Shown one piece after another: positions 1 to 64,000 of a stretch of DNA of 64,000 nucleotides; the stretch's first letter is position 1, and the number at the start of each line of letters is the position of its first letter. Location: positions 186,001 through 250,000 of the forward strand of contig NZ_JAUSZZ010000001.1 in the NCBI RefSeq assembly GCF_030818075.1. Reading direction: 5' to 3'. The notes under the pieces are model-generated. The model was not told the origin of the DNA. It did no database searches and worked only from the letters and a program-made list of their open reading frames with translations. The position numbers and the translations under genes are program-made. This DNA comes from Microbacterium proteolyticum. Lineage in GTDB: Bacteria > Actinomycetota > Actinomycetes > Actinomycetales > Microbacteriaceae.

Positions 1-85
1 TCATCACGACGATGCGCAGGTGCGCCAGCGTGCGGTCATCGATGTCGACCGCGTTGGCCACCGTGTCGTAGATGAATCTGCCCAT
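1..85 (-). CDS. DUF7882-family protein, N-terminal fragment cut by window edge
   Basis: The reverse complement of bases 85 to 1 reads from an ATG through about 28 residues beginning MGRFIYDTVANAVDIDD and is still open at the window edge. It closely resembles the start of the neighbouring gene at 200-511 (MGTLYYGDVATPIEIDD, then an RALAHVKVV-like stretch against RTLAHLRIV here). The two are therefore divergent paralogs separated by about 115 bases. This small family is common in Microbacteriaceae and is often annotated as DNA-ligase-like without support. The function is unknown, and the C-terminus lies outside the window. Confidence 0.7.
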   Translation of the reverse strand, partial: MGRFIYDTVANAVDIDDRTLAHLRIVVM

Positions 86-199
86 ACAAGCGAGCCTAGT
101 CGAGGAACGCACAGCGTCATCCGCTTTCCGAGTTGCCATGTCGGCCCACCCGAATCAACCCCTCGGGAGTCTCGTGGGCGCCGCGACTAGCGTGCCGGT

Positions 200-511
200 G
201 TGGGAACGCTTTACTACGGCGACGTCGCGACGCCGATCGAGATCGACGACCGGGCACTGGCGCACGTGAAGGTGGTCATCGCCACCAAGCTGCGCCGCGG
301 CGAGAGCTTCACCCTGTCATGGACGCACGGACCCGACCAGGAGGTCGGGCGCAGCACGGTGTGGCTGCACCCCTCCATCCCGCTGCGCTTCGTGTTCGAC
401 GAACCCGAGCCGGCACTGTTGAGCCGCGCGTGGATCGAAGCACTGGCCACCTCGGCGAACTCGTCCGGAGGCTTGCTCCTGGTCGAGGAACCCGAGCACC
501 CGGGGACCTGA
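200..511 (+). CDS. DUF7882-family small protein
   Basis: This 103-residue protein has a GTG start (GTG GGA ACG CTT TAC TAC). It belongs to the short beta-rich family in which MGxLYYG opens the protein and an IDDRALAHVK segment follows. Database entries for it are often labelled ATP-dependent DNA ligase, but no nucleotidyltransferase motif (KxDG) is present, so that name should not be used. No clear Shine-Dalgarno sequence precedes the start. A divergent paralog begins at base 85. The last codons nearly abut the convergent gene at 513-767. Its biological role is not known. Confidence 0.75.
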   Translation: MGTLYYGDVATPIEIDDRALAHVKVVIATKLRRGESFTLSWTHGPDQEVGRSTVWLHPSIPLRFVFDEPEPALLSRAWIEALATSANSSGGLLLVEEPEHPGT

Positions 512-512
512 C

Positions 513-767
513 TCAGCCGCTGAGCTGATCGAGGATCTCGCGCGCTCCCTCTTCGACCGCAGTCGGCACCACGAGCGGACGACCCGCCGAGAAAGCCTCC
601 CATTCGCGCAGGACGACGCCCTCGACGTGGGCCGGGTCTTCGCGCGGATACTCGGCCCGCAGACGGGCGACGACGTCGCGGAAGGATGCCACGGGCACTC
701 CATCGATTGCGGCGACGACCTCGCGGGGGCCCGCGTCGACGCTCGTATCGACCGCGCGTTCGTCCAT
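513..767 (-). CDS. three-helix bundle dimerization domain protein
   Basis: This acidic 84-residue protein has the pattern of the actinobacterial three-helix bundle dimerization family. An N-terminal stretch leads into RDVVARLRAEYP, a conserved helix start that these proteins place near residue 30, then HVEGVVLREWEAF and a last helix EEGAREILDQL. In larger homologs the domain is attached to other modules; here it stands alone. It converges on the DUF7882 gene with a one-base gap between stop codons. It may mediate dimerization or transcription-linked regulation, but no function is shown. Confidence 0.6.
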   Translation of the reverse strand: MDERAVDTSVDAGPREVVAAIDGVPVASFRDVVARLRAEYPREDPAHVEGVVLREWEAFSAGRPLVVPTAVEEGAREILDQLSG

Positions 768-861
768 GCCTTCATGGTTTCACGCCGCCGGGCGGCGGCC
801 TAATGCTCTCGGGACGAGAAGTTCGGCGATCTACCGAACCGCAGCCGGGGTGACGCCTCGG

Positions 862-1389
862 TCAGTGGGCGGAACCGGCCTCGACGGGGTGCGGGTCGAC
901 CTGGTCGACGGCGTCCTGCAGCCGGCCCAGGCAGGCCATGACCGCCGCGCTCTCTTCCGGCGTCATGTCGACCACGGCGGCCATCATGCGCGAGTGCATC
1001 GACCCGAGGGTCGCCCGCACCTCGGCGTCGCTCTCGGCCGTGGCCACGATGAAGATGCTGCGGCGATCGGTGGGGTGCGGCTCGCGGACCACGTGACCGG
1101 TCTTCTCGAGGCGGTCGACGATCGCGGTGGTCGAAGCCGTGGAGACCCCGAGGTAGCGCGTCAGCTCGCTGGGCGAGACCCGTCGGTTCTGGCCGGCTGC
1201 CTTCAACAGGTAGCGGAGCACGAGGAGCTCGTTCTCCCCCATCGACATCGACTCGCGCGTCCGGCGGCGCATGGCCACCTCCGCGGCGCGATAGACGCGG
1301 AAGGCCTGGAGCACCTCGACGGCTCGCCGACGACGATCCTCCTCGCTGGCGCCGTACCAGTAGCGCGCTGATTCCGACCGGGGTTCCAC
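862..1389 (-). CDS. MarR-family transcriptional regulator
   Basis: This 175-residue winged-helix regulator has a helical N-terminus, then SPSELTRYLGVSTASTTAIVDRLEKTGHV (recognition helix region, about residues 92-121) and the hallmark wing with the DRRS motif (HPTDRRSIFIV). The C-terminal helices would form the dimer interface. It is divergent from a second MarR gene at 1524, and the 134-base gap contains an inverted repeat that is a natural operator. Its target genes and ligand cannot be read from the sequence. Autoregulation and cross-regulation of the two paralogs are likely inferences. Confidence 0.85.
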   Translation of the reverse strand: MEPRSESARYWYGASEEDRRRRAVEVLQAFRVYRAAEVAMRRRTRESMSMGENELLVLRYLLKAAGQNRRVSPSELTRYLGVSTASTTAIVDRLEKTGHVVREPHPTDRRSIFIVATAESDAEVRATLGSMHSRMMAAVVDMTPEESAAVMACLGRLQDAVDQVDPHPVEAGSAH

Positions 1390-1452
1390 CAGGGCATCCT
1401 ACGGCAGCTCCGCCGTCCAGCCCCCTGCCGAGGCGCCGCATCGGCGGGTAGC

Positions 1453-1479
1453 ATCAAATACAACGCTTGGCTACTTGAT
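1453..1479. promoter_or_regulatory. candidate MarR operator between divergent marR genes
   Basis: The arms ATCAAATA (1453-1460) and TACTTGAT (1472-1479) form an ATCAAnTA-N11-TAnTTGAT inverted repeat midway between two divergent MarR genes. Position and symmetry fit a shared MarR operator. Binding is inferred. Confidence 0.5.
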
Positions 1480-1523
1480 CGGAAGTCGAGACACTCACCC
1501 ATCGAGACAACGGAGGAGGCGAG

Positions 1524-2015
1524 ATGCGAAACCCGGCAACGGCGGACGACGTGGTCAAGGCGCTCAACGACCTCACCGACTCGGGGATCGCCTCGGAGCG
1601 CACCGCGTTGCAGTCGCTCGGCATGGGACCGAACGACGCGAAGGTGCTGCGGTTCCTGCTCCAACGCAAGCGTGACGACGAGCCCGTCACTCCGCGCATG
1701 CTGGCATCCATGCTGGGCATCTCGTCCGCGGCCACCACGGCGCTCATCGACCGCCTCGCCGAGAGCGGCTGGGTCGCGCGCGAGCCGTACCCGGGCGACC
1801 GGCGTTCGATCGTGGTGCGCGAGACCATCGATGCCGACTCGCCCGCGCGCCGGATCCTGTCGGTCCGACGCGCCTCCGCGGCCGCGGCCGCCGAGCGTCT
1901 CGGGCCCGCCGAGCGACGGATCGTGGCCGATTTCCTCGAGGACCTCGCGCGCGCCGAGACCGAGGACATGGGCGAGATGTGCCCCCGCGACGACGAAACG
2001 CCCCGCACCTCCTGA
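1524..2015 (+). CDS. MarR-family transcriptional regulator
   Basis: This 163-residue regulator has a strong GGAGGAGG ribosome site six bases before the ATG. The DNA-binding segment TPRMLASMLGISSAATTALIDRL (about residues 55-77) is followed by the MarR wing signature with GDRRSIVV. It is a paralog of the divergent protein at 862-1389; the recognition helices share the SxAxTTAxxDRLxxxGxVxREPxPxDRRS layout. A strong terminator hairpin overlaps its stop codon. Ligand and regulon are unknown. Confidence 0.88.
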   Translation: MRNPATADDVVKALNDLTDSGIASERTALQSLGMGPNDAKVLRFLLQRKRDDEPVTPRMLASMLGISSAATTALIDRLAESGWVAREPYPGDRRSIVVRETIDADSPARRILSVRRASAAAAAERLGPAERRIVADFLEDLARAETEDMGEMCPRDDETPRTS

Positions 2016-2029
2016 GAGGTGTCGGGGCG
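1999..2029. terminator. hairpin terminator overlapping the marR stop codon
   Basis: CGCCCCGCACCTC and GAGGTGTCGGGGCG form a nearly perfect stem with a CTGA loop. The TGA of the MarR gene lies in the loop region. It can serve the plus-strand marR and the convergent DUF3072 gene at 2052. Confidence 0.65.
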
Positions 2030-2051
2030 CTCGCGCGTCCGCTCACTCGGT

Positions 2052-2282
2052 CTAACGGCCGGTCTCGGACTGCAGACGCTCGATCTGCTCGGATGCTTCT
2101 GCTTTGGTCAGGTCGGCGGGGATCTCCTCGCCCGCCTCGCGGGCCAGGGTGTCGAGGTAGCTGCGCTGCGGAGCGGTCATCGGCTCGTCACCGGTGACCC
2201 AGTCGGAGGGGTCCTTCTCGGCGGGGTTGTCACCCTCGCGAACGGCGCCCAGGGTCTCTTCTTCACGGGAGGAATCGCTCAT
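2052..2282 (-). CDS. DUF3072 domain-containing protein
   Basis: This small, very acidic 76-residue protein has the DUF3072 core: DWVTGDEPMTAPQRSYLDTLAREAGEEIP followed by TKAEASEQIERLQ (about residues 27-72). The fold resembles a short SAP or helix-extended-helix unit. The family is common in actinobacteria, is soluble, and has no assigned activity. It lies alone between convergent marR and a divergent hydrolase gene. Confidence 0.8.
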   Translation of the reverse strand: MSDSSREEETLGAVREGDNPAEKDPSDWVTGDEPMTAPQRSYLDTLAREAGEEIPADLTKAEASEQIERLQSETGR

Positions 2283-2360
2283 GGCCCGAGGCTAGGCGGC
2301 ACGTGCGACACCACCCCCGGGATTGACAGCGCGTCCAGGGGCGTACGGCATCCTGGTCGG

Positions 2361-3326
2361 ATGCCGGATGACTCACGCCCCGTCGATGTGCAGGTCGAGA
2401 CCTTCCACCGCGGACCGGCGCGTACGCGCGTCACGCGGGTGGGCACGGGGGCGACGACGGGGCGGTCCTTCGTGCTCGTCGCCGGAATCGGCGTCGCCTC
2501 GACCTACTTCGAGTTCCTGGCTCCCCTCCTGGCCGAGGAGGGCGACGTCTACGCCCTCGATCTGCCCGGCTTCGGCGGGGTACCGGCATCCGGCGAGCAC
2601 CCGACACCGCGGTTCTTCGCCGACCAGGTGGAGGGGGTCATCGATCACTACGGCCTCGCCGACCCCGTCCTGATCGGGCATTCGATGGGGACGCAGGTCG
2701 TCACCGAGGTGCTCGCCCGACGGCACGACCTCTCGCACGCGGTGCTGGTGAGTCCGGTCGTCGACGAGACCGAGGCGAACGCGCTGCTGCAGGCCGTGCG
2801 CTTCGCACAGTCGACCGTGCGCGAGTCGGTGCACATCGCGCTGCTGGCCGTGTCGGCGTACCTCCTCTGCGGCTTCCTCTATTTCTTCGAGACGCTGCCG
2901 CACATGCTGCGGTACCGCATCTCGGACCGCATCGGCGCGGGTCGCGCCACCGTTCTGCTCATCCGCGGCGAGTTCGACCGCCCCTCGCCCCGTCGGCTGC
3001 ACTCGCGACTCGTGGCCCGCGCAGCCTCCGGCCGTCGCTGGGAGATCGAGGGCGCCGCGCACTGCGTCGTCAACAGTCATGCGGTCGGTGTCGCCCGGCT
3101 GACGATGAGCCACGTCCGCGACGAGCTCTCCTCGAAGGGACGGATGCCGGCCGCCGACGCCGCCGTGCCGCCCGCCGCGCACGCCGACGTGCGCATGGTG
3201 CTCGGCGCGATGGCGAGCCGCCTCGCGGAGTGGGTCAGCGCCGCCCGGAAGGACGAGCACGGCGTCGAACGGGCCAAGGCTCGCCACGCGCGCGTGCTGT
3301 GGAATGCGTACCGCCCCTCGCGATGA
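2361..3326 (+). CDS. alpha/beta-fold hydrolase
   Basis: I chose the ATG at 2361 (MPDDSRPVDVQVE) because upstream codons read through the neighbouring DUF3072 promoter region. The 321-residue protein shows the alpha/beta hydrolase pattern: a beta-strand VLVAGIGVAST with the oxyanion region, LDLPGFGG, and the nucleophile elbow GHSMGTQ (Ser near residue 110). Later come the acid strand LLIRGEFDRPSP and a catalytic histidine in GAAHCVVNSH. All three triad residues can be placed. Substrate specificity cannot be deduced. The C-terminal 70 residues after the His are an extra helical tail. Confidence 0.8.
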   Translation: MPDDSRPVDVQVETFHRGPARTRVTRVGTGATTGRSFVLVAGIGVASTYFEFLAPLLAEEGDVYALDLPGFGGVPASGEHPTPRFFADQVEGVIDHYGLADPVLIGHSMGTQVVTEVLARRHDLSHAVLVSPVVDETEANALLQAVRFAQSTVRESVHIALLAVSAYLLCGFLYFFETLPHMLRYRISDRIGAGRATVLLIRGEFDRPSPRRLHSRLVARAASGRRWEIEGAAHCVVNSHAVGVARLTMSHVRDELSSKGRMPAADAAVPPAAHADVRMVLGAMASRLAEWVSAARKDEHGVERAKARHARVLWNAYRPSR

Positions 3327-3425
3327 GAGGTACCCCGGTCTGCGCGGGCGGGCAACCCCCGCGACGGCAATGGCCCCAGAGCCCACCATGGTGACGGTGC
3401 CGTCCCTCCCCCGCGCCACCCGTTC

Positions 3426-4529
3426 ATGAAGCTGCCCGCATCCCTGGATCCCCGCCGCTGGTGGGCCGATGCGGTGACCCCCGACCGCCTGCTGCTCGCC
3501 GCGAAGACCGCGGCGGCGGCGGCTCTGGCCTGGTATCTGGCGCCCTTCGTGCCGCTCGCGCAGAGCGAGTACTCCTACTACGCCCCGCTGGGCGTGCTGG
3601 TGAGCATGTACCCCACGGTCGCCCGCTCCGCCTCCAGCGGTCTGCAGGCGGTCGCGGGCCTCGCGCTCGGCATCGGGCTCGGGCTCGCGAGCCTGGCGGC
3701 GGTCGGTCTGGGGGTCAGCCGCATCGCAGCGGTGGCCGCCGTCATCCTCGCGGGGGTGCTGCTGGCGGGTGTGCGCGCGCTCGGCGCGGGTCGGGACTGG
3801 GTCGCGATCGCGGCACTGTTCGTGCTCCTGCTGGGTGGTGCCGACCCCGACGGCTACTCGCTGTCGTATCTCATGACGATGGCCTTCGGGGTGCTCGTGG
3901 GAGTCGTGGTGAACCTCGTCGTCGTGCCGCCCCTGCGCGTCGGGCGCGCCGACGCCCGGCTCTCGCGTCTGCGTGATGACCTCGGCGAGGCCCTCGGCGG
4001 GATCGCCGCGTCGCTCGCCGGCCGCACCTTCGATCCCGACGCCGCAGACGCCGCCACCGCGCGGCTGACGGGCACCCTGGCCGATGTGCGCGACGAGGTC
4101 GAACTGGCGGACGAGAGCCGCCGCTACAACCCGCGAAGCCGGCGCCTGCGGGTTCCGCGCGGTCTCAACGGTCGCCGCCTCGAGGCGCTCAGCGCCACCG
4201 CAGACGCCACCCGCGAACTTTCGTCGGCACTCGCGCGCCTGACCGCCGGACCCGACGCCGACACCGGTCTGCCCGGCGACGCCCGGCGAGCCCTGGCCAC
4301 GGCCATCGAGGCGGTGGCGCATCTCGTGACCGCACCCCCCGAGCCCGACGCGACCGCGGCGCCGCTCCGCTCCGCGGAGCGCGCCCTCGCCGGATACACC
4401 GATCGCCTGCGAGCGCTCGAGGCGCACCAGGAACCGCTCGACGCCTGGGAGGCCGCGGTGAGCCTTCGTCGGGTGATCGCCGCGAGCGTGCCGTTCTCCA
4501 CATCGGATGCCGACGCCCGGGGCCGCTGA
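3426..4529 (+). CDS. FUSC/aromatic-acid-exporter-type membrane protein
   Basis: This 367-residue protein has an N-terminal membrane half with about six hydrophobic segments, starting with LLLAAKTAAAAALAWYLAPF and followed by GLALGIGLGLASLAAVGLGV and VAIAALFVLLLGG (about residues 20-170). A long helical, Arg/Glu/Ala-rich cytoplasmic tail follows. This is the architecture of the fusaric-acid-resistance (FUSC, YccS/AaeB-like) family of efflux proteins, in a half-length form that would have to dimerize. The substrate is unknown. No good ribosome site precedes the ATG. Confidence 0.7.
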   Translation: MKLPASLDPRRWWADAVTPDRLLLAAKTAAAAALAWYLAPFVPLAQSEYSYYAPLGVLVSMYPTVARSASSGLQAVAGLALGIGLGLASLAAVGLGVSRIAAVAAVILAGVLLAGVRALGAGRDWVAIAALFVLLLGGADPDGYSLSYLMTMAFGVLVGVVVNLVVVPPLRVGRADARLSRLRDDLGEALGGIAASLAGRTFDPDAADAATARLTGTLADVRDEVELADESRRYNPRSRRLRVPRGLNGRRLEALSATADATRELSSALARLTAGPDADTGLPGDARRALATAIEAVAHLVTAPPEPDATAAPLRSAERALAGYTDRLRALEAHQEPLDAWEAAVSLRRVIAASVPFSTSDADARGR

Positions 4530-4609
4530 GACGTCTCGCTGCCGGCATTCGCGAGGACGACGGCATCCCGATGTCCAGCGGGTCTCGCGTCAGAGGAGAA
4601 CCGGACGCG

Positions 4610-5779
4610 TCAGCCTGTCGCCAGCGGCACGCGCAGGATCTCGTCGTCGCTGCCGCCGGCGCGGTCGGTGTCGCTCGTGACGAACCACAGGTCGCCGTCG
4701 GGAGAGAGCACGGCGTCCCGCAGACGCCCGAACTCCCCCACGAAGTACTCCCGCGCCGAGACGGGATCGGCCGTCGGGACGACCCGGAGCCGCTGTCCAC
4801 GGAGATTCGCGATGATCACCGACCCCTCCACCACCGCGAGACCGCTCGGACTGGCGTCCGCGGGCGCCCACTGCTGAACCGGGTCGATGAACCCCTCCCG
4901 TCCGCCGATCCCCTCGACCTCGGGCCACCCGTAGTTGGCGCCCGGCTCGATGATGTTCAGCTCGTCCCAGGTGTCCTGCCCGAACTCCGATGCGAACATC
5001 GTGCCGTCGGCATCCCATCCGATGCCCTGCGGGTTGCGGTGGCCCAGGCTCCACACCGGCGACCCGGGGAACGGATTGTCGTCGGGGATCCCGCCGTCGG
5101 GCGTGACGCGCAGGATCTTGCCTCCGAGCGACTCGGGGTTCTGCGCGGCGCCGGGGTCGGCCGCATCCCCCGCCGTCACGTAGAGCATGCCGTCGGGCCC
5201 GAAGGCGATGCGCCCGCCGTTGTGGATGCCGGCGGACGGGATGCCGTCGATCACGATCTGCGCCGACCCGAGCGAGAACGATCCGGGCTCCCCCTCGAGA
5301 GCGAAACGCAGAACGCGATTGCCGTCGGCGGTGGTGAGGTAGGCGAAGACGGCATCGTCGGCGTAGGCGATGCCGAGCAGTCCCCCCTCCCCGCGCGCGG
5401 CGACATCGGGAACCTCGCCCACGACACGGGTCTGCCCGCCCGCGATCTCGAGGATCTCGCCAGTGTCGCGCTGGCTCACCAGCGCCGTGTCGTCGACGAA
5501 GGCCACCGACCATGGCGTCGTGAACCCGGATGCCACGACCTCGGGCGCGCCGGCCGGGAAGACGGCTCCGGGCGTCGATGCGGCCGGACTCGCGCTCGGC
5601 GCGAGGGTCGGCGCGGAGGGCGTCGGCGCGGCCGGGGTCACGGCATCCGTCTCCCTCTCCCCGACGCAGCCGGCGAGCGCGACGAGGGAGAGCACGAGAC
5701 CCACCGCGGAGGAGCGCCGGGCGCGACGACCGCCAGGGGTCGAGCGCCGGGCGGAGCGGGGTTCTGCGACGTCGATCAT
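4610..5779 (-). CDS. PQQ-dependent sugar dehydrogenase, lipoprotein
   Basis: The start at 5779 (MIDVAEPRSARR) gives 389 residues with a basic N-region, a hydrophobic stretch and a lipobox LAGC near residue 40, so a lipid-anchored exported enzyme is expected. The mature part has the soluble glucose/sorbosone dehydrogenase six-bladed propeller signatures: TPWSVAFVDD, EGGLLGIAY, IHNGGRIAFGPDGMLYV (likely catalytic His), SLGHRNPQGI and GANYGWP. These enzymes oxidize aldose sugars with PQQ, passing electrons to the membrane. A Thr/Ala/Pro linker follows the lipobox. Whether the host makes PQQ is unknown, and the substrate is not determinable. Confidence 0.82.
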   Translation of the reverse strand: MIDVAEPRSARRSTPGGRRARRSSAVGLVLSLVALAGCVGERETDAVTPAAPTPSAPTLAPSASPAASTPGAVFPAGAPEVVASGFTTPWSVAFVDDTALVSQRDTGEILEIAGGQTRVVGEVPDVAARGEGGLLGIAYADDAVFAYLTTADGNRVLRFALEGEPGSFSLGSAQIVIDGIPSAGIHNGGRIAFGPDGMLYVTAGDAADPGAAQNPESLGGKILRVTPDGGIPDDNPFPGSPVWSLGHRNPQGIGWDADGTMFASEFGQDTWDELNIIEPGANYGWPEVEGIGGREGFIDPVQQWAPADASPSGLAVVEGSVIIANLRGQRLRVVPTADPVSAREYFVGEFGRLRDAVLSPDGDLWFVTSDTDRAGGSDDEILRVPLATG

Positions 5780-5867
5780 GGGGCCTCCTCGGCGCGGCGG
5801 TCGCGTCCGTCCTACCCGCCGCACCTGCGAGCACCCCGGGAGTTGCGCCCGCGCCCGTCGACCTGCG

Positions 5868-6671
5868 TCACATCTGCGCGTAGCGCGCGCGGGCGAAACA
5901 GAACACGCCGTACACGACGAGACCCGCGCCCACCAGCCACAGCACGACCTGGCCGAACGGGAGTCCGGCGAGCGAACGCAGGGCCGAGTCGATCCCGCCG
6001 GCGGTGTTCGGGTCGTGCGTGAACGCCGCCACGACGAAGAGGATGCCCGCCACCCCGACCGCGATGCCCTTGGCGACGTAGCCGACGGTGCCGAAGGTGC
6101 GGATGCCGCGGCCCCGGTTCCCGCTCGGGATCGACATGTGCTTCTTGAAGGCACGCGTGACGCCGCGGATGACGAACGCGACGCCGATCGCGGCGACTCC
6201 CAGCCCCACGATCACGAGGAGGGCCACGCCTCCCGGCATGGCGAGCACCTGCGCGGTCAGCGTCTTGGACGACTCCGCCGACTCCGACCTTCCGCCCACG
6301 GCGAGTGTGAACGCCGTCGCGGCGATGGCGATGTAGGCCACCGCGGTGCCGACGAACTTGGCGCGGTGCGCCCACCGCTTCTTGGCATCCCCGTCATGCT
6401 CGACGACAGCCTCGGCGATCTGCCAGACCGCGAGAGCGGCCAGGCCCACGACGATCACCCACAACAACAGAGGTCCGAACGGCGTGTCCCGCACCTGCTG
6501 GAGCGCACCGCTCTGGTCGGCGTTCTCGCCCCCGCCGCCGGTAGCGATGCCGATGGCGATCAGGCCGATCACCAGGTGCAGGAGCCCGAGCACGACATAG
6601 CCGACACGGGCGGCGACTTCGAACGGACGGGAGTCCTGGACCTTGTCGGCGGCAGCGGATGCGGAAGTCAT
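5868..6671 (-). CDS. DUF1206 membrane protein
   Basis: This 267-residue integral membrane protein is built from three DUF1206 repeats, each with two membrane helices. Repeat openings are VGYVVLGLLHLVIG, AKFVGTAVAYIAIA and FGTVGYVAKGIAVG. Between repeats lie short charged loops, such as EAVVEHDGDAKKRW and HMSIPSGNRG. The family is widespread in actinobacteria and has no assigned function. It is followed 16 bases away by the minus-strand PAP2 gene but is separately transcribed or distal to it. Confidence 0.85.
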   Translation of the reverse strand: MTSASAAADKVQDSRPFEVAARVGYVVLGLLHLVIGLIAIGIATGGGGENADQSGALQQVRDTPFGPLLLWVIVVGLAALAVWQIAEAVVEHDGDAKKRWAHRAKFVGTAVAYIAIAATAFTLAVGGRSESAESSKTLTAQVLAMPGGVALLVIVGLGVAAIGVAFVIRGVTRAFKKHMSIPSGNRGRGIRTFGTVGYVAKGIAVGVAGILFVVAAFTHDPNTAGGIDSALRSLAGLPFGQVVLWLVGAGLVVYGVFCFARARYAQM

Positions 6672-6687
6672 CCGCGAACGGTATCGC

Positions 6688-7368
6688 TCACTCGGGCGAC
6701 CGGGAAAGGCGTTGCGCCCGGCGCACGCGCCACACCTCGATCAGCGCCCACACAAGGGTCGCGACGGCCACGCCCTCGAGGAAGCCGGCCACGACGTCCG
6801 ACAACCAGTGGGCGTGCAGGTAGGTGCGGCTCCACATCATCAGCACCACCCACACCGTCCCGGCCGCCCAGACCCACCGGCGGCGGAGGATCAGCCCGAG
6901 GGTGATCACGATGGTGGTCGCCACGGCGGTGTGGCCGGAGGGGAAGGAGGTCGCCATGGTCTCGGCGAGGGAGCCGGTCGGCCGGGCGCGCGCGATGACC
7001 GCCGCCAGGGGCGCACCGATGAGCACCACCAGCGCGATGGCTCCTCCGACGTTCAGCGCGTCCCACGGGCGTCGCCGCAGGAGGAAGACGATCGTCGTCG
7101 CGACGCCGATGACGATCATGCCGATGGTGCCGCCCACGATCGCGGGGACCCACGCGACCAGGACCCCGATCGGATGGGCGAGTGCCGACATCGCATCGTC
7201 CCACCACTCGTCGACCGGGAGCGGCGCCGATCCACTGAGCTCGACGGCGAAACGCAGGCCCACGAACAGCACGGTCGCGATCACCCCGGCCACGAGGGCG
7301 ACCGGTCGGCGGTGATCCGCCAGCGGGCGGTCGGGGAGCACGGCGGCGTCGTCGGTGGTGGCATCCAT
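6688..7368 (-). CDS. PAP2-superfamily phosphatase, membrane-bound
   Basis: The start at 7368 (MDATTDDAAVLPDRPL) is preferred to an upstream in-frame ATG because the longer N-terminus is basic and low in complexity. The protein has about six membrane segments and the three PAP2 motifs: ARARPTGS (motif C1 arginine-proline), FPSGHTA (C2) and SRTYLHAHWLSDV (C3, with its two histidines and Asp). Family members dephosphorylate lipid phosphates such as phosphatidic acid, phosphatidylglycerol phosphate or undecaprenyl pyrophosphate at the outer membrane face. The exact lipid is unknown. Confidence 0.85.
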   Translation of the reverse strand: MDATTDDAAVLPDRPLADHRRPVALVAGVIATVLFVGLRFAVELSGSAPLPVDEWWDDAMSALAHPIGVLVAWVPAIVGGTIGMIVIGVATTIVFLLRRRPWDALNVGGAIALVVLIGAPLAAVIARARPTGSLAETMATSFPSGHTAVATTIVITLGLILRRRWVWAAGTVWVVLMMWSRTYLHAHWLSDVVAGFLEGVAVATLVWALIEVWRVRRAQRLSRSPE

Positions 7369-7584
7369 GCCGGAATCCTGCCAGGGCCGATCACGCGACC
7401 GGGAGCGCTTGCATCCGGCAGACGCATCGCTCTCCGGCGGGCGTCCCCGGCCGACCTGGCGTTTCACGAGTGTTTCCGCACGTGAAATCCCGGCAACGAC
7501 TGCCCGATCCGGCTCGATCAGTGTTCAGTCAGGGCTTAACGTCGTGCTCACCGGGGGCGACCGAGGCCGCCCTCGCGGGAGGGG

Positions 7585-9090
7585 ATGACCACCATGACGA
7601 CGACGGATGACAAGGCCGCGAAGGCGGCCGCACGCAAGGCGCGGTCCCGCGAGAACGGGGTCGACACGATCCCGCCGCTGGCCAAGCTTTTCCCCCTCGG
7701 CCTGCAGCACGTGCTCGCGCTGTACGCCGGTGCGGTGGCCGTGCCGCTCATCGTCGGCGGCGCCCTCGGCTACAGCGCGCAGGACCTGGCGTTCCTCATC
7801 AGCGCCGACCTGTTCATCGCGGGCATCGCCACGATCGTCCAATCGGTCGGGTTCTGGCGCTTCGGCGTCCGGCTGCCGCTCATGCAGGGGGTGACCTTCG
7901 CCGCCGTCGGCCCGATGATCGCGATCGGCACGCAGCACGGCATCCAGACGATCTTCGGTTCGGTGATCGCGTGCGGGCTCTTCATGATCCTTGTGGCGCC
8001 GTTCTTCGCGCAGCTGTTGCGGTTCTTCCCGCCGATCGTCACGGGCACCGTCATCCTGATCATCGGGCTCTCCCTCATGCGCGTCGCGGCGGGCTGGATC
8101 ACCACCGGCGCGACCACCGACGAACCGGGCGCCTCGCCCATCAACATCGCCTTCGCGTTCGGCACGCTGCTGGTGATCGTGCTGATCGAACGCTTCGCCC
8201 CCGCGGCGATCGCGCGGGTGTCCGTGCTGCTGGGGCTGGTGATCGGAACGATCGCCGCGTTGTTCGTGCCGGGCATGGTCGACTGGTCCAACGTCGGCGA
8301 GGCCGGATGGTTCGCGATCGTCACGCCCTTCCACTTCGGGCTGCCGGTGTTCGAGTTCGCGTCGATCCTGTCGATGGTCATCGTCGGCATCGTGATCATG
8401 ACCGAGACGACCGGCGACATGGTCGCGGTGGGCGAGATCGTCGAGAAGCCCGTGAACCGGCGTCAGTTGGCCGATGGCCTGCGGGCCGACGGCCTGGGCA
8501 CGGTGCTCGGCGGCATCTTCAACACGTTCCCCTACACCGCCTTCGCGCAGAACGTGGGCCTGGTCTCACTGACCGGCGTGCGCTCGCGCTACGTCGCCAC
8601 GATGGCCGGGGCGATCCTGGTCGTGCTCGGCGTGGTGCCCAAGGTCTCCGCGATCGTCGAGGGCGTGCCGCGTGCGGTGCTGGGCGGCGCGGGCATCGCC
8701 CTGTTCGGTATGGTCGCCGCCAGCGGCATCCGGACGCTCGCGAAGGTGAAGTTCAACAACAAGAACGTGCTGATCGTCGCCCTGTCTGTCGGTGTCGCCC
8801 TGCTGCCCACCGTGTCGCCCACGATCTACGACCGCTTCCCGTCCTGGTTCCAGCTGATCTTCGACTCGGGGATCTCGGCCGGCGCCATCGTGGCGATCCT
8901 GCTCAACCTGCTGCTCAACAGCTCCGACGTGCGCGCCCAGGCCGCCGACGAACCGGCGCTCGGGGCGTACGACGCGGTCCGCGGGCCCGCTGCAGCCGCT
9001 CTCGTGCACCCGGAGGCGGAGGGGACGGGGCTCATCCCCACCACGGCGCTCGACGAGCCCGACGGGAAGAAGGCCACGCCGCCCGTGTGA
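7585..9090 (+). CDS. NCS2-family purine (xanthine/urate-type) permease
   Basis: This 501-residue polytopic transporter has about 14 hydrophobic segments. The NCS2/NAT signature appears as FAQNVGLVSLTGVRSR (about residues 320-335), with GLQHVLALYAGAVAVP in TM1 and the acidic helix MTETTGDMVAVGE. The QNxGLxxLTG form is typical of xanthine and urate transporters rather than uracil carriers, so purine import driven by cations is the best guess. Two ATGs (7585 and 7594) are close together; the GGAGGGGAT just before favours 7585. It stands alone with no purine catabolic neighbours. Confidence 0.85.
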   Translation: MTTMTTTDDKAAKAAARKARSRENGVDTIPPLAKLFPLGLQHVLALYAGAVAVPLIVGGALGYSAQDLAFLISADLFIAGIATIVQSVGFWRFGVRLPLMQGVTFAAVGPMIAIGTQHGIQTIFGSVIACGLFMILVAPFFAQLLRFFPPIVTGTVILIIGLSLMRVAAGWITTGATTDEPGASPINIAFAFGTLLVIVLIERFAPAAIARVSVLLGLVIGTIAALFVPGMVDWSNVGEAGWFAIVTPFHFGLPVFEFASILSMVIVGIVIMTETTGDMVAVGEIVEKPVNRRQLADGLRADGLGTVLGGIFNTFPYTAFAQNVGLVSLTGVRSRYVATMAGAILVVLGVVPKVSAIVEGVPRAVLGGAGIALFGMVAASGIRTLAKVKFNNKNVLIVALSVGVALLPTVSPTIYDRFPSWFQLIFDSGISAGAIVAILLNLLLNSSDVRAQAADEPALGAYDAVRGPAAAALVHPEAEGTGLIPTTALDEPDGKKATPPV

Positions 9091-9255
9091 GCCGCGCTGC
9101 GGCGGGGCGCACCCTGAGGAAGCGACGCCGCGAGGCCGCCCGGGCGCACTCCTGGCAGCGACCCGCACGGGAGGGGCGGCCTCTCGCCCCGCCGGGAGTG
9201 ACAGCGAGTACGGTGGGAGTCGGCGAGCGCACCGCGGTGGTCCTCGCCCCCGCCT

Positions 9256-10017
9256 ATGACGACATCACCCTCCCTCGCCACCCTCCGACACTTCGGACCG
9301 GTGCTCATCGTCGGCGACGGCCGGATGGGCCGAGCCCTGGCCGGCGCCCTCGACGCTGCCCGCGTTCCCCTGCTCGGGCCCGCGGGCCGCGGTGAGACCG
9401 GCGCCGACGCCGGCATCGTGCTCCTCGCGGTCCCCGACGCCGCGATCGCCGACGCCGCGCGCGCCATCGCGCCGGGGAGGTTCGTGGGGCACCTCTCGGG
9501 CGCGTCCGACCTGTCGCCCCTGCGCGGGCACGAGGCGTTCAGCATCCATCCGCTCATGACGGTGACGGATGCCGGAGCCTCCTTCGCCGGAGTGACGGCG
9601 GCGCTGTCGGGCTCGACGTCGCGCGCCCTGACGATCGCCGAGGCCCTCACCGAGGTGCTCGGGATGACGGGTGTCACGGTTCGCGACGAGGACCGCGCCG
9701 CGTACCACGCCGCCGCGTCCATCGCCGCGAACTTCCTCGTCACGCTCGAAGGAATGGCGGAAGATCTGGCGGCGACGGCCGACGTCGAGCGCGACGCGCT
9801 CGTCCCGCTCGTGCGGGCGGCCGTCGCCAACTGGGCCGAGCACGGCGCCGCCGCCGCCCTCACCGGCCCCGTCTCCCGCGGGGACGACGCCACGATCGCG
9901 CGGCAGCGTCAGGCCCTGGTCGAGCGGCTGCCCGAGCGGGTGGCTCTCTTCGACGCGCTGGTCGACGCCACGCGCGACCTCGCCGCGGCCCGGTCACCGA
10001 AAGAGGCGACGACGTGA
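9256..10017 (+). CDS. Rossmann-fold/DUF2520 dehydrogenase-like protein of the pantothenate operon
   Basis: This 253-residue protein opens with a Rossmann dinucleotide motif (VLIVGDGRMGRALAGAL, about residues 16-32) and strands ending in VLLAVPDAAIADA. A helical DUF2520 domain follows, with IHPLMTV and the AAYHAAASIAANFLVTL segment. It overlaps panC by four bases (GTGA) and leads a three-gene operon with panC and panB. That position has led to the idea that DUF2520 proteins serve as ketopantoate reductase; this is inference. A divergent paralog lies at 45886-46605 next to a second panC. Confidence 0.8.
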   Translation: MTTSPSLATLRHFGPVLIVGDGRMGRALAGALDAARVPLLGPAGRGETGADAGIVLLAVPDAAIADAARAIAPGRFVGHLSGASDLSPLRGHEAFSIHPLMTVTDAGASFAGVTAALSGSTSRALTIAEALTEVLGMTGVTVRDEDRAAYHAAASIAANFLVTLEGMAEDLAATADVERDALVPLVRAAVANWAEHGAAAALTGPVSRGDDATIARQRQALVERLPERVALFDALVDATRDLAAARSPKEATT

Positions 10018-10910
10018 CCCTTCGCATCGTGCGCAGCGTGGCCGAGCTGCGCGCGGCGCTCTCGCCGCTCCGCGCGGGCCGCATCGGATTCGTCCCCACC
10101 ATGGGCGCTCTCCACGAAGGGCATCTGTCGCTCCTGCGCGCCGCCGGGGCCGAGAACGACACGGTGGTGCTCTCGATCTTCGTGAACCCCACCCAGTTCA
10201 CCCAGGCCACCGACCTCGAGATGTATCCGCGCACCGAGCAGGACGACGTCGCGCTCGCGGCGGGGGCCGGCGCCCACCTGGTCTTCGCGCCCTCGGTCGA
10301 CGAGATGTACCCGACCGGCTTCGCGACGACGGTGTCGGTCGACGCCGCGATCACCGAGACGCTGGAAGGCGCCGTCCGCGGACGCGCCCACTTCGACGGC
10401 GTCGCCACCGTCGTCGCCAAACTGCTGCTCGCCGTGCTCCCCGACCGCGCGTATTTCGGCGCCAAAGACGCCCAGCAGGTCGTGGTGGTCAGGCGCATGG
10501 TCGCCGATCTCGGCATCCCCGTCGAGATCATCCAGCGCCCGACCTCGCGCGAGGACGACGGTCTCGCCCGTTCCAGCCGCAACACCCGCCTCTCGCCCGA
10601 GGAGCGGGAGATCGCGACGGCGGTTCCCCGCGCGCTCCGCGCGGCGCAGGATGCCTTCGCCACCGGCATCCGCGATGCCGCCGCCCTGACCGGGGCCGTG
10701 CACGACGCACTCGACGTCGCAGGGCTGACCCCCGAGTACATCGCGCTCGTCGACCCGGACAGCCTCGAGCCCGTGGCATCCGTCGCGCGCCCCGCACTGC
10801 TCGCCGTCGCCGTGCCCGTGGGCTCGGTGCGACTGATCGACAATGTCTTCCTCACTCCGGGCATCGACGACCGCATCCCGCTCGGCGCGATCGAGGTGAG
10901 CCACCGGTGA
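10014..10910 (+). CDS. panC: pantothenate synthetase (pantoate--beta-alanine ligase)
   Basis: This 298-residue enzyme condenses pantoate with beta-alanine using ATP. All family motifs are canonical: PTMGALHEGHLSLLRAA (ATP-binding HxGH), SIFVNPTQF (Asn and Gln binding pantoate), FDGVATVVAKLL, FGAKDAQQ (Lys-Asp-x-x-Gln) and REDDGLARSSRN. It starts with GTG overlapping the stop of the DUF2520 gene and ends overlapping the GTG of panB, so the three genes are translationally coupled. Contrast the divergent copy at 45035-45889. The cytoplasmic product feeds coenzyme A synthesis. Confidence 0.95.
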   Translation: MTLRIVRSVAELRAALSPLRAGRIGFVPTMGALHEGHLSLLRAAGAENDTVVLSIFVNPTQFTQATDLEMYPRTEQDDVALAAGAGAHLVFAPSVDEMYPTGFATTVSVDAAITETLEGAVRGRAHFDGVATVVAKLLLAVLPDRAYFGAKDAQQVVVVRRMVADLGIPVEIIQRPTSREDDGLARSSRNTRLSPEEREIATAVPRALRAAQDAFATGIRDAAALTGAVHDALDVAGLTPEYIALVDPDSLEPVASVARPALLAVAVPVGSVRLIDNVFLTPGIDDRIPLGAIEVSHR

Positions 10911-11761
10911 CGGGTGCGAAGGTCACGCTGCGTCGCCTGCGCGAGCTCGCCGAGACAGGCACCCCGATCGTCATGGTGACCGCGTACGACTTCGTGTCGG
11001 GACGGGTCGCGGAGCGGGCCGGCGTCGATGTCGTCCTCGTCGGCGACTCGGGGGCGCAGGTCGTTCTGGGCCTCCCCGACACGACCGCGGTGACGCTCGA
11101 CGAGATGCTGACCCTCGCCAAGGCCGTGCGCCGCGCGGTCACGACCCCCCTGGTGGTCTGCGATCTGCCGTTCGGCTCGACCGAGGTGAGCGACGAGCAG
11201 GCGGTCACGACGTCGGTGCGCTTCGTGCACGAGGCCGGTGCCGACGCGGTGAAGATCGAGGGCGCAGGCCCCGCGCGTCTGTCGCGGCTGCGGGCGATCG
11301 TCGAAGCCGGCATCCCCGTCGTGGGTCATGTGGGGCTCACCCCGCAGACCGCCACCGCGCTCGGCGGCCTCCGCGCCCAGGGCCGCACGGTCGACGACGC
11401 GATCCGCGTGGCCCGTGACGCCCTCGCCGTGCAGGATGCCGGGGCGTTCGCGATCGTGATCGAGGCGGTGCCCGCCGTGGTGGTCGCCGAGATCCGCCGC
11501 GCGCTGCGCATCCCCGTCATCGGGATCGGTGCCGGGGCGGCGGACGGGCAGGTGCTCGTGCAGCACGACCTGCTGGGTGTCACCGAGGGCCGTGCCCCCG
11601 TGTTCGTGAAGCGCTACGCGGCGCTCGGCGAGGCGATGATCGACGCCGTGGAGGCGTACGCGAGCGACGTCCGAGCGGGCACGTTCCCCGGCGCGGAGCA
11701 CGTCTACCCCGCCTCCGACGAGGTCGCCGCGGCCGTCCGCGCTGTCATCGACGCGCAGTGA
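10907..11761 (+). CDS. panB: 3-methyl-2-oxobutanoate hydroxymethyltransferase
   Basis: The GTG at 10907 overlaps the panC stop and gives 284 residues. PanB adds a hydroxymethyl group from methylene-tetrahydrofolate to alpha-ketoisovalerate, making ketopantoate. Motifs visible: MVTAYDFVSGRVAERAGVD, VLVGDSGAQVVLG (metal-binding Asp), VCDLPFGS, DAVKIEGAG, VVGHVGLTPQ, and VIGIGAGAADGQVLV. The canonical phrase GDSLGMV is replaced by GDSGAQVV, a form seen in some actinobacteria. With DUF2520 and panC it supplies every step from ketoisovalerate to pantothenate except beta-alanine production, if DUF2520 is the reductase. Confidence 0.92.
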   Translation: MTGAKVTLRRLRELAETGTPIVMVTAYDFVSGRVAERAGVDVVLVGDSGAQVVLGLPDTTAVTLDEMLTLAKAVRRAVTTPLVVCDLPFGSTEVSDEQAVTTSVRFVHEAGADAVKIEGAGPARLSRLRAIVEAGIPVVGHVGLTPQTATALGGLRAQGRTVDDAIRVARDALAVQDAGAFAIVIEAVPAVVVAEIRRALRIPVIGIGAGAADGQVLVQHDLLGVTEGRAPVFVKRYAALGEAMIDAVEAYASDVRAGTFPGAEHVYPASDEVAAAVRAVIDAQ

Positions 11762-11837
11762 GACCGCGCCCCGGCAGAGGGCGTACGATCGGCGTTTCCG
11801 CTTGCCCGGGGACCCTGGCTCCGTCGTAATCTGGGGC

Positions 11838-12407
11838 ATGGCGCACACATCGAGTACCGACCGGGCAGGCACCGTCGTGGCCGTCGTCGGTGAGTCTTCT
11901 GCTGATGCCCTCGCGGCGTTCGAGGGCCTGCCGGGGGTCGCGACGCTGTCGCTGCGCGACAGCGAACCCGGGCTCGCGGCGCGGCGCATCGGGGCGGCTC
12001 GCTCTCCTTGGGTGGTCCACGACGCGGATCCCCTCGTGCACGTCGCGTCGGCCTGGGTGGAGCTGTACGAGGAGCGTGCGACACTCGGCACGCTCGAGGC
12101 GGAGGTCGACAACGCGCTCGACAGCTTCCAACGCGGCGACGCGATCATGCCCGACTACTACGTCGTCCTCGATCCCGACACCGCCGACACCACGTGGCGG
12201 CACTGGTGGTGCGGGGCTCTCGGTCACCGCGCGCCGCGCCGCGTCCTTCCCGCGCAGGCACCGGCCAACCCCCGGGACCGCGCGCTGCGAGCGCTCCTCA
12301 CCGCCCTGCCGACGTCCCGCCCGTGGCCCGACCCGACTGCGTGGCTCCCGGGGCTGGCGTTCGAGGTCCCCGATCGGGTGGGGTTGCGCGACCGCGGGGT
12401 GGCTTGA
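11838..12407 (+). CDS. conserved hypothetical protein
   Basis: This 189-residue soluble protein starts at ATG 11838 (MAHTSSTDRAG). The N-terminal half looks like a Rossmann-type strand pattern (TVVAVVGESSADALAAF) with WVVHDADPLVHVASAWVELY in the middle. The C-terminal half contains HWWCGALGHRAPRRVLP and a Pro/Trp-rich end. I do not recognise a catalytic motif or a named family. Composition matches the chromosome, so it is taken as the last core gene before the island at 12.5 kb. Confidence 0.6.
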   Translation: MAHTSSTDRAGTVVAVVGESSADALAAFEGLPGVATLSLRDSEPGLAARRIGAARSPWVVHDADPLVHVASAWVELYEERATLGTLEAEVDNALDSFQRGDAIMPDYYVVLDPDTADTTWRHWWCGALGHRAPRRVLPAQAPANPRDRALRALLTALPTSRPWPDPTAWLPGLAFEVPDRVGLRDRGVA

Positions 12408-12482
12408 GGCGGCGGAGTGGTCGCCCTCGTCTGGCAGCGTGTTGGATCGTGGCCCGGATCGCGCACGGATTGGGTCACGCCG

Positions 12483-12576
12483 CGGGGCGGAAGACGAGAG
12501 AACCCCCGCCGGCGCTGAGGCTGGCGGGGGTTCTGTCGTGTATTTCGTGGCGGTGACGGTGGGATTTGAACCCACG
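12483..12576 (-). repeat. partial tRNA-Ser 3' end with flank: left attachment-site duplicate of the island
   Basis: Bases 12548-12576 are identical to 22492-22520, the 3' end (with encoded CCA) of the intact tRNA-Ser on the minus strand. Only the CCA, acceptor 3' strand and T-arm are present, so this copy is not a tRNA gene. Colinear similarity, with scattered mismatches and a constant offset of 9944 bases, extends left to about 12483 and includes a terminator hairpin. This is the usual scar of integration into a tRNA 3' end; the element lies to the right of this copy. Confidence 0.8.
12500..12533. terminator. hairpin terminator inside the left repeat
   Basis: GAACCCCCGCC (12500-12510) pairs with GGCGGGGGTTC (12523-12533). 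It corresponds to the terminator downstream of the intact tRNA-Ser at 22438-22483, and also lies downstream of the hypothetical gene ending at 12407. Confidence 0.7.
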
Positions 12577-12747
12577 TGCACCCCGTGCGGCGAGTCGGGC
12601 TTTCGTCGAAGTCGCGTCATTCCGGGCTGTTTCGATCACGCAAGGGTGCGGAAAGATATCATCAATCTCGACAGTTGTTGCCGCCCCGTTGCCACGTTGG
12701 CCCTTTGCAGGTGTCTGGTACAAACCCACCTAGTCGGTAGAGCCTGG

Positions 12748-13710
12748 CTAGGTTGTGCTGCTTCGACGAATGACAATCTGTGAGGAAACCGACTTCCATT
12801 TTGGCTCGGGCGGTGCCGGCTGAGTGTCTGCAAGCTGGCTGTGGCGGTCTCGCACGTGCGGGAGATACACGTGCGATGCGCTGAGCACGGCCGCGAGGGT
12901 CTCTCGAAGATACGAGCGCTGGACCTTCTTCAAAGTCGCCGAGGTGAAACGGTCTTGTTCTTCGCACTCGAAAACCACGACACCGGTCTTGCGGTTGTCT
13001 CGGTCAAGACGTTCGGCGTAGATGCTCCGAGAATGCATGGTAAGCGCCGCGGCCTCAGCCGTGGTGAAACCCTGCGACACCAACGAAGCTTCCCACGCCT
13101 CGCGGTCAGCGTGCTCGTTGTTCTCGATCACGAATTTCTTGGCCCACGCCACCCCGATCGCCCCCTGGGACAACGGATAGGAGCTGCGCCCGCGTTGCTC
13201 CAGAAATGGGTTCGATGAGCACCTAGCGACGAGGATGAATTCGTCATCCTCTACGGAGTACACCGAAACGCGCGTATCCACCTCTTGGTCACAGACGTAC
13301 GTGTGCAGCTGCAGGAGAATTTCGTCGAGCGCGCCCTGCAAGGCGGCCCGGTGCGCTTCCACGTCCTCCGCGGATCTTTCCCGCTCCGACGAGAGCTTCT
13401 CCTCTGCCGCGGCCTTCTGCCGCTCGAGATCCGCGTAGGTCGGCTTGAACCAAACAAAGACACCGAACACCCACAACAAACCCAGAACCAGGCCGACGAT
13501 GAGCCAGACGACCGCGGGCCACTCGAAGACGCCGGGTATGCCATACGTCCCTGCAATGGTGAGGCAAGCGGACACCGCGATCGACAGAAGGACCTGCGCT
13601 GGGTCGCGCAGCCCTCGCAACCGCCAGTAAATGCGCGTTACGCCCGCGACATGATCGTGCGGCACGTCTGGCGTCGCGCTAGGCGAGCGCGAGCGCCGAG
13701 AACGCGCCAT
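12748..13710 (-). CDS. membrane-anchored GAF-like protein of the island
   Basis: This 320-residue protein has a basic N-terminus and two membrane helices (VLLSIAVSACLTIAGTYGI and VVWLIVGLVLGLLWVFGVFV, about residues 41-90). A coiled-coil follows (DLERQKAAAEEKLSSERERS), then a cytoplasmic domain of about 150 residues. That domain has strands TRVSVYSVEDDEFILVARC, a PLSQGAIGVAW turn and TGVVVFECEEQDRF, a GAF-like layout typical of ligand-sensing domains. The stop is four bases from nothing essential, and the next gene upstream is only four bases away (13715), so the two are co-transcribed. No known family name is assigned; the GAF reading is by pattern only. Confidence 0.65.
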   Translation of the reverse strand: MARSRRSRSPSATPDVPHDHVAGVTRIYWRLRGLRDPAQVLLSIAVSACLTIAGTYGIPGVFEWPAVVWLIVGLVLGLLWVFGVFVWFKPTYADLERQKAAAEEKLSSERERSAEDVEAHRAALQGALDEILLQLHTYVCDQEVDTRVSVYSVEDDEFILVARCSSNPFLEQRGRSSYPLSQGAIGVAWAKKFVIENNEHADREAWEASLVSQGFTTAEAAALTMHSRSIYAERLDRDNRKTGVVVFECEEQDRFTSATLKKVQRSYLRETLAAVLSASHVYLPHVRDRHSQLADTQPAPPEPKWKSVSSQIVIRRSSTT

Positions 13711-13714
13711 CAGG

Positions 13715-14029
13715 TCAAGCGCTCACGAGCTGCGAGCGGACTCGCCTTACGTCGTCGGAGCTGTTCACGCTGGATGCGATCTGGAAGGCGTGCTCGAGGA
13801 GCTCTGTAGCGGCGTCTTCGATGTGACCCGCGTCCATCCCGTTGAACCGCAGCCCAACCTGAATGTTGCGGGTGTCCGCGTCGGGGCGCACAAAGTACGC
13901 CGTAACAGCGGCCATGCCTAGATCAGAGATAGCGACGCCGACAGCGTGCTCGAGGTTCTCGACGAGCGACGACCACGGCGCAGTGGCCTCGCTGCTTACC
14001 TGTACAACCGTGGTCAGTTCGACAGCCAC
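13715..14029 (-). CDS. hypothetical island protein, 104 residues
   Basis: I chose a GTG start at 14029 because AGGAGG lies five bases upstream, whereas the ATG ten codons earlier lies before that ribosome site. The product begins MAVELTTVVQVSSEATAPW and has a two-strand/helix pattern: ELTTVVQV, VTAYFVRPDADTRNIQVGLRF, then helices TELLEHAFQIASSV. It is soluble and acidic. It precedes the membrane GAF-like gene by four bases and is likely in the same transcript. I do not recognise the family. Confidence 0.6.
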   Translation of the reverse strand: MAVELTTVVQVSSEATAPWSSLVENLEHAVGVAISDLGMAAVTAYFVRPDADTRNIQVGLRFNGMDAGHIEDAATELLEHAFQIASSVNSSDDVRRVRSQLVSA

Positions 14030-14273
14030 ATTCGCCTCCTGCGAGTAGATAGCCGCCACCCGCGTTGTGGGCGGTCCACCTCTGAAAGTGGGGTGCTCCT
14101 GGTGCCCTCGCGGGGTGCAGACGTTTCGGTCTTACTTCTTCGATACTAGGGGCTTGGCGCCGAGCTCGGTGCGTCTTGCCAGCCAGGTTTCCTTCTGCTT
14201 CTGAGGGGCCGAGCACATACGGAGTACTGGTGCGAAGCGAATCCTGGGGGTAGTGCATAGCTACCCCTTCGAG

Positions 14274-14558
14274 TCAGAACCCAATGCCGCGGAAGCTTGG
14301 ACCGTCCGCCTGGTCACGCGGCAGCAGACGTGGGGCCGGCGGCGGTGGCATCTTCCTAGGGGGAGCGACGTCGAGCACGGCCACAGGACCGAGTAGCGGG
14401 AAAATCGTTACGTCGCCCTCGTCGGACTGGAAATGGTACGCCGACGAGCTGTCTCCCGTCGCCACAATCTCCGTTAGCTCTGCGTCCACTTCTTCGGCCG
14501 TCTTACCGGAGTCCTTGAGGGCATACCGAACGCCCCCGTAGTGCACCTGTACCGTCAT
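14274..14558 (-). CDS. hypothetical island protein with Pro-rich tail
   Basis: The start at 14558 (MTVQVHYGGVRYALKDSG) gives 94 residues. The first 65 residues form an alternating strand/helix pattern (VQVHYGGVRYAL, TAEEVDAELTEIVATG, GDVTIFPLLGPVAVLDVAP). The tail is rich in Pro and Arg (KMPPPPAPRLLPRDQ) and may be disordered. Gene density and orientation match the other minus-strand island genes. The function is unknown. A longer frame to 14834 exists but is compositionally implausible. Confidence 0.5.
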   Translation of the reverse strand: MTVQVHYGGVRYALKDSGKTAEEVDAELTEIVATGDSSSAYHFQSDEGDVTIFPLLGPVAVLDVAPPRKMPPPPAPRLLPRDQADGPSFRGIGF

Positions 14559-14685
14559 GCGACTGAGCCTAGACGCCCGCGAAGCGTCACCAACTGCTGA
14601 TGATTGGCACACGACCATCTGCGAGCGCCGAGCGCCCATTTTCCCAATGCTTGGAGCCCCCGACCGCCGGACCGATGCTCGTCGC

Positions 14686-15231
14686 TCATCGGACGAGGCT
14701 CCCGCGGAGGGTGTCGAGCGCTGCCTTCGCGGCGTCATCGTCAGTGAGCGGAGTCCCGTCATATCCGCGGCTGGCGAAGGTGAACGCGATCCCCGCCACA
14801 GTGACGTCGACCTCGAGCTGCGAGTGCCGGGCACGCCGGTCTGTGCCGTCGTAGTAGTTGTGACGGGTCTTCACCTGGATGCGGGCGACGTCGCGCAGCT
14901 TGTGGACAGACACAGTCGTCTCCGCGGCGTCGGCCTTGATGGTGACGGCCGTTGCGACGACGACGACATCGGTGTGCAGGACCGCGAGGCTGCCGGTCCC
15001 GTTCTCGTCGAGCTTGCCTGCGATCGCGACGGGCATCCGATATTCCCCGCCAGCTAGGAGCACCGCCGAGATGAGCTGCCCCACTGTTCGGGCGCTAACG
15101 CCGGACGACCCCTCCGAGTCGCTCAGCGCTTCGTCCCACCCTCGGAGGGATCGGATACCGCGGTATATGTGCTCGGGTGGTTGCAGCTCGTTGCCTATCA
15201 TGCGGGGCACGATACAGGCGGCCTCCGACAT
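14686..15231 (-). CDS. hypothetical island protein
   Basis: This protein has 181 residues from ATG 15231, or 171 if ATG 15201 (MIGNELQPPEHIYRG) is used; neither start has a good ribosome site. The central part is beta-rich (YRMPVAIAGKL, LAVLHTDVVVVATAVTIKAD, ETTVSVHKLRDVARIQVKTRHNYYDG, SQLEVDVTVAGIAFTFASRG). It resembles a PH-like barrel with a final helix (DDDAAKAALDTLRGSL). The PH-like resemblance is only a pattern impression. It is eight bases from the next upstream gene (stop 15239), suggesting co-transcription. Confidence 0.55.
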   Translation of the reverse strand: MSEAACIVPRMIGNELQPPEHIYRGIRSLRGWDEALSDSEGSSGVSARTVGQLISAVLLAGGEYRMPVAIAGKLDENGTGSLAVLHTDVVVVATAVTIKADAAETTVSVHKLRDVARIQVKTRHNYYDGTDRRARHSQLEVDVTVAGIAFTFASRGYDGTPLTDDDAAKAALDTLRGSLVR

Positions 15232-15238
15232 TCCGATT

Positions 15239-15613
15239 TCATGGCCCGGGCTGCGCCTGGTGCACTATCCCTCCGATGAGTTCGCGCAGAACGTCCGCTC
15301 GCGCTGGGGGCGGCCACTCAACCCACGCGCGCACCAGCCTAGCGAATGCGGTGTCGTCACCGTTTAGGTTCGCCGCCACCAGCCGACCCGCCATCAGCGC
15401 CGCTTCGGTGGTTGTGTCATCGACATCGGGATACCAAGTCTGAGTGCGCGGGTCGGGGGCCACGGTCTCGGATGCCAGTTCAGCGAGATGGATGAGGGCA
15501 TCCATGTCGCGGCGGCGGTAGTGCCAGCTGTGCTTGTCGATCCACGTCTCGAGGTCATCGCGGTTGCCGGTTTGGAGTGAGGAGCTCAGGGTTACGAGAG
15601 CGCAGTCGGCCAT
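15239..15613 (-). CDS. hypothetical island protein, 124 residues
   Basis: This soluble, mostly helical 124-residue protein contains NRDDLETWIDKHSWHYRRRDMDALIHLAELASE and a second helical part LMAGRLVAANLNGDDTAFARLVRAWVEW. No catalytic or membrane motif is visible. It lies immediately upstream of the 14686-15231 gene on the same strand. Its composition is intermediate between the AT-richer island genes and the chromosome. I cannot assign a family. Confidence 0.5.
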   Translation of the reverse strand: MADCALVTLSSSLQTGNRDDLETWIDKHSWHYRRRDMDALIHLAELASETVAPDPRTQTWYPDVDDTTTEAALMAGRLVAANLNGDDTAFARLVRAWVEWPPPARADVLRELIGGIVHQAQPGP

Positions 15614-15961
15614 CCGGCTGAGGGGCGATGCTCTGTCATGGCGCGATTCTGCACCAGTCGCCGGTTAGAATCCGTGCGCGTCGAGGGCACACTCCAACGA
15701 CTCCTGTTGCTCGCGCCACGACGCGAGGGTCGAAGCCGTAGAAGGTGTTCCCGGTGCTGACGAAGCCGAACGCAGCACCGGTGGTCGAGGCCGCTGTGGA
15801 CGCCGGTGCGGACGCCAGCGCGGGGTATGGCAGGATCGGCCAGAGGTTGGACGGCTGCCGATCTCGCCGTCGTGCGCGTTCCGGAGCGTTCCGGCGCGGA
15901 TGGCGCGGCGCAGGCGATCGACGCCCTCCTGCCCACAGGCCATGTCGACCTCGTCCGGGGG

Positions 15962-16090
15962 AAGCATGTGAAGCTCGACACCTACGCCGACCTCTTCGAC
16001 GCCGACTTGGACGGCGTTGCCACGGCGCTCGACGAGGCCCGACGCTCAGCAGGTGTTGCCGAAACGTTGCCACGGATGCACGCGACCTAG
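15962..16090 (+). pseudogene. C-terminal remnant of a tyrosine recombinase (phage-type integrase)
   Basis: The last 42 codons of an open frame read KHVKLDTYADLFDADLDGV then ATALDEARRSAG. This is the characteristic end of actinobacterial tyrosine integrases, where LDTYADLFDxDLD follows the box II HxxR region and contains the nucleophilic Tyr. Upstream codons in the same frame no longer resemble an integrase and no HxLR motif is found, so only the tail survives. Its presence inside the tRNA-Ser-flanked island supports integrase-mediated arrival. Confidence 0.55.
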
Positions 16091-16322
16091 TGACGAAGGC
16101 CCCGCCTACCGCGTGATTCTGCGGGAGTCGGGGCCCTCGTGGTGGCGGGCACACTGAGGGAACGTTGGCACGCAGATTGCTGGTCGCGCGCAGTCTCGCA
16201 CCGCGACGCGCTTGACGTGTTTCCGGCGGATCGACCGCAGCTCCGTGCGAGACTCGTCGCTGTGCAACCGCTGGAACCCGTCTGTCGAAGAGTCCCCGAT
16301 AGCACTGGCACAGTACGCGGGA

Positions 16323-16673
16323 ATGACACTTCTCATTGACTCGAGCGTGGTGATCGCCGCCGAGACGTTCGACGGCCAATTGGCGGAGTTTTAGACCGAC
16401 GCCGGCGAACTCACACGGCAGGTGTCGGCATATGGTCCACATGGTGGTCGTGCACTTGCAACACTCGAAGACGGGGGAGAGACGATCCTATACGCTTTCT
16501 GGCAGTGGGACGTCCCGTCCCCATAGCGTACGCGTCTCTCATGCTCCAAGCACATGCTTGACCAGTTCCCAACGCATGTTGCCAACGACATGCGCGACGC
16601 GCGGAATCTCGTTTCGAAAGCCAGGAGCATCCAGCGAACTCAGGGCGCTTCAACTTCCCTGCCGCAGGGGTAA
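16323..16673 (+). pseudogene. PIN-domain (VapC-like) start plus downstream debris
   Basis: ATG 16323 opens MTLLIDSSVVIAAETFDG, the usual first strand of a PIN-domain toxin with its first acidic residue (LIDSS). The frame is stopped by TAG at 16392 after 23 codons. The same frame continues with DAGELTRQVSAYGPHGG and GGETILYAFWQWDVPSP up to a second stop, then MLDQFPTHVANDMRDARNLV to 16673. The middle and last parts do not look like PIN, so this may be two unrelated fragments that happen to share a frame. Confidence 0.4.
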
Positions 16674-16693
16674 CGACCGGGGCTCGAGTCGTG

Positions 16694-17080
16694 TCAACGA
16701 TCGCGTAAGTTTACGTGGACTGTCGACTGCACTGCCTGTATGTTCCTGTTGCCGATCGCGGTCTGATGGGCCGCCGGAACCTGATCCCTCCATTCGGCCA
16801 CTAGGGCTTGCAAGTGCGCAACGTCCGCCTCGTCGACAATCTCCGCGTCGATCACATCGGCGAGCTCGTCCAGTGCGCGCTGGCTGTCTGGGTATCTCTC
16901 GACCCCATCCAACTCGTCAGTGGACGACAACCTTTGCCGAAGCCACGACACCACCTTTGCCCCAACTTTGGACGTCTCATCGACGACACCGGACGCGGTC
17001 TTGTCGATCCCCCTCTCGCAGACTTTCGCGACCAAGGCGGCCGCAATCGCACCCAGAGTGACGGAAACTGGCTCAACCAT
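16694..17080 (-). CDS. candidate helical (Bell/HeLo-like) effector with C-terminal amyloid-type motif
   Basis: The start at ATG 17080 is fixed by AGGAGG seven bases upstream and gives 128 residues. The N-terminal half is an amphipathic, Ala/Gly/Val-rich helical stretch (MVEPVSVTLGAIAAALVAKV then VVDETSKVGAKVVSWLRQRL). A second helix pair follows (DSQRALDELADVIDAE, ADVAHLQALVAEW). The C-terminus (residues 105-125) carries GNRNIQAVQSTVHV, which matches the motif near the N-terminus of the adjacent divergent NACHT protein. Small proteins of this design next to NLR genes are known as amyloid-signalling cell-death effectors (Bell domain plus BASS motif). Assignment here is by architecture, not by a search. 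Confidence 0.6.
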   Translation of the reverse strand: MVEPVSVTLGAIAAALVAKVCERGIDKTASGVVDETSKVGAKVVSWLRQRLSSTDELDGVERYPDSQRALDELADVIDAEIVDEADVAHLQALVAEWRDQVPAAHQTAIGNRNIQAVQSTVHVNLRDR

Positions 17081-17304
17081 CCACGAGCCTCCTGACATTT
17101 CAGATAGGGATTACACACTCATTTCTAGCCTCGCGGCACCGCGAGCTTAGCGGCTGCCGGGTGGCCGCAGAGAGCACGAACCCATGAATGCACTCCACGA
17201 GGATGCAGGCGGTCGACGAAAGCGCGGCACCGGCGACTTCGACGAAGCGCATGCGCCTCCAGCATCGCTCGGCGCGGCATAATCACTGGAGTGGGGTGTA
17301 GATC
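17081..17304. promoter_or_regulatory. divergent promoter region between effector-like and NACHT-Rel genes
   Basis: The 224-base AT-richer gap separates two divergent genes of the proposed system, so a shared control region is expected. No convincing -10/-35 pair or operator palindrome could be singled out by eye. Confidence 0.35.
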
Positions 17305-20300
17305 GTGCCGGCTCGATCAGAATCTGAGCTGCGACGAGATTGGAGTTTGAGAATCGGCAGCACAATCGAACCGTCAACGCCTAGGCCGCCAGCGAGTGTG
17401 CACCAGTCCGTGACAGGTCACCATAATGTTGTTGCTGTCAACTCTACGGTCACCATTTCTGCAAGCACCGGCGGGCAAGGTGAATCACAGTCATTCGATT
17501 GGCACTCTCTCCTGCAAGCCGCCAGCGCCTCGGTTCTTGAGATACGAGCCAATGTCCTTATGCCGGTCGCGAGTGGAATTTGGACAGACTACGACACGCT
17601 AGCGACTGTCCTTCCTGAGGGGACGCCGGATGATCCGCACGCGTTGCGCATCAGGTCGAGCACGGGTGAGCACTTGCAGTGTGTGCGAATGGTTACGCAC
17701 GGGAACGGCGTGACCCTCCTCAATGTGGAGCCGAGGAGCGATCGGGAATCTGGCATCATCCCTGCGCTGTGCAACTCGCTGCTCAGCGAAGGTGAGAGCG
17801 TTGTCGGAACCATGAGTAACGATCCGACCGCACCGGAAAGGCTTGAGCAAATTGACTTCTCCGCCGTTGCGGGCGGCGCCGAGAACGGTTCGTGGGCCGT
17901 CAGGGAGATCAGGGGCCTTCCGTCAAATCGCGACGTGAGCGGCGCGGCCGTCTTGAACCTTCGCACCGGTGGTGTGTGCGGACTGCTCTCTCGCGGGCCC
18001 CAGGGTGACTACACAATCGTGGCGCTCGCGCAACCAGCGTGGGAGCACGCGCATGAGTCGTGGAAGGATGCGCTAACATCCAGCCAGTTGCATGCCGGGG
18101 CGTGGCCATGGCCACCGAAGGAAGTTCGTCAGTATCTGCGAATGCTCGCCCACTTCTGCACCGAGCATCCCTACCCAGCAGCGATCTTTGAGGCCCCGCC
18201 CCCACCACTGGAGCGGGTGCATGTCAGGCAGGCCACCGTCTCCATCGGTCCAGGGTCGGCATCGGGCACCGGGGACGCAAGCACCTCGGAGCCGATCGAG
18301 TCGATCCTCCAGGGTGGCCTGCTAGTCGGCCCTCCCGGTGGCGGTAAATCGAGCGCGCTTCGGAGGTTGTGCGCTGAGCAGGCCGACCTGATCCTGCGCG
18401 GAGAATCGGGGCGAGTTCCGATTCTCCTGCATGCATCGGAGATAGATCTTGATGCCCCCCTGTCGCAATCATTAGTTCGGTCATTGAACCGCTCACTTTT
18501 TCATAACGAACCAGTATTGGGAGACCATTTCTTCTCCACACCCCTCGGCGCAGCAAGGAAGTGGCACTACTTCATCGATGGCCTCGACGAACTCCTTGAT
18601 AGAGAAACGCGCAAAAAACTTTTGGCGAAGCTGGCCCTAGCGCTTGGCAACGCTATGACCGATTCAGTCACAGTAGGGTCGCGACCGCTTCCCCCTGACG
18701 AAGTCCGAGCATACCTTAAGCATCAGTTGCCGAATCGCGCGTGGATAATCCAGAGCCTCTCCCCAGACGGCGTCCGCGAGTTCATTCGCGGATGGTTCGA
18801 TGCGCTCGGCCTGGACGAAGTCGAGAAGCGGGTCGCCAGCCTTATCTTCGACCTTCGCCAGGCCGGCGCAGATGAACTAATGACAAATCCGCTCATGCTG
18901 ACAATGATATGTCAGCTGCACTACAGGAAACCCACTGAAGGGCCACCGTCTAACCGAACCGCGCTCTTCGACCGATACCTCGAGGCGCTTAGAGAAAAAT
19001 TCTTTGACGCGGAATCAAACGTGCAGAAGCACGCGAGAAGCCGCTTGGAACGTTTCGGCCAGCAAGCGACAGCGTGGGGTGAGCACGCGATCCTAAGCAT
19101 GTACGAATGCCTCGGCCACGTCGCGCTTGAGTGGCTTCGCGACGATGCGCCGCCCACTCTACCGGCTCTCGTCGCTGCTCTGCCGCCACCACCCCGCGGT
19201 ATACCCGGCTCCGGAACGACCGCGCTCGTCGGGGAACTTGCAACGAGAACTGGTATTGCCTCGTCGACTGAGCCAGACCTCGTCTTCATTCACCAGACGC
19301 TCGCTGAGCATGTGGCGGCGTGGCGACTTCGAGCCGATTCTGGGGCTTCGATGGCGAGTATCGGCGTGCTATCCACTAAGTCACACCGACTTGGTTCAAA
19401 CTGGTCGTTCCTGAGGTTTGTGGCGAACGCCTGGATAGACGTCGATGCATTTTGCACCTGGCTCGCAGCTAACCTCGTGGCTGAGCCTGCATCCACGGTG
19501 AGGTTCATTGCTCAACTCGCCTGGGACGGCGTCCCAATTCCTCCGTCGCTCGCTCCCTCATTACTCAATGCAATCGGTCGGCAGCTAAAGGGAGCTGCGA
19601 GCGACACGAGTGAGCTCATCGACTCTGTACGGATCTTGTCGGATGTTGCTGATCCGACTGAAGTGAACGACGCCCTCGCCAATATCGTAGTCGGCAAGTT
19701 CCCCTCAGACGCGCGCCGCTGGGCAATCGTCACCCTAGCCGGGCGTGTTGGCTACACGTCCTCGACACACATCCGTCGCTCGCTCCCGTCGCTCGAGCAG
19801 GTCCGGCCCTCCGTTGACGTCGTCACGTCACTACTGTCAGCCCAGTCAGACTTGTTTCGGCAGCCACACTCGGCGCAGGCTATTCGCGAGGCTGGCCTCG
19901 CGTTGCTCAGTGATCCTCAGGCGGGTCTGCGTCGGTTGGTGCCTCGAATCTTTTCCCGTTCGGCGCGGCGTGATGACGTCGAGCAGCTTCTTCGGACGGT
20001 GCACACACACCATCGAAAGGGCGATCTCTCGATCGTCGCACGCGCGTACGACGTGGCCGATGGCGCGCATACGGGTCAAGTGCGACAGAGCGGTGAGCCT
20101 TACATTAGCCACCCGCTGGCGGTCGCGCAGATCCTCGCCGAACTGGGCATCGGCCCCAAAATTATTGCCGCGGCGCTGCTCCACCGCACAGTCGAAGACA
20201 CCGACTATCAGCTCAACGAACTCACCGCTGACTTCGGCGACGAGGTGGCGATACTCGTCGACGGGGTGGCCAAGCTAGACAAGGTCAAGTACGGCGACAG

Positions 20301-22137
20301 CGTTAACGCCGAGACCGTGCAAAAGATGATCGTGGCAATGTCGAGAGACATTGGGGTCTTGCTGATCAAGCTCGCCAATCGCCTGCACAACGCGCGTACG
20401 TGGGGATTTATAGCGCCAGAGAAGGCACGCAAGATGGCGACCGAGACTCTTGAGGTCTATGCTCCACTGGCCCACCGCCTCGGTATCCAAGCCATCAGGA
20501 GCGAGCTCGAAGACCTGTCGTTCGCGGTGATGCACCCCACGCTCTACGCCGAGATCGAGAGCCTCGTCTCTCAACGCTGTCCCGATCGCGAGCGGTATGT
20601 GCAAAACGTCATCGACGCGGTCGACGCCGACCTTCGCGAGTTGCGCGTGCGCGGTCGGGTCGTGGGCCGTGCCAAGCCGCTGTACTCGATATATCAGAAG
20701 ATGGTCGTGCGAGGTCGCGAGTTCGACGACATTTACGACCTCATCGGCATCCGCATCCTGGTGGGCACCGTTCGCGACTGCTACGCCGTGCTCGGCGCCA
20801 TCCACGCTCGCTGGACCCCGCTGCCAGGGCGCTTCAAGGACTACATCGCCACGCCCAAGATCAGCCTGTACCAGTCGTTGCACACGACAGTGATCGGCCC
20901 CGGTGGACGCACGGTGGAGATCCAGATCCGCACCCACGAGATGCATCAGCAGGCCGAGTCCGGCGCCCCTGCTTATTGGAAGCGCAAGGACCAGGCCGCG
21001 GGCGGCAAGCCCGGCACGGAGTCCGTCGATGCCGACATGGCGTGGATCGCCCACATCTCCGACTGGCAGGCCGAGACCGCCGACCCGGGGGAGTTCCTCG
21101 ATTCGCTGCGGTTCGAGATCGGCGCCAAAGAGGTCTACGTCTTCACCCCGAAGGGCCGAGTCGTCGGTCTGCCTACGGGCGCGACCCCCGTCGACTTCGC
21201 GTATGCCGTGCACACCGAGATCGGCCACCGCACCATGGGTGCGAAGGTCAACGGTCGTCTCGTGCCGCTCGAGTCGACGCTGCAGAGCGGCGACGTCGTC
21301 GAGGTGTTCACCTCGAAGGATCCCGACGCCGGCCCGAGCCAGGACTGGCTCGGCTTCGTCGAGACCAGGCGGGCGCGCAACAAGATCCGCGAGTGGTTCA
21401 CGAAGGAGCGGCGCGAAGAGGCGATCGAACAGGGCAAAGACTCGATCGCCCGGGCGATGCGGCGGCGGAACCTGCCCCTGCGCTTGATGAGCCAGGGCTC
21501 TTTCACCGAGGTCGCTCGCCTCTTCCGCTACGAGAACGTCTCGGCCCTGTACGCCGCGGTCGGTGAGGGTCACGTGTCGACGCAGTTGGTGATCGAGAAG
21601 GTCGCCGCTCTCGTCAGCGCCGAAGAGACATCGACGGGCCCCATCGACCTGCCTCAGGTCGGACGCAGCCGCGCCCCGCGCGGGGGCGACTCGGGCGTGC
21701 TCGTGCGCGGCGCTCCCGACATCCTCATCAAGCTCGCGAAGTGCTGCATGCCGGTTCCCGGCGACGAGATCGTCGGCTTCGTGACCCGCGGGAGCAGGGT
21801 CTCGGTGCATCGCGCCGACTGCACTAACCCTCCCTCCCTGCGGACAAACTCCGAACGTCTCGTCGAGGTCGCATGGGCCCCCACGACAGAGAGCGTGTTC
21901 CTTGTGCGGATCCGGGTCGAGGCGCTCGATCGCACAGGACTCCTCAGGGACGTCACGGATGTGCTCAGAGCGCACCACGTTAACATGCTGTCGGCGACGG
22001 TCTCTGTGACCACTGATCGACTGACGCTCAGCCGCTTCATGTTTGAAATTGGCGACACAGTCCACCTCGATCGCGTATTGAACGCGGCGCGTCGGATCGA
22101 AGGCGTTTACGACGTTTACCGTGACACGTCAACGTGA
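17305..22137 (+). CDS. NLR-like NACHT NTPase fused to a full-length Rel/SpoT protein
   Basis: This 1610-residue protein is one uninterrupted frame with a GTG start right after an in-frame TAG (17299). Residues 33-52 carry the motif GHHNVVAVNSTVTI. Residues about 70-250 look like a trypsin fold with Ser212 (DVSGAAVLN) but Thr101 and Gly135 where His and Asp are expected. The NACHT-type NTPase spans about 330-600, with P-loop GPPGGGKS (342-349) and Walker B FIDGLDEL (423-430); helical repeats follow to about 870. Residue 875 onward is a complete actinobacterial Rel (starts LRRLVPRIFSR). It has an HD domain with HR at 960-961 instead of HD and Asn1025 instead of Asp, a synthetase domain with Asp1145, Glu1205 and RFKD (1176-1179), TGS (about 1277-1338), the CC motif (Cys1480-Cys1481) and ACT (about 1530-1608). 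Synthetase changes include Pro1125 (usually His) and Ser1187 (usually Asn). It is probably a stress or phage sensor; hydrolase activity is predicted lost and synthetase activity is uncertain. Confidence 0.85.
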   Translation: MPARSESELRRDWSLRIGSTIEPSTPRPPASVHQSVTGHHNVVAVNSTVTISASTGGQGESQSFDWHSLLQAASASVLEIRANVLMPVASGIWTDYDTLATVLPEGTPDDPHALRIRSSTGEHLQCVRMVTHGNGVTLLNVEPRSDRESGIIPALCNSLLSEGESVVGTMSNDPTAPERLEQIDFSAVAGGAENGSWAVREIRGLPSNRDVSGAAVLNLRTGGVCGLLSRGPQGDYTIVALAQPAWEHAHESWKDALTSSQLHAGAWPWPPKEVRQYLRMLAHFCTEHPYPAAIFEAPPPPLERVHVRQATVSIGPGSASGTGDASTSEPIESILQGGLLVGPPGGGKSSALRRLCAEQADLILRGESGRVPILLHASEIDLDAPLSQSLVRSLNRSLFHNEPVLGDHFFSTPLGAARKWHYFIDGLDELLDRETRKKLLAKLALALGNAMTDSVTVGSRPLPPDEVRAYLKHQLPNRAWIIQSLSPDGVREFIRGWFDALGLDEVEKRVASLIFDLRQAGADELMTNPLMLTMICQLHYRKPTEGPPSNRTALFDRYLEALREKFFDAESNVQKHARSRLERFGQQATAWGEHAILSMYECLGHVALEWLRDDAPPTLPALVAALPPPPRGIPGSGTTALVGELATRTGIASSTEPDLVFIHQTLAEHVAAWRLRADSGASMASIGVLSTKSHRLGSNWSFLRFVANAWIDVDAFCTWLAANLVAEPASTVRFIAQLAWDGVPIPPSLAPSLLNAIGRQLKGAASDTSELIDSVRILSDVADPTEVNDALANIVVGKFPSDARRWAIVTLAGRVGYTSSTHIRRSLPSLEQVRPSVDVVTSLLSAQSDLFRQPHSAQAIREAGLALLSDPQAGLRRLVPRIFSRSARRDDVEQLLRTVHTHHRKGDLSIVARAYDVADGAHTGQVRQSGEPYISHPLAVAQILAELGIGPKIIAAALLHRTVEDTDYQLNELTADFGDEVAILVDGVAKLDKVKYGDSVNAETVQKMIVAMSRDIGVLLIKLANRLHNARTWGFIAPEKARKMATETLEVYAPLAHRLGIQAIRSELEDLSFAVMHPTLYAEIESLVSQRCPDRERYVQNVIDAVDADLRELRVRGRVVGRAKPLYSIYQKMVVRGREFDDIYDLIGIRILVGTVRDCYAVLGAIHARWTPLPGRFKDYIATPKISLYQSLHTTVIGPGGRTVEIQIRTHEMHQQAESGAPAYWKRKDQAAGGKPGTESVDADMAWIAHISDWQAETADPGEFLDSLRFEIGAKEVYVFTPKGRVVGLPTGATPVDFAYAVHTEIGHRTMGAKVNGRLVPLESTLQSGDVVEVFTSKDPDAGPSQDWLGFVETRRARNKIREWFTKERREEAIEQGKDSIARAMRRRNLPLRLMSQGSFTEVARLFRYENVSALYAAVGEGHVSTQLVIEKVAALVSAEETSTGPIDLPQVGRSRAPRGGDSGVLVRGAPDILIKLAKCCMPVPGDEIVGFVTRGSRVSVHRADCTNPPSLRTNSERLVEVAWAPTTESVFLVRIRVEALDRTGLLRDVTDVLRAHHVNMLSATVSVTTDRLTLSRFMFEIGDTVHLDRVLNAARRIEGVYDVYRDTST

Positions 22138-22139
22138 CT

Positions 22140-22408
22140 AGCAGAAAAACACTGAGTCGGCGGTTTCGATCGCGGCGCGAACAGCGCTCGCTGCGGAGTG
22201 CAATGCGAAGCAGACCGCACGTGATCTCGGGATCAGCGAGTCGTGCCTGCGGAACTCAACGAACCCGTGACGCGCTCGAATCCGGCCGCAAGGCCGGTGT
22301 CACGACCGATGAGCACAAAGAGGTCGTCGAGCTGAGGCGCCGCAATCGCGTGCTCGAGATGGAGAACGAGATCCTCAAGCGAGTCGGCGTACTTTGCTAG
22401 GCAAAAGC
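22140..22408 (+). pseudogene. IS3-family transposase OrfA remnant with frameshifts
   Basis: One frame (from about 22157) reads AVSIAARTALAAECNAKQ and TARDLGISESCLRN, the helix-turn-helix of an IS3-type OrfA, and then stops. A second frame continues with TTDEHKEVVELRRRNRVLEM and ENEILKR, the OrfA leucine zipper. A further two-base loss near 22383 shifts the usual SAYFAR ending into a third frame. OrfB and terminal repeats are missing. It directly abuts the stop codon of the NACHT-Rel gene, at the right end of the island. Confidence 0.75.
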
Positions 22409-22426
22409 CCCGGCCCGGTTTGCCGC

Positions 22427-22520
22427 CGGGGCGGGAGACGTCAGAACCCCCGCCGGCGCAAGGGCTAACGGGGGTTCTGACGTTTGTTTGATGGCGGTGA
22501 CGGTGGGATTTGAACCCACG
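22427..22520 (-). repeat. right attachment-site repeat of the island
   Basis: This direct repeat partners 12483-12576 at a constant offset of 9944 bases. Bases 22492-22520 are the identical 29-base core within the intact tRNA-Ser. The left 65 bases match imperfectly and include a terminator. The better-conserved core in the tRNA 3' end is the likely crossover site. Confidence 0.75.
22438..22483. terminator. strong terminator downstream of tRNA-Ser
   Basis: ACGTCAGAACCCCCG (22438-22452) pairs perfectly with CGGGGGTTCTGACGT (22469-22483). A second GC hairpin (GCCCCGGC, 22408-22415, with GCCGGGGC, 22425-22432) lies just to its left. Confidence 0.7.
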
Positions 22521-22582
22521 GTAGGGGGTTACCCTACACAACTTTTCGAGAGTTGCACCTTCGGCCGCTCGGACACGTCACC
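22492..22582 (-). tRNA. tRNA-Ser(CGA)
   Basis: Read on the minus strand, the acceptor 5' strand GGTGACG (22582-22576) pairs with CGTCACC, followed by discriminator G and an encoded CCA (22494-22492). The anticodon stem CAACT/AGTTG closes the loop CTCGAAA with anticodon CGA. A long variable arm (GTAGGG...CCCTAC type) and T-arm GTGGGTTCAAATCCCAC identify a class II serine tRNA. Its 3' end is duplicated at 12548-12576 and is the integration target of the island. Confidence 0.95.
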
Positions 22583-22876
22583 GCCGACCAGCTTACGACA
22601 GATCAGCGGATGCCGCGAATCGTGGGCCACCGCCTCGGCGCCGCGCGTGCCGAAGTCCGGAAGAACCGGCGCTTTCGGCGCTTGAAACGCCCCGTCGGTC
22701 GTGGTGGGGTCGACATCTCTGGAGTTCGGCACAACCCTCGTCCCCACCCCGCACGGACGAGCGCGCCGCCCCACCCGGCCGCACCTCCCCTGGGTCCGCC
22801 GAGCCCACGGCATCCACTCATCCACCGTCGAAGCACCGCACTGGAACCAGTCACGACCCGCTGCCAGGATCGAGCC

Positions 22877-23830
22877 ATGAGCGTGATCGAGAACTCCAAG
22901 CTGACGGTCGTGGGAGCGGGAAGCGTGGGGGCGAGCGTCGCGTACGCGGCCCTGATCCGCGGCTCGGCGCGGCACGTCGCGCTCTACGACATCGCGACCG
23001 ACAAGGTCGAAGCCGAGGTGCTCGACCTCGCGCACGGCACGCAGTTCACCGGTTCCAGCGACATCACCGGGGGCAGTGACGTCTCCGTCGCCGAGGGCTC
23101 GCACGTGGTCGTCATCACCGCCGGCGCGAAGCAGAACCCGGGGCAGACCCGCACCGAGCTCGCCGCGACGAACGCGCGCATCATCCGCGACATGATGCCC
23201 CAGCTGCTGGAGGTCGCCCCGAACGCCGTCTACGTCATCGTGACGAATCCGTGCGACGTGCTGACCGTGCTCGCGCAGGAGGCCACCGGCCTGCCGACGC
23301 GCCGCATCTTCGCCTCCGGCACCGTGCTCGACACCTCGCGCCTGCGCTGGAAGATCGCGCAGCGCGCCGGGGTGGCCACCTCCAGCGTCCACGCGTGGAT
23401 CGTCGGCGAGCACGGCGACACCGAATTCCCGCTCTGGTCCACCGCCACGATCGGGTCGGTGCCCATCACCGAGTTCGACCTGCCGGACGGCACCCGCTTC
23501 GACCACGACGAATTGGATGCCATCGCCGTCGACGTCCGTGACGCCGCGTACAAGGTCATCAAGGGCAAGGGAGCGACGAACTACGCGATCGGTCTGTCGA
23601 GCGCGCGCATCGTCGAGGCCATTCTGCGCGACGAGCACGCGATCCTGCCGGTCAGCACCGTGCTCGACGACTTCCACGGCATCAGTGGCATGGCGCTGTC
23701 CGTCCCGTCGATCGTGAGCGCGACGGGCGCCGTGTCCGTCACCGGCACGCCGTTCTCCGACGGAGAGGCTGCGCTCCTGCGTCGGTCGGCCGACGCGCTG
23801 ACCGCGGTCGCCGACTCGCTCCGCGCCTGA
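22877..23830 (+). CDS. ldh: L-lactate dehydrogenase
   Basis: This 317-residue NAD-dependent enzyme interconverts pyruvate and L-lactate. The ATG at 22877 begins [20 protein letters not shown], the dinucleotide fold. The Asp that selects NAD lies in [10 protein letters not shown]. Substrate and catalytic residues are seen in KQNPGQTR (Arg), VTNPCDVLT, the proton-relay His in [14 protein letters not shown], and an arginine in [11 protein letters not shown]. The length is normal. It lies alone between the tRNA-Ser and a repeat-rich intergenic region. Confidence 0.93.
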
Positions 23831-23887
23831 CCGTCTGGCCGCGGGCGGGCAGCGGGCGGCGGGCGGCGGGCGGCGACGCACCCCCAC

Positions 23888-24298
23888 GCATAAACACGTT
23901 CCGTGCGCATAAACACGTTCCGTGCGCATAAACACGTTCCGTGCGCGTAAACACGCAGCGAGCGTGTTTACGCGCACGGACAGTGTTTCTGCCACGACGC
24001 CGGCCTGTGAGCAGTGGCGGATGCCGCGGCCTGCGGGGCCTCCGCGCTGCAGGTCCTCCGGGCTGCAGGAGCTTCGGGCTGCAGGAGCTTCGGCCGGCGG
24101 GGCCGCCGGGCCGCGGGGCTCCCGGGCCGCGGGGCCCCCGGGCCGCGGGGCTCCCGGGCCGCGGGGGGCGCTGGCCAGAGGCCGGGATCGCCTGAGCGCC
24201 CGGGTGCGAGCGCGCGGCGCAGCGCACGCGTAAACACGTTCCGTGCGCATAAACACGCAGCGAGCGTGTTCCTGCGCACGGAACGTGTCTATGCGTGT
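23888..24298. repeat. intergenic tandem/inverted repeat array (GCATAAACACGTTCCGTGC units)
   Basis: Three contiguous 19-base copies of GCATAAACACGTTCCGTGC start at 23888, 23907 and 23926. A palindrome with stem GCGTAAACACGC/GCGTGTTTACGC follows (23945-23973). The same words recur in mixed orientation at about 24227-24298. Between them lies GC-only sequence with repeated CCGCGGGGC and CTCCCGGG blocks (about 24055-24180). No gene is supported in this 540-base gap between ldh and radA. The array could be a regulator-binding cluster or a nuclease-resistant mRNA end. Confidence 0.7.
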
Positions 24299-24374
24299 GG
24301 CCGAGACGGGAAAGCGACGATGGATGCCAGCACCCGGGGCCGGCGATGTCGGAGGCCCCGCATAGCCTGGATCC

Positions 24375-25742
24375 ATGGCATCCCGACGTCCCGCTGCGAC
24401 CCCCGCTCCCTACCGCTGCACCGAATGCGGATGGACGACGCTCAAGTGGGTCGGTCGTTGCGGCGAGTGCCAGTCGTGGGGCACCGTCGTCGAGGCCGCC
24501 GAGCAGACCGGGATCGTGCGCTCCATCGTCCCGGTGGCCCCCGGGGCCGCGCGCGCGGCTCGGCGCATCACCGAGATCGACACGCAAGACGCACCCCGCC
24601 GCACGAGCGGGGTGGGCGAGTTCGACCGCGTCCTCGGCGGGGGCATCGTGCCGGGCGCAGCGATCCTGCTGAGCGGCGAACCCGGGGTCGGTAAGTCCAC
24701 CCTCCTGCTCGAGGTCGCCGCGCAGAGCGCGCGGGCCGGGCGGCGCGTGCTCTACGCGAGCGGCGAGGAGTCCGCGGCGCAGGTGCGGCTCCGCGCCGAG
24801 CGCACGGGCGCGCTGCACGACGAGCTCTTCCTCGCGGCCGAGACCGACCTCGCCACGATCCTCGGGCACATCGATCAGGTGGAGCCGGGCCTGCTCATCG
24901 TCGACTCGGTGCAGACGGTGTCGTCGGCGCACAGCGACGGCGCGGCGGGCCAGCCGGCGCAGGTGCGCGAGGTGGCGTCGGCGCTCATCCGCGTCGCCAA
25001 AGAACGCGGGCTCCCGGTCATCATCGTCGGCCACGTCACGAAAGACGGCTCGATCGCAGGCCCCCGCATCCTCGAGCACCTGGTCGACGTGGTCTGCCAC
25101 TTCGAGGGCGATCGTCAGACGTCGCTGCGCTTCGTCCGCGCGCTCAAGAACCGCTTCGGCCCCACGGACGAAGTGGGCTGCTTCGACATGACCGGCACCG
25201 GCATCGCCGAGGTCGCCGACCCGAGCGCGCTGTTCCTGGGCCATGGCGAACCCGAGCCGGGTACGTGCGTCACCATCGCCATGGAGGGGCGCCGCGCCCT
25301 GCCTGTCGAGATTCAGGCGCTGGCCGTGCGCCAGACCGCGCCGAACCCTCGACGCATCGTCAACGGGGTGGACTCCTCGCGTGTCGCGATGGTGCTCGCC
25401 GTGCTCGAGAGCCGGATGGGGCTGACGCTGTCGGATCGCGACGTGTACGTGTCGACCGTCGGGGGCGTGCGGCTGGTGGAGCCGGCCGCCGACCTCGCGA
25501 TCGCGATCGCCGTGGCAAATGCCGTGAAGAACCGGAAGGTGTCCAAGCGTCTCGCCGCCATCGGCGAACTCACGCTGACGGGTGAGATCCGCAACGTCAC
25601 GCAGGCCGCGCAGCGGGCGTCCGAGGCGAAGCGGCTCGGGTACCACACCGTGCTCGACGCATCGTCGCGCAAATTGGCGCAGGCGTTGAACGAACTGCAG
25701 GTGCGGGGTATGCCGCGCGACGACAGCGAACCGGGGTTCTGA
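24375..25742 (+). CDS. radA: DNA repair protein RadA (Sms)
   Basis: This 455-residue RecA-like branch-migration helicase acts in recombinational repair. The N-terminal C4 zinc finger is YRCTECGW...GRCGECQSWG (about residues 14-36). The P-loop is SGEPGVGKSTLLLEV (about 101-115), with Walker B LLIVDSVQTV, and the RadA-specific motif KNRFG (in ALKNRFGPTDEVG, about 259). The C-terminal Lon-protease-like domain (VSTVGGVRLVEPAADLAIA) lacks the protease dyad, as usual. It is separated from ldh by the repeat array and followed by a minisatellite-like region. Confidence 0.95.
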   Translation: MASRRPAATPAPYRCTECGWTTLKWVGRCGECQSWGTVVEAAEQTGIVRSIVPVAPGAARAARRITEIDTQDAPRRTSGVGEFDRVLGGGIVPGAAILLSGEPGVGKSTLLLEVAAQSARAGRRVLYASGEESAAQVRLRAERTGALHDELFLAAETDLATILGHIDQVEPGLLIVDSVQTVSSAHSDGAAGQPAQVREVASALIRVAKERGLPVIIVGHVTKDGSIAGPRILEHLVDVVCHFEGDRQTSLRFVRALKNRFGPTDEVGCFDMTGTGIAEVADPSALFLGHGEPEPGTCVTIAMEGRRALPVEIQALAVRQTAPNPRRIVNGVDSSRVAMVLAVLESRMGLTLSDRDVYVSTVGGVRLVEPAADLAIAIAVANAVKNRKVSKRLAAIGELTLTGEIRNVTQAAQRASEAKRLGYHTVLDASSRKLAQALNELQVRGMPRDDSEPGF

Positions 25743-25796
25743 GCGGTCCAGGCGGCTCCGCGACGGGAGTTCGGTGACCCATCGGGCGGAAACTGG

Positions 25797-26230
25797 CGGG
25801 TCAGGCCTGAGGCCGAAGACCTGCGCGTCCGGCTCGGGCGGAAGACCGGCGGGTCAGGCCCGGGGGCGTAAGACCCGCGAGTCAGGCCTGCGCGAGCGAA
25901 CAGACGAGTCCGGCCCGAGCGGCAGACCCCGTGGGGCCAGGCCTGCGTGAGAGACCCGCGGGTCGGGCCCGGGTGGAAGACCCCGGCGGGTCAGGCCTGA
26001 GGCCGAAGACCTGCGAATCCGGCTCGGGCGGAAGACCCGCCGGTCAGGCCCGGGGGCGTAAGACCCGCTGGCCAGGCCTGCGCGAAAGAACAGGTGAGTC
26101 CGGCCCGGGCGGAAGACCCGGGGGCCAGGCCTGAGCGGAAGACCCGCGGGTCAGGCCCAACGGGAGAACAGGCGCGTCCGGCCCGCAGGAAAGACCGGCC
26201 GGTCAGGCCAGGGCGGAAGAACAGGCGAGC
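25797..26230. repeat. GC-rich degenerate minisatellite downstream of radA
   Basis: About 430 bases are built of imperfect units of roughly 35-40 bases around GGTCAGGCC and GGAAGACCC words. A longer block starting GGGTCAGGCCTGAGGCCGAA at about 25797 is repeated at about 25986 with few changes, giving a higher-order period of 189 bases. No reading frame is kept across units and none looks coding. Function is unknown. Confidence 0.7.
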
Positions 26231-26274
26231 GCGCAGAGCGGCGTGGCAAGACTCAGCGCACCAGGCTGCGCGGT

Positions 26275-26385
26275 TCAGCGGCCGGGAGGAGCGGACCGAC
26301 GGCGGCGATGCGGCGACGTCATGCCCAGAACGGCGGGGATGACAAGTCCGGCGGCGCACACGGCACCGGCGATCAGGTACTCCAT
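26275..26385 (-). CDS. possible 36-residue single-span membrane protein
   Basis: From ATG 26385 the minus strand reads MEYLIAGAVCAAGLVIPAVL, then GMTSPHRRRR and a stop at 26275. That is a short Glu-containing start, one clean membrane helix and a basic cytoplasmic end. The pattern is unlikely for random GC-rich DNA and it sits in an otherwise empty interval. The ribosome site (GGGGAC right before ATG) is poor, so this is tentative. Confidence 0.35.
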   Translation of the reverse strand: MEYLIAGAVCAAGLVIPAVLGMTSPHRRRRSAPPGR

Positions 26386-26470
26386 GTCCCCGAGTCTTGC
26401 ACGAGGGCCTCACCCGCGCGAGTTCGATACTTCATCCCCACGCCATACCCGGGTGCCCCCGTGCCCGATC

Positions 26471-26533
26471 GCGTGAGGGGTCAGTTTCTGTCGCCGGGAG
26501 CGCGGCTGAGCGACAAAAAATGACCCCTCACGC
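26471..26533. repeat. 24-base near-perfect inverted repeat
   Basis: GCGTGAGGGGTCAGTTTCTG (26471-26490, then TCGC) is mirrored by GCGACAAAAAATGACCCCTC (26510-26529, then ACGC), with a 15-base GC-rich loop and three mismatches. It lies just downstream of the minus-strand gene at 26556-26963. It could be a terminator, but the T-run lies within the stem rather than after it, so it may be a dispersed palindromic repeat. Confidence 0.55.
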
Positions 26534-26555
26534 GGCCGAGAACGGTCCCGCCGCG

Positions 26556-26963
26556 TCAGGCGTCGAGCGCGGCGATGAGGTCGGCGGGTGCTGCCTGGAT
26601 CGGGTGCGGCCCCGCGATGTCGATGAACACCGTGGTGATGGCATCCTGATGCGCACCCAGGAACGCCCGCAGCCACTGCGGCGACTGCAGCGCCACGTGC
26701 GGCGGAAGCGTCTCGGGCTTGTGGGCCGCGTCGCTGAACAGCAGCAGAGCGACCTGCCCGGTGTTGGGGTCGCGGTAGGTCCAGACCTCGCCGACGCTGA
26801 GCGGGTTGTCGGCGTCGCCCGGCGTCATCAACGGCACGACGGTGGGGCCGTGGCGCAGCGCGAACGCGATGGCGGCCATGTCCTGCGTCTGCAGCGCGTC
26901 GGTGAGCGCGGTGTTCTTGAAGTCCACGTCGACCTTCTTCCCCTTGCGCTTCTTTCCGGCCAT
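26556..26963 (-). CDS. conserved hypothetical protein, possibly SseB-like
   Basis: This 135-residue soluble protein has a basic start (MAGKKRKGKKVDVDF). The body has helix-strand units: LTDALQTQDMAAIAFALRHG, TVVPLM, EVWTYRDPNTGQVALLLFSDA, VALQSPQWLRAFLG and ITTVFIDIAGPHPIQ. The LLLFSDA and final FIDIAG-PHPI segments resemble SseB-type proteins often mislabelled as dehydrogenases. No catalytic residues are obvious. It stands alone in about 1 kb of mainly non-coding DNA. Confidence 0.6.
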   Translation of the reverse strand: MAGKKRKGKKVDVDFKNTALTDALQTQDMAAIAFALRHGPTVVPLMTPGDADNPLSVGEVWTYRDPNTGQVALLLFSDAAHKPETLPPHVALQSPQWLRAFLGAHQDAITTVFIDIAGPHPIQAAPADLIAALDA

Positions 26964-27203
26964 CCCCCGAGCCTAATCGCGCCGCAGCAGCCGCACCGCA
27001 CGACGGTCCGGGGCGCAATCCGCCGTTCGATACGGGGGATCGACCGCCCCGACCGGAAGAATGCGGCCGAACCGGTCAGAGCACCGAGTCCGCGCAGAAT
27101 CCGGCAGGCCCAGCCCGCACGCCACCCCCGCACGCGCCACGCGATCACACGCCGCCACCGCCGCCGCGCCCCGCACAACAGGCGCCGCCACCACGCGTGA
27201 CTT

Positions 27204-27920
27204 CTACGCCAGGAACCCTCGCAGCAGCGCCTCCGACCCGGCGAGGTGGTCGCGCATGGCCGCATCGGCGGCATCCGGTCTCCCGGCGAGGATCGCCGAC
27301 ACCACCGCCGCGTGCTGCGACGTGGAGTGGTCGATGTTGCGCGGCAGCAGGGGGAAGGTGTCGAGCCACGCGTTGACGCGCGCGCGGTTGTCGGCGACGA
27401 GCGGTACGAGTGACGGGATGCCGCTGAGCTCGGCGATCGTCAGGTGCAGCAGCGTGTCGAGTCGGCGGTAATCGGCGCCCTCCGCGCGAGCGGCTGCCTC
27501 GTGGCGCGCCCACAGCACATCGCGGTCCTCGGCCGACAGCGTGCGCTCGGCGGTTGCCCGGGCCGCGCCCGTCTCCAGCACGCAGCGCAGAGCGATGACG
27601 TCATCGAGCTCGGCGGGCGAGACGATCGCGGGTTCGGACGGGCGCGGCACCGGGTCGACGACGAAGGTTCCCCCGTACCGACCGCGACGCGTCTCGAGCC
27701 ACCCGGCGTCGGCGAGCTCGCGGATCGCCTCGCGCACGGTGTCGCGGCTCACGCCGTACAGCACCGCCAGTTCACGCTCGGCGGGCAGCGACTCCCCCGG
27801 CGCGACGAGGCCCAGCCGCACCGTCTGCACGATGCGGGCCGTGGTGTCTTCGAGCGCGTTCCCGCTGCGCACGGGCCGATACACGGCCCGGCGCAGGTCG
27901 TCGAGGGGCGCTTCGCTCAC
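27204..27920 (-). CDS. FadR-subfamily GntR transcriptional regulator
   Basis: This 238-residue protein has an N-terminal winged helix (LAPGESLPAERELAVLYGVSRDTVREAIRELADAGWLETRRGRYGGTFV-type layout, about residues 30-85). A helical FCD ligand domain follows, containing the expected metal-binding Asp/His positions (DTLLHLTIAELSG, and His in SQHAAVVSAI). It lies 24 bases from the SDR gene and reads in the same direction as the catabolic genes to its right. It is therefore the probable local repressor of the gamma-glutamyl catabolic cluster. Confidence 0.85.
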   Translation of the reverse strand: MSEAPLDDLRRAVYRPVRSGNALEDTTARIVQTVRLGLVAPGESLPAERELAVLYGVSRDTVREAIRELADAGWLETRRGRYGGTFVVDPVPRPSEPAIVSPAELDDVIALRCVLETGAARATAERTLSAEDRDVLWARHEAAARAEGADYRRLDTLLHLTIAELSGIPSLVPLVADNRARVNAWLDTFPLLPRNIDHSTSQHAAVVSAILAGRPDAADAAMRDHLAGSEALLRGFLA

Positions 27921-27944
27921 CCTGTCAGCCTGTCATGCCACGGT

Positions 27945-28724
27945 TCACAGGGGCGTGACGTACGCGTTGGTGATACCGCCGTCGACGACGAACGCCGTCG
28001 CGGTGATGAAGGACGCGTCATCGGATGCCAGGAAGGCCACGGCAGCAGCCATCTCCTCCGGCTCCGCGAACCGGCCCATCGGCACGTGCACGAGCCGGCG
28101 CTGCGCCCGCTCGGGATCCTTCGCGAAGAGCTCCTGCAGCAGGGGCGTGTTGACCGGCCCCGGGCACAGGGCGTTCACGCGGATGCCCTGGCGGGCGAAT
28201 TGCACACCGAGCTCGCGGGTCATCGCGAGCACGCCGCCCTTGGAGGCGGTGTACGAGATCTGCGAGGTCGCCGACCCCAGCAGGGCGACGAACGACGCGG
28301 TGTTGATGATCGACCCCTTGCCCGCGGGCACCATGTGCCGCAGCGCCGCGCGGGAGCAGAGGTACACGCTCTTGAGGTTGACGTCTTGCACGCGGTCCCA
28401 CGCGGGCAGCTCGGTCGTCTCGATCGAGTCGTCGTCAGCGGGCGAGATTCCGGCGTTGTTGAACGCGATGTCGACGCTGCCGAGGTCGGCGGCGACACCG
28501 TCGAAGAGCGCGTCGACGGATGCCTCGTCGGCGACGTTCACCTGCCGGAACACCCCGCCCACCTCGGTCGCGGCGGCGGTGCCGGTCGTCTCATCGAGGT
28601 CGGCGATGACGACGCGGGCGCCCTCGGCGGCGAAGCGACGGGCGGTGGCGAGGCCGATGCCGCTCGCGCCGCCGGTGACGATGGCGACGCGGTCGCGCAG
28701 GCGCTGGGTGAGGTCGATGGTCAT
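27945..28724 (-). CDS. SDR-family oxidoreductase of the gamma-glutamyl catabolic cluster
   Basis: This 259-residue NAD(P)-dependent short-chain dehydrogenase has the cofactor motif VTGGASGIGLATA (about residues 17-29), NNAGISPAD, a catalytic serine in INTASFVALLG, and Tyr/Lys in YTASKGG. Asp in VIADLDE favours NAD over NADP. It sits between the GntR regulator and the aldehyde dehydrogenase. In a gamma-glutamyl-ethanolamide route an alcohol dehydrogenase step is required before the aldehyde dehydrogenase, and this gene is the natural candidate. That role is inferred from position. Confidence 0.85.
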   Translation of the reverse strand: MTIDLTQRLRDRVAIVTGGASGIGLATARRFAAEGARVVIADLDETTGTAAATEVGGVFRQVNVADEASVDALFDGVAADLGSVDIAFNNAGISPADDDSIETTELPAWDRVQDVNLKSVYLCSRAALRHMVPAGKGSIINTASFVALLGSATSQISYTASKGGVLAMTRELGVQFARQGIRVNALCPGPVNTPLLQELFAKDPERAQRRLVHVPMGRFAEPEEMAAAVAFLASDDASFITATAFVVDGGITNAYVTPL

Positions 28725-28842
28725 GTGCGGTGGTTCCTTTCAAGCTGACCCTCGTCCCAGCTATGGCTGGTTGCGAGCCTGCTGAGCAGCCATATGCGGG
28801 ACGAGGGGCGTCACAAGTGGGACGAGGGGTGAGGGACCGACG

Positions 28843-30198
28843 TCACTCGGTGGCGTAGAAGACGTTCTTGGTCTCGGTGAAGTGCTCGGCGGCATCCGGT
28901 CCGAGCTCGCGGCCCAGGCCCGAGGCTTTCATGCCACCGAAGGGTGTGGAGTACCGCACCGACGAGTGGGAATTGACCGACAGCACGCCGCTGCGCACCC
29001 CGCGCGACACCCGGATGCCGCGGCCCAGGTTCTCGGTCCAGATCGAGCCCGCGAGGCCGTAGGCGGTGTCGTTGGCCAGGCGGATGGCATCCGCTTCGTC
29101 GTCGAAGGGCAGCACCGCGAGCACCGGCCCGAAGACCTCGTCGCGGGCGATGCGGTCGCCGGGCTGTGCGAGCACGACCGCGGGCGCGAACCAGAAGCCG
29201 TCGCCCTCGGGCGCCGATCCGCGGAAGGCGACGTCGACGCCGTCGAGGAAGCCCTGGACGGTGGAGCGGTGGGATGCCGAGATGAGCGGGCCCATCTGCG
29301 TGTCTTCGCTCGTGGGGTCGCCGACCTTCCACGCCGCGACGGCGGGTTCGAGCATCTCGAGGAAGCGGTCGAAGACGCGGCGCTCCACGAGCAACCGACT
29401 GCGGGCGCAGCAGTCCTGCCCGGCGTTGTCGAACACCGAGCCGGGGACACCCGCTGCAGCTCTCTCGAGATCGGCGTCGGCGAAGACGATGTTCGCGCTC
29501 TTGCCGCCCAGCTCGAGCGTCACGGGCTTGAGCAGCTGCGCACAGCCCGCGGCGACCTCGGTGCCGACCTCGGTGGAGCCGGTGAAGACGACCTTGTGCA
29601 CGTCGGGGTGCGAGACGAAGCGCTGGCCGACGACCGAGCCGGAGCCCACGACGACCTGGAACAGCCCCTCGGGGAGTCCCGCCTCGAGCGCCAGCTCGCC
29701 CAGGCGGATGGCCGTGAGGGGCGTGAGCTCGGCGGGCTTGAGCACGACGGCGTTGCCCGCGGCGAGCGCGGGCGCGAAGCCCCACGCGGCGATCGTCATG
29801 GGGAAGTTCCACGGCACGATGATTCCGACCACGCCGAAGGGCTCGTGGTAGGTGACGTCGAGTCCGCCTGCGACGGGGATCTGCGACCCGATCAGGCGTT
29901 CTGGCGCGCCGGCGTAGTAGTTGAGCACCTGGGCGACATGCTGCGCTTCCCACCGGGCCGACCCGATCGGGTGGCCGGAGTTCTTCACCTCGAGCTGGGC
30001 GAGTTCCTCGACGTGCTCCTCGACGACGCGGGCGAAGGCGCGCAGGGCGTCGGCGCGGGCGACGGGGGCGAGCGCCGCCCACCCGCGCTGGGCGCGCACG
30101 GCGTCGGCGACCGCGGCATCCACCTGATCGATCTCGGCGCGCTCGAGCGTGGTGATGGCCGAGCCGGTCGTCGGGTCGATGACGGTGAAGCTGCTCAT
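28843..30198 (-). CDS. aldehyde dehydrogenase (PuuC/gabD-like)
   Basis: The ATG at 30198 overlaps the stop of the upstream amidohydrolase by four bases and gives 451 residues (MSSFTVIDPTTG). NAD-binding and catalytic motifs are intact: PWNFPMTIAAWGFAPALAAG, KPAELTPLTA, FTGSTEVG, ELGGKSANIVFAD (Glu) and a nucleophilic Cys in FDNAGQDCCARSR. Asn in PWNFP is present. It would oxidize a gamma-glutamylated aldehyde to the acid in the Puu-type or ethanolamine route. The doubled Cys is common in this family. Confidence 0.88.
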   Translation of the reverse strand: MSSFTVIDPTTGSAITTLERAEIDQVDAAVADAVRAQRGWAALAPVARADALRAFARVVEEHVEELAQLEVKNSGHPIGSARWEAQHVAQVLNYYAGAPERLIGSQIPVAGGLDVTYHEPFGVVGIIVPWNFPMTIAAWGFAPALAAGNAVVLKPAELTPLTAIRLGELALEAGLPEGLFQVVVGSGSVVGQRFVSHPDVHKVVFTGSTEVGTEVAAGCAQLLKPVTLELGGKSANIVFADADLERAAAGVPGSVFDNAGQDCCARSRLLVERRVFDRFLEMLEPAVAAWKVGDPTSEDTQMGPLISASHRSTVQGFLDGVDVAFRGSAPEGDGFWFAPAVVLAQPGDRIARDEVFGPVLAVLPFDDEADAIRLANDTAYGLAGSIWTENLGRGIRVSRGVRSGVLSVNSHSSVRYSTPFGGMKASGLGRELGPDAAEHFTETKNVFYATE

Positions 30199-30998
30199 AC
30201 GGGGACTCCCTGGGGCTCGGAGGATGCGGCGGACGGTGCGGTTTCGCCGTGACGTGCCGCGCGATACGCCGCCGCCGCGGCGACCAGCCCGAGGAACAGC
30301 CGCCGGTCCTCGGCGTTCTCCTCCGGATGCCACTGCACGGCCACGACGTAGTCGTCGCCCTCGGTCTCGACGGCCTGCACGAGCCCGTCGTCCGTGCGCG
30401 CGGTCACGCGGAGGCCCTCGCCCACCCGGTCGACGCCCTGATGGTGGTAGCTGTGCACGGTGAGGGATCCGGCCCCGACAAGGCCGGCGAGCCGGGTGTC
30501 GGCATCCACCTCGACGACGTTCTCGGCGAAGACCCCGCCGCCGATGCGGTACCGCTCGGTGCCGAGCGCCTCGGGCAGGTGCTGGTGCAGCGTGCCGCCG
30601 AGGGCGACGTTCAGCAGCTGCAGACCGCGGCAGATACCGAAGACCGGGATGCCGCGCTCCCGCGCCCCCGCGAGCAGCGCGAGCTCCCACGCGTCGCGGT
30701 CGGCGCGCGCGGGGTCGGTGAGCGGGTGACGCTCGGCGCCGTAGAGCTCGGGCTGCACGTCGAGGCCGCCGGTGAGGATGAGTCCGTCGAGACCGTCGAG
30801 CACGGCCGCGGCGGCCTGCTCGGGACGGGGCTGCGGGGGCAGCAGCACGGCGGAGGCACCCGAGGCCGTCACGGCGTCGAAGTACTGCTGGGGCAGGAAC
30901 GAGGCGCGGACGTCCCAGACGCCCTGCTTCGCGCGCTCCAGATAGGTCGTGAGCCCCACGACGGGGGTCCTGCTCGGATCAGAGGCGCTCGAAACCAC
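30195..30998 (-). CDS. gamma-glutamyl-amide hydrolase (PuuD-type class I amidotransferase)
   Basis: The GTG start at 30998 overlaps the glutamine-synthetase-like gene by 20 bases. The 267-residue protein has the peptidase C26 layout: VVGLTTYLE at the start, GLDGLILTGGLDVQPELYG, nucleophile Cys in PVFGICRGLQLLNVALGGTLHQ, and the His/Glu pair in VAVQWHPEENAED. It cleaves the gamma-glutamyl amide product to release glutamate and the amine acid (GABA in Puu; glycine in an ethanolamine route). It is coupled by overlap to the aldehyde dehydrogenase. Confidence 0.9.
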   Translation of the reverse strand: MVSSASDPSRTPVVGLTTYLERAKQGVWDVRASFLPQQYFDAVTASGASAVLLPPQPRPEQAAAAVLDGLDGLILTGGLDVQPELYGAERHPLTDPARADRDAWELALLAGARERGIPVFGICRGLQLLNVALGGTLHQHLPEALGTERYRIGGGVFAENVVEVDADTRLAGLVGAGSLTVHSYHHQGVDRVGEGLRVTARTDDGLVQAVETEGDDYVVAVQWHPEENAEDRRLFLGLVAAAAAYRAARHGETAPSAASSEPQGVPV

Positions 30999-32334
30999 GC
31001 ACCCGCTCCCAATCGGTCACGGCGGCGTCGAAGGCTTCCACCTCGATGCGCGCCTGGTTCAGATAATGTTCGACGACATCGTCGCCGAAGGCTGCACGTG
31101 CGATCGTCGACTCGCTGAAGAGCCGCGCCGCCTCGCGCAGGGTCGTGGGGAGCGTGTCGACGCCGGCGTCGTACGCGTTACCGGTGAGCGGTGCGGGAAG
31201 CTCGAGCTCGTTCTCGATGCCGTACAGACCGCCCGCGATGATGGCCGAGATCGCGAGGTAGGGGTTCACGTCTCCCCCGGGCACGCGGTTCTCCACGCGC
31301 AGCGACGAGCCGTGGCCGACCACGCGCAGGGCGCACGTGCGGTTGTCGACGCCCCACGCGACGCCGGTCGGGGCGAACGACCCCTTCGCATAGCGCTTGT
31401 ACGAATTGATGGTGGGGGCGTACAGCAGCGTGAACTCGCGGAGGGTCGCCAGGATGCCGGCGATCCAGTGCCCCATGAGCGGGCTGAAGCCGTACTCGCC
31501 GTCGCCGGCCATCACCGCCGACCCGTCGTCGCCGCGCACGGAGAGGTGGATGTGACAGCTGTTGCCCTCGCGCTCGTTGAACTTCGCCATGAAGGTGAGC
31601 GACTTGCCGTGGCGGTCGGCGATCTCCTTCGCGCCGTTCTTGTACAGCGTGTGGTTGTCGGCGGTCTCGAGCGCCTCGGCATAGCGGAACGAGATCTCCT
31701 GCTGGCCGTAATTGCACTCGCCCTTGACGCCCTCGCAGTACATGCCGGCACCGTCCATGCCGAGGCGGATGTCGCGCAGCAGCGGCTCGAGGCGCGTCGT
31801 GGCGAGCAGGTTGTAGTCGACGTTGTAGTCGGTCGACGCCCTCAGCCCGGTGTACTTCTTCGCCCAGGCGTCGCGGTATGAATCGTCGAAGACGATGAAC
31901 TCGAGCTCCGTCCCCGCGTAGGCGGTGAGCCCGCGCTCGGCGAGGCGGGCGCGTTGCGCGTTCAGGATGCCGCGCGGCGACTGCCCCACGTGCGTCCGGT
32001 CCTCCCACGCGAGATCCGCCATCACCAGCGCCGTGCCCGGCTGCCAGGGGATCAGGCGGAGCGTGTCGAGATCGGGCACGAGCAGCATGTCGCCGTAACC
32101 CTTCTCCCAGCTCGACATCGCGTAGCCGTCGACGGTGTTGAGGTCGACGTCGACCGAGAGCAGGTAGTTGCAGGCCTCGGCGCCGTGCGGCAGCACCTCG
32201 TCGCGCCAGAAGCGCGCGGCGACGCGCTTGCCGACCAGACGCCCTTGCGCGTCGGGGAAGGCGACGACGACCGTGTCGATCTCGCCCGCGTCGATCGCGG
32301 CATCCAGGTCCGCAGTCGTGAGAGTGCCCGCCAT
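30979..32334 (-). CDS. glutamine-synthetase-like gamma-glutamylamine ligase (PuuA/GlnA4 type)
   Basis: This 451-residue protein has the glutamine synthetase fold: beta-grasp N-terminus (IDTVVVAFPDAQGRLVGKRV), ATP/metal motifs TELEFIVFD, EGVKGECNYGQQEISF, SCHIHLSVRG, and NSYKRYAKGSFAPTGVAWG. The adenylylation Tyr loop of true GlnA is absent. Together with PuuD and PuuC homologs it should attach glutamate to an amine. The adjacent ethanolamine-type permease points to ethanolamine, matching the GlnA4 route described in Streptomyces. It is the first gene of the minus-strand catabolic run and diverges from the permease. Confidence 0.88.
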   Translation of the reverse strand: MAGTLTTADLDAAIDAGEIDTVVVAFPDAQGRLVGKRVAARFWRDEVLPHGAEACNYLLSVDVDLNTVDGYAMSSWEKGYGDMLLVPDLDTLRLIPWQPGTALVMADLAWEDRTHVGQSPRGILNAQRARLAERGLTAYAGTELEFIVFDDSYRDAWAKKYTGLRASTDYNVDYNLLATTRLEPLLRDIRLGMDGAGMYCEGVKGECNYGQQEISFRYAEALETADNHTLYKNGAKEIADRHGKSLTFMAKFNEREGNSCHIHLSVRGDDGSAVMAGDGEYGFSPLMGHWIAGILATLREFTLLYAPTINSYKRYAKGSFAPTGVAWGVDNRTCALRVVGHGSSLRVENRVPGGDVNPYLAISAIIAGGLYGIENELELPAPLTGNAYDAGVDTLPTTLREAARLFSESTIARAAFGDDVVEHYLNQARIEVEAFDAAVTDWERVRGFERL

Positions 32335-32479
32335 GGTGTCTCCTCGCCGGCTCGGTGCCCTTCCGAACGAAGGACGTAACGAGGAACTTACACGCCAAAG
32401 GCAGACAGGTCGACCAATGAAGGGCCATGATCTTCCGCAAGGCGAGCCTGACGCCTGCCCGCATTCCTCTGGAGGTCAC

Positions 32480-34015
32480 ATGTCCACCTCGAGCAGTTCA
32501 GCCAGAAAGGTCGCCGGGGCCACCTATACGGCCACCGACGCCGCGTACTTCGAGAAACGTACCCTCAAGCGCTCGGCGGGAGTGTGGGGCCTGTGGGGTC
32601 TCGCCGTCGCCGCCGTCATCTCGGGCGACTTCTCGGGGTGGAACTTCGGCATCGGCTTCGCCGGCTTCGGCGGCATGCTCATCGCCTTCGTCATCCTCGT
32701 GGTCATGTACTACGGCCTCACGTTCTCGATCGGCGAGATGGCCGCAGCCATGCCGCACACCGGCGGCGCCTACTCGTTCGCCCGATCCGCGATGGGGCCG
32801 TGGGGCGGTCTCGCGACCGGTCTCGCCGAGACCATCGAGTACGTCGCCACCACCGCCGTCGTGGTCTACTTCTCGGGCCAGTACGCCGACTCGGCCCTCG
32901 AGCTGCTCACGGGGGTGAGCCTGCCGGCGTTCGTGTGGTGGATCATCCTGTACGCGCTGTTCATCGCCCTCAACGCCGCCGGCGCCAACATCTCGTTCGG
33001 CTTCGCAATCGTCGTCTCGGTCATCTCGATCGGCATCATCGTCGTGTTCGGCGCGATGGCCCTGTTCTCGGGTGCGTTCGACTGGGGCTCGCTGTGGAAC
33101 ATCGCCCCCACCGACGGCAACACCGCGTTCCTGCCATTCGGCGTCGGCTCGATCCTCCTCGCCCTGCCCTTCGCGATGTGGTTCTTCCTCGGCATCGAGG
33201 AGCTGCCGCTCGCCGCCGAGGAGTCGCACGACCCCGCCCGCGACATCCCGCGCGCCGGCCTCTGGGCGCGTGGCACGCTCATCGTCACCGGCCTCATCGT
33301 GCTGTTCCTGAACACCGGCGTCCTCGGCACCGAAGAGACCGGCGGCTCCCTCGAGCCCCTTCTCGACGGGTTCCGCGCGATGGTCGGCGATCAGGCCGCG
33401 GCACTGCTGTCGCTCCTCGCGCTCGTCGGGCTGCTGGCATCCCTCATGGGCATCATGTTCGCCTACGGCCGCAACATGTACTCGCTCTCGCGCGCCGGCT
33501 ACTACCCGCGCTGGCTGTCGCTCACCGGCGCCCGCAAGACGCCGTGGGTCGCGCTCGTGTTCGGTGCGGTGCTCGGGTTCCTCGCGCTGGTCATCGTGCA
33601 GGCCGCGGGCGGCGACACCAGCCCCGCCGGCGCGATCGTGCTGAACATCGCGGTGTGGGGTGCGGTGCTGGCGTACTTCCTGCAGATGGTCGCCTTCATC
33701 GTGCTGCGGAAGAAGTTCCCGAACGCAGTGCGTCCGTACAAGAGCCCATGGGGCCTCTTCGGCGCCTACTCCGCCGCGATTATCGCCGCGGTGGTGTTCT
33801 TCGGCCTGCTGCTCAACCCCGCCTACCTGCTGGCGATCGTCGCGATCATCGTCGTCTACGCGGTGATCTTCGTCGCCTTCGCGGTCTACGGCCGGCACCG
33901 CCTCGTGCTCTCCCCCGAGGAGGAATACGCCCTGTCGGGCGGCCTGCACGGCGACCCCCAGAAGGAGGGCTACGACGCGATGGAGGGCGAGGTCTTCGGT
34001 GAGAAGCGCTCCTGA
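32480..34015 (+). CDS. APC-family amine permease, ethanolamine-permease type
   Basis: The ATG at 32480 follows CTGGAGGTCAC and gives 511 residues. About 12 membrane segments are visible. The opening KRSAGVWGLWGLAVAAVISG followed by DFSGWNFGIGFAGFGGML, and the MPHTGGAYSFARSAMGPWGG region, are the phrases of ethanolamine permeases in the APC superfamily. It diverges from the ligase gene, sharing a 145-base promoter region, and supplies the substrate for the cluster. The C-terminus is charged and cytoplasmic. A GGATGCC-type terminator follows. Confidence 0.87.
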   Translation: MSTSSSSARKVAGATYTATDAAYFEKRTLKRSAGVWGLWGLAVAAVISGDFSGWNFGIGFAGFGGMLIAFVILVVMYYGLTFSIGEMAAAMPHTGGAYSFARSAMGPWGGLATGLAETIEYVATTAVVVYFSGQYADSALELLTGVSLPAFVWWIILYALFIALNAAGANISFGFAIVVSVISIGIIVVFGAMALFSGAFDWGSLWNIAPTDGNTAFLPFGVGSILLALPFAMWFFLGIEELPLAAEESHDPARDIPRAGLWARGTLIVTGLIVLFLNTGVLGTEETGGSLEPLLDGFRAMVGDQAAALLSLLALVGLLASLMGIMFAYGRNMYSLSRAGYYPRWLSLTGARKTPWVALVFGAVLGFLALVIVQAAGGDTSPAGAIVLNIAVWGAVLAYFLQMVAFIVLRKKFPNAVRPYKSPWGLFGAYSAAIIAAVVFFGLLLNPAYLLAIVAIIVVYAVIFVAFAVYGRHRLVLSPEEEYALSGGLHGDPQKEGYDAMEGEVFGEKRS

Positions 34016-34024
34016 GCGACGACG

Positions 34025-34056
34025 AGAGGGGCGGATGCCACGGCATCCGCCCCTCT
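34025..34056. terminator. terminator after the permease gene
   Basis: AGAGGGGCGGATGCC and GGCATCCGCCCCTCT form a 15-base perfect stem with a two-base loop, nine bases after the stop codon. The hairpin uses the GGATGCC word that is frequent in this genome. Confidence 0.8.
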
Positions 34057-34217
34057 CAACGTTTCTCCCCCTCGCGCTCCGGCCGCGCGGAGCCTGGTGC
34101 TCGTCGCTTACGGTCGGGGGTTGAGCTCCGCTTGGCGATGCCCGGCTCCGGTTCGGAGCGGGTTCTCGAAGCCGGGGGTTCACGCCCCGAACGGGGACTC
34201 CCGCCCCGGGCGTCACG

Positions 34218-34895
34218 TCACTGCAGGATGAACGACGCCGTCCCGGCCGACGGGATGCCGCCGATCGAGACGCTCAGGTGATACGTCGCCCCGCCGCCCG
34301 GAGCGTACGGCCGTTCGCCGCCGCACGAGCTCACCGACGACCGCGTCCGATCCCATGTCAGCGGCGCCGAGCTCGAGACCACCTGCCCCGCAGCGAGGGT
34401 GACCTCCATATCGCTCGGCTCGGACTGGCAGTCCGTCGAACGCCACCACACGTCGGTGCCGCTGGTGACCGTGAACGACTGCGCGCTCGTGCCGACGTTC
34501 ATCGTGCAGGGGGTGGCCGACGTGTTCGCCAGGCGGATGGACAGCTGAGGGTTCTCGCCCTGCGCGTACTCCGTCTTGTCCGACAGCGCCTCGACGGTGA
34601 TCATCGCGGCCGTGCACTCGAGAGGGCCGGCCGGCGCACTCGGCGTCGGTGTCGCCGTCGGCGCGACCGAGGTCGCCGTGGCGCGCGCGGATGCCGAGGC
34701 GGAGGGAGCGCTCTCGGCGGGTGCACTGGGGGTGGAAGCGGAGGTCGGGGCGGCGGTCGGTGCGACACGCCAAGGCGGAGCCGCGACGAGCCACACGACG
34801 AGGCCGATCACGATCAGGGCGAGCAACCCTGCCGCGAGACGACGTCGACGGTAGACCGCCGGGGACTGCCTCCGCCTACGGGGGGCATCGGTCAT
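34218..34895 (-). CDS. membrane-anchored exported protein, DUF4232-like
   Basis: The start at 34895 (MTDAPRRRRQSPAVYRRRR) gives 225 residues. A very basic N-terminus precedes one membrane helix (LLALIVIGLVVWLVAAP). A Ser/Ala/Thr/Pro linker of about 55 residues follows, then a beta-rich extracellular domain. That domain has four cysteines in the pattern ECTA, TPCTMNVG, STDCQSE, VSSCGG, likely two disulfides. The domain resembles the DUF4232 immunoglobulin-like family. The role is unknown; cell-envelope location is clear from the topology. Confidence 0.65.
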   Translation of the reverse strand: MTDAPRRRRQSPAVYRRRRLAAGLLALIVIGLVVWLVAAPPWRVAPTAAPTSASTPSAPAESAPSASASARATATSVAPTATPTPSAPAGPLECTAAMITVEALSDKTEYAQGENPQLSIRLANTSATPCTMNVGTSAQSFTVTSGTDVWWRSTDCQSEPSDMEVTLAAGQVVSSSAPLTWDRTRSSVSSCGGERPYAPGGGATYHLSVSIGGIPSAGTASFILQ

Positions 34896-34984
34896 GCTTC
34901 CAGGGTAGGCGTCGCGGCTGAGGCGTCTCTCCACGGCGCGCTCGGATTCACCCGCTCACCGCGACGGCGGGCCGTCGACCTCGC

Positions 34985-35494
34985 TCAGAGGTGCTTGAGC
35001 ATGCGCGTGTTGCCCAGGGTGTTGGGCTTCACGTGCGCCAGGTCGAGGAACTCGGCGACGCCCTCGTCGGGGCTCCGCACGAGCTGCGAGTAGACGTCGG
35101 GGTCGACCACCTGCTCACCGATCTCCGAGAAGCCCCGGCGTGTGAAGAAGTCGACTTCGAAGGTGAGGCAGAACAGTCGCGAGACGCCTAGTTCGCGTGC
35201 CCGCTCCTCGAGGGTTTCGACGATCGCGCGGCCGACGCCGTGATGCAGCCAGTCGTCGTGCACGATCAGGGTGCGGATCTCGGCGAGGTCGGCCCACATC
35301 ACGTGCAGCGCGCCGCATCCGATCACGACTCCATCGACCTCGGCCACGACGAACTGCTGCACCGAGCCGTAGAGGACGACGAGGTCCTTACCCAGCAGGA
35401 TGCGCTTCTGGACGAACGGCTCGAGCAGCTCGTGGATGCGGCGGACGTCGGCGGTTCCGGCGGGGCGGACGACGAACGGCGCGGGAGAACTCAT
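34985..35494 (-). CDS. argA: amino-acid N-acetyltransferase (NAGS-like GNAT)
   Basis: This 169-residue GNAT enzyme opens VVRPAGTADVRRIHELLEPFVQKRILLGKDL, the form typical of the short actinobacterial N-acetylglutamate synthases. The acetyl-CoA loop is HHGVGRAIVETLEERA (about residues 82-97), and FFTRRGFSEIG is near the end. It would acetylate glutamate for arginine synthesis. Location beside clpC is conserved in related genomes. The gene symbol is by analogy; a different acyl acceptor cannot be excluded. Confidence 0.8.
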   Translation of the reverse strand: MSSPAPFVVRPAGTADVRRIHELLEPFVQKRILLGKDLVVLYGSVQQFVVAEVDGVVIGCGALHVMWADLAEIRTLIVHDDWLHHGVGRAIVETLEERARELGVSRLFCLTFEVDFFTRRGFSEIGEQVVDPDVYSQLVRSPDEGVAEFLDLAHVKPNTLGNTRMLKHL

Positions 35495-35630
35495 CGTCCC
35501 AGCGTACGACGGATGCCAGGATCACCCACGCCGAGATGACCGCCTCACCCCGAGATCACGCAGGTCTCCGCCCCATCGTCGGTCCGCTCGGGAACGGCCG
35601 GTCATCTGGCGCTGGGGGCCGGCGACGCGA

Positions 35631-35662
35631 AGGGGCCCGGATGCCATGGCATCCGGGCCCCT
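35631..35662. terminator. terminator downstream of clpC
   Basis: AGGGGCCCGGATGCC and GGCATCCGGGCCCCT form a perfect 15-base stem with loop AT, 13 bases beyond the clpC stop codon. It is symmetric and could also stop transcripts from the other side. Confidence 0.8.
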
Positions 35663-35675
35663 GTCTGCTCGTGCG

Positions 35676-38201
35676 TCAGCTACCGGCGACGATGTCGGGG
35701 GTCGCGGTGATCTCGCCCGCCGTTCCGACTCCGAGGGCGACCTTCTCACCGCGCGGGCTGGTCTCGAACGAGAAACGCCCGTTCTCGACGCCGACCTTCA
35801 CGTGGTCGCCCGCCTCGAGTTCGCCGTGCAGGATCTTCTCGCTCAGCCGGTCCTCGACCTCGCGCTGCATGGCGCGGCGCAGGGGCCGGGCACCGAGCGT
35901 GGGGTCGAAGCCGATCTCGATGAGCTTGTCCTTCGCGTCGTCCGACAGCTCGACCGTCATGTCGCGATCCAGCAGGCGATCGGCGAGACGCTTGACGAAC
36001 AGACCGACGATCTGGCGAAGCTCGTCCTTGTTCAGCTGCGGGAAGACGATGACGTCGTCGACACGGTTGAGGAACTCGGGCTTGAAGTGACGCTTCAGCT
36101 CCTCGTCGACCTTGCCCTTCATCCGCTCGTACGAGGTCTGCGCGCTGCCCTCGACCTGGAAGCCCACCGGGCCACCCGCGATCGCCGACGAGCCCAGGTT
36201 GGTCGTCATGATGATCACGGTGTTCTTGAAGTCGATGACGCGGCCCTGACCGTCGGTCAGGCGACCCTCTTCGAGGATCTGCAGCAGCGAGTTGAAGATG
36301 TCGGGGTGGGCCTTCTCGATCTCGTCGAAGAGAACGACAGAGAACGGCTTGCGGCGCACCTTCTCGGTGAGCTGGCCGCCCTCTTCGAACCCGACGAACC
36401 CGGGAGGGGCACCGAACAGGCGCGAGACGGTGTGCTTCTCACCGAACTCCGACATGTCGAGGGAGATCAGCGCGCCCTCGTCGTCGAAGAGGAACTCGGC
36501 GAGCGCCTTGGCGAGCTCGGTCTTTCCGACGCCCGTGGGGCCGGCGAAGATGAACGAACCGCTGGGACGCTTGGGGTCCTTGAGGCCCGCGCGCTGACGA
36601 CGGATCGTGCGCGAGAGCGCCGCGATCGCCTCTTCCTGGCCGATGACGCGCTGGTGCAGCGCCTTCTCCATGAACATGAGGCGGCTGGACTCCTCCTCGG
36701 TGAGCTTGAACACCGGGATGCCGGTCGCCTGCGCGAGCACCTCGGCGATCAGGCCCTCGTCGACCACCGCGTGGGAGGCGACGTCGCCCGAGCGCCACTG
36801 CTTCTCGAGGCGCAGGCGCTCCGCGAGGAGCGACTTCTCCTCGTCGCGCAGGGCAGCGGCCTTCTCGAAGTCCTGCTCCTCGGAAGCGAGCTCCTTCTGC
36901 TCGCGCACCTTCGCGATCTTCTCGTCGAACTCACGGAGCTCCGGCGGCGACGACAGGATCGACAGACGCAGGCGAGCGCCGGCCTCGTCGATCAGGTCGA
37001 TGGCCTTGTCGGGGAGGAAGCGGTCGCTGATGTAGCGGTCGGCGAGGTTCGCCGCGGCGACGATCGCGCCGTCGGTGATCTGCACCTTGTGGTGCGCCTC
37101 GTAGCGGTCGCGCAGGCCCTTCAGGATGTTGATCGCGTGGGGCAGGCTCGGCTCGGCCACCTGGATCGGCTGGAAGCGGCGCTCGAGCGCGGCATCCTTC
37201 TCGAAGTGCTTGCGGTACTCATCGAGCGTCGTGGCACCGATGGTCTGGAGCTCGCCGCGGGCGAGGAGGGGCTTGAGGATGGATGCCGCGTCGATCGCGC
37301 CCTCGGCGGCACCGGCACCCACGAGGGTGTGGATCTCGTCGATGAAGACGATGATGTCGCCGCGCGTGCGGATCTCCTTGGTGACCTTCTTCAGGCGCTC
37401 TTCGAAGTCACCGCGGTAGCGGGAACCGGCGATGAGCGAGCCGAGGTCGAGCGAGTAGACCTGCTTGTCCTTCAGCGTCTCGGGCACGTCGCCCTTGACG
37501 ATGGCCTGGGCGAGACCCTCGACGACCGCCGTCTTTCCGACACCGGGCTCACCGATGAGGACGGGGTTGTTCTTGGAGCGGCGCGACAGGATCTGCATCA
37601 CGCGCTCGATCTCCTTCTCGCGCCCGATGACGGGGTCGAGCTTGTTGTCGCGCGCGGCCTGCGTGAGGTTGCGTCCGAACTGGTCGAGAACGGCCGAGCC
37701 GCCCTGCGCACCGGAGGTCTGCTGCTCGCCGGCGCCGGTGGCAACTCCCGCGGGCTCCTTGCCCTGGTAGCCCGAGAGCAGCTGGATGACCTGCTGGCGC
37801 ACCTTGTTGAGGTCGGCGCCGAGCTTGACCAGCACCTGGGCCGCGACGCCCTCGCCCTCGCGGATGAGGCCGAGCAGGATGTGCTCGGTGCCGATGTAGT
37901 TGTGGCCGAGCTGCAGCGCTTCGCGCAGCGACAGCTCGAGCACCTTCTTCGCGCGCGGCGTGAAGGGGATGTGGCCCGTCGGCTGCTGCTGACCCTGGCC
38001 GATGATGTCCTGCACCTGCTCGCGCACGGCGTCGAGCGAGATGCCGAGCGACTCGAGCGCCTTGGCAGCGACACCCTCACCCTCGTGGATCAGCCCCAGC
38101 AGGATGTGCTCGGTGCCGATGTAGTTGTGGTTGAGCATCTTCGCCTCTTCTTGGGCGAGGACGACCACACGACGGGCACGGTCGGTGAATCTCTCGAACA
38201 T
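35676..38201 (-). CDS. clpC: ATP-dependent Clp protease ATP-binding subunit ClpC
   Basis: The start at 38201 ([19 protein letters not shown]) is the family N-terminus; 841 residues is the normal length. It contains two Clp-N repeats ([14 protein letters not shown] and [14 protein letters not shown]), AAA1 ([15 protein letters not shown] with Walker [11 protein letters not shown]), a UVR/middle coiled-coil, AAA2 ([28 protein letters not shown]) and a C-terminal ClpB-D2-like small domain. It unfolds substrates for ClpP in the cytoplasm. A ClgR-like site lies 87 bases upstream. It is monocistronic, with its own terminator. Confidence 0.97.
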
Positions 38202-38287
38202 CTCAGTCCCTCCAGAAATGGGCTGACAGGCACGCCTCCGCGCGCCGTACAACGAGAGTAACCAGCGGCCGGATGCCAGGGACGCGT

Positions 38288-38302
38288 GTTCGCCGTGGGC
38301 AT
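38288..38302 (-). promoter_or_regulatory. candidate ClgR operator upstream of clpC
   Basis: On the clpC strand bases 38302-38288 read ATGCCCACGGCGAAC. This is one mismatch from the actinobacterial ClgR consensus CGC-N5-GCGAAC, and it is about 87 bases before the start codon. ClgR activates clp genes in Corynebacterium and Streptomyces. Binding here is inferred. Confidence 0.4.
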
Positions 38303-38333
38303 ACCGCCATGAGTGCAGCTCTTGCAGAACCTA

Positions 38334-38386
38334 TCGATCATCGTTATCTTATCGATCACCGATAACAACGATCATCGATAAGGAGC
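38334..38386. promoter_or_regulatory. operator-like repeats before the DUF2975/XRE operon
   Basis: Repeated TATCGAT/ATCGATA words form TTATCG-ATCAC-CGATAA (38349-38365), with flanking ATCGATCATCGTTATC and ATCATCGATAAG copies, immediately upstream of the AAGGAG ribosome site at 38380. The AT-rich palindromes suit a Cro/CI-type regulator, which the second gene of the operon encodes, so autoregulation is likely. Confidence 0.55.
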
Positions 38387-38390
38387 GATC

Positions 38391-39017
38391 ATGGCATCCC
38401 CCCGATCCACCCCTCGCACCCTCTCCCGAGGCGATACCGGAAGCTTCCTGCTCTTCATGGTGGCCGGAGTCGCCATCGCGGGGTGGGCAGTGGTGCGCAG
38501 TATCGGCAACATCATCGCCGCCGTCGGCAATCGCGACGTGCGCGTCCCGGTCGAGTTCCTCGGCACGGTGGCACAGGCGCCCATCGGCCCCGGCGGGGCC
38601 CTGGTGCCCGTCCAGCTCACCGACGCCGTCGTCACCGCACCGTCGCTCCCCCTCGCCTCGCTGTGGGCTCTGTTCCTGGCCGAGGGCCTCTTCGCCGCCT
38701 CGGTCGCGACGGTCGTGACGCTGCTGCTGGTCCTGTGCATCGGCATCCTGCGCGGGCGCATCTTCAGCCGTCGACACACCCGCCTCGTCGCGGCCGCCGG
38801 CGTCGTCTCGCTCATCGGCGCGATCGGCGTGCCGTTCTTCCACAACATGGTCGCGAACGGCGCTCTCGCCTGGCTGTCGGAACGCACGTACGACCGCGGG
38901 TTGACCCAGCAGATCGACCTGCCGGTCCTCATCGTCATCGGGTTCGTGGCGGGCCTGTCCAGCACGGTATTCGCGGTCGGCGACCGCCTCCAGCGCGACA
39001 CCGAGGGCCTCGTATGA
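38391..39017 (+). CDS. DUF2975 membrane protein
   Basis: This 208-residue protein has four predicted membrane helices: FLLFMVAGVAIAGWAVV, LWALFLAEGLFAASVATVVTLLLVLCIGIL, LVAAAGVVSLIGAIGVPFFHN and LPVLIVIGFVAGLSSTVFAVG. A pair of external loops of about 35-40 residues is also present. This is the DUF2975 arrangement, whose members are almost always followed by a small XRE regulator, as here (ATGA overlap at 39014). A good ribosome site (AAGGAG) lies six bases before the ATG. The function is unknown; a membrane sensor or antagonist of the regulator is plausible. Confidence 0.82.
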   Translation: MASPRSTPRTLSRGDTGSFLLFMVAGVAIAGWAVVRSIGNIIAAVGNRDVRVPVEFLGTVAQAPIGPGGALVPVQLTDAVVTAPSLPLASLWALFLAEGLFAASVATVVTLLLVLCIGILRGRIFSRRHTRLVAAAGVVSLIGAIGVPFFHNMVANGALAWLSERTYDRGLTQQIDLPVLIVIGFVAGLSSTVFAVGDRLQRDTEGLV

Positions 39018-39247
39018 CGCCGGCGGTCACGGATGACGGGCCGACCGGCATCCATTGCCGTCTCGACGAGCTCCTCGAGGCGCGGGGCATGACGCTCACG
39101 CGCCTCAGCGAGCTGGTCGGCGTCTCGGTCGTGAACCTGTCGGTGCTGAAGAACGACCGCGCCCGGGCCATCCGCTACTCGACGCTCGCGGCGATCTGCC
39201 GCGTGCTCGAGTGCGAGGTGGGCGACCTGCTCGTCGTCGAGCGCTGA
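39014..39247 (+). CDS. small XRE/Cro-CI-family regulator
   Basis: The ATG at 39014 overlaps the DUF2975 stop codon and yields 77 residues. The helix-turn-helix is LDELLEARGMTLTRLSELVG followed by VSVVNLSVLKNDRARAIRYSTLAAI. The end VLECEVGDLLVVE is the YozG-type finish. It is a compact DNA-binding protein of the type encoded next to DUF2975, presumably binding the TATCGAT repeats upstream of the operon. Confidence 0.85.
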   Translation: MTPAVTDDGPTGIHCRLDELLEARGMTLTRLSELVGVSVVNLSVLKNDRARAIRYSTLAAICRVLECEVGDLLVVER

Positions 39248-39376
39248 CGCCGCACCGGCGCCCACACGCGCCGCGCACAGCGGCGCCGCGCACATCGCTA
39301 CCGCGCCGCGACACGCAAGCGGAGGGCAGCCGATGCCGCTCGTGAACGGTGGAGACCTCCGGCGTGGGGAGGAGCG

Positions 39377-40099
39377 TCAGCGGGTGCCGAGGACGGAGAT
39401 GGGGTCAGGCGCCTGCACGTTGCCGCCCGACAGCACCAGCGACACGGCACCGTCGCCCGCTACGGCGCCCACATCGGCGAGCGTCACGCGGGGCGCGAAG
39501 TCCATGGTGCAGACCTGGTCAGCCGGGGGCTCCGCGAACCGCACCGCCACCCGGTCACCGTCGGCGCTCACCGATTCGACGGTGGGCACGCAGCTGGAGC
39601 TGCCGTACGTGACGATCGCGACGAGCGACGAGCCGGCCCATCCGGCGCTGGGCGCGAACTCCTCGGATGCCGCGGGCGCCTCGTCGAGCGCGGCGAGCAC
39701 CGCCTCGCCCTCCGCGGCCCCCGTCACGCGCAGCGTCAGACCGGCACCGGGGTCGACGCCGGCCGGGAGAGTCACGAGGGTGGCGCGCGGTGCCATGTCG
39801 CGCGTGCACGGCTCCTGCGAGGGCTCGACGAGGTCCACCGTGACCGCCCCGTCCGTGTACTCCGGCTCCCCGTTGACGGTGGGGATGCACGACGAGCTGC
39901 CGGAAGTGATGACCGCGACCGCGCGGCCCGCGTCGACCCACGCGGCCTCGATCTCGCCTGCGGGCGCGGGGGACACGGCATCCGCAGACGCCGGAGAAGA
40001 CGGCGACGATGCCGCACCGGACGCGCACCCCGTGAGGGCGCCGGTGGCGAGCAGGCCTGCACCGAGCAGGCCGATGAGGGTCAGACGATGACGGGACAT
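39377..40099 (-). CDS. lipoprotein with two related halves
   Basis: This 240-residue exported lipoprotein has signal MSRHRLTLIGLLGAGLLATG and lipobox LTGC (Cys25). The mature part contains two similar modules of about 100 residues. Each has VxxGSSSCxPTV, a strand of AVxVxxxEP, and CTxDxAPRxTL (ITSGSSSCIPTV...CTRDMAPRATL and VTYGSSSCVPTV...CTMDFAPRVTL). Paired cysteines suggest one disulfide per module. I do not know a function; family members are found in Microbacteriaceae. Confidence 0.75.
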   Translation of the reverse strand: MSRHRLTLIGLLGAGLLATGALTGCASGAASSPSSPASADAVSPAPAGEIEAAWVDAGRAVAVITSGSSSCIPTVNGEPEYTDGAVTVDLVEPSQEPCTRDMAPRATLVTLPAGVDPGAGLTLRVTGAAEGEAVLAALDEAPAASEEFAPSAGWAGSSLVAIVTYGSSSCVPTVESVSADGDRVAVRFAEPPADQVCTMDFAPRVTLADVGAVAGDGAVSLVLSGGNVQAPDPISVLGTR

Positions 40100-40174
40100 G
40101 CAAACCTCCGGGGGGTCGGTTCTTCCACATGATGGCGAAGATTCCTGGATGCCGGCGGCGAATGCCGCGCCACC

Positions 40175-41641
40175 TCACTGCAGCGCGGAGGTGAGGCGGG
40201 CCAGGTTGTCGAGGATCGTCGAGCGCAGCGGCTGGCGTCGCCACTCCTCGATCGTGAGCTGACGGCTGAGCCCCCGGTAACGGTCTTCGACGGCGCGCAT
40301 GTCGCGGACGAACTCCTCGCCGCGTACGAGCATCGAGACCTCGAGGTTCAGACCGAACGAGCGCATGTCCATGTTGCTCGAACCGATGACGGCGACCTCG
40401 TTGTCGATCGTCACGCTCTTGCTGTGCAGGATGAAGGGCTTGCGGTACATCCAGATGACCACCCCCGCACGCAGGAGAGCCTCGTAGTAGCTGCGCTGAG
40501 CGTGGTAGACCATCGCCTGGTCGCCCTCCTCAGAGACGAACAGTTCGACGTGCACGCCGCGCTGGCAGGCCGTGGTGATGGCGAGCAGCAGAGCCTCGTC
40601 GGGAACGAAGTAGGGGCTCACGATGATGATGCGCTCACGGGCGGCGAACAGCAGCCCGAGGAACAGCTTGAGGTTGTTCTGGAAGTCGAACCCGGGACCC
40701 GAAGGCACGATCTGACAGTCGAGGTCGCCCGGTCCCGACGTCACGCTGAACAGGTCGATCTCATGCCGCAGCGTCTCATCGGTCTCGCTGTACCAGTCGG
40801 AGAGGAATACGGCGTTGATGCTGGCGACGACCGGACCCTCGACGCGCACCATGAGGTCGACCCAGTGCAGCCCGCGACGGATGTTCTTGCGGAGGTTGTA
40901 CGAGGAGTCGGTGACGTTCTGCGAGCCCATGTAGGCGACGTCGCCGTCGATGACCAGGAGCTTGCGGTGGTTGCGCAGATCAGGACGCTGGTAGCGCCCG
41001 CGCAGCGGCTGCACCGGCAGCATCAGATGCCAATGCGCGCCCATCGCGTCGAGGCGGCGCACGGTCCGACGGTAGAAGGGTTTGCCGCGGTTGGCCCAGT
41101 GATCGAGCAGGACCCGCACGACGACGCCGCGGTCGGCGGCCTCTTCGAGCGCGCGGAAGAAGTTGTCGGTCGAGTCGTCGGACTGCAGGATGTAGAACTC
41201 GACGTGCACGTACCGTGTCGCCCGGCGGATCGCCTCGGCCATGGCATCCAGGCTGTGCTGGTAGTCCGCGATCAGCGTCGCGGCGTTGTCACCGGCGAGC
41301 GGCATGGCGCCGAGATTGCGATTGAGGCGCACCAACGCCCGGAACCAGTCCGGCGCATGCGGACGGAGCGTTCCGAACTCGAGGGATGCGCTCGTGTCGT
41401 GGATGTACTGGTTGATGGCGGCCTGCTTGCGGCGGCGTTTACGCGGGAGGCGCGGGTTTCCGATGAGCAGGAACAGGAAGACCCCGACGAACGGGATGAA
41501 GTAGATGGCCAGGAGCCATGCCATCGCCGCGGTGGGACGGCGGTTGCGCGGCACGATGATGACCGCCGCGATGCGGACCACCAGGTCGACGACGAACAGC
41601 GTGATGACGAGCCAGCTCGCGTCGAACGTGGCGTTGATCAC
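40175..41641 (-). CDS. cls: cardiolipin synthase (PLD family)
   Basis: The GTG at 41641 has AGGAGG four bases upstream, giving 488 residues (first VINATFDASW). Two N-terminal membrane helices (WLVITLFVVDLVVRIAAVIIV and MAWLLAIYFIPFVGVFLFLLIG) precede two HKD motifs: first as HRKLLVIDGDVAYMGSQN, second as HSKSVTIDNEVAVIGSSN. These form the phospholipase-D active site that joins two phosphatidylglycerols or related lipids. It is membrane bound. A small membrane-protein gene lies just upstream on the same strand (41706). Confidence 0.92.
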   Translation of the reverse strand: MINATFDASWLVITLFVVDLVVRIAAVIIVPRNRRPTAAMAWLLAIYFIPFVGVFLFLLIGNPRLPRKRRRKQAAINQYIHDTSASLEFGTLRPHAPDWFRALVRLNRNLGAMPLAGDNAATLIADYQHSLDAMAEAIRRATRYVHVEFYILQSDDSTDNFFRALEEAADRGVVVRVLLDHWANRGKPFYRRTVRRLDAMGAHWHLMLPVQPLRGRYQRPDLRNHRKLLVIDGDVAYMGSQNVTDSSYNLRKNIRRGLHWVDLMVRVEGPVVASINAVFLSDWYSETDETLRHEIDLFSVTSGPGDLDCQIVPSGPGFDFQNNLKLFLGLLFAARERIIIVSPYFVPDEALLLAITTACQRGVHVELFVSEEGDQAMVYHAQRSYYEALLRAGVVIWMYRKPFILHSKSVTIDNEVAVIGSSNMDMRSFGLNLEVSMLVRGEEFVRDMRAVEDRYRGLSRQLTIEEWRRQPLRSTILDNLARLTSALQ

Positions 41642-41705
41642 GGGTCCTCCTGGACGGGTTGTGGACCCAGCGTAGCGACGGCCTCCGACAAGGGCCGTCC
41701 GAGCG

Positions 41706-41903
41706 TCAGTTCGCCGAGCCGTCGCCGGTGCGCGCGACCGGCGGGAGGCCCCGCTTCGCGCGTTCCTGCGCCTCGATCTTGGCGTAGACCTTGCGCTCGG
41801 TGCGGTCCATCCGGATGACGTTGCGGAGGATGAAGAAGAACACGACCGAGACGACGAGGGTCGGCAGAAGCGCCCACAGCACCGCGGTCCAGGTTTCGTC
41901 CAT
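41706..41903 (-). CDS. small single-span membrane protein
   Basis: The start at 41903 (MDETWTAVLWALLPTLVVSV) gives 65 residues with one membrane helix continuing VVFFFILRNVI. A basic helical tail follows (RMDRTERKVYAKIEAQERAKRGLP). It is conserved in arrangement near lysS in related genomes, as far as I recall, and has no known activity. It is 64 bases upstream of the cardiolipin synthase gene on the same strand and may be co-transcribed. Confidence 0.7.
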   Translation of the reverse strand: MDETWTAVLWALLPTLVVSVVFFFILRNVIRMDRTERKVYAKIEAQERAKRGLPPVARTGDGSAN

Positions 41904-42036
41904 GCTCCGAGGATACCTGCGGCGCCTGGGCGGACGCCCGCGCAGTCCTCCTCCCCAGCTGCGAGAGTCGCCGAACACTCCACGATCGAGCGAATCCGCC
42001 CGGCGGCGGGCCTCCCTGAACCGTCACCCTCGACGC

Positions 42037-43194
42037 ATGACCACCACCGTCGTGCGGGCCACCTCGTCGCCCGCCTTCCTCGCCCTCGTCCCGCACCTGC
42101 TCGAATGCACGCCCCGTCGGAGCCTCGTCATCGTCCCCTTCAGCCGGGGGCGCTCGTCGGGGGCGATGCGCGTCGACCTGCCTCCGGCCGGTGACGCACC
42201 CACCGAGGAGGGAGTCGCCTCGACCGTCATCGGCATGGCGTGCAAGGTGACTCTCACCGACGCCGTCGCCATCGCGGTCTACACCGACGACATCGTGTCG
42301 GGCGACGGCACCCTCCCCCACACGGGACTCGTGGATGCCGTACGCGCACGCGCCGACATCTGCGGGCTGCGGGTGGTCGACGCGCTCGTGGTCGGTACGG
42401 ACGCGTGGGCGAGCTACCTGGAGCCCGCTACCCGAGCGCATCCGCTCGCCGAGATCCAGGATGCCGCCGCGAGCGGGCCGGAGCATGACGTGAGCGCAGA
42501 CCACCTCGCCGCGGCTGAACTGCCGGCGGCGTCGCAGGACGACGCACGGCGGATCGAACAGCTTCTGGTCGACGTGGAGCACGCGCTGAGCCGGTCCCGG
42601 GATCGCCGGCGACTCTCCCCCGCGCGACGCGCCGCCGCCGACGCCGTTGCTGCCGAGATCGCCGATGCGCCGCATCTCTTCGAGAACGTCGTGGTGCTCC
42701 CGTCCGAGCAGTTAGAGCTGACGCACCTCGCCGCCCTCGCCTTCTGCCTGGAGCGACCCGCGCTGCGCGACGTCGCCCTCATGCAGTGGGCGTGCGACCT
42801 CACGACCGGAGACGCGGTGTTCCGGGCGCAGACCGCCTTCCGGGCCGGCGAACCCTTTCCCGAGGATCTCGCCCGTCCGATGTGGGGGGAGGGCGCGCGA
42901 CCCGATCCCGCACGCCTGCGCCTCGCTCTCGAGCTGTGCCGGAACGTGGCGTCATCGGTCGCGCGCGAACGGCGACCGGGTCCCCTGGCCGCGTGCGCGT
43001 GGCTCGCGTGGGCGTCGGGGCGGTCCACGCACGCCGCGGCGTACACCGATGCGGCCCTCGAGATCGACGGCGCGCATGGACTCAGCGAGATCGTGCGCGC
43101 GATGGTCGACGCGGGACGCCTCCCGGAGTGGGTGTTCGAGCGCCCTACTTCACCAACGGGAACAGGATCGTCTCGCGGATCCCGAGTCCCGTGA
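42037..43194 (+). CDS. DUF4192 domain-containing protein
   Basis: The ATG at 42037 (MTTTVVRATSSPAFLALVPH) gives 385 residues. The N-terminal phrase LLECTPRRSLVIVPF is the hallmark of DUF4192, with later AVAIAVYTDD and a helical C-terminal region rich in Ala and Arg (LALAFCLERPALRDVALMQWA). The family is actinobacterial and uncharacterised. Its last 50 bases overlap the 3' end of lysS on the opposite strand, a tail-to-tail overlap. Confidence 0.8.
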   Translation: MTTTVVRATSSPAFLALVPHLLECTPRRSLVIVPFSRGRSSGAMRVDLPPAGDAPTEEGVASTVIGMACKVTLTDAVAIAVYTDDIVSGDGTLPHTGLVDAVRARADICGLRVVDALVVGTDAWASYLEPATRAHPLAEIQDAAASGPEHDVSADHLAAAELPAASQDDARRIEQLLVDVEHALSRSRDRRRLSPARRAAADAVAAEIADAPHLFENVVVLPSEQLELTHLAALAFCLERPALRDVALMQWACDLTTGDAVFRAQTAFRAGEPFPEDLARPMWGEGARPDPARLRLALELCRNVASSVARERRPGPLAACAWLAWASGRSTHAAAYTDAALEIDGAHGLSEIVRAMVDAGRLPEWVFERPTSPTGTGSSRGSRVP

Positions 43195-44665
43195 TCGCCA
43201 TGAGCAGGCGATCGATGCCCATGCCCATACCGCCGGTCGGCGGCATCCCGTGCTCGAGAGCCCGCAGGAACTCCTCGTCGATGGGCATGGCCTCGTCGTC
43301 ACCGCGCGCGGCGAGCTTGGCCTGCTCGGTGAAGCGGTGACGCTGGATCACGGGGTCGACCAGTTCCGAGTAGCCGGTGGCCAGCTCGAAACCGCGCACG
43401 TACAGATCCCACTTCTCCACGACGCCGGCGATCGAGCGGTGCTCGCGGACCAGCGGACTGGTGTCGACGGGGAAGTCCATGACGAAGGTGGGGCGCGTGA
43501 GACCCGACTTGACGAAGTGCTCCCACAGTTCTTCGACCCACTTGCCGTGCGTCTCGTGCGGAGGGGCATCGACCTCGTTCTCGGCGCCCAACGCGCGCAG
43601 CTCGTCCAACGTGGTCTCCGGCGTGATCGAGCGACCCGCCGCCTCCGACAGGGAGTCGTACATCGAGATGCGGTCCCACTCGCCGCCGAGGTCGTACTCG
43701 GTGCCGTCGGCCCACGTGACGGTGGTGGAGCCCGCGACGGCGATCGCGGCATCCTGGATGAGCGACTGCGTGAGGTCGGCGATGCCGTTGTAGTCGGTGT
43801 AGGCCTGGTACGCCTCGAGCATCGCGAATTCGGGGCTGTGCGTGGAGTCCGCGCCCTCGTTCCGGAAGTTGCGGTTGATCTCGTACACGCGGTCGATGCC
43901 GCCGACGACCGCGCGCTTGAGGAACAGCTCGGGGGCGATGCGCAGGTACAGCTCGGTGTCGAAGGCATTGGAGTGCGTGGTGAAGGGGCGTGCGCTCGCA
44001 CCGCCGTGCTGCACCTGCAGCATCGGGGTCTCGACCTCGACGAAGCCGCGATCCCCGAACGTGCGACGCAGGCTCTGATTGACCTTCGCGCGAGCCAGCA
44101 CGGTCTCGCGGGCGCGGTCGCGCACGATGAGGTCGAGGAAGCGGCTGCGAACGCGGCTCTCCTCGCTCAATTCCGTGTGGAGGTTGGGCAACGGCAGAAC
44201 GGCCTTCGCCGCGATGCGCCACTCGGCGACCATGATCGACAGCTCGCCGCGGCGGCTGGAGATCACCTCGCCCGAGACGAAGACGTGATCGCCGAGGTCG
44301 ACGAGCTCCTTCCAGGCCTGCAGCGACTCCTCACCGACGTTCGCGAGCGAGACCATGGCCTGGATGCGACTGCCGTCGCCCGCCTGCAGCGATGCGAAGC
44401 AGAGCTTGCCGGTGTTGCGGCTGAACACCACGCGGCCCGCGACGCCCGCGGTCTCGCCGGTCTCGGCGCCGGCTTCGAGCTCGCCGAAGCGGGCACGCAG
44501 CTCCGGGATGGTCGCGGTGACCGGGACGGCGACGGGATACGGGCCGCCGGCCGCATCGGCGCGCTCGGCGAGCAGGCGCTCGCGCTTCGCCAGGCGTACC
44601 GCCTTCTGTTCGAAGACCTCGTCTTCGGTCGGTTCGGCGGCGTCGTTCGCGGGCGCGTCGGTCAT
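43145..44665 (-). CDS. lysS: lysine--tRNA ligase (class II)
   Basis: The start at 44665 (MTDAPANDAAEPTEDEVFEQ) gives 506 residues. The N-terminal OB-fold anticodon domain (VAGRVVFSRNTGKLCFASLQ) is followed by class II motifs: motif 1 in RRTFGDRGFVEVETPMLQ, motif 2 around FRNEGADSTHSPEFAMLEAY, and motif 3 GGMGMGIDRLLM. Lysyl-tRNA is made in the cytoplasm. A 370-base GC-rich gap separates it from the panC2 operon upstream; its 3' end overlaps the convergent DUF4192 gene. Confidence 0.96.
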   Translation of the reverse strand: MTDAPANDAAEPTEDEVFEQKAVRLAKRERLLAERADAAGGPYPVAVPVTATIPELRARFGELEAGAETGETAGVAGRVVFSRNTGKLCFASLQAGDGSRIQAMVSLANVGEESLQAWKELVDLGDHVFVSGEVISSRRGELSIMVAEWRIAAKAVLPLPNLHTELSEESRVRSRFLDLIVRDRARETVLARAKVNQSLRRTFGDRGFVEVETPMLQVQHGGASARPFTTHSNAFDTELYLRIAPELFLKRAVVGGIDRVYEINRNFRNEGADSTHSPEFAMLEAYQAYTDYNGIADLTQSLIQDAAIAVAGSTTVTWADGTEYDLGGEWDRISMYDSLSEAAGRSITPETTLDELRALGAENEVDAPPHETHGKWVEELWEHFVKSGLTRPTFVMDFPVDTSPLVREHRSIAGVVEKWDLYVRGFELATGYSELVDPVIQRHRFTEQAKLAARGDDEAMPIDEEFLRALEHGMPPTGGMGMGIDRLLMAITGLGIRETILFPLVK

Positions 44666-45034
44666 CACAAGGCTCCTCGGGGTCGTCCCCAGTCTATTCG
44701 CCGCGCTCGGATGACCTTCGGCGGCCGTCGCTCCCGGCCCTCGCTCCAGCGCGGCCACCCAGCGGCACGCGGCGGACCGACACCGCCGGCGACGTCACCG
44801 TTCCTCGCCGACGAACGCCCGGCGCGGACCGGCGCACGTGTCGGCCAGCCGGCTTCCCGACGCACCGGGATCCGCCCCGCGGGCGAAGCACCCGGGTCCG
44901 CGCCGGTGCGCGGCCCTCGACGAATCGGTTCGCCGGCACACCGCCACACCGGGTTCACTGCGGCGGTTGCGACATCGGGCCCGGCATCGCGCGGCGCTCT
45001 GCGCCCCCGGCAAAGCACGCGCCCGTCGCCCGCG
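44666..45034. other. non-coding gap between panC2 and lysS
   Basis: This gap of 369 bases is GC-rich (CGCCGGCG and GGCACACCG-like words). All open frames on both strands are Arg/Pro/Ala-rich shadows without family patterns. It presumably holds the lysS promoter next to 44670-44720. I see no RNA gene. Confidence 0.5.
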
Positions 45035-45889
45035 TCAGCGAAGCGAGATCTCGGCGTTGTCGATGAACCGGTGCCCGCCCACGGTCGCGGCGATCAGAGC
45101 GAGAGCGCGCCCGCGGTGACCGTCGTCGACGGGCAGGAAGGTGGCGGGGTCGACCACGCTCAGGTATTCGAGCGCGATGCGCTGCTCGCCCATCAGCGAG
45201 GACTGGGCGGCCGCGATGCACGCGTCCACCCCCAGGTCGGAGTTGGATGCCGCGGCCTCGAGCGCCCGCGGGAGCTTGGCCGCCGCGCGGCGGTCGGCGG
45301 GCTCGAGCAGAGCGATCCGGCTCGACACCGGGAGGCCGTCATCGGTGCGGACCGTCGGGACCGTCGCGATCTCGATGGCGAAGTCGAGGTCGCGCACCAT
45401 GCGCCGCACGAGGAAGGCTCGCTGCAGGTCGCGCTCCCCGTACACGGCGACGTCGGGGCGGATGAGGTGGAACAGCTTGGCCTCGACGGTCAGGACGCCA
45501 TCGAAGTAGAAGGGGCGCACGCGGCCCTCGTAACGCAACCCGACGTCCCCGGCCGAGACGCGGGTGGTGGACGTGCCCGCGGGGAGGAACTCCTCGGCCG
45601 TGGGCGCGAAGACGACGTCGACGCCGAGGTCGCGGAGCACCCGCTCGTCAGCCTCCGGCGACCGGGGGTACGACGAGGTCTCTTCGGCGGTGCGGAAGCG
45701 CAGCGGGTTGACGAAGGTCGACACCACCACGACATCAGCGCGTTCTCGCGCCTCGTGGATGAGATCGACGTGGCCGTCGTGCAGGGCGCCGAGAGTCGAG
45801 ACGAGCGCGACGCGAGGGCCGCCGGAGGATCGGTCTGCGCCTCGGATGTCGCCGAGTCGGGTGCGCAGATCCTCGAGGGTGCGGATCAT
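45035..45889 (-). CDS. divergent pantothenate synthetase paralog
   Basis: This 284-residue PanC-like protein starts at 45889 with a four-base overlap to the DUF2520 gene upstream. It keeps HDGH (HxGH), FVNP, DDGLPVSSR and the final strand HRFIDNAEI. Several active-site phrases differ from the canonical copy at 10014. LGALH replaces MGALH, NPLRF replaces NPTQF, and YGERDLQR replaces FGAKDAQQ. By alignment with the M. tuberculosis enzyme these alter Met40, Gln72, Lys160 and Gln164. It lies in the syntenic lysS neighbourhood. It may have changed substrate or be losing function. Confidence 0.85.
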   Translation of the reverse strand: MIRTLEDLRTRLGDIRGADRSSGGPRVALVSTLGALHDGHVDLIHEARERADVVVVSTFVNPLRFRTAEETSSYPRSPEADERVLRDLGVDVVFAPTAEEFLPAGTSTTRVSAGDVGLRYEGRVRPFYFDGVLTVEAKLFHLIRPDVAVYGERDLQRAFLVRRMVRDLDFAIEIATVPTVRTDDGLPVSSRIALLEPADRRAAAKLPRALEAAASNSDLGVDACIAAAQSSLMGEQRIALEYLSVVDPATFLPVDDGHRGRALALIAATVGGHRFIDNAEISLR

Positions 45890-46605
45890 CCGTCGATCGT
45901 AGCGTCGCCGTCGGGGGTGCGACGTGCGGAGCCCTCGGCGAGCGCCTGGTCGACACTCGACCGCACCAGCGCGGACAGGTACCCACCCGGGTTGTCGACC
46001 CCCACGCGCGTGAGCAGCTCCGAGGACTGGCGGACGATCGACCGCGAGAACTCGGTCGCCGTCGCGATGGCCTCGGCGTACGTCGCGCGGTCCTCCTCCG
46101 CGACCACCACCGGCTCGCACCCCAGTTCCACCGCCAGCGCCTGCGCGATCGGCAGGACGGGAGCCGGGGCGGTGACGGCGGCGTATGCCTGGGCCAACTG
46201 CCGCAGGTCGATCGATGAGGCGCCGGTGAACGCGATGGCCGGGTGGATCGCGAGCGGAATGGCACCGCGCCGCGCGGCGGGATCGAGCACCCGCGCGCCG
46301 TGGGCCGGATCGGTGTGCAGCACGAGCTGGCCCGGCTGCCAGGCCCCGAGGTCGGCCAAGCCGGTCACCAGACCCGGGAGCTGGTCGTGCGGGACGGCGA
46401 TGACCACCAACTCGCTGCGCCGCACCACTTCGTCGGCGGTGAGCACGGGGAGCCCGGGGAGGATGGCCTCGACCCGGTCGTCGTCCGAGCCCGAGGTGAT
46501 GCCGACGAGGGCGTGGCCCGCTCCGGCGAGCGCGGCGGCGATGACCGGCCCGACCCGTCCGGCGCCGATGACGCCGACGCCGAGGCGTCCGTCGCGGCCG
46601 CTCAT
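45886..46605 (-). CDS. Rossmann-fold/DUF2520 protein, second copy
   Basis: This 239-residue protein has dinucleotide motif VGVIGAGRVGPVIAAALAGAG (about residues 9-29), LVVIAVPHDQLPGLV and the DUF2520 phrase PLAIHPAIAFTG. The C-terminal helical half contains EEDRATYAEAIATATEFSRS. Starts and stops overlap both neighbours (PH protein stop 46602 and panC2 start 45889), so it is translationally coupled in the fol-lysS superoperon. It is only distantly similar to the protein at 9256-10017. Confidence 0.82.
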   Translation of the reverse strand: MSGRDGRLGVGVIGAGRVGPVIAAALAGAGHALVGITSGSDDDRVEAILPGLPVLTADEVVRRSELVVIAVPHDQLPGLVTGLADLGAWQPGQLVLHTDPAHGARVLDPAARRGAIPLAIHPAIAFTGASSIDLRQLAQAYAAVTAPAPVLPIAQALAVELGCEPVVVAEEDRATYAEAIATATEFSRSIVRQSSELLTRVGVDNPGGYLSALVRSSVDQALAEGSARRTPDGDATIDG

Positions 46606-48545
46606 CCGGCCCACCGGTGGCTGCGGTCGCTGGCGGCGGCCGCGACGCTCGCGTGCGCCGTGCGCTCGAACATCCGCACCGCCGCATCGCGGTCGAGGGC
46701 GCCGACCGAGGTCTGCACCGTACCGGCGATCACGTGACCGGTGAGCGTCGCGGCACCGAAGGCGCGCGCCAGCGGACCTTGATGCAGCCCCACCGATTGC
46801 AGACGCGCGAGCGGGAAGATGCTGAGCGATCGCCGGACCCACCCCCGCCGCATGAGGAGAGCACTGTCGTCGAGGAACACGCCGTTGCGCCGCCACGAGA
46901 ACGGTCGCAGCCACCGGGCGCGCGGCGGGGTCGTCACGTAGGGGTCGTCGTCCACGGGACCCAGGATGCCGTCACGGAACACGCTCGTCCACTCGCCGCC
47001 CGTGAGCGAGGGGGCGAGGATCGCCAGCACGCGTTCGACATCGGCGCGCGTACCGATCGGCAGAACGGCGGCGAACTGGTCGGTGCTGGTGTCGGTCGAG
47101 GACCGGCCCGACAACCTGTTGACCGACACCGCCCACCACCCGAACGGGCGCCAGAGCACGGGTTGACGCACCTCGATGGCGTGCACGCGTCCGGGCGGCA
47201 CGATCTCGGACACGGTCGTGAAGAGACCGAAAGTCACCCGCACACCATCGGCCGTCGGCGCGATCGAATACCGCAGACCGCGCGCGATGGACCGCACGTA
47301 GTACGCCACGAACGCGAGGAACATCGGAACGATCGTGAACAGCAGCCACAGCGTCGACAGAGACGCCGCCACCACGATTCCCACGACGAGGGCGAGGAGG
47401 AACACCGTCGAGCCGCTCAGCACCCGGGATGCCACGAGCCGGCCCACCGGAATGCGCACGATGCTCTCCGGCTCGGCGTCGGACAAGTCCTCACCGTCGA
47501 CGAGACCCTGCAGACCGGAGCCGACGGCGGCCGCCGCCTGGCGCGCGAGCGACTCTCGCCGCTCTTCGGGCGTGCGTTCTCGCGCGAGGCGACGCCCGGA
47601 CGCGAGACGGAGGATGTCACCGCGGATGGCCTCGGCATCCTTCGCCGACAGGTACTCGAGCCTGACGTTGGCGTCGAGCCCCGCCCCGACCACCTCGAGC
47701 TTCGCGAGCCCGAGCAGGCGGGCGATCATGGGTCGCGTCAGATTCACGCCCTGCACGCGGTCGAGCGGCGCGCGCCGGTGCGTGCGGAAAAGAACGCCCG
47801 AACGCACCTCCACGTCGTCGTCACCGATGCGGAGCATGTGGAACCGCCACGACAGCCGGAAGAGCACGATCAGCACGATGAGGATCGCGACGGTGGCCCC
47901 GCCCGCGATGAGGAGGAGGTTGTTGGCGAAGAGGAAGTCGACCGGGTCCGGCGGGACCGCCCCCGGCGGCAGGTCGGTGAAGACGGGGAAGAGGAACTCC
48001 ACGAGCCTCTCACGGAGATTCGCGATGACGACGCCCACGATGACGAGCAGCGTCAGTCCCCCGCGCAGCAGGGGCGTGAGCGGATGCAGCCGGTGCCACT
48101 CTCCGTCGCTGTACGGCGACCGGACGGCGGCGCGCCTGGCTCCGGGGACCGGGGCGCTCGCGGCCTCCGACGCCGACGCACCCTTCGCGGTCGCACCCGC
48201 AGCCGCCGCAGCCGCTGCACCCCCAGCCGCCGCACCCGCGGCAGCCACCTCACCCGCAGCAGCCACCTCACCCGACGGCACCACGCCCGCCGCGCCCGTC
48301 GACGTCGCTTCTGTCGACGCCGCTCCCGCCGCATCCACGGCACCACCAGACGCCCCGTCCGGCGCACACGCCGGCACCGCACCCGCGGCATCCTTCACAC
48401 CCGGCGGCACCGCACCCTTCACACCCGGCGGCACCGCATCCGCTGGCGAAGCCCCCGCCGGCGCCGCCCCCGCGGCGTCGACCCCCTCCGTCGGCACCGC
48501 GCCCGCGTCCCCCTCGCGCGACCGAGGGGTCTCCTCCTCGCTCAC
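46602..48545 (-). CDS. bPH2-domain membrane protein (YdbT-like) with long Ala/Gly-rich N-terminus
   Basis: This 647-residue protein begins with about 140 residues of low-complexity Ala/Gly/Thr/Pro sequence with short repeats (VPPGVKGAVPPGVKDAAGAVP-like, then GEVAAAGEVAAAG). At least four membrane helices and three bacterial PH-like (DUF304) modules follow, each with the phrase pattern RxGVLFRTHRRAPLDRVQGV or GLFTTVSEIVPPGRVHAIEV. Homologs occur in pairs, as here with the gene at 48542. It is probably a membrane-associated complex; its function is unknown. Confidence 0.85.
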   Translation of the reverse strand: MSEEETPRSREGDAGAVPTEGVDAAGAAPAGASPADAVPPGVKGAVPPGVKDAAGAVPACAPDGASGGAVDAAGAASTEATSTGAAGVVPSGEVAAAGEVAAAGAAAGGAAAAAAAGATAKGASASEAASAPVPGARRAAVRSPYSDGEWHRLHPLTPLLRGGLTLLVIVGVVIANLRERLVEFLFPVFTDLPPGAVPPDPVDFLFANNLLLIAGGATVAILIVLIVLFRLSWRFHMLRIGDDDVEVRSGVLFRTHRRAPLDRVQGVNLTRPMIARLLGLAKLEVVGAGLDANVRLEYLSAKDAEAIRGDILRLASGRRLARERTPEERRESLARQAAAAVGSGLQGLVDGEDLSDAEPESIVRIPVGRLVASRVLSGSTVFLLALVVGIVVAASLSTLWLLFTIVPMFLAFVAYYVRSIARGLRYSIAPTADGVRVTFGLFTTVSEIVPPGRVHAIEVRQPVLWRPFGWWAVSVNRLSGRSSTDTSTDQFAAVLPIGTRADVERVLAILAPSLTGGEWTSVFRDGILGPVDDDPYVTTPPRARWLRPFSWRRNGVFLDDSALLMRRGWVRRSLSIFPLARLQSVGLHQGPLARAFGAATLTGHVIAGTVQTSVGALDRDAAVRMFERTAHASVAAAASDRSHRWAG

Positions 48546-49315
48546 AGACCCGTCCGGCGCGTCTCGGCCACGGCGACGAGGGTGTCACGAAGATGCTCGG
48601 CCGCCTCCTGCGTCAGGCCGGGGATGGTGACCCCCGTGGACGCAGCGGCGGTGACGAGTTTGAGCTGGGCGATCCCGAAGCCACGGTCCAGCGGGCCGTG
48701 CGTGATGTCGACCAGCTGCATGCGGCCGTACGGGACCGCCACGACGCGCTGCCACAGAATGCCGCGACGGAACACGAGGTCGTCATGACGCAGCTGGTAG
48801 CCGAATGACCGGGCCTGTCGCGGAGTGATCAGCAGACCGATCGATGTCACGAGCAGGATGACGGTCGCCGGGATCCACTGCCACCACACGCCGGTGATCA
48901 CCTGGGCCGCCACGGCGACCGCGGCCACGAGGAGGATGACGGCGCCCTGCGTGATGAGCTGCACGCGCACGTAGGCGCGGGCGAGCTGATGCCACGTCCC
49001 ATCGCCGAGAGGCAGTCGACGTTCAGACCGTGACTCGAGAATGCGATCGTAGGTGCGCTCGTCCAGCACCGCGTCCCCCTCGCGCCGACGTGCCGAACCC
49101 CCGTCCCCGTCCCCACGCGGACCCGCGAACCCGGTCCCGTTGAACCCGGTGCCGAACTCGTCCACGGCCTCGGTCCCGACCCCACGCGAAGCCTCGACCA
49201 CGGGCCCGACCGCCGCCGCGACGCCCGCCACGCCTCCAGCCGGAGCCTGGTCGGCCTCTCCCGCGGACTCAGGCCTCGACGGGTCCGGTCGGGGTGTTTC
49301 CGGTGGTGTCGTCAT
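48542..49315 (-). CDS. bPH2-domain membrane protein (YdbS-like)
   Basis: The start at 49315 (MTTPPETPRPDPSRPESAGE) is supported by AAGGA five bases upstream, and gives 257 residues. An acidic, Gly/Ala-rich linker precedes two membrane helices (AVILLVAAVAVAAQVITGVWW and WIPATVILLVTSIGLLI). One PH-like module follows, with LVFRRGILWQRVVAVPYGRMQLVDI. It overlaps both neighbours and forms the usual pair with the larger bPH2 protein downstream. Confidence 0.85.
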   Translation of the reverse strand: MTTPPETPRPDPSRPESAGEADQAPAGGVAGVAAAVGPVVEASRGVGTEAVDEFGTGFNGTGFAGPRGDGDGGSARRREGDAVLDERTYDRILESRSERRLPLGDGTWHQLARAYVRVQLITQGAVILLVAAVAVAAQVITGVWWQWIPATVILLVTSIGLLITPRQARSFGYQLRHDDLVFRRGILWQRVVAVPYGRMQLVDITHGPLDRGFGIAQLKLVTAAASTGVTIPGLTQEAAEHLRDTLVAVAETRRTGL

Positions 49316-49754
49316 CGTCGTCCTTCCGGAGGGTGCACAACTGCTCGGCAACGAGTCCTGCGACGACCAGGATGACAGCGCACACGAGCGTCGCGATGAT
49401 CGTTCCCATCGAGCCTAGCGACGGCGTCACGGGCCGGGTCGTGAGGTAGACGATCAGCCCCAGGGAGAAGCCGAGCGAGAGCGCTCCGAGCAGTGACGAC
49501 GCCTTGGCGAGCATCGCGATCCGAAGCGCCTGGAAGGGGTTGATGCGCCGACCGCCGCGACCTCGGGCGGCGCGGTACACCGGCACGGCCAGCATGACGA
49601 TCACGACGCCGAGCAGCACGAGGATCGTCGGCAGACTGGCCGCCGGCGAGAACGTGGCACGTCCCATCGCGGTCAGCACCGTGTCGAGGATGAAGCCGGC
49701 CGCCCCGCCGATGAGGAGGGCGATGACCAGGATGCCGGCACCCGTGCGCCTCAT
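49269..49754 (-). CDS. DUF3180 membrane protein
   Basis: The start at 49754 (MRRTGAGILVIALLIGGAAG) overlaps the folK stop by four bases, giving 161 residues. Four membrane helices (IGGAAGFILDTVLTA, LPTILVLLGVVIVMLAVPVY, LLGALSLGFSLGLIVYL and GTIIATLVCAVILVVAGLV) match DUF3180. The C-terminus DDDDDTTG is acidic. It always follows folK in related actinobacteria; its function is unknown. The 3' end overlaps the next gene by 47 bases. Confidence 0.87.
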   Translation of the reverse strand: MRRTGAGILVIALLIGGAAGFILDTVLTAMGRATFSPAASLPTILVLLGVVIVMLAVPVYRAARGRGGRRINPFQALRIAMLAKASSLLGALSLGFSLGLIVYLTTRPVTPSLGSMGTIIATLVCAVILVVAGLVAEQLCTLRKDDDDDTTGNTPTGPVEA

Positions 49755-50269
49755 CGCCGCAACCCCTCGAGCAGGTCGGCGACGCGACCGCGCCCGGGGA
49801 TCTCGGCATCCGGGGCCACTTGCACCCACGGCGCGAGCACGAACTCGCGCTCGTGGGCGCGCGGGTGCGGCACGACGAGGTCGTCGCGCTCGATGACCTC
49901 GTCGCCGTAGACGATGAGGTCGAGGTCGAGGGTGCGGTCGCCCCAGCGCTCGCGACGCACGCGTCCGTGCCGCGCCTCGATACGGTGCAGCGACGCGAGC
50001 AGCTCGGTGGGCGCGAGCCTCGTGCGCAGCAGGGCGACGGCGTTAAGATAGCGGGGGGCGTCCTCGTTCTCACCCTCGAGGGTGACCGCCACGGTCTCGA
50101 TCGGCTCCGACACGCGCACGTCGCTCGTCAGCGTCAGCCGGGTCAGCTCGTCGACGGCGGCGGCCAGCGTCTCGGCGCGTCGACCGAGATTGGCGCCGAG
50201 CGCCACGACCGCCTCGACCGGGGTCGATCGGGGCGCCTCCCCCATACCGTGGGCCAACCGCACGCTCAT
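49751..50269 (-). CDS. folK: 2-amino-4-hydroxy-6-hydroxymethyldihydropteridine pyrophosphokinase
   Basis: The start at 50269 gives 172 residues. HPPK motifs are present: VVALGANLGRR near residue 21, the RYLNAVA strand, and RRERWGDRTLDLDLIVYGDEVI (catalytic RxWGxRxLDLDL). The enzyme transfers pyrophosphate from ATP to the pterin in folate synthesis. It overlaps folB by four bases and DUF3180 by four bases within the fol operon. Confidence 0.94.
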   Translation of the reverse strand: MSVRLAHGMGEAPRSTPVEAVVALGANLGRRAETLAAAVDELTRLTLTSDVRVSEPIETVAVTLEGENEDAPRYLNAVALLRTRLAPTELLASLHRIEARHGRVRRERWGDRTLDLDLIVYGDEVIERDDLVVPHPRAHEREFVLAPWVQVAPDAEIPGRGRVADLLEGLRR

Positions 50270-50634
50270 GAGCGGCTCCGCGTGATGGTCACGGAGACGT
50301 CGCCGAAGGGCACGGGGATCGGCGCCTGCGGCTTGTGCACGGTGATGGTGACGGCATCCACACGGTCGTCTGCGAGCACGTCGTCGGCGAGGCGCTGCGC
50401 CAGCGTCTCCAGCAGGTCGACGGGCTCCCCCGCCACGATGGCGACGAGGCGCTCGGCGAGTTCGCCGTAGTGCACCGTGTCGACCACGTCGTCGGTCTCG
50501 GCCGCCCGCCGCAGCGACAGGGCGAGCACCGCATCGACGACGAACTCCTGCCCCTCCCGCTTCTCGTCGGCGTACACGCCGTGGTACCCGTGGGCGCGAA
50601 CGCCCGTCAGGGTGATGTGGTCGACGGCTTCCAT
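50266..50634 (-). CDS. folB: dihydroneopterin aldolase
   Basis: The start at 50634 (MEAVDHITLTGVRAHGYHGV) gives 122 residues. The conserved GYHGVYADEKREGQEFVVDAVLALS segment and the second VHKPQAPIP motif (Lys) identify FolB, which cleaves dihydroneopterin to the hydroxymethyl pterin. The start codon shares one base with the folP stop (TGATG). Confidence 0.94.
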   Translation of the reverse strand: MEAVDHITLTGVRAHGYHGVYADEKREGQEFVVDAVLALSLRRAAETDDVVDTVHYGELAERLVAIVAGEPVDLLETLAQRLADDVLADDRVDAVTITVHKPQAPIPVPFGDVSVTITRSRS

Positions 50635-51425
50635 CAGGCCTCCCAAGCGCGGGCGACGGCGAGCGCGTCGCGGGTGGTCGGTACATCGTGCACGCGAACG
50701 GCCCAGGCGCCCGCGCGGGCGGCGAGGACGCTCGTGACGGCGGTGGCGAGATCGCGGCGGGCGAGGTCGGCGTCCTCGCCGAGGGCGTCGGCGAGGAAGC
50801 GCTTGCGGCTGGTCCCCACCAGCACGCGCGAGCCGAGCGCACCCAGCGCGGGCAGCGCGCGCAAGGTCTGCCAGTTCTGCGTTCCGCGCTTGCCGAACCC
50901 GATACCGGGGTCGACGACGATGCGCGACGGCTCGATCCCGGCGGCGACCGCGGCCGAGATGCGTTCCTCGAGCTCAGCGGCGACCTCGCGGGCCACGTCG
51001 GCGTAGTCGGCACGCGCGTACATCTCGGTGGAGGGCCCGCGCCAATGGCCCAGGGCGATGTCGGCGCCGGTCTCGGCGACGGCGTCGAGCATGTCGGGGT
51101 CGGCGAGCCCGCCCGAGACGTCGTTGACCAACCGCGCGCCCGCAGCCGCCGCGGCCGCCGCCGTCGTCGCGTTCATCGTGTCGATGCTCACGAAGAACCC
51201 CTCGGATGCAAGGGCCTCGACGACGGGCAGCACGCGCTGCTGCTCGACCCGGGGCGCCACCCGGTCCGCTCCCGGCCGCGTGGACTCGCCGCCGACGTCG
51301 AGCAGGTCGGCACCCTGCGCGCGGAGGGTGCGCGCGTGCGCGATCGCGGCATCGGGGTCGAGGTAGCGTCCGCCGTCGCTGAAGGAGTCGGGGGTGACGT
51401 TGACGATCCCCATGATGAGGGTCAC
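50634..51425 (-). CDS. folP: dihydropteroate synthase
   Basis: The GTG start at 51425 overlaps the folE stop (GTGA), giving 263 residues. Motifs of this TIM-barrel enzyme: IMGIVNVTPDSFSDGG, DVGGESTRPGA, SIDTMNA, VNDVSGG, DPGIGFGKR and GTSRKRFLA (substrate Lys/Arg). It joins p-aminobenzoate to the pterin and is the target of sulfonamides. An Ala-rich stretch (TTAAAAAAAGARL) is a mild oddity. Confidence 0.95.
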   Translation of the reverse strand: MTLIMGIVNVTPDSFSDGGRYLDPDAAIAHARTLRAQGADLLDVGGESTRPGADRVAPRVEQQRVLPVVEALASEGFFVSIDTMNATTAAAAAAAGARLVNDVSGGLADPDMLDAVAETGADIALGHWRGPSTEMYARADYADVAREVAAELEERISAAVAAGIEPSRIVVDPGIGFGKRGTQNWQTLRALPALGALGSRVLVGTSRKRFLADALGEDADLARRDLATAVTSVLAARAGAWAVRVHDVPTTRDALAVARAWEA

Positions 51426-52009
51426 GCGCGCGCCCCGATCAGCGCGACCAGTTCGGCGCGGGCCGCCGGTTCGGTGTAGGTGCCGCGCGCGGCGATGGTG
51501 ACGGTGGACGCGTCGGGCTGCCGCCCGCCGCGCATGGTCACGCACTCGTGGGCGGCGTCGAGCACGACAAGCACCCCGCGGGCGTCGAGCGCCGCATCGA
51601 TCGCGTCGGCGATCTGCTCTCCGAGGCGCTCCTGCACCTGAGGGCGGGCGGCCAGGACGTCGATGACCCGGGGCAGCGCGCCGAGGCCCACGACCTCCTC
51701 GCCCGGGAGGTAGGCCACGTGGGCCCGGCCGCGGAAGGGCAGCAGGTGGTGCTCGCACATCGAGCGGAACGCGATGTCGCGCACCATCACCGCACCGGAG
51801 GGCAGCGTGTCGGGCGCCGGTCCCCGCGACACCGAGATGGTGTGTGCGAGGGGGGCACCGGCATCCTGACCGACCCCACCGAAGAACTCGGCCCAGGAGT
51901 CGGCGACACGCGTCGGCGTCTGGCGGAGGCCGGGACGATCGGGGTCCTCCCCGATCGCCTCCAGCAGCTCGCGAACGAGCCCCGCGATCCGTTCTCGATC
52001 GACGGCCAC
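51422..52009 (-). CDS. folE: GTP cyclohydrolase I
   Basis: This 195-residue enzyme opens folate synthesis by converting GTP to dihydroneopterin triphosphate. Zinc ligands are visible in SMCEHHLLPF (Cys and His) and in the Cys of DAAHECVTMRG. HVAYLPGEEVVGLGALPRVIDVLAARPQVQERL is the family core. It lies six bases from the ftsH stop and is translationally coupled to folP. Confidence 0.96.
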   Translation of the reverse strand: MAVDRERIAGLVRELLEAIGEDPDRPGLRQTPTRVADSWAEFFGGVGQDAGAPLAHTISVSRGPAPDTLPSGAVMVRDIAFRSMCEHHLLPFRGRAHVAYLPGEEVVGLGALPRVIDVLAARPQVQERLGEQIADAIDAALDARGVLVVLDAAHECVTMRGGRQPDASTVTIAARGTYTEPAARAELVALIGARA

Positions 52010-52015
52010 GGCGCG

Positions 52016-54019
<2,004 letters not shown>

Positions 54020-54211
54020 GGTGGGCGAGCCCAGCCCTTTCGTGATCCTCCGCAGAAATGCGGTCGCATCAGGCTAACGTGTGCGGACTATGCCGGGCCT
54101 GTGCGTTCGTTTTGGGCGTACAGAGCGCGGATGCCGGGGCGTCCCCGCCGTGCGCACTCCCTCGCTCCCGACCCGCCGGCGTCCCTCGCTCCCGGCGTGC
54201 GGCCGCCGCTC

Positions 54212-54763
54212 TCAGGAGTAGACGTGCGGCGCCAGCACCGCGACGTCGCGGAGGTTGCGGTAGCGCTCGGCGTAGTCGAGGCCGTAGCCGATCACGAAGT
54301 CGTTGGGGATGTCGAAGCCCACGTAGCGGCAGTCGACCTCGACCTTCATGGCGTCCGGCTTGCGCAGCAGCGCCAGCACCTCGACCGACGCCGCGCCGCG
54401 CGAGGCGAAGTTGTCCAGCAGCCAGCTCAGCGTCAGGCCCGAGTCGATGATGTCCTCGACGATCAGCACGTGCTTGTCGGTGATGTCGGTGTCGAGGTCC
54501 TTCCGGATCTGGACGACACCGCTGGAGCGGGTGCTGGCGCCGTACGACGACACCGCCATCCAGTCCATGGTGATGTGCACCGGCAGGTGCCGCGCGAAGT
54601 CGGCCATGACCATGACCGCGCCCTTCAGCACGCCGACGAGCACGACCTCGCGGCCGTCGTAGTCGGTGACGACCTGCGTCGCCAGTTCGGCGAGCTTCTC
54701 GTGGATCTGCTCCTCGGTGAGGAGGACTTCGCTGATGTCGTCGGAGATGTCGGCCGCGCGCAT
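54212..54763 (-). CDS. hpt: hypoxanthine phosphoribosyltransferase
   Basis: This 183-residue purine salvage enzyme has the PRPP-binding loop VLIVEDIIDSGLTLSWLL (about residues 100-117). The active-site phrases LVGVLKGAVMVMADFARHL, MAVSSYGASTRSSG and YVGFDIPNDFVIGYGLDYAERYRNL are diagnostic. It sits between tilS and ftsH, the usual actinobacterial and firmicute order, with a 77-base gap to tilS. Confidence 0.95.
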   Translation of the reverse strand: MRAADISDDISEVLLTEEQIHEKLAELATQVVTDYDGREVVLVGVLKGAVMVMADFARHLPVHITMDWMAVSSYGASTRSSGVVQIRKDLDTDITDKHVLIVEDIIDSGLTLSWLLDNFASRGAASVEVLALLRKPDAMKVEVDCRYVGFDIPNDFVIGYGLDYAERYRNLRDVAVLAPHVYS

Positions 54764-54840
54764 CCCGAAAGTCTACGTCGCCGGGTTCCGGATGCCGCCC
54801 GGCGCCTCGGCCAGGGGCGGAGCACACCGCGAAGGAGAGA

Positions 54841-55848
54841 TCAGGATGCCGCGCGCGCGGTGATCTCGATCCGGGTTCCGACGCGACGGGCGATGCATCC
54901 GGGCAGGTCGATCGGCCCCTGTCCACGCCAGTCGACGGCGAGCCGGGCGACCTCGAGCGTCTGCGCCCGCGTCAGCGAGACGCCGAACTCGCTCTCGACG
55001 ACGTAGCGGACGATGCGGTTGCGGAGAGCTGCGGGATTGGCGGCGAGCGCGGCCACCGAGATCGAGATGCCCGCCTCGGCGTGCTCGACGATGTCTTCGA
55101 TCGTCTCGTCGATCATGTCCTGGAAGGCCTCGGCATCCTCTCGCAATTGCTCCGCCGTGCGCGCGAGCGCCTCGGCGACCCCCGGACCCAGCTCCTGCTC
55201 CAGCACGGGCATCACGCGGCTGCGCACCCGCACCCGGCTGAACGCGGGGTCGGCGTTGTGCGGGTCGGACCACGGCTCCAGACCCTCTGCGGCGCAGGCC
55301 GCGATGGTCGTCCGGCGACGGATGCCCAAAAGCGGGCGCACCCAGCGCGGCCCCGTGGCATCCCGTCGCTCGGCGGGCATGCCGGCCAGGCTCCGCCCAC
55401 CGGATCCGCGCGCGAGACCGAGCAGCACCGTCTCGGCCTGGTCGTCGAGCGTGTGCCCGAGCAGCACGGTGCCTGCGCCGATGTCCGCCGCCGCGCGCGC
55501 GAGCCCCGCGTATCGCGCGGCGCGCGCCGCCGCCTCGGGGCCGTCGTCGGTGCCGACCTCGACGGTGACGACCCGGGCGGCCAGGCCCAGCGTCGTCGCC
55601 GCGGCCGCCGCCGCGGCTGCCACGGCATCCGACCCCTGCTGAATCCCGTGGTCGATGACGACGGCCTCGGCGTGCACCCCGCGGCGCGCCGCTTCGAAGG
55701 CCGTCGCCGCCGCGAGGGCGAGCGAGTCCGCGCCGCCGGAGAGGGCGACGACGACGGGACCGTCCGTCGTCTCCAGCAGCGCGCGCACAGCGCGGCGTAC
55801 CTCGGCGACGGCGGGGTCGAGTCCCGGGCGGTGTTCCATATCAGCCAC
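54841..55848 (-). CDS. tilS: tRNA(Ile)-lysidine synthase
   Basis: This 335-residue protein has the PP-loop SGGADSLALAAA (about residues 37-48), followed by LLGHTLDDQAETVLLGLARGSG, typical for TilS, and PLLGIRRRTT. The C-terminal half is helical without the extra bacterial C-terminal domain, the short form usual for actinobacteria. It modifies the wobble C of tRNA-Ile(CAU) with lysine, changing AUG reading to AUA. Either ATG 55848 or 55839 could be the start. Confidence 0.93.
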   Translation of the reverse strand: MADMEHRPGLDPAVAEVRRAVRALLETTDGPVVVALSGGADSLALAAATAFEAARRGVHAEAVVIDHGIQQGSDAVAAAAAAAATTLGLAARVVTVEVGTDDGPEAAARAARYAGLARAAADIGAGTVLLGHTLDDQAETVLLGLARGSGGRSLAGMPAERRDATGPRWVRPLLGIRRRTTIAACAAEGLEPWSDPHNADPAFSRVRVRSRVMPVLEQELGPGVAEALARTAEQLREDAEAFQDMIDETIEDIVEHAEAGISISVAALAANPAALRNRIVRYVVESEFGVSLTRAQTLEVARLAVDWRGQGPIDLPGCIARRVGTRIEITARAAS

Positions 55849-56041
55849 GGTATTCGCCCCCGCCGACAGCGGTGGCCCCTCCCCGCAGGCTCAGCCCAGG
55901 AGATCTGCTGCGCCGCCCGTGCGCGCGGGCCCGAGCACCTGGGATCCGCCCGATTCTCCTGCATGGCGTCGGTGTGTGTGGCCGCGGCGGGCGCCCGGAT
56001 AGGCTGAGCGCGGAAATCCACAGACTTGAAGGAGCACGAGT

Positions 56042-56575
56042 ATGGGCGCATACGACGCCGTCATCGAGATCCCCCGCGGAAGCCGCGTGAAGTACGAGGT
56101 CGACCACGGCACCGGCCGCGTCTACCTCGACCGCATCCTGTACACGGTGTTCGGGTACCCCGCCAACTACGGCTTCTTCGAGAACACCCTCGGTGAAGAC
56201 GGCGACCCGCTCGACGTGCTCGTGCTGCTCGACCGCGAGCTGCACCCCGGCATCCTCGCGAAGGTGCGCCCCGTCGGCGTGCTGAAGATGAGCGACGAGG
56301 CCGGCGGCGACGACAAGGTCGTGGCCGTGCTGGCGAAGGACCCGCGCTGGGACCACATCCAGGACGTCGCGGACATCGACGAGTGGACGAAGAAGGAGAT
56401 CACCCACTTCTTCGAGCACTACAAGGACCTCGAGCCCAACAAGTGGGTCAAGGTCGACGAGTGGGCGGATGCCGCCGAGGCCGAGCGCCTGGTGGGCGAG
56501 GCGTTCACGCGCTTCGACGAGCACGACGCACAGACGAAGACGCAGGGTTCGGGCGAAGCCCCCAACACGCTCTGA
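56042..56575 (+). CDS. ppa: inorganic pyrophosphatase
   Basis: This 177-residue family I pyrophosphatase has a strong AAGGAGC ribosome site before the ATG. Motifs: EIPRGSRVKYEVDHGTGRV (the Lys/Arg site), the metal-binding DGDPLDVLVL, and KEITHFFEHYKDLEPNKWVKV. It hydrolyses pyrophosphate in the cytoplasm. It diverges from tilS with a shared 190-base promoter region, and a clean terminator follows. Confidence 0.97.
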   Translation: MGAYDAVIEIPRGSRVKYEVDHGTGRVYLDRILYTVFGYPANYGFFENTLGEDGDPLDVLVLLDRELHPGILAKVRPVGVLKMSDEAGGDDKVVAVLAKDPRWDHIQDVADIDEWTKKEITHFFEHYKDLEPNKWVKVDEWADAAEAERLVGEAFTRFDEHDAQTKTQGSGEAPNTL

Positions 56576-56591
56576 CGCTCCGCGTACGACG

Positions 56592-56619
56592 AAACCCCCG
56601 GTCGACCGACCGGGGGTTT
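56592..56619. terminator. terminator between ppa and M23 peptidase genes
   Basis: AAACCCCCGGTCG pairs with CGACCGGGGGTTT around a short loop and is followed by TTCTC. It can serve both convergent genes. Confidence 0.85.
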
Positions 56620-56633
56620 TCTCGTGCAGCGAC

Positions 56634-58103
56634 TCAGACGTCGACGCCGCGATCGCGCAGCCAGGGCGCGGGATCGGTCGTGCCGCCCCACGGCGGGTAG
56701 ACCTCGAAGTGCAGGTGGCAGCCGAACGAGTTCCCCGTCTGACCGGTCGCCGCGATCTGCTGACCGGCTTCGACGCGCTGGCCGTACGACACGTAGATGC
56801 CGCCGTTGACGATGTGGCCGTACCCGGTTCCGGAGCCGTCGTCGTGGGCGATGCGGATGTAGTTGCCGAAGCCGCCGTTGTAACCGGCGTACGTCACCCG
56901 ACCGCCGGACGCCGCGTAGATGGGCGACCAGCAGCTCGCTCCGAAATCGAGTCCGAGGTGCCACGTGCTCGCGCAGTAGCTCGCGTTGCACTGACCGGAG
57001 CGCGGACCGTAGCCGGACGACGTGTACGCCGCGGACGGTCGGGCCCAGCCGCTGCCGCTGACGGATCCCCCGCCGCCGCCACCACCGCCGCCGCCGCCAC
57101 TGTCGCCTCCGCCGCCGCTGCTGCTCCCGCCGCCACCACCGCTGCTGCTGTTCTGACGCGCTTCGGCTTCGCGCTTGCGGCGCGCGGCCTCCTCCGCGTC
57201 GCGGGCGGCGGCCTCTTCGCGCGCCTTGCGCTCGCGCTCCTCACGGGCCTTGCGCTCGGCTTCGACACCGGCCTGGTAGTCGGCGACGGTCTTCGCCGTG
57301 GTGTCCTGCAGCGCGGCGAGCTGAGCCTCGAGCACGACCTGGTTGGCCTGCTGAGCGGCGAGCGCTTCCTGCGCGGCCTGGGCGGCCTGCTGAGCGGCCG
57401 CCATCTTCTCTTCGGCGATCACGCGCAGACGCTCGCGTTCGGCGGTTGCGTCGTCAGCCTGACTGCTGAGGTTCTTGGCGTTGTCGCGCGCGGCGACCGC
57501 GGCGGCGTACACCGAGCGGTTGCGCTCGAGCAGCTTGTCCATCGTGCCGAGCTTGGCGAGCAGGTCGTCGGCGGAGGCAGCGGAGCCGGAGAAGAACAGG
57601 TCGAGCGAGGTGTCGTCGCCGCCGGAGCGGTAGAGCTGCGCGGCGACCTTGCCGGCCTTGTTGGCGGCATCCGTCGCCCGGTTCGCCTCAGCATCGGCCT
57701 GCTGGCGGAGTAGCTGGGCACGGTAGTCGGCGTCCTGATACGCCTGCTGCGCGGCGAAGTACTCGTCGGACCGGGCCTTGACCTCCGCCTGCGTGCGCTC
57801 CACCTCGGACTGCAGTCCCTGGATGAGCGACTGGATGCGGGTGATCTCGGCCGACTTGGCGGCCTCATTGGCCCGCGCCGCCTCGACATCGGCCCACGAG
57901 GGGTAGTCGGCAGCCAGCGCGGGAGTGGCGAATCCGGATGCCACGGAGCCGAAGGCTCCGAGGGCGACAGCGCCGAGAGCACCGATCTTGAGGGCGCCCC
58001 GGCGGTCGAACGTCGGCCACAGCCGCCGCTGCTCACTCGTCGAGGGCGCGCAGCCGCAATCCTCGGGGGGTTCGGGGCGCTCGAGCGTCACGGGATACCT
58101 CAT
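56634..58103 (-). CDS. secreted M23 peptidoglycan endopeptidase with coiled-coil
   Basis: The start at 58103 (MRYPVTLERPEPPEDCGCAP) gives 489 residues. A long N-region leads to DRRGALKIGALGAVALG, a Tat-like twin-arginine signal, with cleavage near ALA-ADY. A coiled-coil hook of about 230 residues follows, as in NlpD/EnvC-like activators. A Ser/Gly linker (about 25 Gly) comes next, then the LytM/M23 domain with zinc ligands HLGLDFG, YGHI and HLHFEV. All catalytic residues are intact, so it should cut peptidoglycan cross-links during growth or division. Confidence 0.9.
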   Translation of the reverse strand: MRYPVTLERPEPPEDCGCAPSTSEQRRLWPTFDRRGALKIGALGAVALGAFGSVASGFATPALAADYPSWADVEAARANEAAKSAEITRIQSLIQGLQSEVERTQAEVKARSDEYFAAQQAYQDADYRAQLLRQQADAEANRATDAANKAGKVAAQLYRSGGDDTSLDLFFSGSAASADDLLAKLGTMDKLLERNRSVYAAAVAARDNAKNLSSQADDATAERERLRVIAEEKMAAAQQAAQAAQEALAAQQANQVVLEAQLAALQDTTAKTVADYQAGVEAERKAREERERKAREEAAARDAEEAARRKREAEARQNSSSGGGGGSSSGGGGDSGGGGGGGGGGGSVSGSGWARPSAAYTSSGYGPRSGQCNASYCASTWHLGLDFGASCWSPIYAASGGRVTYAGYNGGFGNYIRIAHDDGSGTGYGHIVNGGIYVSYGQRVEAGQQIAATGQTGNSFGCHLHFEVYPPWGGTTDPAPWLRDRGVDV

Positions 58104-58303
58104 CTCACCGGTCGCAACTCGGCCAACAGTAGCAACACGAGTCACAGGCACAACAGGGCGAGTTCCCGCTGCCACGCCCCATCTTGCGGTCGCGACACGC
58201 TCGGGACGCGCACGCCACGCCCTCGATTGGCAATCTTGAAAGATGTGAAGTAGGCTCGGTCGTCGGCAAGCGAGGTTGAAATCGCAAGGTTTCAGGCTCA
58301 TCC

Positions 58304-58376
58304 GGCCCCATCGTTTAGCGGCCTAGGACGCCGCCCTTTCACGGCGGTAGCACGGGTTCGAATCCCGTTGGGGTCA
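58304..58376 (+). tRNA. tRNA-Glu(TTC)
   Basis: Acceptor GGCCCCA pairs with TGGGGTC; discriminator A at 58376. The anticodon stem GCCGC/GCGGC closes a loop with anticodon TTC (CCTTTCA context). The T-arm is CGGGTTCGAATCCCG. First of three tRNAs in a row. Confidence 0.95.
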
Positions 58377-58404
58377 CTTTCCGAGAAAATAACTAAATAC
58401 GCAT

Positions 58405-58478
58405 GGCCCTGTAGCGCAGTTGGTTAGCGTGCCGCCCTGTCACGGCGGAGGTCGCGGGTTCAAGTCCCGTCAGGGTCG
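58405..58478 (+). tRNA. tRNA-Asp(GTC)
   Basis: Acceptor GGCCCTG pairs with CAGGGTC, discriminator G at 58478. The anticodon stem CCGCC/GGCGG surrounds the loop with anticodon GTC. T-arm CGGGTTCAAGTCCCG. It lies 28 bases after tRNA-Glu. Confidence 0.95.
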
Positions 58479-58542
58479 CTCCACAGCGACGGGCCTTCTT
58501 TCGAGAAGGCCTTTCGTTTCGGAAGCGGCAGACATGCCGCTC

Positions 58543-58615
58543 GGCTCTGTAGCTCAGTTGGTAGAGCGCACGACTGAAAATCGTGAGGTCACGGGATCGA
58601 CGCCCGTCGGAGCCA
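58543..58615 (+). tRNA. tRNA-Phe(GAA)
   Basis: Acceptor GGCTCTG pairs with CGGAGCC, discriminator A at 58615. The anticodon loop CTGAAAA gives anticodon GAA. T-arm ACGGGATCGACGCCCGT. The 64-base spacer before it holds a GAAGGC/GCCTTTC hairpin. Confidence 0.95.
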
Positions 58616-58642
58616 CAAGGATGACCGTTACAGTCCTCCCAG

Positions 58643-58677
58643 AAACCCTCGCCTAGCTTCTACATGGCGGGGGTTTT
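58643..58677. terminator. terminator after tRNA cluster
   Basis: AAACCCTCGCC (58643) pairs with GGCGGGGGTTT (58667) with one G-T mismatch, followed by TGCTTTG. It ends the Glu-Asp-Phe transcript. Confidence 0.65.
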
Positions 58678-59105
58678 GCTTTGCCCCTGTGAGGCCTTCA
58701 CTCACGGGGCCTCTCCGTTTCCGGATGCCACTCCCCCGGCATCCCCCGCTCGCATCCGCACCCGGGCGACCCGACGCCGCGCCGAGATGACCGGCGATGC
58801 CCAAGATGACCGGCGTTGCCGGCCGATCGTGCGTGATCTCGGCGAACGCGGGTCATCTCGCCGGCGCTTGGGCCGCGCGTCGCCCGGCGCACCCGCGGCG
58901 CACCGCGGCACCCGGGCCGCGCGCGCCGTCCCGCGGCGACACCACGCCCAACCGGGCCGCGCGGCATCCCGCGGCGGCACCACGCCCAGCCCGGCCGCGC
59001 GTCACCCCGCGGCGGCACCGCGCGGACCATGCCCGGGCCCCGCGACGCCCATGACGCCCGCCCCACATCAGGGGGTGGTTACGCGGCGCCACCGAGCGGC
59101 GCTAC
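58678..59105. other. repeat-rich non-coding stretch before the efflux gene
   Basis: About 430 bases without a supported gene. It holds a GAGATGACCGGCG / CGCGGGTCATCTCG inverted pair (58784-58861). It also has a roughly 40-base GC-rich motif (GCGGCACCACGCCCA / GGCCGCGCG words) repeated three or four times between 58895 and 59030. Open frames in it are Arg/Pro/Ala-only shadows. Confidence 0.55.
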
Positions 59106-59129
59106 TATTTGTTTGACTTTCAGCAAATA
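59106..59129. promoter_or_regulatory. candidate operator of the efflux gene
   Basis: TATTTG (59106-59111) and CAAATA (59124-59129) form an inverted repeat around TTTGACTTTCAG, 59 bases before the start codon. The TTGACT core could be a -35 element embedded in it. It suits a MarR- or TetR-type repressor site; the arms share CAAATA with the operator between the marR genes at 1453-1479. Confidence 0.45.
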
Positions 59130-59187
59130 CCTGGCGCCCGACCGAGTCCCTTCAGCCGTCCGCCAGGCTTCTCACGAAGAGGCCCCG

Positions 59188-61248
59188 ATGTCAGACATCA
59201 CCCAGAGCCGCCGCGCGCATACAGCGGCGAACGACACGGTCATGACGCACCGCATGATCATGTTCGTGATCTTCGGCCTCATGGCCGGCATGTTCCTTTC
59301 CGCCCTCGACCAGACCGTGGTCGGCACCGCCATCCGCACCATCGGCGACGACCTGCAGGGCCTCAGCCTGCAGGCGTGGGTCACGACCGCGTACCTGATC
59401 GTCTCCACGATCTCGACGCCCATCTACGGCAAGCTCTCCGACATCTTCGGTCGGCGCCCCCTCTTCCTGATCGCCATCGTCATCTTCATCATCGGCTCGA
59501 TCCTCGCGAGCTTCGCGCAGTCGATGGTCGAGCTCGCCGCGTTCCGCGCGATCCAGGGCCTCGGCGCCGGCGGCCTCATGTCGATGCCCTTGGCGATCAT
59601 GGGCGACATCCTCGCCCCGCGCGAACGCGCGAAGTACCAGGGCTACTTCCTCGCCGTCTTCGGCATCTCCAGCGTCATCGGACCGCTCGTCGGCGGCTTG
59701 TTCTCCGGCGCGAGCGAGATCCTCTTCCTCACCGGCTGGCGCTGGGTCTTCCTCATCAACGTGCCGATCGGCATCGTGGCCCTGGCGATCGTGTGGCGGT
59801 TCCTCCACATCCCCAAGCAGCCGCGCCACTCCGTGCGCATCGACTGGTGGGGCGCCACCACCGTCATCGTCGCGCTCGTTCCGCTGCTCCTCGTCGCCGA
59901 GCAGGGCCGCGAGTGGGGCTGGGGCTCCCCCATCGCCCTCGCCTGCTACGTCGTCGGGGCCCTCGGCATCCTGGCCTTCGTCATCGCGGAGACCAAGATG
60001 AAGGACGACGCGCTCATCCCCCTGAAGCTGTTCCGCTCGCCGACGTTCTCGATGGCGACCGTCATCGGTGTGCTGGTCGGCTTCGGCATGTTCGGCGCGA
60101 TGCTGACCCTGCCGCTGTACCTGCAGCTCGTGCTCGGCTCGAACCCCACCCAGAGCGGTTTCGAGATGCTGCCGATGATCCTCGGCCTCATGATCGCCTC
60201 GATCGCGAGCGGTCAGCTGATCGCGCGCACGGGCCGGTACCGCATGTTCCCCATCCTCGGCACGCTGCTGATGTCGGTCGGGTTCTTCCTGCTGACGTTC
60301 CTGAAGTACGACAGCCCGTACTGGCACGTCGCCATCGCGATGCTCGTCATCGGCCTGGGACTCGGTCAGCTCATGCAGACGCTCACCATCGCCAGCCAGA
60401 ACTCCGTCGGCGTGCGCGACATGGGCGTGGCCACCAGCGGCTCGACGTTCTTCCGCCAGATCGGTGGAACGCTCGGCACGGCCGTCCTGCTGTCGCTGCT
60501 GTTCACCCTCATGCCGTCGAACATCATCGGCTCGTTCAGCGACCGCGCCACCCTGACCGACGCGCTGGATGCCGCCTTCGATCCCGCGACGGCGTCGGCT
60601 CCGGCCAACGAGAAGATCATGTCGTCGATCTACACCCCGATCGTCACCCAGACGACGGATGCCGTGACCCAGCAGGTGCAGCAGGGCCTGCAGCAGGCGG
60701 AGGATGCCGCGACCCAGGCCGTGGCGCAGCAGGTGGCCGCGGGACAGATCCCCGCCTCCGCGCAGGCGCAGGCGAGCCAGGCCGCGGTCTCGCAGGCGAT
60801 CGCGGCCGCGACGACTGAGATCCAGCAGCAGGTGCCGGTCGCGCGCGTCGCCGCCGACGGCACGGTCAGCCTCGACTTCTCCGACGCCGACGACCGCGCC
60901 GCCTTCGTCGACACCGTGGCGACCACGCTGACCGACGAGTTCACCTCGGGCGACCAGGACACCACCATCGGCGGCTCGACGCTCGACGACACCTCGTTCC
61001 TCGTCGGCGCCGACCCCCGCCTGACCAAGCCGTTCCTCGTCGGCTTCAACTCCTCCGCGACGAGCGTCTACTGGGTGGCGATGGGCGTCGTGCTGCTCGC
61101 CTTCGTGCTCTCGCTGTTCTTCCGCACCCCGCCGCTGCGGGCGAAGTCGGCCCTGCAGGAGGCCGCCGACGAGCGCCGCGGCAAGGATGACGAAGAGAAG
61201 CGCGCCGCCGAGGCGGCGACGCAGACCGGCGCGCTGCTCACGCCGTGA
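59188..61248 (+). CDS. DHA2-family (EmrB/QacA) drug efflux transporter with long external loop
   Basis: The ATG at 59188 (MSDITQSRRAHTAAND) gives 686 residues with about 14 membrane helices. DHA2 signatures: motif A GKLSDIFGRRPLFL, motif C-like LVGGLFSGASEILF, and LDQTVVGTAIRTIGDDL in TM1. Between the last two helices lies an insert of about 150 residues, rich in Gln and Ala with coiled-coil character (QQVQQGLQQAEDAATQAVAQ and following), facing outside. Proton-driven multidrug export is expected. A strong terminator follows. Confidence 0.88.
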   Translation: MSDITQSRRAHTAANDTVMTHRMIMFVIFGLMAGMFLSALDQTVVGTAIRTIGDDLQGLSLQAWVTTAYLIVSTISTPIYGKLSDIFGRRPLFLIAIVIFIIGSILASFAQSMVELAAFRAIQGLGAGGLMSMPLAIMGDILAPRERAKYQGYFLAVFGISSVIGPLVGGLFSGASEILFLTGWRWVFLINVPIGIVALAIVWRFLHIPKQPRHSVRIDWWGATTVIVALVPLLLVAEQGREWGWGSPIALACYVVGALGILAFVIAETKMKDDALIPLKLFRSPTFSMATVIGVLVGFGMFGAMLTLPLYLQLVLGSNPTQSGFEMLPMILGLMIASIASGQLIARTGRYRMFPILGTLLMSVGFFLLTFLKYDSPYWHVAIAMLVIGLGLGQLMQTLTIASQNSVGVRDMGVATSGSTFFRQIGGTLGTAVLLSLLFTLMPSNIIGSFSDRATLTDALDAAFDPATASAPANEKIMSSIYTPIVTQTTDAVTQQVQQGLQQAEDAATQAVAQQVAAGQIPASAQAQASQAAVSQAIAAATTEIQQQVPVARVAADGTVSLDFSDADDRAAFVDTVATTLTDEFTSGDQDTTIGGSTLDDTSFLVGADPRLTKPFLVGFNSSATSVYWVAMGVVLLAFVLSLFFRTPPLRAKSALQEAADERRGKDDEEKRAAEAATQTGALLTP

Positions 61249-61254
61249 GCAGAA

Positions 61255-61294
61255 CGAAGGGCGGGGCCGTCGTGAAGACGCGCCCCGCCCTTCG
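61255..61294 (+). terminator. terminator of the efflux gene
   Basis: CGAAGGGCGGGGC pairs with GCCCCGCCCTTCG, followed by GCGTTTTT, seven bases after the stop codon. Confidence 0.88.
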
Positions 61295-61540
61295 GCGTTT
61301 TTGGACCTGGTCGCGGCTCGCATTAGATCCCGCAGCCGCTTCGACGTCACCGCGCTCGCACGAGACGCCCGTGACCCGGCATCTCTGTCCCACTTCTGAT
61401 GGGTCAGCGCCGCCGCCACCCGCCAGACGTGGACATGCACCGCCATCAGGGGGACGGGGTGTGTCGAGGGATGCCGACCGGGCGCCGCACCCGCGCGGCC
61501 TCATCCCGCAGCGGGCATCACCCGCGGGTGGCGGCCGGGG

Positions 61541-63124
61541 TCACACCTTCTCGCGGGCCCGCAGGTCTTTCCGGAGGATCTTGCCCGACGCGGACTTCGG
61601 CACCGCATCGATGAACTCCACGCGCCGCACCTTCTTGTGCGGCGCGACGTGCTCGGCCACGAACGCCATCACGTCGTCGGCCGAGAGGCCGGCATCCGGT
61701 GCCGCTACCACGAACGCCTTGGGGATCTCCTCGCCGTCGTCGCCGCGGACGCCGATGACGGCGGCATCCTGGATCTTCGGATGCGACAGCAGCAGCGCCT
61801 CGAGCTCGGCCGGGGCGATCTGGTAGCCGTGGTACTTGATGAGCTCTTTCAGCCGGTCGACGATCGTGAAGTACCCGTCGACGTGGTGCACGCCGATGTC
61901 GCCCGTGTGCAGGAACCCCTCGGCATCCAGCGTCTCGGCCGTCGCATCGGGGCGGTTCAGATAGCCGAGCATGACGTTGGGCCCGCGCACCCAGATCTCC
62001 CCGGGCGCGGTGAGGCCGTCGTCACCGTGCTCCTCGAGCTCCGCCCCTGTCTCGGGGTCGACGAGCTTGGCGTCGCAGTTGGGGATGAGCACACCCACCG
62101 AGCTGACCGGCATTCCACCGTCGACCGGGATCGCGTGCGACACCGGGCTCAACTCGCTCATGCCATACCCCTGGAAGAACCGGGCACCGATGCGCCGGCC
62201 GGCGGTCTCGGCCGTCTCGCCGTCCAGGGGCGCAGCCCCGGAGAACACGCTGTGCACGCTCGACAGGTCGAACTGCTCCACCGCGGGGTGCTTCGCGAGG
62301 GCGACCGCGATGGGCGGCGCGATGAAGAGGAACGTGCAGCGGTGGTCCTGGATGACGCGCAGGAACTCCATCAGGTCGAACCGCGGCATCGTCACGAGCG
62401 TCGCGCGCTGGCGGAGCGCGAGGTTCAGCAGCACCGTCATGCCGTAGATGTGGAAGAACGGCAGCACGGCGAGCACGCGATCGTCGGGCCCGATCTCGAT
62501 CACCGGACGGCACTGGTGCACGTTCGCCACCAGGTTGCGGTGCGAGAGCATCACGCCCTTCGGGGTGCCCGTCGTCCCCGAGGAGTACGGAAGCACGGCG
62601 ACGTGCGTCGCGGGATCGATCGAGACCGCCGGCGGCGTCCGCCCCTCGCTCAGCAGCGCACGCAGGTCGGGGTGCCCTTCGGCACCGTCGAGCACGATCA
62701 CGCGATCGTCGGGGATGCCGACCGCCCGCGCCGCCTCGAGCGCCTGCGGCAGCAGCGGCGACATGGTCACGAACCAGGTGGCCGCGGCATCCCGAAGCTG
62801 GTTCTCGATCTCGTGGGCGGTGTAGAGCGAGTTGATCGTCGTGATGGCGGCCCCCAGCCGCAGGATGCCGTGGAACACCGTCGCGAAGGCGGGCACGTTC
62901 GGACAGAGCATCGCGACCACGGTGCCGACGTCCACGCCGCGGGCGGCGAGCGCGCCCGCGAACGCGTCGACCTGCGCGCGGAGGGATCGATACGTCGTCT
63001 CGGCACCGCTGGCCGGGTCGACCAGGGCCACGCGGTCGAGGTCGGCGTCGTCGAGCGAGCCGAAGAGGTAGTCGTAGATGCTGTCGTCGGGCACCTCGAC
63101 GGGCGGGTGGGGGCTGTGGAACAC
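61541..63124 (-). CDS. AMP-dependent CoA ligase (4-coumarate-CoA ligase-like)
   Basis: This 527-residue adenylate-forming enzyme has the P-loop PYSSGTTGTPKGVMLSH (about residues 171-187), the hinge phrase TGDIGVHHVDGYFTIVDRLKELIKY, and the catalytic lysine in PKSASGKILRKDL near the C-terminus. The spacing and FFHIYGM/GYGMSE phrases place it near 4-coumarate/medium-chain acyl-CoA ligases. It activates a carboxylic acid to a CoA thioester; the acid is not determinable. It stands alone on the minus strand. Confidence 0.87.
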   Translation of the reverse strand: MFHSPHPPVEVPDDSIYDYLFGSLDDADLDRVALVDPASGAETTYRSLRAQVDAFAGALAARGVDVGTVVAMLCPNVPAFATVFHGILRLGAAITTINSLYTAHEIENQLRDAAATWFVTMSPLLPQALEAARAVGIPDDRVIVLDGAEGHPDLRALLSEGRTPPAVSIDPATHVAVLPYSSGTTGTPKGVMLSHRNLVANVHQCRPVIEIGPDDRVLAVLPFFHIYGMTVLLNLALRQRATLVTMPRFDLMEFLRVIQDHRCTFLFIAPPIAVALAKHPAVEQFDLSSVHSVFSGAAPLDGETAETAGRRIGARFFQGYGMSELSPVSHAIPVDGGMPVSSVGVLIPNCDAKLVDPETGAELEEHGDDGLTAPGEIWVRGPNVMLGYLNRPDATAETLDAEGFLHTGDIGVHHVDGYFTIVDRLKELIKYHGYQIAPAELEALLLSHPKIQDAAVIGVRGDDGEEIPKAFVVAAPDAGLSADDVMAFVAEHVAPHKKVRRVEFIDAVPKSASGKILRKDLRAREKV

Positions 63125-63403
63125 GGTTCTCTCCCTCGAAACGCGGGCGGCCTCGTCGCCGTGCAGTCATCCTGACACCGCCGGTACCCGGTGTCACCGA
63201 TCGTGAGGACGAGTCTCAGGATGCCGGGAGCCGCCGCGCAGCGACACGCGGCGCGGTCGGACGACGGCGAACACGACGCCGCCGACGGCCCCCGGGAGCG
63301 CGCCGGGCGGAGGTGCGCAACGCAGGAGGATCACCGACGCGGCCGATCGCCGCCCCCGGAATCACGGGATCGCGCGCGTGGGTCACCCCGCATCTCCGGA
63401 GTT

Positions 63404-63662
63404 GTGCACGACGCGAAACCCCGTCGGCCCACGCCAGAGCGAGCACGGCGCGAAACCCCGTCAGCTCACGCCAGACCGAGCACGACGCGAAACCCCGTCA
63501 GCTCACGCCAGACCGAGCACGGCGCGAAGCCCCGTCGGCTCACGCCAGACCGAGCACGGCGCCAAGCCCCGTCAGCTCACGCCAGACCGAGCACGACGCG
63601 AAACCCCGTCGGCCCACGCCAGAGCGAGCACGACGCGAAACCCCGTCAGCTCACGCCAGAGC
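63404..63662. repeat. seven 37-base tandem repeats derived from the 3' end of the chrA gene
   Basis: Units start at 63404, 63441, 63478, 63515, 63552, 63589 and 63626 with period 37. The consensus opens GAGCACGACGCGAAACCCCG and continues TCAGCTCACGCCAGACC. Variants differ at a few positions (cac-gg-cg, gg-ccc). A truncated eighth unit runs into the chromate transporter gene, whose last codons and stop (TCACGCCAGAGCGAGCACGA, 63651 on) supply part of the unit. The array therefore looks like serial duplication of that gene end. Confidence 0.8.
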
Positions 63663-64000
63663 GAGCACGACGCCGCCGGCGGCCCCCACCAGAACGACCG
63701 CCCACGCCGGCGTCCGGAACGCCGTCAGCAGCACGAAGCCGACCACCGCCAGCACGAGCGGCCCCGGCCCCGTGATCGCGGTGGAGAAGACGGGTGCGTA
63801 CAGCGCCGCCCCCAGGATTCCGACGACGGCGGCGTTCGCCCCGCGCATCGCCGCCCGCACGCGGGGCCGCGTGCGCACGGCATCCCAGAACGGGAGCACC
63901 CCGACCAGGATCAGGAATCCGGGGAGGAACATCGCGCCGAGGGCGAGAGCAGCGCCGAGGATCCCGCCGGGTCCGGCGGTCGAGACGGCACCGAGGTACG
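63651..64000 (-). CDS. chrA: chromate transporter ChrA, C-terminal part
   Basis: The frame stays open to the right window edge, so only about 115 residues of the C-terminus are seen. They show FLPGFLILVGVLPFWDAVRT, the CHR-domain FxPGFL signature, then AAMRGANAAVVGILGAALYAP and hydrophobic helices to a stop at 63651. ChrA exports chromate in exchange for protons. The 3' end overlaps the last unit of a tandem repeat array. Confidence 0.82.
   Translation of the reverse strand, partial: YLGAVSTAGPGGILGAALALGAMFLPGFLILVGVLPFWDAVRTRPRVRAAMRGANAAVVGILGAALYAPVFSTAITGPGPLVLAVVGFVLLTAFRTPAWAVVLVGAAGGVVLALA

Follow-up and report, generated by a model that had tools for sequence, protein, structure and literature searches.

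In the 64,000-nucleotide stretch of Microbacterium proteolyticum DNA analysed here (the window), a single uninterrupted open frame (17305..22137, plus strand) encodes a 1610-residue receptor in which a trypsin-like fold, an NLR-type NACHT domain and a helical region are followed by a full-length Rel. With a confidence that falls a little short of even, we read this NACHT-Rel fusion as an immune receptor of the NLR type that carries a catalytically dead Rel where the C-terminal sensor usually stands, with a proposed decoy or guard mechanism; an integrated decoy is the most likely role of the dead Rel. This bait reading is favoured because Rel stands in the sensor position, has lost catalysis with its fold kept and has been captured repeatedly. 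Among the three options that an earlier note on this DNA had offered for the Rel part, namely an integrated decoy, a detector of uncharged tRNA and a (p)ppGpp-making output, it is the decoy, a function that we infer, which fits best.

All parts of the receptor lie on the plus strand. An amyloid-signalling-motif-like stretch near the N-terminus (residues 31-53; 17395..17463), common to the tail of the adjacent small protein, precedes a trypsin/V8/HtrA-like fold, a putative pseudo-protease (residues about 61-265; 17485..18099), the NACHT NTPase domain (residues 339-499; 18319..18801) with the P-loop GPPGGGKS and the Walker B motif FIDGLDEL, a mostly helical region 3' of NACHT (residues 500-874; 18802..19926) and the Rel-like module (residues 875-1610; 19927..22134). 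The last comprises HD (hydrolase; 914-1061; 20044..20487), synthetase (1121-1230; 20665..20994), TGS (1277-1336; 21133..21312) and AH/RIS plus ACT domains (1352-1503 and 1530-1606; 21358..22122), in the HD-SYNTH-TGS-RIS-ACT order of bifunctional Rel (RSH). The Pfam NACHT score fell below the cut-off in one search and above it in another, and P-loop, Walker B and an NLR-like fold with helical regions are all those of an NLR-type NACHT protein. Domain searches bore out what the earlier note had read from the letters, a single frame with a P-loop/Walker B NACHT and a Rel from residue 875; the Rel that it had called complete is so in length and domains, but its active sites are broken.

Five such fusions are found in all, the receptor and those of M. 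forte, Plantibacter sp. and two metagenomic proteins. Protein and genome searches, in the spirit of the one that the note had proposed, found the four further homologues, and its misgiving that the fusion might be an assembly join, absent from all relatives, is disfavoured, as the genome is a single contig and the four homologous fusions stand in other records, which makes an assembly artefact unlikely. The phrase recognised in the note as the native N-terminus of Rel starts the Rel part, in a similar version, in all five fusions.

With the N-terminal 880 residues as query, a protein search found seven proteins, of which two contain Rel: the metagenomic P0001, of 1575 aa (49% identity over 97%), and P0002 of M. 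forte (genome G088; 30% identity over 61%), the fusion frame of which measures 1306 aa between its stops. The Rel part as query brought in the metagenomic P0009 (1368 aa; NACHT then Rel, the N-terminus possibly cut by the end of its contig) among the 120 of 391 matches listed, so that long Rel fusions number at least those among these matches and more may exist. The Plantibacter sp. fusion (genome G642) came from the family-level genome search; scans of genome contigs gave none at first and then only Plantibacter sp. VKM Ac-1784, taken as the same genome. Because at most two candidates per genome were scored in the genus, family and order surveys, their counts are lower bounds: the N-terminal half is matched in at least four of 366 genus genomes (Rel fusions in the source genome, G000, and M. 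forte), at least two of 398 family genomes (source genome and Plantibacter, both Rel fusions) and at least two of 396 order genomes (source genome and one without Rel in its frame), the absence of Rel in the other NACHT matches (G112, G154, G1051) being judged by frame reading. Viral contigs and phage records held no relative of the receptor, and six plasmid records give low-identity matches to its N-terminal half, each covering less than 80% of it; the annotation of the one inspected is without Rel. In P0003, another metagenomic relative of the NACHT half, a Cap4-type nuclease domain replaces the trypsin-like domain. PADLOC gave one match only on the receptor, the defence-candidate model PDC-S33 covering the synthetase domain; the same model also matches P0001 and the Plantibacter fusion, the latter also having RT-Protease_XI and PDC-M35A models on its N-terminus, and across the locus and its relatives the PADLOC matches are weak or trivial. 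The receptor's match to the NCBIfam antiphage EruA model is far under the cut-off (24.7 bits versus 1000).

Catalytic residues of the fused Rel are lost at both active sites. Measured against 186 rows of native Rel, 185 of them distinct, drawn from genomes of the genus, family and order and from 118 longer actinobacterial Rels (P0010-P0127), the HD domain of the receptor carries D961R and D1025N, both Asp being kept in 186/186 rows, and its synthetase domain carries P1123A, N1187S, A1222P, H1224Y and Y1227R, all equally invariant; neither the hydrolase nor the synthetase residues of a bifunctional Rel are thus intact. Left in the synthetase are R1122, K1124, K1132, D1145, R1176, K1178, Y1189, H1193, E1205 and Q1207, of which the intact D1145/E1205 pair speaks against a decoy. 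By alignment to structure 5xnx, counted by hand, D961 corresponds to D81 and H1224 to H344 of M. tuberculosis Rel. In that enzyme, the 2005 work of Avarbock and colleagues is said to have found that changes of H80/D81 abolish hydrolysis and that G241E and H344Y abolish synthesis, H344Y reportedly being a synthetase-dead mutant. For H80A of the same Rel, the available part of one report describes hydrolysis as lost and synthesis as kept (PMC8118318).

The lesions of the other fusions differ. P0001 lacks 5/7 hydrolase residues as well as the HWxYK segment, which is altered in the receptor too; the Plantibacter and M. forte fusions have lost hydrolase residues together with K1132 and E1205; P0009 keeps 7/7 hydrolase residues (1/68 invariant HD columns changed), a point against a decoy, and has lost K1132, R1176, K1178, E1205 and Q1207, so that K1132 and E1205 are changed in three fusions. 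Altogether, synthetase residues invariant in all 186 natives are changed in 5/5 fusions and hydrolase residues are lost in 4/5. Such differing lesions fit the idea that catalysis was lost more than once while the fold stayed; judged by its residues, the fused Rel should not be a working enzyme, and no member of the family looks bifunctional. The argument lies in which residues have changed and not in how many, because the receptor (8/68 invariant HD and 5/62 synthetase columns changed) equals the most divergent natives, which, left out in turn, reach 8 HD and 5 synthetase columns (means 0.17; figures from an earlier native set only); in P0001 and the Plantibacter and M. forte fusions, 15 to 40 invariant columns are changed. 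For that earlier set, loci had to contain TVED and IRT, so that the conservation of some columns was built in by the selection; L072 and L076, two of the 68 loci, were left out, and 20 of the 118 listed proteins were used. The 186 rows, picked by BLAST with both loci included, give the same result at every named residue.

These residues bear on two readings in which the Rel half would still handle nucleotides. Were it an output, the oligomerised receptor would flood the cell with (p)ppGpp from a hydrolase-dead Rel or modify tRNA, and it is true that the receptor's hydrolase is the more plainly broken, that the ten synthetase residues named above remain, that the broken protease triads of the receptor and P0001 call for another output and that RelA domains, in the sections available of PMC7159879, stand among the signalling domains of conflict systems. 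We nevertheless hold an output improbable, since H1224Y aligns with H344 of Rel_Mtb, E1205 and K1132 are lost in P0009, Plantibacter and M. forte, HWxYK is lost in P0001, and a motif-matched neighbour supplies an alternative output; the alarmone option of the earlier note is largely disfavoured by synthetase lesions that touch invariant residues in all five fusions. A pseudo-Rel that senses a small molecule, binding (p)ppGpp or a phage-made nucleotide without turnover, could draw on the hydrolase residues kept by P0009 and on most synthetase ligand residues in the receptor, but the surviving pockets differ by member and the M. forte and Plantibacter fusions have lost residues of both, and there is little to recommend this reading either.

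Somewhat better placed, yet still unlikely in our judgement, is a physiological detector, by which the Rel half would respond through TGS, RIS and ACT to deacylated tRNA or stalled ribosomes, for example those left by tRNA-cutting phages. TGS is the best-kept domain of the receptor (0/26 invariant columns changed; dN/dS 0.035), RIS and ACT are present in it, and the TGS and DC motifs are given as required for the S. aureus stringent response in the portion of PMC6053245 at hand. The M. forte and Plantibacter fusions, however, stop just after TGS, and the RIS/ACT half of P0001 is degraded (AH/RIS 28%, ACT 43% identical to the best native match), so a mechanism common to all five cannot need RIS or ACT; the uncharged-tRNA option is weakened accordingly, with the intact TGS of the receptor left on its side. 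As a separate candidate, TGS was considered as the single conserved bait surface of the family, which holds for the receptor and relatively for the Plantibacter fusion but not for M. forte, the TGS of which is poorly kept (38%; 12/26 invariant columns changed); a TGS bait is therefore not claimed family-wide.

The fused Rel is under purifying selection, relaxed yet constrained, with dN 0.095, dS 0.70 and a ratio of 0.136 against the host Rel, and TGS as its most constrained part; with constraint persisting, the module is still used. A decaying chance fusion, in which a receptor caught a rel duplicate that is now degenerating, could point to the rarity of fusions (at least 2/366 genus and 2/398 family genomes, the source genome in both), to the remnants carried by the island and to a dN/dS roughly nine times as high as in a native pair (HOST-L007, 0.015). 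It is nonetheless a very remote prospect in view of 1610 codons without a stop, the ratio itself and five fusions in one NACHT clade with a similar junction.

The origin of the Rel module argues for more than one capture. Alongside the fusion, the source genome keeps a normal Rel, encoded by a 754-aa frame and 85% identical. When 25 natives and two fusions were placed in a tree, the fused Rel fell inside Microbacterium (14 rows, support 100; six rows with the host's subgroup, 95), beside and not within the cluster that the host forms with the three species nearest to it. In the same tree the Rel of P0009 stands with other genera of the family and not in Microbacterium, at a fork that is not resolved, and a topology that holds the two together as a clade is worse by 89 log-likelihood units (p-AU 5.3e-6). 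Since the N-terminal halves of all five fusions group together (100/100), apart from five relatives that lack Rel, while the Rels of the receptor and P0009 do not, Rel has by these phylogenies been captured or replaced at least twice. As to whether the receptor and P0001 go back to a common capture, their Rels are joined with support 55, the P0001 branch being very long, and the Rel branches of P0001, Plantibacter and M. forte are too long to place; a tree of all five fused Rels joins long branches and was left out of the placement. Gene conversion from the host rel was considered because of uneven dS per domain, but no tract was found: host-private sites common to the fusion are not clustered (best window 4, reached by 1285/2000 permutations) and their shared fraction, 11/49 (22%), is about that of species L012 (16/75, 21%), for which reason it was dropped. 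A separate short alarmone synthetase gene (L005, G000:C1:184558-184920) lies about 1 kb left of the window, with weaker matches of similar frame length in many relatives.

On the output side, the alignment places the triad His of both the receptor and P0001 in a two-residue gap and shows the Asp replaced, the Ser being kept in the receptor, and the trypsin-like fold of the receptor accordingly reads, at the sequence level, as a pseudo-protease. The Plantibacter fusion, the N-terminal region of which scores as Trypsin_2 (4.8e-12), and that of M. forte have an intact His-Asp-Ser triad, and in both a Trypco1/CU044_2847 gene lies directly upstream, whereas the only Trypco1 match of the source genome is at C1:2867999, away from the receptor. 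Beside the receptor stands instead a divergent gene (16694..17098, minus strand) for a 134-aa protein, predicted to be helical with a loose tail (pLDDT 68), a candidate Bell-like effector partner. Its C-terminal motif (16709..16774, minus strand), the 22 residues AAHQTAIGNRNIQAVQSTVHVN, resembles SVHQSVTGHHNVVAVNSTVTIS near the receptor start with a score of 51, reached by 0/5000 shuffles of the neighbour tail and reached or exceeded by 4/5000 shuffles of the receptor N-terminus; the best score among 421 other window frames is 46. The head of P0001 scores 50 against the neighbour tail, and the tail of the neighbour homologue P0129 scores 68 against the receptor; the tail of a more distant homologue, P0130, reaches 33 only, matched by 496/5000 shuffles, and the heads of the Plantibacter and M. 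forte fusions only 16-23 against the neighbour tail. Only two non-self homologues of the neighbour were found; it has no Pfam or NCBIfam match above the cut-off and Foldseek gave no known fold. Receptor and neighbour thus have the layout of BASS/Bell pairs, in which the head of the NLR and the tail of a small protein encoded next to it carry similar motifs, and probably form an amyloid-type receptor/effector pair, against which the divergent transcription of the neighbour can be held. The output would then apparently switch on one chassis between protease/Trypco1 and a motif-paired effector, a useful case of effector change in bacterial NLRs.

In the integrated-decoy mechanism that we propose, the receptor would be a closed monomer in the resting cell, and an invader factor that binds or remodels Rel would also bind the fused pseudo-Rel; alternatively, host Rel might pair with the pseudo-Rel (guard). 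Either trigger could free the NACHT domain to oligomerise and gather the N-termini, upon which the receptor motif might template the similar motif on the tail of the 134-aa helical neighbour, which would attack the membrane and stop the cell. In the Plantibacter and M. forte fusions, the output may be the intact trypsin-like domain with its Trypco1 partner. More tentatively, we put forward a bacterial integrated-decoy NLR, the chassis of which repeatedly takes a fresh host Rel whose active sites decay independently, its output switching between protease/Trypco1 and an amyloid-motif/membrane-effector pair. Further points against the decoy are that the literature searched showed no clear phage protein attacking actinobacterial Rel, that the PADLOC and EruA matches are as weak as given above, that TGS is poorly kept in M. 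forte, that the neighbour has so few homologues and no known fold, and that no conversion tract from the host rel came to light.

Integrated decoys are typical of NLR immunity in plants, where NLR-ID receptors carry a copy of a host target as bait; the receptor differs in having NACHT instead of NB-ARC and a central stress enzyme as the proposed bait. Sensing via host targets has precedents in bacteria, since bNACHT25 detects phage via the host chaperone DnaJ (PMC12169576, in the text available) and one CapRel senses a phage protein together with the host target FtsZ (according to the accessible part of PMC13423816). As far as the excerpts of PMC12169576 go, bacterial NACHT (bNACHT) proteins share a central NACHT, an N-terminal effector region and a C-terminal region with the receptor, which ends, in contrast, in a full homologue of a housekeeping enzyme and not in SNaCT, NCH1 or leucine-rich repeats. 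The BASS NLR/Bell pairs, as portrayed in the passages at hand (PMC7889193; PMC8086366), likewise consist of adjacent genes whose products, an NLR and a small helical protein, bear a motif at the N-terminal and the C-terminal end respectively, but the receptor pair is divergent and the receptor keeps a trypsin-like fold; the likeness is one of layout, the motif being unassigned to BASS1-10. Trypsin-NACHT proteins with Trypco1 (CU044_2847), such as the Streptomyces canus plasmid gene OG426_RS00325, beside which the Trypco1 gene is divergent, have the same trypsin-NACHT order, but in the five relatives without Rel that were examined the C-terminal regions are HEAT-like or of other kinds, and the receptor has a broken triad and no Trypco1 nearby. 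CapRel, going by the sections seen of PMC9712102 and PMC13423816, is also an RSH-family protein in phage detection, but its synthetase is a toxin, whereas the receptor Rel is mutated, full-length and in the NLR sensor position; the short RSH, active toxin synthetase and C-terminal antitoxin of CapRel/toxSAS are not those of the receptor. The nearest statement, in the extracts of PMC7159879, concerns RelA nucleotidyltransferase domains in ternary conflict systems of a different architecture, and the open-licence papers searched, in line with the earlier note, describe no NACHT-Rel fusion. A bacterial NLR-related receptor is known ground; Rel as its sensor module is apparently new. If the decoy reading is true, bacteria would use a plant-like integrated-decoy strategy, invaders of Microbacteriaceae would attack Rel itself, an under-recognised target of phage attack, and the bait would offer a concrete handle on the attacker. 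Since the source genome also keeps an intact native Rel, the idea can be tested directly.

The receptor gene is part of an integrated island that occupies a variable site, a setting common for defence genes. A 94-bp direct repeat of the tRNA-Ser 3' end, probably the att site, stands in a left copy (12483..12576) and a right copy (22427..22520) that overlaps tRNA-Ser(CGA) at 22492-22582 on the minus strand; the copies are 86% identical, with the last 29 bases identical, contain the 3' end of tRNA-Ser(CGA) and enclose about 9.9 kb. Between them lies a remnant (15806..16148, plus strand; no Pfam match) that we take to be a C-terminus of tyrosine integrase type, and over 15969-16148 its DNA is 89% similar to where an integrase-like gene of relative G007 ends. 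The repeat, this integrase-like piece and the comparison with two relatives establish the variable site: G006 has one repeat copy and no such island, and G007 (L092/L093) carries at the same tRNA-Ser site another, larger insertion of about 18.7 kb with the integrase-like gene (332 aa) beside the tRNA. From the left repeat to the receptor pair, four small island frames without Pfam match above the cut-off occupy 12751-15613 on the minus strand, and the gene at 12751-13710 has a weak LeoBC-like PADLOC match (E 0.0009). Just after the receptor gene, a short frame ending in a coiled stretch (22134-22400, plus strand; no Pfam match) presumably resembles the start of an IS3-type transposase. Further right, at 23600-24400, repeated phrases (HARCVF, RTERVYA) in overlapping frames around ldh/radA look like intergenic repeats.
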